Source: a virus
Virus record (IMG/VR): IMGVR_UViG_3300030012_000682
Coordinates: 1-20,419 of that record
DNA length: 20,419 bases
Direction: 5' to 3' (one strand)
Position numbers and translations under genes: made by a program. The notes below the pieces were generated by a model that saw only the letters and a list, made by a program, of their open reading frames with translations, did no database searches and had not been told where the DNA came from. Of this stretch, positions 1 to 20,419 are shown one piece after another; position 1 is the stretch's first letter; each line of letters starts with the position of its first letter.

Positions 1-370
1 GTTCTGGTGCTTTTCCTAAAGGAACAGTTATTTGTGCAGATATTCCATAATTTAAATTAAAATTTTCTTTTTCAAATCTTGGTGTTTCTTGTACATATTT
101 GATCTCGCCAGTATCTTCATCATAAATATTTTGTCTTGTCACAGTTTCTTTAGGAGTGTTAAAAGACCACGCATCTGTAACGTAAGGAGTAATTGTTAGA
201 CTTGGAGAGCTACATATTATACCCTGAGACATTCTAAAAACTGGTGTAGATTGTGGGGCTATCATGGTTGCATTATTGTTGACAGTTCCTTGTGCATTAC
301 TGCTTGGAGATGCCACTGTTGTATTAGCTAAAACTTTTGTAGGGCAGAGAATAAGAGCTATTGCCCAAAT
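1..370 (-). CDS. Exported beta-rich phage protein, 3' part beyond window
   Basis: The minus-strand frame is open for about 123 codons to the window edge, so the C-terminus is missing. It opens with a signal-peptide-like stretch (ALILCPTKVLAN) that matches the same region of the next gene (LLLILLPTKILAN), so the two are probably paralogous or share an export signal. The mature part is Asn/Thr-rich at first, then has SQGIICSSPSLTITPYV and ends near GISAQITVPLG, which looks like alternating beta strands. Proteins of this look sit beside similar exported genes in marine cyanophages; that is recollection, not a search. No ATG, GTG or TTG lies before the signal. The candidates are ATT at 370 or ATA at 361, and the latter gives a 4-nt ATAG overlap with the upstream stop. 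A -1 frameshift from the upstream gene is an alternative. Confidence 0.6.
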   Translation of the reverse strand, partial: MWAIALILCPTKVLANTTVASPSSNAQGTVNNNATMIAPQSTPVFRMSQGIICSSPSLTITPYVTDAWSFNTPKETVTRQNIYDEDTGEIKYVQETPRFEKENFNLNYGISAQITVPLGKAPE

Positions 371-795
371 GTAGTTTCTACAGTTGTTGTTGTTGTTGTG
401 TTTATGGTGCGGTTTATTGTTGTTATTGTGTCGATTCCACTGCCAATCACTGACTCTACAAGAGAAAAGGGCTGTCCAGAATTTACTATTTTCCATCTTG
501 GCACACCTTCCAGATTAGGACTTGTGTATGAAAAGCTAATACCATTTACTGTTTGTGTAGATTCTGCTGTGGGGATTGAATTGATATATCCATTAATGTC
601 ATTACTTTCAATATTATGCCCTGAAACACTCACTGAATAGCCTGTGCGGTATTGATAGCTGGTGATATTTTCTGTCACTACACTTTGGGAAGTGGAATTT
701 GTGCTTGAACTTCCTGTCCGAAACGTTGGTATGACTGGGTTTGCAAGGATTTTCGTAGGAAGTAGTATTAAAAGTAGCAGCCAAGATTTAATCAA
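358..795 (-). CDS. Exported Thr/Ser-rich phage protein (145 aa)
   Basis: No enzyme domain is visible. Residues 1-19 form a signal peptide (hydrophobic LLLLILLP core, probable cleavage after ILAN). The mature chain is Ser/Thr/Asn-rich and ends in a Thr-run (INTTTTTTVETT). It shares the pattern GVPxxI...G..FS..ESV..G with the upstream 173-aa protein, so the two look homologous. The start is TTG at 795, giving an 8-nt overlap (TTGATTAA) with the upstream stop, which suggests translational coupling. Because of the signal peptide the product should leave the cytoplasm. A virion, lysis or envelope role is possible but not shown. Small Thr-rich exported proteins of this type recur in marine cyanophages (recollection). 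Confidence 0.75.
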   Translation of the reverse strand: MIKSWLLLLILLPTKILANPVIPTFRTGSSSTNSTSQSVVTENITSYQYRTGYSVSVSGHNIESNDINGYINSIPTAESTQTVNGISFSYTSPNLEGVPRWKIVNSGQPFSLVESVIGSGIDTITTINRTINTTTTTTVETTFGQ

Positions 796-1309
796 TTGTT
801 ATTGTCACTGTCGTTTGTCCTATACAGCTTGATCCAGATCCAAATGCACCGCTACAAGTATGGACACCTGAAGAAAGACTTGTCATTGCTCCACTACCAA
901 GAGTTCCACCAGATCCCACTGTTGTCAAACCACCTAAATGAGGAAGACTTGCAATACCACTAGAGGGTGTAATTGCTGAAGGAGTAGTATCACCCATTGT
1001 TACCGATTCCGTTTTTGAGAACGCTGAACCACTGGTAGTAACACTTGTATCAGTTTGAATCATAGCTGGTACACCATCAGTCAAACTTCCAATATTTAAT
1101 CCACCAATTTGGCCTGATGTTGTTGATCCGCCAGATGTAACTGAGGGGGTAATATTATTTCCACTTAATGAATAAGTTGTTCCAACTTTTTGCGTGGAGC
1201 TATAAGGAGCTTCTACAATAATTTGAGCAGAAGTTTTAAAAGTTTGTGTAATGTCAGCAAAAGTGGCTGAAGGGAGCATAAAACAAGCAATAAGTAGCAG
1301 TTTTTTCAT
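788..1309 (-). CDS. Exported Ser/Gly/Thr-rich phage protein (173 aa)
   Basis: MKK plus a hydrophobic stretch, then SATFA, gives a clear signal peptide (about residues 1-18). The rest is low-complexity Ser/Gly/Thr-rich sequence with repeated TTSG/GSGG patches. There are two cysteines near the C-terminus (HTCSG and SSCIG) that could form a disulfide outside the cytoplasm. The central segment DGVPAMI...GSAFSKTESV aligns by eye with EGVPRWKI...GQPFSLVESV of the downstream 145-aa protein, so I read them as divergent paralogues. The ATG overlaps the upstream 84-aa stop by four bases (ATGA). The function is unknown. A structural adhesin-like role is as plausible as a lysis-accessory one. Confidence 0.8.
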   Translation of the reverse strand: MKKLLLIACFMLPSATFADITQTFKTSAQIIVEAPYSSTQKVGTTYSLSGNNITPSVTSGGSTTSGQIGGLNIGSLTDGVPAMIQTDTSVTTSGSAFSKTESVTMGDTTPSAITPSSGIASLPHLGGLTTVGSGGTLGSGAMTSLSSGVHTCSGAFGSGSSCIGQTTVTITID

Positions 1310-1560
1310 TTAATACCCACATTATTGTTCTTATTATCCACTATAACGTCTTTTTTGTTGTTATTTCTATTACCTTTGATGGATAAACCGAGGCTCGCGG
1401 TCGATGCTGAAAAAATACTTGCAATAAATGTCGGGTCAAAATCTACAATCTTTTTACCGTCTGCTGGTTCATAGTATGAAAGGCTTAACAGCGTGGCCGA
1501 CCAAATCAGAATACAAATTTTGACAACAGTTTCTACTTTGCTTGGTTCTTGATCTTCCAT
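1306..1560 (-). CDS. Small membrane protein, holin-like (84 aa)
   Basis: It has two hydrophobic segments, about residues 12-28 (VVKICILIWSATLLSL) and 45-62 (TFIASIFSASTASLGLSI), separated by a short polar loop. The tail is charged and Asn/Lys-rich (NRNNNKKD...DNKNNN). Small size, two membrane spans and a charged hydrophilic tail are the general features of class II holins, and a lysis role would suit a gene next to exported proteins. No sequence motif proves this, and a plain inner-membrane anchor is equally possible. It is first in a leftward run of overlapping genes, with a promoter candidate about 45 nt upstream. No Shine-Dalgarno sequence is evident. Confidence 0.7.
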   Translation of the reverse strand: MEDQEPSKVETVVKICILIWSATLLSLSYYEPADGKKIVDFDPTFIASIFSASTASLGLSIKGNRNNNKKDVIVDNKNNNVGIK

Positions 1561-1568
1561 AAAAGGTA

Positions 1569-1619
1569 ACTACCTAAAGTGTGTGAGGAGATAGCGTTTG
1601 AAGGCTAAGTATAGGTAGT
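1569..1619. repeat. 8-bp inverted repeat flanking the leader
   Basis: ACTACCTA (1569-1576) and TAGGTAGT (1612-1619) are perfect inverted copies. The right arm touches the -10 box of the leftward promoter and the left arm lies near the first gene, so the pair could be an operator or a long-range leader stem. Confidence 0.35.
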
Positions 1620-1636
1620 CATGTCAAAATTAGCAA
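1608..1636 (-). promoter_or_regulatory. Sigma70-like promoter for the exported-protein operon
   Basis: Reading the minus strand, TTGCTA (1636-1631) and TATACT (1613-1608) are separated by exactly 17 bp. Transcription would start near 1601, leaving a leader of about 40 nt before the 84-aa gene at 1560. It matches the consensus at 4 of 6 and 5 of 6 positions. Confidence 0.5.
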
Positions 1637-1669
1637 ATACTGGTATGTTTGGAAAGTAACATAAAAATT

Positions 1670-1831
1670 ATGTCTAAATTTTTTATAGGATTATTTATCA
1701 AATTTGGTAAATCTGAATCTCTACGCAAAGCCGCTCTATCTCTTTTAAAAGATTTAGTTTCTAAGTCTGATAATGACATAGACGATGCAATAGTAAAGAT
1801 GATTGAAGAAAAATTATTTCCAGTAAAATGA
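1670..1831 (+). CDS. Small hypothetical protein (53 aa)
   Basis: I chose the ATG at 1670 (MSKFFIGLFIKFGK). An in-frame TTG at 1649 would add seven residues but has no better context. The first 12 residues are hydrophobic with flanking lysines, and the rest is predicted helical and charged (LRKAALSLLKDLVSK, DDAIVKMIEEKL). It is first of a two-gene rightward island between leftward operons and overlaps the next start (AAATGA). I do not recognise the family. Confidence 0.55.
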   Translation: MSKFFIGLFIKFGKSESLRKAALSLLKDLVSKSDNDIDDAIVKMIEEKLFPVK

Positions 1832-2112
1832 AACCAATCATTAAAGCTTTGCAATCAAAACTGACACTAGAGGAAGAGTTTGAATTAGAAAAACAGATAC
1901 AAAAAATTAATCAACAGAAAAGTATTAAGGAATTAAGATCCTATGCTATTGAACTTTTAAGAACTGGTTGCAGACAAGGACACTTTATTAGCATTGCTCT
2001 TGAAATTATTTGTGACCAACAAGACGCTATTTATAAGTTAGAGCATGAAAAAAGAAAAAAAAAGGCAACTTTTATAAGCCGCCTTAAATATGTTTTGTTT
2101 GGGAAGGACTAA
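1828..2112 (+). CDS. Hypothetical helical charged protein (94 aa)
   Basis: It is rich in Glu, Lys and Gln over residues 10-50 (LEEEFELEKQIQKINQQ), which looks like an alpha-helical or coiled-coil protein. One Cys lies at RTGCRQG and another at EIICDQ. The C-terminus is strongly basic (EKRKKKATFISRLKYVL). The ATG overlaps the upstream 53-aa stop by four bases, so the two are translated together. It converges with the leftward 51-aa gene, whose stop overlaps this one by four bases. No family recognised. Confidence 0.7.
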   Translation: MKPIIKALQSKLTLEEEFELEKQIQKINQQKSIKELRSYAIELLRTGCRQGHFISIALEIICDQQDAIYKLEHEKRKKKATFISRLKYVLFGKD

Positions 2113-2264
2113 TCTAGTTCTTCAGAAATATCTTTCCAGTAATGTGATTCTTTATGTAAGTTCACCATTCTGTCTAGCGCGTCTCTGTAAACACATTCAT
2201 AAGTTTTTTCATTATCTGGATCGTAAAATATTTGACCCTCATAAGGTGATGTAGGAAATGACAA
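2109..2264 (-). CDS. Small acidic protein, TTG start (51 aa)
   Basis: The frame opens at TTG 2264, three codons after an in-frame TAA, and runs 51 codons. It begins SFPTSPYEGQIFYDPDN, a pattern resembling the 'P..P..GQ.y.d' modules of tail fibres and phage surface proteins, then becomes acidic and helical (KDISEELD). It follows the SSB-like gene by 26 nt in the same direction and is the last gene of the recombination operon. The motif, and the fact that it fills the gap exactly up to the converging gene, argue that it is real. The function is unknown. Confidence 0.6.
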   Translation of the reverse strand: MSFPTSPYEGQIFYDPDNEKTYECVYRDALDRMVNLHKESHYWKDISEELD

Positions 2265-2290
2265 TAATTATACTTTCTGGCATTGTTATT

Positions 2291-2635
2291 TTAGAAAGGT
2301 AAGTCATCAACGTCAATCATCTGTCCTCCTGAGCCTGTGTTGCTTTGTGATAAGTTTTGAGGTGGCAGTGGTTGTAATCTGCCACTATTACCCCACATAC
2401 CGCCCCAAAGGGAAAATCCAGCCTCTTCACGATAGTCATTCTTATCTTTGTAAATTCTTATTTTAGTGTCATTCATTTCAGCCTCTTCACACTTTTTCAC
2501 AAGGAATGTAGCAGCTTTCATTGCCTCTTCTACAGTGAAATCTAGTATCATATTTTTTTCTGGTGCATTTTCTCTATCGCTGTTGTTATCAACAACTCTA
2601 AATTTTGCAGTAAATGCTGGTTGTACTTTAGCCAT
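2291..2635 (-). CDS. Putative single-stranded DNA-binding protein (SSB-like, 114 aa)
   Basis: The chain ends IDVDDLPF, which matches the conserved acidic tip of bacterial SSBs (E. coli ends DDDIPF), the part that docks recombination and repair partners. A Gln/Ser/Gly/Asn-rich linker of about 25 residues precedes it, as in SSBs. The N-terminal 75 residues (AKFRVVDNN...ILDFTVEEAMKAATFLVKK...KIRIYKD) do not match a standard OB fold that I can recognise, so this may be a divergent phage type. I start it at the ATG at 2635, three bases after the upstream stop; a longer reading would overlap the HTH gene. Sitting next to an annealing protein and an exonuclease supports a role in phage DNA recombination. 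Confidence 0.65.
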   Translation of the reverse strand: MAKVQPAFTAKFRVVDNNSDRENAPEKNMILDFTVEEAMKAATFLVKKCEEAEMNDTKIRIYKDKNDYREEAGFSLWGGMWGNSGRLQPLPPQNLSQSNTGSGGQMIDVDDLPF

Positions 2636-2637
2636 AA

Positions 2638-2862
2638 TTAAAAAGGTTTCTTGGGTGTAATGTTGTTTGCTTGTTCCCACTTAAGGATTTCTTTTAGTTC
2701 ATATCGAACCTTTGCGGAACCTGATGACACCGCGTATTTGGGAAGTGTGTAGTATTCGGGTCCACGATCTTTGCGTCTCCAATCAGCAATAGTTGCTGGG
2801 CTTAACCCATATCTTTCAGCTAACTGGTCAGATGTTAAAAATTGCTGTTCAGTTTGATTCAT
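2638..2862 (-). CDS. MerR/excisionase-like helix-turn-helix protein (74 aa)
   Basis: Residues 9-30 (LTSDQLAERYGLSPATIADW) form a helix-turn-helix of the HTH_17/AlpA/excisionase kind: a first helix, a 'YGLS' turn and a recognition helix ending in W. The second half (SAKVRYELKEILKWEQANN) matches the wing and helix that follow it in that family. It lies between the annealing protein, which it overlaps by ATGA, and the SSB-like protein. It could regulate the operon or act as an architectural DNA-bending factor. No integrase is in view, so calling it an excisionase is not justified. Confidence 0.75.
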   Translation of the reverse strand: MNQTEQQFLTSDQLAERYGLSPATIADWRRKDRGPEYYTLPKYAVSSGSAKVRYELKEILKWEQANNITPKKPF

Positions 2863-3482
2863 GCTGTTAATGCTTTCCTCCTAGCGTTAATAAGGTCGAT
2901 AAGTTTATTGTATTGATCTTCAGTTAGTTTACCCTCAGAAAAACGATCTCTCAAAGTTTCTGAATGTTTATCCAACTGATGAGCAGTAGTTGATTTAACA
3001 ATAGCGTCACGTGCTAATACAGCTATGTTCTGTTTAGGTTGAACATTAGCTTGTCTCTTAGATGTTGTAGTAGGCTCTGAAGCTTTTACAATTTCATTGC
3101 CTGTCCATAGTTCACTACCTAGATTAAATTCTTTAGCTGCACAAAAACAAAAACCGCGTCTATGAGAATCAGTTATATCTCTGGCAGAAATTTTATCTAG
3201 TTTCATTGGATCATTTCTATTATCCATTATTGAATAAGGATAAATAGCACCTTTCTTACCTTCTGGATCTGTGAAATAGCCCATAAGATAACCTGTGCCA
3301 TCAGGTGCAGCCCAAACTACACCAGTTGTTTCATAAGTTGGAGGCATTTCTAAATGAAATTCCCAACCCGCTGCTAGTTCATTGAGATACTCAGATGTTC
3401 TAGCCCATGACACATAACTATATTTACCTTTTTTGTAAATATCTTGCGGTTGAATAGTTCCTTTTAAATTAGGTTTTTTCAT
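2859..3482 (-). CDS. Single-strand annealing protein, Sak3/DUF1071-like (207 aa)
   Basis: These proteins coat single-stranded DNA and anneal complementary strands during phage recombination. Evidence: KGKYSYVSWARTSEYL (about residues 18-33) resembles the 'YvsWa.a...l' opening of DUF1071. The stretch about 80-125 (YPYSIMDNRN, then ARDITDSHRRGFCFCAAKEF, then NLGSELW) resembles its core 'p.MDn.n..i...dard...tk.RclvK.lA..fGLG..lw'. The C-terminal 70 residues are a polar tail with a helical end. It shares one base with the upstream ParB-like stop (TAATG) and overlaps the downstream HTH gene by ATGA. The assignment is by motif memory and is strengthened by the adjacent exonuclease and SSB-like genes. 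Confidence 0.7.
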   Translation of the reverse strand: MKKPNLKGTIQPQDIYKKGKYSYVSWARTSEYLNELAAGWEFHLEMPPTYETTGVVWAAPDGTGYLMGYFTDPEGKKGAIYPYSIMDNRNDPMKLDKISARDITDSHRRGFCFCAAKEFNLGSELWTGNEIVKASEPTTTSKRQANVQPKQNIAVLARDAIVKSTTAHQLDKHSETLRDRFSEGKLTEDQYNKLIDLINARRKALTA

Positions 3483-4345
3483 TAGATTGTTTCCTGCATT
3501 TGATCTATTGTTGGATTTTTTAGTTCTAACACGTAAGTTATGTCAGTAGCTGGTGCCATAAATCTTGTTTTCTTTACACCATCAATCCAAAAGTTAAATA
3601 ATCTTATGAAAGCGTTTAGTTGGTATCTTTGATAAGAAGAGCCTCTATGTCTGAAACCTTTTTGCATCATTTGATTTCTAAAAGATAATATCGGATTATC
3701 TATATCTAAATTTGTTCCTTCTGCAAACTGTGTCCAAAATTCATCTAAAATCTCCTCAGAATAATTTTTATCCTTAATGAGTTTATACATTGCAATTGCA
3801 ACACTTAAATTAAAAAAGTGAAACTTCCTATGACAAAAATTAATTTTTTCTGTTATGTCGTCCCATAACTTTCTATTAAGATTGTATTCATTAGCGATTT
3901 CTGTATGAGTTGGGATTGTGGCATAAGTCCAACTGCCTTTAGGAAATCTTTGATAAAGGAAATACACTTTAATACCAGCAGCTATCTTTGTTGGATTTGT
4001 ACAACCTTTAATAAATAAACCATCAGCGGCTGTTCTTGCAGTTCCAGTATCAACACAATTAAATATTTTTGGATCCATATTCCTAGCAACCATTATTGGC
4101 AATGTTTTACCAGTTTTTACGATTGCTTGGAGTCGGTGTTGACCATCTAATAAATTGCCGTCTTTATCAAAAGCAATACCCTGATTAGTTAAGATCCATT
4201 CATCATTATCAATAGCTGTGATAAGTCTTTTTAAATTTGCTGGTTTTAATCCTCTGTTATTAGAGTTTTTTGTTTCAAGTACACTTTCAGCGAAATCAGG
4301 GGTAATGTGTTCTACTTGAAAGGTTGGTGTTAGTGTTTTAGTCAT
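3482..4345 (-). CDS. ParB/sulfiredoxin-fold protein (287 aa)
   Basis: The diagnostic sequence is NLLDGQHRLQAIVKTG (about residues 64-79): the DGQHR box of the ParB/Srx nucleotide-binding fold, preceded by 'LTNQGIAFDKDG' strands. About 180 residues of helical C-terminal sequence follow, without an obvious second domain. The start is the ATG at 4345, which overlaps the exonuclease stop by 8 nt; starting further upstream would force a deep overlap with the exonuclease. ParB-fold proteins in phages range from nucleases and CTPases to DNA-modification accessories, so its job here is open. Its place between exonuclease and annealing protein suggests DNA metabolism. Confidence 0.75.
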   Translation of the reverse strand: MTKTLTPTFQVEHITPDFAESVLETKNSNNRGLKPANLKRLITAIDNDEWILTNQGIAFDKDGNLLDGQHRLQAIVKTGKTLPIMVARNMDPKIFNCVDTGTARTAADGLFIKGCTNPTKIAAGIKVYFLYQRFPKGSWTYATIPTHTEIANEYNLNRKLWDDITEKINFCHRKFHFFNLSVAIAMYKLIKDKNYSEEILDEFWTQFAEGTNLDIDNPILSFRNQMMQKGFRHRGSSYQRYQLNAFIRLFNFWIDGVKKTRFMAPATDITYVLELKNPTIDQMQETI

Positions 4346-5153
4346 TTGAGTAGCCGAGCCAGTGGGGTTTGTCGAGGGTTTGGATTTGGTCTTTGCACTT
4401 CTCTGTGTATCCTGACCAGATACCTGTGGTAACTGCCTCAGAAATTTTATGAAGTGCTTGCTCTTGGATTTCGTAGCCATTGTCTAAAAATTCTGTTGAT
4501 AAATCGTAAATTCCTATGTTGTAAGGAAATGTTTTTTCTATTACTACAAATACAAAACGCTTTGCGCCTGTACCTTGTAAGTAATGTGCTGCTTGAAGAT
4601 GATAATTAAAAGCCGTAATTGTTTTAGTAAACGACTCAGGGGAAGAACCACCTTCACCAGTAGTTTTAAGATCTACTATCGTATCGCCATTAACTTTGTC
4701 GCAACGGCATTTGAGATCTAATTTCGTATCGTTATGAGTCCACCAGAAACTTTGTTCTGATAATCCTTCATTTAACAATTCATGCGCTTTAGGATTACTG
4801 CAAATTGCTTGAGTCATATTGTCAAGCAAAACAGCATCTATTGGAGTCATTACTGTAATACCTTGTTTATCAAAATCAAGTGCTTGTGCTTTACCTTCTT
4901 TAGTGCGCTTGTTTTCTACGACTCTAAATTTATCGTGAAAAGTATCAGGCTCTAAACACATCGCGTGAAGCATAGTACCAAACTTCATTGCTGGTGTTGG
5001 AAGTCTGGGAGGTGCATATTCATTGAACTTGTAATGCCATAAGGCTCTGGCATTTTGTTTAGTTATCAGTTTTAAATCACTAGCACTAAAAGCTGGGTCT
5101 GCTTGATAGCTGGCAAAATCTACTGATACTGGTTCAACAGTTTGAGTGGTCAT
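4338..5153 (-). CDS. PDDEXK exonuclease, RecE/exodeoxyribonuclease VIII-like (271 aa)
   Basis: It would chew 5' ends to give the single strands that the annealing protein uses. In order: FSASDLKLITKQNARALW (about 22-39), FGTMLHAMCLEPDTF (58-72, including the conserved His), KCRCDKVNG (148-156) and TIVDLKTT (158-165), which supply the D...DxK metal site, then YHLQAAHYLQG (184-194) with the Gln and Tyr typical of the family. The length fits the nuclease core alone (PF12684-like), without the long N-terminal part of E. coli RecE. The ATG overlaps the upstream 66-aa stop by ATGA, and its own stop overlaps the ParB-like start by 8 nt. Confidence 0.85.
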   Translation of the reverse strand: MTTQTVEPVSVDFASYQADPAFSASDLKLITKQNARALWHYKFNEYAPPRLPTPAMKFGTMLHAMCLEPDTFHDKFRVVENKRTKEGKAQALDFDKQGITVMTPIDAVLLDNMTQAICSNPKAHELLNEGLSEQSFWWTHNDTKLDLKCRCDKVNGDTIVDLKTTGEGGSSPESFTKTITAFNYHLQAAHYLQGTGAKRFVFVVIEKTFPYNIGIYDLSTEFLDNGYEIQEQALHKISEAVTTGIWSGYTEKCKDQIQTLDKPHWLGYSND

Positions 5154-5350
5154 TTAACTACCCTCAAATGAGATCTGCATTGAAAATGACTCATTGGTCC
5201 ATAGGACATTTCTAATTTTGGAAATGTTTTAAATATCAATGCTCTATTAATTGGATCTGCTGCAAGTGCAGCATGAGCAAGTTTGCTATAAAAATTACCA
5301 CCATTTAATATGGCAATTTCAAGTGTTTTTAACTGTTCTGACGAGTTCAT
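5150..5350 (-). CDS. Small hypothetical protein (66 aa)
   Basis: It contains ILNGGNFYSKLAHAALAADPINRALIFKTFP, split here as the helix NGGNFYSKLAHAALAAD plus PINRALIFKTFP. The pattern 'G.FYs.La.A..aAd..N...l...FP' occurs in small phage proteins next to recombination genes, by memory. It has no catalytic or metal motif. It overlaps the exonuclease start by ATGA, so it is translated with it and may be a partner or regulator. Confidence 0.75.
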   Translation of the reverse strand: MNSSEQLKTLEIAILNGGNFYSKLAHAALAADPINRALIFKTFPKLEMSYGPMSHFQCRSHLRVVK

Positions 5351-5359
5351 AGTTATAAT

Positions 5360-5503
5360 TTAAGTAGGCCGCATGGGTTTGCGGTTCTTGGGTTGGAAAC
5401 TGGTATAGGTATTGGGACTACCTCTGCCAGTTTTTTTTATGGTCAGCAGTAAATTTGTATATGCTGCCACGACCAAAAGAGTAAGACAGATAGAGTTATA
5501 CAT
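5360..5503 (-). CDS. Small single-span membrane protein (47 aa)
   Basis: The ATG at 5503 lies inside the end of the 167-aa gene, with an 8-nt overlap (ATGTATAA), and the frame runs 47 codons to TAA at 5360. The start MYNSICLTLLVVAAYTNLLL is a single transmembrane segment or uncleaved signal anchor. A basic, proline-rich tail follows (KKTGRGSPNTY, then QPKNRKPMRPT) and would face the cytoplasm if the topology follows the positive-inside rule. It fills an otherwise empty gap. The function is unknown; membrane-targeted early phage proteins often modify the host envelope or block superinfection, but nothing here proves that. Confidence 0.65.
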   Translation of the reverse strand: MYNSICLTLLVVAAYTNLLLTIKKTGRGSPNTYTSFQPKNRKPMRPT

Positions 5504-5999
5504 CTTGTTTCTCTTGCTGTTTTTGTAATTCTTTTTGTCTTTGTTTTGCTTTTTCTAATTCTTGTGTGACTTGTTTTTTATATTGATCTTCCAGAGTTTT
5601 TTCCATTTTCTCAATACACTGTCTCATGTCATCACTATCTTTATTACACTCTTCAATTTTGTGGGCTATGTCTGCCAATATTAATGATTGACCTAACATA
5701 CCTTCTAAAAGTACCTCAGCACTAGATGACCATTCATAAGACCAACACTCTGAACAATATCCTGATACCTGTTCAATAATCTGATCTTCTTCTTCTGTAT
5801 AACCATCAAAGGAATGCATTTTATGTTTAACAAGTTCTTGTGTTATATATAAAGAATGTTGTTTGTTTAACATTTCTTGAGCAGCTTTTTTTAAAGCATC
5901 TATTTTTCTATATGCAGCATTTTTAGCTTCTCTAAGTTTTGTTAGCTCAGGGTCAGCATTAACAAATTCACGCATTTTTGTATAACTAAAACTAGCCAT
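5496..5999 (-). CDS. Coiled-coil protein with a central Cys/Trp patch (167 aa)
   Basis: The N-terminal third (REAKNAAYRKIDALKKAAQEM) and the C-terminal third (from about 120, very rich in K, E, Q) look like coiled coils. Between them, about residues 81-95 hold GYCSECWSYEWSSSAE, with two Cys three apart. That is half of a zinc-binding site, with another Cys only at EECNKD and MRQCIE, so metal binding is possible but unproven. It overlaps the 77-aa gene upstream by 8 nt and the 47-aa gene downstream by 8 nt. No family recognised. Confidence 0.8.
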   Translation of the reverse strand: MASFSYTKMREFVNADPELTKLREAKNAAYRKIDALKKAAQEMLNKQHSLYITQELVKHKMHSFDGYTEEEDQIIEQVSGYCSECWSYEWSSSAEVLLEGMLGQSLILADIAHKIEECNKDSDDMRQCIEKMEKTLEDQYKKQVTQELEKAKQRQKELQKQQEKQDV

Positions 6000-6225
6000 T
6001 TGTTGTACCTTTTAAAGTGTTCATTAAATTTTGTTCTACTGTTAGAACTTCCATTGCTTTATTACAAGCGTCTGAAGCGTGTTCAGCAGTGATTTCTGGA
6101 TCCATAAGCATAAAACAGATGGCATTAGTAACCTCTTCTGTGTAGCTATCGCTAGGACTTGTAAATAAAAGAATGAACCCTTGGTATAAGGATTCAAATT
6201 TATCTTTTGCTGGTTCTAGTTTCAT
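5992..6225 (-). CDS. Hypothetical protein (77 aa)
   Basis: The start at ATG 6225 (MKLEPAKDKF) is preferred because it makes an exact ATGA overlap with the 43-aa gene. An earlier in-frame ATG at 6243 would add six residues inside that gene. The protein is helical and acidic with Met-rich patches (NAICFMLMDPEITAEHASDAC). No domain recognised. Confidence 0.75.
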   Translation of the reverse strand: MKLEPAKDKFESLYQGFILLFTSPSDSYTEEVTNAICFMLMDPEITAEHASDACNKAMEVLTVEQNLMNTLKGTTNG

Positions 6226-6353
6226 TTTGAAATCTCCTGACAAGCACGAACTATTCCAGCGTCACAGTCTGCAACAGTCATGTCATATAAAGAACCAGAT
6301 AAAGCTGTATAGAATAAACCTGATACAGCGATCATTAAAAATAAATGTCTCAT
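6222..6353 (-). CDS. Tiny exported or membrane-anchored protein (43 aa)
   Basis: The ATG at 6353 overlaps the upstream stop by ATGA, and its TGA overlaps the next ATG in the same way, so both ends are fixed by coupling. MRHLFLMIAVSGLFYTALSG is a signal peptide or membrane anchor. It is followed by a short tail with two cysteines (ADCDAGIVRAC) that could pair outside the cytoplasm. There is no lipobox. The function is unknown, but such a protein is unexpected among recombination genes. Confidence 0.7.
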   Translation of the reverse strand: MRHLFLMIAVSGLFYTALSGSLYDMTVADCDAGIVRACQEISK

Positions 6354-6577
6354 TGGTGTGCCTCAATAATTCTGCCCATAGCGTCTAAAGTTGATTGTGC
6401 TACTTTTTCTGCTACTTCATCGCCAAAAAATTCATTTATCTGGCGGGTGGTAGTTTTGCTATGCCACGTTGATGTAACAAGATGGTTGCCGTCTTTGCTT
6501 TTCAATGCAACAAATGTATCGTAAGACTTTAGTAGTGTGCCAGCTTCACATAAAAAGTAAGTAACATTCTTAGACAT
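6350..6577 (-). CDS. Small phage protein, possibly DUF8033-like (75 aa)
   Basis: The core LKSYDTFVALKSKDGNHLV followed by STWHSKTTTRQINEFFG resembles small phage proteins with an 'SY.T.VA......G......hS.TT..HiN.Fl' signature, common in cyanophages by memory. It probably forms a compact beta-beta-alpha fold. I chose ATG 6577 over the GTG at 6580, which overlaps the previous stop. The function is unknown. Confidence 0.7.
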   Translation of the reverse strand: MSKNVTYFLCEAGTLLKSYDTFVALKSKDGNHLVTSTWHSKTTTRQINEFFGDEVAEKVAQSTLDAMGRIIEAHQ

Positions 6578-6579
6578 CA

Positions 6580-6798
6580 CTAAACCTCACAGTTCATGTA
6601 CTCAGAAGGTGCGACACCTCTGTTTGTCTGTCTAGCCATCTGTTCAAGAATGATTCTGATAGTGCCAGCATAGCTATTTGGAGAAGCATCAATAAACTGC
6701 TGCTCATCATCTGGTAGGCTTTCTTTGGCCTCTAGGAGTACCATTTCAAGGTTTTCTAGCTGTTCGTCATTGAAGATTAATTTAAGTTCCTGATCCAT
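6580..6798 (-). CDS. First gene of the leftward early operon, acidic (72 aa)
   Basis: It is acidic and helical (NDEQLENLEMVLLEAKESLPDDEQ), then has SYAGTIRIILEQMARQ. The ATG at 6798 is preceded by the motif TCTCGCAAA five bases upstream and by a promoter about 40 nt away, so this gene leads the operon that ends with the recombination module. No domain recognised. Small acidic first genes of phage early operons are often host-takeover proteins, which is only a general expectation here. Confidence 0.75.
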   Translation of the reverse strand: MDQELKLIFNDEQLENLEMVLLEAKESLPDDEQQFIDASPNSYAGTIRIILEQMARQTNRGVAPSEYMNCEV

Positions 6799-6812
6799 AA
6801 TTTTGCGAGATT

Positions 6813-6834
6813 AAAAAAGCGGGTACTCACCGCT
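6813..6834 (-). promoter_or_regulatory. 5'-leader hairpin plus T-run at the leftward start site
   Basis: On the minus strand AGCGG and CCGCT (6834-6830 and 6822-6818) pair around a 7-nt loop and are followed by six T's. The form is that of an intrinsic terminator, but it lies at the predicted first base of the leftward transcript. It may therefore be an operator dyad, an mRNA-protecting 5' stem, or an early attenuator. The five-pair stem is weak. Confidence 0.4.
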
Positions 6835-6839
6835 CTCTC

Positions 6840-6868
6840 ATTATGACGCATCAATACACAAGTGTAAA
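6840..6868 (-). promoter_or_regulatory. Sigma70-like promoter of the leftward early operon
   Basis: On the minus strand TTTACA (6868-6863) and CATAAT (6845-6840) are separated by 17 bp, each matching the consensus at 5 of 6 positions. The predicted start is near 6833, about 35 nt before the 72-aa gene. This is the best promoter in the window. Confidence 0.65.
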
Positions 6869-6908
6869 CCATTATGGATTAAAAGTTACAATATCTGAAT
6901 ATATTAAA

Positions 6909-6940
6909 GTTTTACTGATGTTTACTGTTGCGGTTTTACT
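6909..6940 (+). repeat. Three GTTTTACT-type direct repeats (operator candidates)
   Basis: GTTTTACT occurs at 6909-6916 and 6933-6940 with GTTTACT at 6920-6926 between them, so the starts are 11 and 13 bp apart, about one helical turn. They lie between the divergent promoters, and the last overlaps the rightward -35 box. An inverted near-copy (AGTGTAAAC, 6861-6869) covers the leftward -35. Spacing on one face of the helix suggests cooperative repressor or activator sites. Confidence 0.45.
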
Positions 6941-6956
6941 ATTAATGAGTCATAAT
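6928..6956 (+). promoter_or_regulatory. Sigma70-like promoter for rightward genes
   Basis: TTGCGG (6928-6933) and CATAAT (6951-6956) are 17 bp apart. The -10 matches 5 of 6 and the -35 only the TTG core, so an activator may be needed. The start would be near 6963. A short stem (AGCTC 6965-6969 with GGGCT 6974-6978) follows at once, about 35 nt before ATG 7000. Confidence 0.45.
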
Positions 6957-6999
6957 TAATTCATAGCTCGAAGGGGCTGCACTTTACATTTTCTCGCAA

Positions 7000-7407
7000 A
7001 TGACAAACTTACTACCAGAAACTCACACAGCACTTAACAAAACTATCAAAGGTTTTGCATACAATCACGAGACAAAAAAGTTAGAAGAAACTACTTTTAC
7101 TTTTACTGAACTTGAAAAACAGGTTATGAATCAATTTCCTATTGATTGGTACGTAGATGACTTAGAGGATTGTGATTATGGATTGGATGACCCAGCTGAT
7201 TGGCTTATTGATTGGAGAGATACCAAAAAATTAGCTGAAAAGCTAGACATTACAACACAACAGCTTAAAGGTGTTGTTGGTTCACTTATAAACAAAGGTG
7301 CATTAGATGTTGAGTCTAGAGGTGAGACTAAGGCAGAAAAAGATATTTGGGGTCAAGACCTATGGTGGCTAAATGAAACAACTTTCAAATCTTTGATTGC
7401 TAAATAA
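7000..7407 (+). CDS. Winged-helix-like DNA-binding protein (135 aa)
   Basis: The C-terminal half KKLAEKLDITTQQLKGVVGSLINKGALDVE (helix, turn, recognition helix, then wing-like strand) reads as a winged helix-turn-helix. The N-terminal half is acidic (DWYVDDLEDCDYGLDDPAD). As first gene of the rightward transcript, next to candidate operators, it could be a regulator of the divergent promoters. It is closed by its own strong terminator, so it is largely a one-gene transcript. The start is the ATG at 7000, whose A is the last base of the TCTCGCAAA motif. DNA binding is inferred from fold pattern only. Confidence 0.7.
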   Translation: MTNLLPETHTALNKTIKGFAYNHETKKLEETTFTFTELEKQVMNQFPIDWYVDDLEDCDYGLDDPADWLIDWRDTKKLAEKLDITTQQLKGVVGSLINKGALDVESRGETKAEKDIWGQDLWWLNETTFKSLIAK

Positions 7408-7436
7408 GAGGGGCTACTACCCCTCCTTTTTTTTTT
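7408..7436 (+). terminator. Intrinsic terminator
   Basis: GAGGGG (7408-7413) pairs with CCCCTC (7420-7425) around a six-base loop and is followed by a C and ten T's. It starts directly after the TAA of the 135-aa gene. Confidence 0.9.
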
Positions 7437-7454
7437 AAATTTTCTATTAATGCT

Positions 7455-7640
7455 ATGGACTACAAATTTGATGGACACCTTCATAAAACAATCATCAATA
7501 ATGTTCTTGCTGACCAATACTTAACAGCTATGTGTGTTGAGGACTACTTAAGTTCTATGTCAGAAAAAGAATTAGATGAATGGATTAAAACTTTTATTCA
7601 AACAGGAAAAATTAAAACCAATGACAAAAAAAATGACTAA
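7455..7640 (+). CDS. Small hypothetical protein (61 aa)
   Basis: It is acidic and helical (VEDYLSSMSEKELDEWIKTF) with a Lys/Asn-rich tail. It begins 19 nt after the T-run of the terminator, so either a promoter overlaps that region or some polymerase reads through. The next gene starts inside its 3' end. No family recognised. Confidence 0.65.
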   Translation: MDYKFDGHLHKTIINNVLADQYLTAMCVEDYLSSMSEKELDEWIKTFIQTGKIKTNDKKND

Positions 7641-7821
7641 AGCAGAAGCACTAAAAGAATTTAGACAAATTTACAATTCATTCTGCGGTGGCGAGGCACC
7701 TAGATATAGAAGGGGCGATGTCATAGCAAAAAGGACACACTGGAATGATTACACCGATGGCCTTTGTAAAGATGGTCTAATCACTCTTAAACAATATGAA
7801 AACTGGGGGCAACCTTTCTAA
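7621..7821 (+). CDS. Small basic hypothetical protein (66 aa)
   Basis: The start at ATG 7621 (MTKKMTKAEAL) lies within the previous gene, with an AGGAAAA sequence about ten bases upstream. A second ATG at 7633 is possible. It has FRQIYNSFCGGEAPRYRRGDVIAKRTHWNDYTDGLCKDG, split here as EAPRYRRGDVIAKRTHWNDY and LCKDGLITLKQYENWGQPF; short proteins with this 'W..YtD.L...G.It..qy..W..P' ending occur in marine phages, by memory. The function is unknown. The stop overlaps the next ATG by one base (TAATG). Confidence 0.7.
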   Translation: MTKKMTKAEALKEFRQIYNSFCGGEAPRYRRGDVIAKRTHWNDYTDGLCKDGLITLKQYENWGQPF

Positions 7822-8120
7822 TGACTAATACAAAAATTATTAATCAAGAAAAAGCTGACAGATTCTTACGTATGTTTCCACCACGTATGAAACAGCTTGA
7901 TAAACAAATCAGGCTTATAGAAAACTGTTCCAGAAAAGATGGCTATGAGTGGGGATTTACTGATACAGTTCCCACCTTCTTCATAGTAGTTTTTAACAAA
8001 CTTACAATTTGTGCTAAGAAGTTTGGATTAGATGTTGTTGTAAAGATTGAAGGACGCGATATTGAAGAAGTCTATGAGGACGCTAATGACAAATTTCAAG
8101 AAAGATTAAATGACGACTGA
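7821..8120 (+). CDS. Hypothetical protein (99 aa)
   Basis: It is helical and mixed charge with a hydrophobic centre (TVPTFFIVVFNKLTICAKKF) that is too polar at its edges to be a confident membrane span. The C-terminus is acidic (EEVYEDANDKFQERLNDD). It is coupled to both neighbours, with a TAATG junction before it and an 11-nt overlap after it. No family recognised. Confidence 0.7.
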   Translation: MTNTKIINQEKADRFLRMFPPRMKQLDKQIRLIENCSRKDGYEWGFTDTVPTFFIVVFNKLTICAKKFGLDVVVKIEGRDIEEVYEDANDKFQERLNDD

Positions 8121-8322
8121 ACAAGTATTAGCTTATAAAGCAAAGCAAAGATTTTGTTACATAGAATTAAAAAAATGGATGCTGTACCTTTGTGCTAAAA
8201 GATCTATCGAAGAGGTAGAAAAAGCAATGGCTGGGGCTATGTCTGTAATGCTTGAAATCAAAACTCTAGAGGAAAAAATTTATCAGGCTACTATGCCTGA
8301 ATATGATGATCCGCTAATTTAG
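8110..8322 (+). CDS. Small helical protein (70 aa)
   Basis: It has ELKKWMLYLCAKRSIEEVEK, then a Met/Ala-rich helix (AMAGAMSVMLEIKTLEEKIY). It overlaps the preceding gene by 11 nt. It is the last clear member of the rightward early cluster. No family recognised. Confidence 0.7.
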   Translation: MTTEQVLAYKAKQRFCYIELKKWMLYLCAKRSIEEVEKAMAGAMSVMLEIKTLEEKIYQATMPEYDDPLI

Positions 8323-8374
8323 CGTTATGATCGGCTTGTAAGAAATTACTTTCTCTTGCTATCCAAACGTATAG

Positions 8375-8539
8375 ATGAACATTTTTATGTACCTCAGAGC
8401 GGAAGATGGCGCAGCTTTAAGAGATTTTCTTAAGCGGAATCCTAGTGTAAAAGGTATCGAAAGAGAAAAAGAATTTTTAGATGCTGGATTGATAGCGCGG
8501 GTCTGTTACTCTTTGGAAGTAGAACTAAACAAACTCTAG
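8375..8539 (+). CDS. Possible small gene (54 aa), uncertain
   Basis: ATG 8375 opens a frame beginning MNIFMYLRAEDGAALRDFL and ending EVELNKL. Composition is protein-like (RNPSVKGIEREKEFLDAG), but there is no ribosome-binding site. The frame one base back stays open from 8446 to 8715 without a usable start, which hints at a frameshifted or programmed-frameshift gene. Confidence 0.35.
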   Translation: MNIFMYLRAEDGAALRDFLKRNPSVKGIEREKEFLDAGLIARVCYSLEVELNKL

Positions 8540-8648
8540 TCGGGGAGCCTGATGACTCTTGGTTAAAGGTCTGGTACCAAGTAGGTCTGAAAGTCAAACA
8601 ATATTGGAGCAATCCAAAAGACAGGGAGGTTGATTTGCGAGAGTTAGC
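8540..8648. other. Gap between the 54-aa frame and rusA
   Basis: No independent gene starts here. A plus-strand frame (8446-8715) reads DDSWLKVWYQVGLKVKQYW and looks coding, but has no ATG, GTG or TTG near its beginning and runs into antisense rusA. A 6-bp inverted repeat CTTGGT (8558-8563) / ACCAAG (8576-8581) has no T-run. A third copy of TTTGCGAGA lies at 8634-8642. Confidence 0.4.
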
Positions 8649-9098
8649 TTACTCATCCCCCGACTTATTATTAATTGTTTGTATCGTTATCATTGAATGT
8701 GGTTTAAGAGTATAATTTTGATCGCAGTAATATTTTCGGGCTTGCAAACTTACCACTTGCGAATCGTCAGCAATCGCAGATAATGTTAAAGCATCTAATG
8801 TGCTTCGACATAATTTGTCTATATCCCCTTTGTTCCTAGTGACAGGAAATTTAGGCGCAGATTGCTTAACTTGACCTTTTGAGTTTAAATGTGATTTCGG
8901 TCGATTAAACCAAAAAGATATTTCTATATGTACTGGTTCACTGATTAATTCATCGACAACTTTATTTGCTTCAACCCTAACCGCATCCCTAAATGGCCTT
9001 ACCCTCTTACACGATTCAATCATTCTACCCTTGCCTAAATAAGTTTTACTGCCCTGTGGAGCAGCTTCTATTCCTTCAACAGTAATTACATATTTCAT
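8649..9098 (-). CDS. rusA: RusA-family Holliday junction resolvase (149 aa)
   Basis: It cuts four-way DNA junctions left by recombination or replication before packaging. The core GDIDKLCRSTLDAL (residues 91-104) followed by IADDSQVV (109-116) contains the family's acidic metal-binding residues (D92, D94, D111/D112). The N-terminal AAPQGSKTY matches the 'apqGSK' opening of phage RusA proteins. The length is close to the usual 120-150 residues. It runs leftward, alone, with its start only 3 nt from the start of the divergent replication gene, so its promoter must lie inside that gene. Confidence 0.88.
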   Translation of the reverse strand: MKYVITVEGIEAAPQGSKTYLGKGRMIESCKRVRPFRDAVRVEANKVVDELISEPVHIEISFWFNRPKSHLNSKGQVKQSAPKFPVTRNKGDIDKLCRSTLDALTLSAIADDSQVVSLQARKYYCDQNYTLKPHSMITIQTINNKSGDE

Positions 9099-9101
9099 AA
9101 A

Positions 9102-9866
9102 ATGAGTTTCATACCTGAAAATGTACCTTTCGTATCTTTGCCTACTGCATTAAAAGGCAGAATAAGTCCACATCAATTAGCAGTTCTTTGGGTATTGCAA
9201 AGTTACTATCCGAATATATGGCCTAGTTATAGCACAATCGCAAAAGATGCTGGTATGTGTAGAACAAAGGTAATTCACACTGTTGAACAACTGGTATCTC
9301 TTGGCTGGCTTCAGAAAATCAGAAGATTTCAAGATGGTAAACAAACTAATGCTTATAGAGTTACAGTTTGGCATGAATGCAAGATTCCAGCACCTCAACA
9401 ACCCAGTGTTGAAGCGAGGTGTATCTCAGCAACTAGTACACCAGATGAACTAGGGTGGTGTACCACAGCAACTAGGGGTGGTTCACGAGATGAACCTAAA
9501 CTAAAACAAGATAAACTAAAACAAATAACTAAAAAGAAAAAGGATTATTCTGAAAATTTTGAGCTTTTCTGGAAAAAGTATCAATCTCAAAATAATAAAT
9601 GTGTGTCTCAATCTAAGAAACCAGCATTTAAGGAATATCAACTTCTCGATAAAAAAACTCAAGATAAACTAATAGACTGTCTCGAAGCAGATTCCAGATT
9701 AAGAGTAAAACTTATCAGGGATGGAAAATTTGTACCAATGTGGCCTGATTGTTTCCGATGGATTAAAAATGGTCAATATGAACAGTTTTTAGAGTTGCGC
9801 GAGCAGAAATCTAAGTCAAAATTAAATCCCATGCTTGCTAATAAAGCAAAAAATCAACCCTTTTAA
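9102..9866 (+). CDS. Helix-turn-helix replication initiator-like protein (254 aa)
   Basis: Residues 18-90 form a winged helix of the HTH_36 type: SPHQLAVLWVLQSYY, SYSTIAKDAGMCRTKVIHTV, then LGWLQKIRRF and a strand ending AYRVTVW. That family opens many phage replication proteins. The middle (about 100-150) is a variable polar linker, and its DNA holds repeats. The C-terminal part (ENFELFWKKYQSQNN...MWPDCFRWIKNGQYEQF) resembles the helicase-loader-side domain of DnaD/lambda O-like proteins, with the typical 'F..fw..yp...' and 'p..W' features. The likely role is to bind the phage origin and recruit the helicase. No Shine-Dalgarno sequence precedes the ATG. Confidence 0.75.
   Translation: MSFIPENVPFVSLPTALKGRISPHQLAVLWVLQSYYPNIWPSYSTIAKDAGMCRTKVIHTVEQLVSLGWLQKIRRFQDGKQTNAYRVTVWHECKIPAPQQPSVEARCISATSTPDELGWCTTATRGGSRDEPKLKQDKLKQITKKKKDYSENFELFWKKYQSQNNKCVSQSKKPAFKEYQLLDKKTQDKLIDCLEADSRLRVKLIRDGKFVPMWPDCFRWIKNGQYEQFLELREQKSKSKLNPMLANKAKNQPF
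9416..9540. other. Candidate replication origin inside the initiator gene
   Basis: Two 21-bp direct repeats (9416-9436 and 9455-9475) match at 18 of 21 positions and start 39 bp apart. Each has a dyad (GTGGT/ACCAC in the second). AACTAG occurs three times and AGATGAAC twice (9443-9450, 9488-9495). A stretch of about 82% A+T follows (9496-9540), with the 12-mer AAACTAAAACAA at 9498-9509 and 9513-9524. Iterons followed by an AT-rich unwinding element within the initiator gene is the lambda ori layout. The repeats are in codon phase, so a repetitive protein linker is the rival explanation. Confidence 0.45.
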
Positions 9867-9871
9867 ATTTT

Positions 9872-10036
9872 ATGAAAAGTAAACCTATGAGTTTCACAGA
9901 ATATTATTTGTCTGAGAAATATAAAAACAAAGTAATGCATGAAAGTAGAAAAGGTAATTATTTAATACCTTACGTAGAAGGTTTATCACTAAAAGTTTCT
10001 AAAGAACTTTTCACAAAATATTGGCTTATATCATGA
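9872..10036 (+). CDS. Small hypothetical protein (54 aa)
   Basis: ATG 9872 opens a frame ending TGA 10034-10036, which overlaps the next ATG by ATGA. It begins six bases after the replication gene stop. The sequence MSFTEYYLSEKYKNKVMHE, then YLIPYVEGLSLKVSKEL, is polar and helical. Close packing on both sides supports a real gene. No family recognised. Confidence 0.6.
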   Translation: MKSKPMSFTEYYLSEKYKNKVMHESRKGNYLIPYVEGLSLKVSKELFTKYWLIS

Positions 10037-10482
10037 AACCTTATAAAAGAGCCGCAATAGATCGCGATGTTACATTCAGACCACCAAGTTACAATTGTCA
10101 CGCTTGCAATGATTCAGGTCTTGTTCATAACTCAGACGGCTGTATTAACAACTATCTTGACGACTATGACCAAAGATACGACTTAGCAATAATTTGTTAT
10201 TGTGAAGCAGTTTACCCTAAATACAATGAAGAAGGGCAACTTGTCAGTCATGGCTTTAGAGATGGAGATGGTAATATTAAAAATAGTACAGGAATTGATG
10301 TAGATAAAGATATAATTAGAGAGCTACATAATATAAGAAAAAAAGGCTGGGAAGCTACAGCTAGACTTATGAATAAGCATATTCAAAAAAACTTAAAAAG
10401 TAAAAAAGTACAATTACCAGAAGAAATACAAGAAGTTAAGGATAAATTGGTAAATTTAAAACTTAAATCAATAAATTCATAG
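10033..10482 (+). CDS. Cys-containing zinc-finger-like protein (149 aa)
   Basis: NCHACNDSGLV (about residues 21-31) is like the CxxCxxxG knuckle of DnaJ-type and rubredoxin-like zinc fingers, and IICYCEAVYP (about 53-62) could supply the second Cys pair. The C-terminal third is helical and Lys-rich. Start ATG 10033 is fixed by the ATGA overlap; a TTG at 10021 is less likely. It may bind nucleic acid or a replication partner, judged only by motif and location. Confidence 0.7.
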   Translation: MKPYKRAAIDRDVTFRPPSYNCHACNDSGLVHNSDGCINNYLDDYDQRYDLAIICYCEAVYPKYNEEGQLVSHGFRDGDGNIKNSTGIDVDKDIIRELHNIRKKGWEATARLMNKHIQKNLKSKKVQLPEEIQEVKDKLVNLKLKSINS

Positions 10483-10544
10483 TTTTACTCCTTCCAGATT
10501 GCATTTTAAGACCTATAAAAATTTGTTCCTATACGTTTGTACCC

Positions 10545-10700
10545 TTGAAAAAACCTAAAGATTACCTAGTGTATGATCCCTTGCAAAAATGTAACTATAG
10601 AATCCTTAACGGTAAGCGGTTATGGTTACAGCAAAAACCTAAAGAAGTTTACCCAGCTAAAAAAGGGCTAAACTTTGAACAGTTAACTATCTCGCTATGA
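10545..10700 (+). CDS. Small basic protein, TTG start (51 aa)
   Basis: The frame begins at TTG 10545 (KKPKDYLVYDP) and ends TGA 10698-10700, overlapping the ParB-like ATG by ATGA. It is basic with aromatic residues (LNGKRLWLQQKPKEVYPAKK). The frame is also open back to the previous stop (ATAG at 10479-10482), but no normal start codon lies there. Its coupling to the ParB-like gene makes it the likely first gene of the modification cassette. The function is unknown. Confidence 0.6.
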   Translation: MKKPKDYLVYDPLQKCNYRILNGKRLWLQQKPKEVYPAKKGLNFEQLTISL

Positions 10701-11314
10701 CCACAACACCAGATTCACCAATATTCTCACCAGAAAATATAAAACAATCAAGAATAATTGATTTAACCTTATACAAAAATAATCCTAGAGTACATAGTGA
10801 TACTCAAATAGAAAGATTAGCAATCTCATTAACAGAGTTTGGTTTTACTAATCCTGTTCTAGTTGATGATACAGGTAATGTTATTTGCGGACACGGACGT
10901 ATAGCAGCTGCAAAAAAGATAGGATTAGATACAGTTCCTACAATTACACTTTCACATCTAACAGAAGATCAACGAAGAGCATACATAATTGCAGATAATC
11001 AACTGGCCTTAAACTCTAGTTGGGATGATGACATATTGAAATATGAGTTAGAAAAACTTTCAGAAAATGGTTTTGATTTGTCTTTACTTGGTTGGGGTGA
11101 TGATATTCCAGCTTTTGCAGATGAACCCGATTATGGTTCACTAGATGATTTCGATGACCCTACAAGTGAATTAGCAAACGATGTAATGAAGGCAATACAG
11201 ATAGAGTTTAGACCAGAGGATTATGAAGAGGCTAAAGAAGTTGTATCAGAAGCTAGAAAAAAAGGAATCTATATTGGTCAGGAGTTAGTAAACGCGCTTA
11301 AGGCATTAAGCTAA
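10697..11314 (+). CDS. ParB/Srx-like domain protein (205 aa)
   Basis: The N-terminal domain about 17-125 is a ParB/Srx fold: LYKNNPRVHS, then the loop LAISLTEFGFTNPVLVDDTG, the box VICGHGRIAAAKKIG (65-68 GHGR), and IADNQLALNSSWDD. This exact type is usually fused to, or next to, phage DNA methylases. The last 60 residues are acidic and helical and may bind a partner. No methylase domain is present in this chain. It overlaps the methyltransferase that follows by one base. It could guide a modification enzyme, or act as a nuclease or chromosome-type CTPase; the sequence does not decide. Confidence 0.85.
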   Translation: MTTTPDSPIFSPENIKQSRIIDLTLYKNNPRVHSDTQIERLAISLTEFGFTNPVLVDDTGNVICGHGRIAAAKKIGLDTVPTITLSHLTEDQRRAYIIADNQLALNSSWDDDILKYELEKLSENGFDLSLLGWGDDIPAFADEPDYGSLDDFDDPTSELANDVMKAIQIEFRPEDYEEAKEVVSEARKKGIYIGQELVNALKALS

Positions 11315-12024
11315 TGAAGCTTACTAAAACTTCTTTAGACGGAGTTCAGTTCTTCTATAGAGAAGGCTACTCAGATATTAAGACTTTCATAGAGGTCTTA
11401 TCGAACAAGTCATATCTTAAAAAAGGTATGGAGATTCATAATAATGAAACTTGGCTGGACTGTGGTGGTAACGTAGGTGCATTTTCACTTTTAGCAGCAT
11501 CAAAAGGTGCATCTGTAATAACTTATGAGCCTGACCCTTTTAACTGTGAGTTAATAGAAAAAAACGCTAAATTAAATGGTTTTCAAAATGCAATAAAGGT
11601 TAAACAAGCTGCATTAGTACACGATGATAGGAAAGATACGACTTTATCTATAGCTCAAAATGGTAATGTCTGGAGAAATACTATTATGAAGAAAAAAAGC
11701 AATAAAGCAATCAAAGTATCTTGTCTAAATTTTGATGAACAGGCTGTATTAGCTGATAACTGCAAAATGGATATCGAAGGTGCAGAGATTCCAATACTTA
11801 CAAATACAAAAAGTGATTTTAATAAACTTGTCTATGAATGGAGTTTTGATATTGACCCAATGCTGCCAAAGATCTGGAAGGTTATAGATAAGCAGAAGAT
11901 GAAATATAGAGTTGAGGCACCATTTAAAACTATTCATTATGAAGATAAAGATATAAATATGTGGGGCGAAAGCTGGTTTCCACCTTGCATTATGGTTTAC
12001 TGTTTCAAAAAGGATAGAACATAA
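11314..12024 (+). CDS. FkbM-type SAM-dependent methyltransferase (236 aa)
   Basis: ETWLDCGGNVGAFSLLAASKG (about residues 45-65), given here as WLDCGGNVGAF, is SAM-binding motif I. VITYEPDP (68-75) is motif II with its acidic residue, and KMDIEGAE (151-158) is the FkbM signature. FkbM enzymes methylate hydroxyl groups on sugars and natural products. This one is coupled to a dioxygenase that would make hydroxymethyl bases, so O-methylation of modified DNA is a tempting idea. It is not a C5-cytosine methyltransferase: there is no PC dipeptide active-site loop. A glycan target is the conventional alternative. Confidence 0.85.
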   Translation: MKLTKTSLDGVQFFYREGYSDIKTFIEVLSNKSYLKKGMEIHNNETWLDCGGNVGAFSLLAASKGASVITYEPDPFNCELIEKNAKLNGFQNAIKVKQAALVHDDRKDTTLSIAQNGNVWRNTIMKKKSNKAIKVSCLNFDEQAVLADNCKMDIEGAEIPILTNTKSDFNKLVYEWSFDIDPMLPKIWKVIDKQKMKYRVEAPFKTIHYEDKDINMWGESWFPPCIMVYCFKKDRT

Positions 12025-12810
12025 ATGAATTTACCTGAACTAATCCTGAAGCCTGTTACTTCCACATTAAAAATTGGTGATAGCGTAGGCGGTTATGAAC
12101 CCAATATTTTTGACGATTGCATTTTAATCGACCCAGATGGTACTCCTGTGGGTTTGTTTATAAAAACTTTGCCAGATGACTTACAGAACCTTGTGAATAT
12201 AGCTGACAAGGAAATACAAACTAAACGTGTACCGAAGTCTGAAATGAAAAGGTCAAGCGGCCTACATAATAAAAAAGCTGAAGTACTGCAATATTCAACT
12301 ATTTGCGGATCATGTCCACCTAAACCACACATGAGAAGGCCATACGCGAGTAGATCATCTGTTCACTCTGTAAAAAGTGCGAATACTTTTGTAAAAGCAA
12401 TGTATGCAGCGGGTATCAAATCTTTTGAATTAGTTAAAAAATATATTCCTACAGTGGCAGATGTTCATACTATGAAAATACAACAAAGAATACCTGATAA
12501 CTGGCGTTTCGCTAATAATTTTAGTTCTACGATTTCTAATTGCAATATTTCTGCACCAGTTCACCAAGACCACGCTAATGTAAAAGGTGCTATAAATATG
12601 ATAATTACCAAAAGGAGGAACAGTAAGGGCGGTAACTTGCATGTTCCAGACTATAATGCCACATTCGACCAAACTGATAACTCTTTATTGGTATATCCAG
12701 CTTGGAGAAATAGACATGGAGTAACACCTATTATTCCTACATATCAAGGAGGTTATAGAAACTCTCACGTTTGGTATGCGCTAGATTCATTTCACAAACT
12801 TCAAAAATAG
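12025..12810 (+). CDS. TET/JBP-like 2OG-Fe(II) dioxygenase (261 aa)
   Basis: The jelly-roll core shows VHQDHANVKGAINMI (H180, D182), GGNLHVPDYN (202-211), then RHGVTPI (H231) and GGYRNSHVWYAL (R245 to bind 2-oxoglutarate). The H-x-D...H...R set and the 'GG.l..P.y' and 'HGVTP..GyR.S.v.Y' spacing match phage TET/JBP enzymes that oxidise 5-methylcytosine or thymine in DNA. The N-terminal 150 residues are variable with a CGSCPP patch. It abuts the methyltransferase with no gap and overlaps the terminase small subunit by one base. A generic hydroxylase cannot be ruled out by eye. Confidence 0.75.
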   Translation: MNLPELILKPVTSTLKIGDSVGGYEPNIFDDCILIDPDGTPVGLFIKTLPDDLQNLVNIADKEIQTKRVPKSEMKRSSGLHNKKAEVLQYSTICGSCPPKPHMRRPYASRSSVHSVKSANTFVKAMYAAGIKSFELVKKYIPTVADVHTMKIQQRIPDNWRFANNFSSTISNCNISAPVHQDHANVKGAINMIITKRRNSKGGNLHVPDYNATFDQTDNSLLVYPAWRNRHGVTPIIPTYQGGYRNSHVWYALDSFHKLQK

Positions 12811-13133
12811 TGACCAAAAAAAAAGCTACTCAGTCAGAAAAAGAATATAGAACTTATAGAATAGCTGCTTTACTTTCACGTGGAGTAACAAGATCAGAAA
12901 TAATAAAATATACCGCGGCTGAGTGGGGACTGAAACTTAGACAAACAGAACAATATATTCAAGATGCTCGTATCGTCTTAAAGAAAGATTTTGATATTGA
13001 TAGAAGGCAGTTTACCGCGGACTTATTAAGCCAGCTTGCCACACTACAAAAAGAGGCAAGAAACTCTAATCAATTAAATGTAGCTTTAGGCTGTATTAAC
13101 TCTATGGCAAAGATTGGACAAGTTATGTCATGA
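12810..13133 (+). CDS. Terminase small subunit-like protein (107 aa)
   Basis: GTG 12810 is used as start, sharing one base with the dioxygenase stop. Residues 15-70 (YRTYRIAALLSRGVTRSEII, then WGLKLRQTEQYIQDARIVL) form a helix-turn-helix like those of terminase small subunits, which recognise the packaging site. The rest is a helical oligomerisation-like tail. The identification rests mainly on position: its TGA overlaps the TerL start by ATGA. Confidence 0.75.
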   Translation: MTKKKATQSEKEYRTYRIAALLSRGVTRSEIIKYTAAEWGLKLRQTEQYIQDARIVLKKDFDIDRRQFTADLLSQLATLQKEARNSNQLNVALGCINSMAKIGQVMS

Positions 13134-14473
13134 GTATCCTTACTAGAGAAGGTTCAGTATTAGATAGAGCAGGCAGTAGTGGTATTTCAATAGACATAGA
13201 ACAGCTTTTAACAAATATTAGAAATGATCTTCACGAACCACAAAGAGAGTTTTTTGATAATAGCAATACTGAAATACTCGGATTATCAGCTGGTTATGGT
13301 GCTGGTAAGACTAGAGCATTATGTGCAGTCTGTGTTAAATTAGCTGCTCTTAATGTCGGTTTTACTGGTGCAGTTATGGAGCCAACTGGTCCATTAATTA
13401 GAGATATATGGCAAAATGATTTTGAACAGTTTTTAGAGCATTACGAAATACCATATACATTTAGAGCTAGTCCATTACCTGAATATATTTTACATTTACC
13501 TGAAGGTGATACAAAAATACTATGTAGAAGTTTCGAGAACTGGTCACGCATAATAGGTTTAAATTTAGCTTTTGTATTAGCAGATGAAATAGATACAGTA
13601 TCACCATCTGTGTGTGATAGAGCATTTCCAAAGATTTTAGGAAGGTTAAGGGCTGGTAATGTTAGACAATTCTGTGCTGCAAGCACACCAGAAGGCTTTA
13701 GGTGGATGTGGAATACATTTGGATCTGAAGCTGCCCAAGAAAGAACAGACCGCAAGCTAATAAGAATGAGAACGCAAGATAATCCACATTTACCAGATGA
13801 TTTTATTGAACGAATGCAAGCAAATTATGATTCCAGTATGTTGCAGGCTTATCTTAATGGTGAGTTTACCAACCTTACAACTGGTCAGGTATATGACAGA
13901 TTTATAAGAAAAGATAATGTTATAGATACATTGCCTGAGTATCAAAATGAACCTTTAAGAATTGGTGTAGATTTCAATATTGGTAATATGAGTGCTGTTG
14001 TAGGAATCAAATTAGCAGAAAAGTTAGTTATTATTGATGAAATTGTGTCAGCACATGATACAGATGCGCTTGCACAAGAAATTAAGGCCAGATATCCTTA
14101 CAATAAAATATATATTTACCCAGATGCCAGCGGTGGGAACAGAAGCACAAACAGCAGCCAAACTGATATTGCCATTTTGGAGTCGTATGGGTTCAGCAAT
14201 CAGTCGCCACGTAGTAACCCACCAATCAGAGACAGAGTTTCTTCCGTACAGGCTCTTTTATGTAACGGCAAAGGGGAAGTACGTTTACATATCCATGCCA
14301 GTTGCAGAAAGTTAATTGAATCTATGGAACTTCAGTCATACAATGAAAAAGGTGAACCAGATAAAGAGTCAGGTTATGACCACATGGCAGACGCATTAGG
14401 CTATTTAATCTGGAGAGAGTTTAATCCCTTATACGCACGTGCAGGGCGACGTACAGGAATTAGAATATATTAA
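13130..14473 (+). CDS. terL: Terminase large subunit (447 aa)
   Basis: This is the motor that pumps DNA into the prohead and cuts it. Walker A is GLSAGYGAGKT (51-61), Walker B AFVLADE (147-153) and the coupling motif FCAASTPEG (181-189). The RNase H-fold nuclease follows, with IGVDFNIGN (278-286, D281), IIDEI (301-305) and YDHMADALGYL (416-426) bearing the last acidic residues. The length is normal for TerL. It overlaps the small subunit by ATGA, and 26 nt separate it from the portal. Confidence 0.93.
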   Translation: MSILTREGSVLDRAGSSGISIDIEQLLTNIRNDLHEPQREFFDNSNTEILGLSAGYGAGKTRALCAVCVKLAALNVGFTGAVMEPTGPLIRDIWQNDFEQFLEHYEIPYTFRASPLPEYILHLPEGDTKILCRSFENWSRIIGLNLAFVLADEIDTVSPSVCDRAFPKILGRLRAGNVRQFCAASTPEGFRWMWNTFGSEAAQERTDRKLIRMRTQDNPHLPDDFIERMQANYDSSMLQAYLNGEFTNLTTGQVYDRFIRKDNVIDTLPEYQNEPLRIGVDFNIGNMSAVVGIKLAEKLVIIDEIVSAHDTDALAQEIKARYPYNKIYIYPDASGGNRSTNSSQTDIAILESYGFSNQSPRSNPPIRDRVSSVQALLCNGKGEVRLHIHASCRKLIESMELQSYNEKGEPDKESGYDHMADALGYLIWREFNPLYARAGRRTGIRIY

Positions 14474-14499
14474 AGACATGATACTATTGAGGCAAAACT

Positions 14500-15924
14500 G
14501 TGTATAGCTCACTAAATATTTACAATCAACCTATAACACAGGCTGTTTCTACAGTTGAATCACCAAACGCGGCATATCAGCGTATGGCTCAGTTTTGGGA
14601 TTTAATTACAGACTTAAAGGAAGGTACATATAAGATCAGGAGTGAACATAGAAAATATTTACCACAAGAAGCTAGAGAAACAGACGATAGCTATGACGTA
14701 AGACTAGCTAGATCAACAGTTGTACCATATTTGCAAAGGATAGAAAAAATGCTGGCGGGTATGCTTACAAGAAAGCCAGTAAGACTTGATGATGTATCGG
14801 ACTTAGTAAGGGAACAATTATTCGATGTAGATTTAGAGGGAAATGATTTAAATATCTGGCTTTACAACACTGCGAGAATTGCTATTTCATTTGGTCATGT
14901 AGGAGTTTTAGTAGATGCACCTAAAGAAGGTGATAAGACTAGACCTTATTGGGTAACGTATTCACCAAGAGATATATTAGGCTGGCGCAGTGAAATAATA
15001 GATGGCTCTAGGCAGCTTACACAGTTAAGGTTATTGGAAAATGTAATAGAACCTGATGGAAAGTACGGAGAAAAGCAAGTAAAACAAATTAGGGTCTTAG
15101 AACGCGGACGTTACGAAATCCACAGGAAAGATAGTAAGAAAGGTGATTATCAATTATTTGATGAAGGTGAAATGAGCCTTAAGGATAAGATTCCTTTTGC
15201 TGTGGCATATTCCAATAGAGTAGGTTTTTATGAGTCTCGCAGCCCCTTATATGACATAGCAGAGCTAAATCTTAAGCATTATCAGATTCAATCAGACCTC
15301 GATAATATTTTACATATTAGTTCTGTACCTTTACTTGCAGTTTTTGGTTATCCAAACGCAGATGAAATAACAACTGGACCAAGTGAGGCTTTAGCATTAC
15401 CACCAGAATCAAGACTTGAATATGTAAGTCCATCAGGCGATAGTTATGACAGTCAGTTTACTAGACTAAATGATTTGAAAGAGCAGATTAATACTTTATC
15501 GTTAGCGGCTGTACTTGGACAAAAGTTAGTAGGAGAAACGGCAGAGGCCAAAAGAATAGATAGATCGCAGAATGACAGCACCATGATGGTAATAGCCCAA
15601 CAGATGCAAGACTTAATAGATAATTGCCTTAAGTTTCACAGTGAATATCTTAATGAGGCTAACGCTGGTAGTAGTTTTGTTAATAGAGACTTTGTAAGTG
15701 CAAGATTAGAGCCACAAGAAATAACAAGTCTATTAACCTTGTTTACTGCTGGTACGATTTCTCAGGAGACACTATTGAATCAACTATCAGCTGGGGAAGT
15801 ATTGGGAGATGACTTTGACGTAGAAGAAGAGATTGAAGAAACACAAGCTGGTGGATTAAGAGAGACAGAACCGCCAGAAGAGCCAGATGAAGAACCTGAA
15901 GAGGAGGAAGAAGGGGAAGAATGA
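14500..15924 (+). CDS. Portal protein, DUF4055-like (474 aa)
   Basis: It would form the ring at the unique capsid vertex through which DNA passes. The N-terminus NAAYQRMAQFWDLITDL, then LPQEARETDDSYDVRLARS and MLAGMLTRKPV, follows the opening of DUF4055 portal-like proteins. The chain ends in a strongly acidic Glu/Pro run of about 30 residues. The length suits the family. The GTG start at 14500 has GAGG eight bases upstream. Its place between TerL and the MuF-type protein is standard. Confidence 0.85.
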   Translation: MYSSLNIYNQPITQAVSTVESPNAAYQRMAQFWDLITDLKEGTYKIRSEHRKYLPQEARETDDSYDVRLARSTVVPYLQRIEKMLAGMLTRKPVRLDDVSDLVREQLFDVDLEGNDLNIWLYNTARIAISFGHVGVLVDAPKEGDKTRPYWVTYSPRDILGWRSEIIDGSRQLTQLRLLENVIEPDGKYGEKQVKQIRVLERGRYEIHRKDSKKGDYQLFDEGEMSLKDKIPFAVAYSNRVGFYESRSPLYDIAELNLKHYQIQSDLDNILHISSVPLLAVFGYPNADEITTGPSEALALPPESRLEYVSPSGDSYDSQFTRLNDLKEQINTLSLAAVLGQKLVGETAEAKRIDRSQNDSTMMVIAQQMQDLIDNCLKFHSEYLNEANAGSSFVNRDFVSARLEPQEITSLLTLFTAGTISQETLLNQLSAGEVLGDDFDVEEEIEETQAGGLRETEPPEEPDEEPEEEEEGEE

Positions 15925-15927
15925 TAA

Positions 15928-18225
15928 ATGAGTATTCCAGAGGTATTTTTTAGGGAAACTATAGACGTAGGTAGATATAGTAACGCTGTATCTAATAAAT
16001 TTATATCGAATTACATCGAAGTTATTATTAATGCTACAGAACAATTAAAAAAAATTGATATTAGACAACAAACAGCAGGGGAAGGGGTAGTTATATCACC
16101 GCAAACAAGAAAAAGACTTAGAGCTATCATACGTCAATCAAAAACTAATATGGATAAATGGTCTAAAGATGCAACAAGGCAGATGATAAAAGAGATAGAA
16201 GGTTTAGCTAAGGTACAAACTGGTTTTATAGAAAATGAACTTAAAAAAGCAGTTAAGTCAGGTAATATTCCAATAAACTCTGTAGCTGTAAGTCAAAGAT
16301 ATGCAACTTCTTTTGTTAAAACAGATCCAACCAAGATAAATATATTTACAAGCAAAGAATTTACTGAAGATGACTTTATTAAGTTCGGGTCAGGCAAGTT
16401 TGAGCTAACTGCTAGGCAAGGTGCAATGCAGACTTTACCTAACGGAGAAACAGTTGAAAAAGCTTTTAGAGGTATAGCAACAAGAAACCAAGATTTATTG
16501 GCAAGAAATATTAGGGCTGGTGTGTTTAGTGGAGAATCAACACAGCAGATAGCCAGAAGATTGGCAGGCAGATTAAATTTTGATTTTGAGGGTACACCGA
16601 GACAGATAGCCGCTGCTGGTGGTGAATCAATTAAGTTAGCAAAGCATCAGATACAAACAATCGTTAGAACTTCAGTTAATCAAGTACAGAATCAAGCTTC
16701 ACAAGCTGTATATGCAGCTAATAGTAAAGTCGCACCTAAATATGAATATGTTGCAACGTTAGATAGCAAGACTAGCAATATTTGTAAACGGCTTGATGGT
16801 AGAAAGTTTGCGTATAATAAGGGACCAACACCACCACAACATTTTAATTGCAGATCTACAACTGTTCCTGTAGTTGATTATGAAGGTCTTAGTAAGCGCA
16901 AAGGGTTTGAAGATTTATCACAACCACCAGTTGGAAAGGTAGTTAGCAGACCTAGTGCTACTGGTAGAGTTCCACAAGGCACTCAGTATGGAGATTGGTT
17001 ACTTACACAAGATAAAAAGCTACAAATCAAAACTTTAGGCAGTGAAGGTAAAGTAAATATTTTTAAAAAGATTGCTAAAAAAGAAGGGTCAGGTCATGCA
17101 GCTTTAAGAAAAATTATCAGGAATGATGGCACCGAAATTCCATTAGAGAAATTAGAAAAGCTATATGGTAGGGCTAGTGTTGTTAAGAAAGTAGCGAAAC
17201 CGAAACCAGTAGCAGCACCAAAAGTTAGAACACCGAGGGTGAAAGATTCACCTATGTTCTCCACAGAGGGTGTAGATAAGTTCCTTGCTGATAATAAATT
17301 TGGAAATATTCAGGAGTTTATAGAAGATAGTTTGGATAGTATGGAGGGTTTGGAAGGTTTAACAGGAAAACATATTAAGAAGATGAGATTGTTTATGAAG
17401 AAAGGTAATATTATTAATCAATTCAATATGAAACGTGAAGCTACTGCACCTATTGAACAGCTAAAACAAAGATTTCTTACTGGTAAAAACTTAAAAGCTT
17501 TTGAAGCATCGAATCAGACTGTAGTAAAAAGATTTGAATTTATTAATAAACAAACATCACTTTCTGCTAATACTAGAGAATGGGCAGAAATTTGGAATGG
17601 CTATGGAACTAGAAAGATAGGATCACATCAGGAATTATTTAAAGATAACATTAAATTTCTAAAAGAAGGTCGTAGAACTGACATAAGTTTTAACAAAAAA
17701 ATAGTAAATTCATTATTTGGAAATGCTAGTGGTACCAGTAATGGATATACGATTATGAACTCAGGAATGGTACATACAAGACTTAGAGAGGGTGCTAGAA
17801 AAATTGGACCAATGGCTGCAAAAAGAATTAAAACAAGTGCTGCACAGACATTAGAAACAAACTTTAAATTTAGTAAATTTCAAGGGTCGGCTTATGAAAG
17901 ATATAGACAAGGCTTAAAAGAAGGTATTCAAGAAGTATGGTCTAACTCACACCCCATGGACGCAAGTATTGATTGGTTCTCTACATTTGTACATGAGATG
18001 GGACACCAAGTACATTATCAGGCAGGCGCAGGCAATCTAGGAAGACAATTTAGTAAATTAAAAGGTATGACATTTCCTACTGAATATAGTCGTAAAAATG
18101 CACTGGAACAATTTGCCGAATCTTTCACTCAGTATATTTTTAATCCAGAAGGGTTGCAAGAGAAAGCACCGCGTCTGTATAACTGGGTAGAACAAACATT
18201 AGACCAAGCCATTCAAAACTTATGA
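15928..18225 (+). CDS. MuF head morphogenesis protein fused to a C-terminal zinc metallopeptidase (765 aa)
   Basis: Residues about 170-320 are the Mu F/SPP1 gp7 minor head domain: QIQTIVRTSVNQVQNQA, ATLDSKTSNICKRLDG (276-291) and GPTPPQHFNCRS (299-310), with paired cysteines. Residues 340-420 are a linker with GTQYGDWLLTQ and a basic, proline-rich hinge (420-440). The C-terminal part holds FSTFVHEMGHQVHY (684-697) with the zinc triad H689, E690, H693, and a downstream glutamate in LEQFAESFTQY (E731). MuF proteins sit inside the head and are ejected with DNA, and those carrying extra enzymes are known as polymorphic toxins. A role in head maturation is the other option. Confidence 0.85.
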   Translation: MSIPEVFFRETIDVGRYSNAVSNKFISNYIEVIINATEQLKKIDIRQQTAGEGVVISPQTRKRLRAIIRQSKTNMDKWSKDATRQMIKEIEGLAKVQTGFIENELKKAVKSGNIPINSVAVSQRYATSFVKTDPTKINIFTSKEFTEDDFIKFGSGKFELTARQGAMQTLPNGETVEKAFRGIATRNQDLLARNIRAGVFSGESTQQIARRLAGRLNFDFEGTPRQIAAAGGESIKLAKHQIQTIVRTSVNQVQNQASQAVYAANSKVAPKYEYVATLDSKTSNICKRLDGRKFAYNKGPTPPQHFNCRSTTVPVVDYEGLSKRKGFEDLSQPPVGKVVSRPSATGRVPQGTQYGDWLLTQDKKLQIKTLGSEGKVNIFKKIAKKEGSGHAALRKIIRNDGTEIPLEKLEKLYGRASVVKKVAKPKPVAAPKVRTPRVKDSPMFSTEGVDKFLADNKFGNIQEFIEDSLDSMEGLEGLTGKHIKKMRLFMKKGNIINQFNMKREATAPIEQLKQRFLTGKNLKAFEASNQTVVKRFEFINKQTSLSANTREWAEIWNGYGTRKIGSHQELFKDNIKFLKEGRRTDISFNKKIVNSLFGNASGTSNGYTIMNSGMVHTRLREGARKIGPMAAKRIKTSAAQTLETNFKFSKFQGSAYERYRQGLKEGIQEVWSNSHPMDASIDWFSTFVHEMGHQVHYQAGAGNLGRQFSKLKGMTFPTEYSRKNALEQFAESFTQYIFNPEGLQEKAPRLYNWVEQTLDQAIQNL

Positions 18226-18416
18226 CACCATCAGAAGCATTAGAATTATCAAAAGAGTTTCCTAAAAATAGAACTGTACCAAAACGTATTTCAAATGCAC
18301 TTAAAGAAACTAGAGGAGATAATAGAAAAAAATTTGAAATGATTATTGAAGGCTTGTATGTAGATGCTAAAGCTGATGAGGATTTTGACTTGTTAAATAA
18401 ATATTTCGGAGAGTAA
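18222..18416 (+). CDS. Small protein coupled to the MuF-peptidase gene (64 aa)
   Basis: The ATG overlaps the MuF stop by ATGA. It is helical and charged with an acidic C-terminus (VDAKADEDFDLLNKYFGE) and a basic N-terminal half. No motif recognised. Its fixed position directly after a toxin-like fusion makes an immunity or inhibitor role conceivable, but an ordinary small head protein is as likely. Confidence 0.65.
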   Translation: MTPSEALELSKEFPKNRTVPKRISNALKETRGDNRKKFEMIIEGLYVDAKADEDFDLLNKYFGE

Positions 18417-18547
18417 TGCCACTAAAAAAAGGTAAATCACAAAAAGCTATCTCTGCAAATATACGTTTGTTAATGAAAGAAGGTAAATCTTTAAAGCAAG
18501 CGCAAGCTATTGCATTATCAAGTGCTAAAAAACGTAAAAGGAAGTAA
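18416..18547 (+). CDS. Small basic phage protein (43 aa)
   Basis: MPLKKGKSQKAISANIRLLM, then EGKSLKQAQAIALSSAKKRK, follows the common phage pattern 'MPLkkGkS...iS.NI..l...G....QA.AIAls.A'. It is Lys-rich with a single helix-forming core, probably a virion-internal DNA- or protein-binding peptide. The start is coupled by TAATG. Confidence 0.7.
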   Translation: MPLKKGKSQKAISANIRLLMKEGKSLKQAQAIALSSAKKRKRK

Positions 18548-18572
18548 TATAGGTGCAGCTACTTTTATTGTT

Positions 18573-18647
18573 ATGCCTAAAGGTGTTGGATATGGTTCTA
18601 CCATGAAACCTAAGTCAAAGAAAAAAAAGAAGGGAGGTAAAAAGTAA
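18573..18647 (+). CDS. Very small basic peptide (24 aa)
   Basis: MPKGVGYGSTMKPKSKKKKK with a GGKK end resembles the tiny 'MPkG.gYG' phage proteins. It carries GGGAGG in its 3' end, which serves as the ribosome-binding site of the following gene. Real but low-information; its position between coupled neighbours is the main support. Confidence 0.45.
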   Translation: MPKGVGYGSTMKPKSKKKKKGGKK

Positions 18648-18766
18648 TGGGATATACATTTAAGGTTCAATCTTATGATGAACCTAAGAAAGAAGTTAAA
18701 GCTTCAACACCTAAAAAAACAAAAAAGCTAACAAGTGAAAAGGAAGAAACTAAGGAGAGTTCCTAA
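18647..18766 (+). CDS. Small Lys/Glu-rich protein (39 aa)
   Basis: ATG 18647 shares one base with the previous stop (TAATG) and has GGGAGG 11 bases upstream. MGYTFKVQSYDEPKKEVKAS, then a Lys/Thr/Glu repeat, suggests disorder. Its last 32 bases overlap the next gene in another frame. Confidence 0.55.
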   Translation: MGYTFKVQSYDEPKKEVKASTPKKTKKLTSEKEETKESS

Positions 18767-18968
18767 AGATAAAAAGACAGGTTTACCCAAAAAATATCTG
18801 TCTGGAGCCAAGAACAAAAGTGCTAAAGCTGCTGAGATCAAAAGAACGGCTGAAGCATATAGAAGGGGAGAGTTTATTGATATTCAAGCTGTATCAAAAT
18901 CACGCACTAAACAAAATGTCTCCACAAGCAAAAAGAAGAAAACCATTAAGCGCAAAAGTAAAAAGTAG
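18735..18968 (+). CDS. DUF5872-like basic protein (77 aa)
   Basis: KLRRVPKDKKTGLPKKYLSG, then KAAEIKRTAEAYRRGEFID, resembles the DUF5872 pattern seen in phage structural regions. It starts with GTG 18735 inside the previous gene and overlaps the next gene by 53 bases. It is extremely Lys-rich at both ends. The role is unknown; DNA condensation or capsid association is a guess from charge and location. Confidence 0.7.
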   Translation: MKRKKLRRVPKDKKTGLPKKYLSGAKNKSAKAAEIKRTAEAYRRGEFIDIQAVSKSRTKQNVSTSKKKKTIKRKSKK

Positions 18969-19176
18969 TCTCAAGAAAAAGGCTGAGGGTACTAGATTCT
19001 TTTATGGTGAACTTGCTGCAGTTTATAGAAAAGGTCAGGGAGCTTACTTGTCTAGTGGTTCAAGAAATGTTCCAATGGCTTCATGGGCTATGGGTAGAGT
19101 TAATAGTTACATGAGAGGAGATAAAGCTAGAACTGCAGACGCAGCAATTTATTCTAGATATAACAAAAGGAGGTAA
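18916..19176 (+). CDS. DUF5824-like basic protein (86 aa)
   Basis: ATG 18916 (MSPQAKRRKPLSAKVKSSL) lies 53 bases inside the previous gene. The core FFYGELAAVYRKGQGAYLSS and MASWAMGRVNSYMRGDKARTAD matches the DUF5824 pattern 'l..VY.rG.gAw.sg.rp...q..wa.aRVnsf..ggkar.aD'. Structural-region protein of unknown function. Confidence 0.75.
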   Translation: MSPQAKRRKPLSAKVKSSLKKKAEGTRFFYGELAAVYRKGQGAYLSSGSRNVPMASWAMGRVNSYMRGDKARTADAAIYSRYNKRR

Positions 19177-19178
19177 TT

Positions 19179-19343
19179 ATGGTTAAAAAAGCATTAACCA
19201 CAAGGCAGAAAAATGCTTTAAAGAGACATAAAGCTGCTCATGGTCATACAAAGGCTCACATTGATTTAATGACTAAAGAAATGTTGGCTGGTAAAACATT
19301 TACACAGGCTCATAATATTGCCATGAGGAAAAAAGGCAAATGA
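19179..19343 (+). CDS. Small basic protein (54 aa)
   Basis: An excellent AGGAGGT sits five bases before ATG 19179. LTTRQKNALKRHKAAHGHTK, then MLAGKTFTQAHNIAMRKKGK, follows a known small phage pattern ('Lt.rQ..AL..H..hHt..Hi..M...m..G.tF..AH..A...vGk'). Basic and helical. The TGA overlaps the next ATG by ATGA. Confidence 0.75.
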   Translation: MVKKALTTRQKNALKRHKAAHGHTKAHIDLMTKEMLAGKTFTQAHNIAMRKKGK

Positions 19344-19624
19344 GTAAGGATCCGAGACTTAAAAGATTTGGTCTTTCTGGTTTTAATAAACCAAAGAGAA
19401 CACCATCACACCCTACAAAGTCTCACATGGTCTTAGCTAAAGAAGGGGATAGGATAAAATTAATTAGGTTTGGTATGCAAGGTGCAGCCACGAAACCACC
19501 AAGAAAGGGAGAATCAGACGCAGACAAGTCAAAAAGACGCAGCTTCAAGGCAAGACACGCTAAAAATATTGCCAAAGGTAAAATGTCAGCAGCTTTTTGG
19601 GCTGATAAAGTAAAGTGGAGCTAG
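19340..19624 (+). CDS. DUF6321-like basic protein (94 aa)
   Basis: SHMVLAKEGDRIKLIRFGMQG and SKRRSFKARHAKNIAKGKMS, then AAFWADKVKW, fit the DUF6321 phage family, in which 'KSH.V.AkEGdkiklIRFG.QG' and 'SFkaRHaknI.kGkmSaAyWAdkvkW' are conserved. It is complete, near the usual length, and lies in the structural cluster ahead of scaffold and capsid genes. Biochemical role unknown. Confidence 0.82.
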   Translation: MSKDPRLKRFGLSGFNKPKRTPSHPTKSHMVLAKEGDRIKLIRFGMQGAATKPPRKGESDADKSKRRSFKARHAKNIAKGKMSAAFWADKVKWS

Positions 19625-19652
19625 TATTGTAAATAATTGTTAATTTTTATTT

Positions 19653-20333
19653 ATGGCAGAAGAACCAATCAAGCCTAATGCACCTGTTGATGTAACAGAA
19701 GTTGAAGCTTTAAGAGAAAGTGTTAGAAAACTTGAAGCGAACAACAAAAAATTAATGGATCAATATGTAAAAGCACAAGAAACTGCAAAAGCTGTACCAC
19801 CAGACGTAGATGTTAATGAGTTGATCGCGTACAAACAAAAAAAAGAGCAAGAGGAGTTAGAAGCTAAAGGCAGATATGATGAAGCTATTGCTAAACAAGC
19901 ACAGCAGTACCGAGAAGCTGAAGAAGCAAAAAATAAAAAGATTGCAGAGCTAGAGGCAAGACAGAGACAACTTGAAGTAGAAGCACCAGCAGTCACAGCA
20001 TTAGCAGATGTTGTTCACGACCCACAATATGCTTTATCACGCATAAGCAAAGAACAACTAGCAAGAGAGGCAGATGGCACAGTTGTAGTAGTTGATGGGT
20101 ACAACAGAACAAATGTTAAAGAATGGGCAATGGCAAATATGCCACAGTGGGCGCAGAAGAACCCAAGACCGCAGGGAGGCGGAGCTACTACAACAAAGGT
20201 TCAATCAGATACAGTTGTTGCTGGAGAAAAAAATCCATTTGCGCCAGAATCTTTTAACCTCACAGAGCAAAGTAGGTTATTTAGAACAGATATAAATAAA
20301 TATAATATGCTCAAAAACGCAGTTAGCAGTTAG
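19653..20333 (+). CDS. Scaffold-like head protein (226 aa)
   Basis: Residues 12-120 form a long coiled coil (VEALRESVRKLEANNKKLMD, EEQEELEAKGRYDEAIAKQ and following Glu/Ala/Lys heptads). Then comes a small conserved-looking segment (ALADVVHDPQYALSRISKEQ) and a Thr/Gly/Pro-rich tail. A coiled-coil protein just before the capsid gene is typical of scaffolding proteins that shape the prohead. No protease motif is visible. The start ATG 19653 lacks a strong ribosome-binding site. Confidence 0.75.
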   Translation: MAEEPIKPNAPVDVTEVEALRESVRKLEANNKKLMDQYVKAQETAKAVPPDVDVNELIAYKQKKEQEELEAKGRYDEAIAKQAQQYREAEEAKNKKIAELEARQRQLEVEAPAVTALADVVHDPQYALSRISKEQLAREADGTVVVVDGYNRTNVKEWAMANMPQWAQKNPRPQGGGATTTKVQSDTVVAGEKNPFAPESFNLTEQSRLFRTDINKYNMLKNAVSS

Positions 20334-20400
20334 TATAGGTTTATCTAGTTTGCACTGGCTAGGGTTTGCACCCGAAGGTAAACATATTAATTAAATCTCA

Positions 20401-20419
20401 ATGGCAACATTAAGAAGTG
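20401..20419 (+). CDS. Start of the probable major capsid protein (truncated by the window)
   Basis: Only ATG GCA ACA TTA AGA AGT (MATLRS) is present. The call rests on position directly after the scaffold-like gene. The 67-bp spacer before it (20334-20400) holds a direct repeat, TTTGCAC twice, and a short GGGT/ACCC stem, but no T-run terminator. Confidence 0.45.

Follow-up and report, generated by a model that had tools for sequence, protein, structure and literature searches.

A bipartite leader RNA conserved at the start of both divergent early operons in relatives of Prochlorococcus siphophages: a possible signal for antitermination

Judging from their sequences, the two divergent early operons of the phage analysed here and of its relatives open with the same bipartite RNA leader, formed by a 5' hairpin with a G-purine loop and the linear motif YUYCGCAA. 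The leader RNA element is real, conserved and apparently undescribed; in a limited literature search we found no description of an early regulatory signal of Prochlorococcus siphophages. The leader may act as a processive antitermination signal of the nut/put type, a reading to which we assign a probability of about 40% and which we prefer to that of an element for 5' stability or translation start.

The window, i.e. the whole stretch of 20,419 nucleotides that was analysed, comes from an IMG/VR virus record of 24.2 kb. Its segment between 5.4 and 9.1 kb shows 76-77% DNA identity to the Prochlorococcus MED4 siphophages MED4-184/P-HS2 and MED4-117, and its terminase shares 87% identity with theirs. 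These identities mark the window phage as their relative. P-HS2 is a lytic siphovirus of MED4 (PMC7852597). Left of 6.8 kb the window holds a minus-strand early operon with genes for exonuclease VIII and a Sak-like annealing protein, and right of 7.0 kb a plus-strand operon that leads to the replication, terminase and portal genes. The exonuclease VIII gene shares about 143 nt with the 332-aa gene that follows it, which is read in another frame (window 4338-4480), and the overlap is annotated likewise in MED4-117 (L085 1257-2252 and 2116-2931). A gene for a RusA-like resolvase (8649-9098, minus strand) is situated inside the plus-strand early operon, with 3 bp between it and the replication initiator, which starts at 9102, an arrangement that is kept in MED4-184 and MED4-117.

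Scans of related viral contigs revealed 62 distinct mirrored cassettes; the close cassettes of the window type number 15, the window's own counted in. A second clade (clade B), the terminases of which are 77-82% identical, has the same leader plan with other sequences. Mirrored leaders are also present in the named isolates MED4-184 and MED4-117. A divergent leader of this kind was absent from the stretches examined of the Synechococcus relatives KBS-S-2A and S-H1. The matches in L475, L477, L479 and L481 were dropped, since their context is unrelated and the resemblance is apparently a coding coincidence.

Table 1. Positions of the features in and around the divergent region, in window coordinates.
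Feature	Position	Strand	Remarks
First left-operon gene, 72 aa, acidic	6580..6798	-	no significant Pfam/PHROG match
Left linear motif TCTCGCAAA	6802..6810	-	relatives UCUCGC(AAA|CAG)
Left leader 5' hairpin GCGGUGAGUACCCGC, 4-bp stem, loop UGAGUAC, then U6	6819..6833	-	fold -4.1 kcal/mol
Left promoter -10 CATAAT, 17-nt spacer	6840..6845	-	CAGAAT in some relatives
Left promoter -35 TTTACA	6863..6868	-	TGTAAA kept in 15/15 aligned relatives
Centre GTTACAATATCTGAATAT, possible regulator site	6885..6902	.	invariant in close relatives, diverged in L473/L478
Right promoter -35 TTGCGG	6928..6933	+	sequence, relatives' alignment
Right promoter -10 CATAAT, 17-nt spacer	6951..6956	+	sequence, relatives' alignment
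Right leader 5' hairpin UAGCUC-GAAG-GGGCUG	6964..6979	+	fold -6.4 kcal/mol
Right linear motif TCTCGCAAA, overlaps ATG (7000)	6992..7000	+	CTCGCAAATG in 15/15 relatives
First right-operon gene, 135 aa	7000..7407	+	replaced by unrelated genes in relatives
Intrinsic terminator GAGGGG-CUACUA-CCCCUC + U-run, directly after gene 1 stop	7408..7425	+	fold -10.1 kcal/mol

An earlier sequence-only reading had placed two outward-facing promoters with CATAAT boxes and 17-bp spacers in the 201-bp divergent region (Table 1), and both the sequence and the coordinates were confirmed. The same reading had set these promoters within nested perfect inverted repeats. Both repeats are indeed there: GTCATAAT is mirrored in 8/8 positions, as part of a 17-nt inverted pair of 88% (6840-6856/6940-6956), and ATCCATAAT/ATTATGGAT in 9/9 (6793-6801/6871-6879). 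The 9-bp ATCCATAAT repeat, however, is not conserved among relatives; it was discarded as a meaningful element and is probably a product of chance. The pair of linear motifs itself constitutes a 9/9 inverted repeat (6802-6810/6992-7000).

Both leader hairpins begin at about the expected +1 of the predicted transcripts. The many stem sequences and the strong compensatory change among them indicate that the leader hairpin is a true RNA hairpin. In the window-type phages the right hairpin combines an invariant GAAG loop with at least three compensated stems (AGCUC/GGGCU, AGCCU/AGGCU and GGCG/CGCC); in the left leader GCGGURAGUACCCGC and the U-run are kept, as is CUCGC in 14 of the 15 close cassettes. 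The sub-clade of L473, L476 and L478, of which the promoter centre has diverged, retains GGCCG-GAGG-CGGCC as its right hairpin and GGGG-GAGG-CCCC as its left one. One of the clade B leaders reads AUGGCU-GAGA-GGCCGU (or GGCUA-GAGA-UAGCC, or GGCC-GACA-GGCC) followed by UUCUUUCGCAAGG, and the other GGUCGA-GAGA-UCGGCU (or ACCCA-GACA-UGGGU) followed by CUUCGC(A/U)AA. The G-purine tetraloops of the leader hairpins comprise GAGA, GACA, GAAG and GAGG; the loops of the GNRA fold among the leaders are GAGA, GACA and GGCA, whereas GAAG and GAGG are merely GNRA-like.

Counted on loop-anchored 16-mers, 56 of 60 stem cells are paired in the right-leader types (shuffle mean 36.8) and 39 of 42 in the left-leader types (shuffle mean 31.9), values reached in 0/2000 shuffles on either side, where the shuffles ignore relatedness. 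Up to four different standard pairs occur per stem position, a variety that is difficult to account for unless an RNA hairpin is under selection. The small hairpin that had been proposed at the predicted start of both transcripts is thus backed by covarying stems across the relatives. In the non-window-type phages the loops of the two leaders combine as GAGA(+U) with GAGA (37 cases), GACA or GGCA with GACA (5) and GAGG with GAGG (2), and the loop class differs between the leaders in just one such phage among the 62 distinct cassettes; the window-type phages have a RAGU loop on the left and a GAAG loop on the right. Agreement in loop class is what would be expected if a single factor reads both leaders, but as a single 180-bp cassette carries both loops at its two ends and they are inherited jointly, it is suggestive rather than independent proof. 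L071, L084 and L069 gave no Rfam match at the gathering score, and a permissive Rfam scan of window 6600-7600 returned sub-threshold matches at chance level only.

The linear motif stands next to both first ATGs, as had been noticed before, with no Shine-Dalgarno sequence at either start; the left TCTCGCAAA stops 3 nt short of the left ATG (6798). Exact TCTCGCAAA occurs three times in the window against 0.14 expected from simulations of the window, and two or more copies arose in 3 of 300 such simulations. The third copy (8634-8642, minus strand) was rejected as a leader: it is located past the RusA stop, without a hairpin or a start codon. On the left, TCTCGCAAA is confined to window-like phages and gives way to TCTCGCCAG or CTTCGCTAG in the others; the conserved unit is the hairpin plus YTYCGCAA on both sides, rather than the exact 9-mer. 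The right-hand CTCGCAAATG remains invariant in the close cassettes despite a complete change of the gene that follows. The gap from hairpin to YUYCGCAA ranges from 2 to 17 nt and the distance from motif to ATG from 0 to 13 nt.

In 478 kb of related phages we counted 141 copies of YTYCGC(A/T)A, 91 of which (65%) precede an ATG ORF by at most 18 nt, as compared to 0-15% for ten control motifs. There are 2-3 copies per phage, with no Shine-Dalgarno sequence within TCTCGCAAATG. The linear motif is also found before second genes, there without a GNRA hairpin. A conserved GATTGCCCATGCTTCGCTACC....ACGATACATGAACATCTTTCT, with a CTTCGC(T)A copy, occurs 5' of a 54-aa right-arm ORF in L059, L256, L261, L271, L277, L299 and L340.

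The search for the motif before start codons in related genomes, which the sequence-only reading had advised, was run and yielded the hairpin and YTYCGCAA in the 62 distinct cassettes. Together with the covarying hairpins and the named isolates, this strongly supports the paired element proposed for both leaders. The suggested contact with structured rRNA, if made by pairing, found no counterpart, as Prochlorococcus 16S rRNA contains no match or complement of 6-9 nt; upstream of host genes the motif showed no enrichment (5/71). The paired transcriptional and translational switch put forward earlier thus holds in altered form, without the pairing to 16S rRNA. The 65% of copies close to an ATG ORF keep a purely translational switch possible, whereas the distance to the ATG is variable, and the layout of the terminators indicates control of elongation at least as well.

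That layout is markedly one-sided. A strong terminator at or after the stop of gene 1 was found in 32 of 47 right-type arms (68%) and in 1 of 51 left-type arms (2%; Fisher p 5e-13), and its usual form in clade B is CCCCACCTCAACTGGTGGGG. From the terminator stem it is typically 27-34 nt (about 29) to the next start codon, a gap too short to hold a promoter ahead of gene 2; in the window the next ORF begins at 7455. The genes behind the gene-1 terminators thus need read-through from one upstream promoter. In several phages the gap between terminator and gene 2 again carries TATTCACTTCGCAAATTATTCAA. Moreover, gene 2 behind the terminator in L453 and L363 is the gene that directly follows the leader in L291. 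The repeated motif in the gap and the same gene in two places imply that modules come to be stacked in the slot, every one with the motif at its 5' end and a terminator at its 3' end. In L069 the motif of gene 3 shares sequence with the C-terminal codons of gene 2.

The slot of the first right-arm gene (window 7000-7407 and its equivalents) is a hot spot of exchange, where unrelated ORFs of about 60-340 aa are found between an identical leader and terminator; it may be a candidate site for host-takeover or counter-defence genes. The window's own gene gave a weak DnaD_N-like winged-helix hint (E 0.0095, which misses the cutoff). The left first genes are constant across the window-type phages.

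In the antitermination reading, the leader would act in cis, as a signal in the nascent RNA that is read while the polymerase departs from the promoter, and would protect the transcription complex against pausing and termination, like lambda nutL/nutR or HK022 putL/putR. The rest of each early operon would then be transcribed, on the right past the terminator that closes gene 1. The first-gene slot would serve as an exchange site, incoming genes bringing their own 5' motif and 3' terminator while the genes behind the incoming module would still be transcribed. The mirrored leaders, the hairpin with its G-purine loop and a terminator with promoterless genes beyond it fit this type of antitermination best.

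The layout resembles lambda nutL/nutR in having a copy behind each of the two divergent early promoters, a hairpin with a GNRA-like loop plus a conserved linear element, and on one side a first-gene terminator. However, in lambda nut boxA precedes boxB, whereas here the hairpin comes first and the linear motif lies 3' of it and abuts the start codon; in addition, there is neither a significant match to boxA nor an N-like gene in common, and the left side has no terminators. HK022 putL/putR are likewise cis RNA elements 3' of both early promoters, with putL directly following PL at the 5' end, and require no dedicated phage protein (PMC9378689); put nevertheless measures about 70 nt with two stem-loops, as opposed to one hairpin of 12-16 nt and a linear 8-mer here. 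The rrn leaders, with their boxB-boxA-boxC order, also place a hairpin and then a linear element just after the promoter, and carry another such set deeper in the operon (PMC10250234). YUYCGCAA, however, shows no significant similarity to GAACCUUGACAACUG, the boxA of the host ITS, and the host rrn/ITS boxA was rejected as source of the motif (best match 6/8, shuffle p 0.11).

Several observations count against antitermination. No internal terminator was found in the left-type arms before the end of the operon, and MED4-184 and MED4-117 have the leader without a terminator after gene 1, both of which weaken the case. Hairpins at the extreme 5' end are typical of mRNA stabilisers, and the motif without GNRA hairpin before second genes would suit a role at the start codon. 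Cyanobacteria are not known to possess Rho, so that one usual need for antitermination would be missing. A search for an N-like gene common to all members found none, so that the signal would depend on host factors, on direct action on the polymerase or on an unrecognised phage protein. A basic 91-aa early protein (KDQHKRARFKALKMPRVNALVQKHKQL..., L071 left arm 299-575, and homologues) is a weak RNA-binding candidate; it occurs in 31 of 60 loci, in clade B only and in none of the window-type phages. A 43-aa early ORF (MRHLFLMIAVSGLFYTALSGSLYDMTVADC..., window 6222-6353, minus strand), conserved across both clades (52 of 60 cassette loci) and annotated in P-HS2 but not in MED4-184, was rejected as an N-like protein, as it is signal-peptide-like and not basic.

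The leader might instead be a post-transcriptional module of immediate-early genes, the hairpin blocking 5'-end-dependent RNase E decay and YUYCGCAA serving as a phage-specific substitute for the Shine-Dalgarno sequence, which we regard as quite possible, if short of probable. The excess of motif copies near ATG ORFs over the controls argues for it, together with the start of both hairpins near the expected +1 and the way the motif moves with the 5'UTR of a gene to post-terminator sites devoid of a GNRA hairpin. A precedent is offered by the SAS/ESAS of cluster K mycobacteriophages, an invariant phage-specific motif just 5' of the start codons of certain non-structural genes, part of which also have an inverted repeat farther 5' (PMC3203893); SAS, however, contains AGGAG, is present in 11-19 copies per genome and has inverted repeats that do not covary as RNA hairpins, in contrast to the few copies, the lack of a Shine-Dalgarno sequence within the motif of the window and the clear covariation here. 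The variable motif-to-ATG distance, the absence of 16S complementarity, the fact that host genes do not use the motif and its restriction to two or three genes per phage count against such a module, and a pure stabiliser would need no conserved loop class common to both leaders.

Conserved boundary sequences have been described for lambdoid phages, and the leader and terminator could be identical flanks for the swapping of early genes by homologous recombination. Unrelated first genes do lie between identical leader and terminator sequences, stacked cassettes retain an older 5' motif (L453, L363; L069), and the window phage encodes the Sak-like annealing protein and exonuclease VIII. We nevertheless consider this explanation improbable, because compensatory stem changes around a kept loop point to selection on RNA structure and not on DNA identity, and the left leader is conserved though the left first genes of window-type phages are constant. 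Control at the level of DNA, with operators for a phage regulator at the divergent promoters and the leader kept as initially transcribed sequence, could account for the presence of TATTRATGMGTCATAAT in both promoters in mirror orientation and for the invariance of the centre GTTACAATATCTGAATAT in close relatives. The left operon encodes an AlpA/excisionase-like HTH protein (window 2638-2862, minus strand; HTH_17 E 1.5e-6), a possible regulator of the divergent promoters, and Pseudomonas AlpA is described as an antiterminator (PMC7969949). No integrase was noticed in the stretches read of the phages that have the AlpA-like protein. Yet the hairpin and motif are kept in L473/L478, where the centre has diverged, the centre is different in clade B under the same leader plan, and the covariation of the stems is a signal at the level of RNA; DNA-level control thus seems a poor prospect.

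Returning to antitermination, the leader could represent a new class of leader RNA, i.e. a cyanobacterial processive antitermination that works without N or boxA, is mirrored and drives exchangeable, terminator-closed early genes, but we offer this as a tentative and rather doubtful proposal. If control of elongation is true, it would mean an antitermination signal in hosts not known to possess Rho. The leader is present in the lytic isolate P-HS2, which grows on MED4, and is thus directly testable. Finally, as leader and terminator bound the slot in which early genes are exchanged, genes for host takeover or counter-defence may be findable by position alone.
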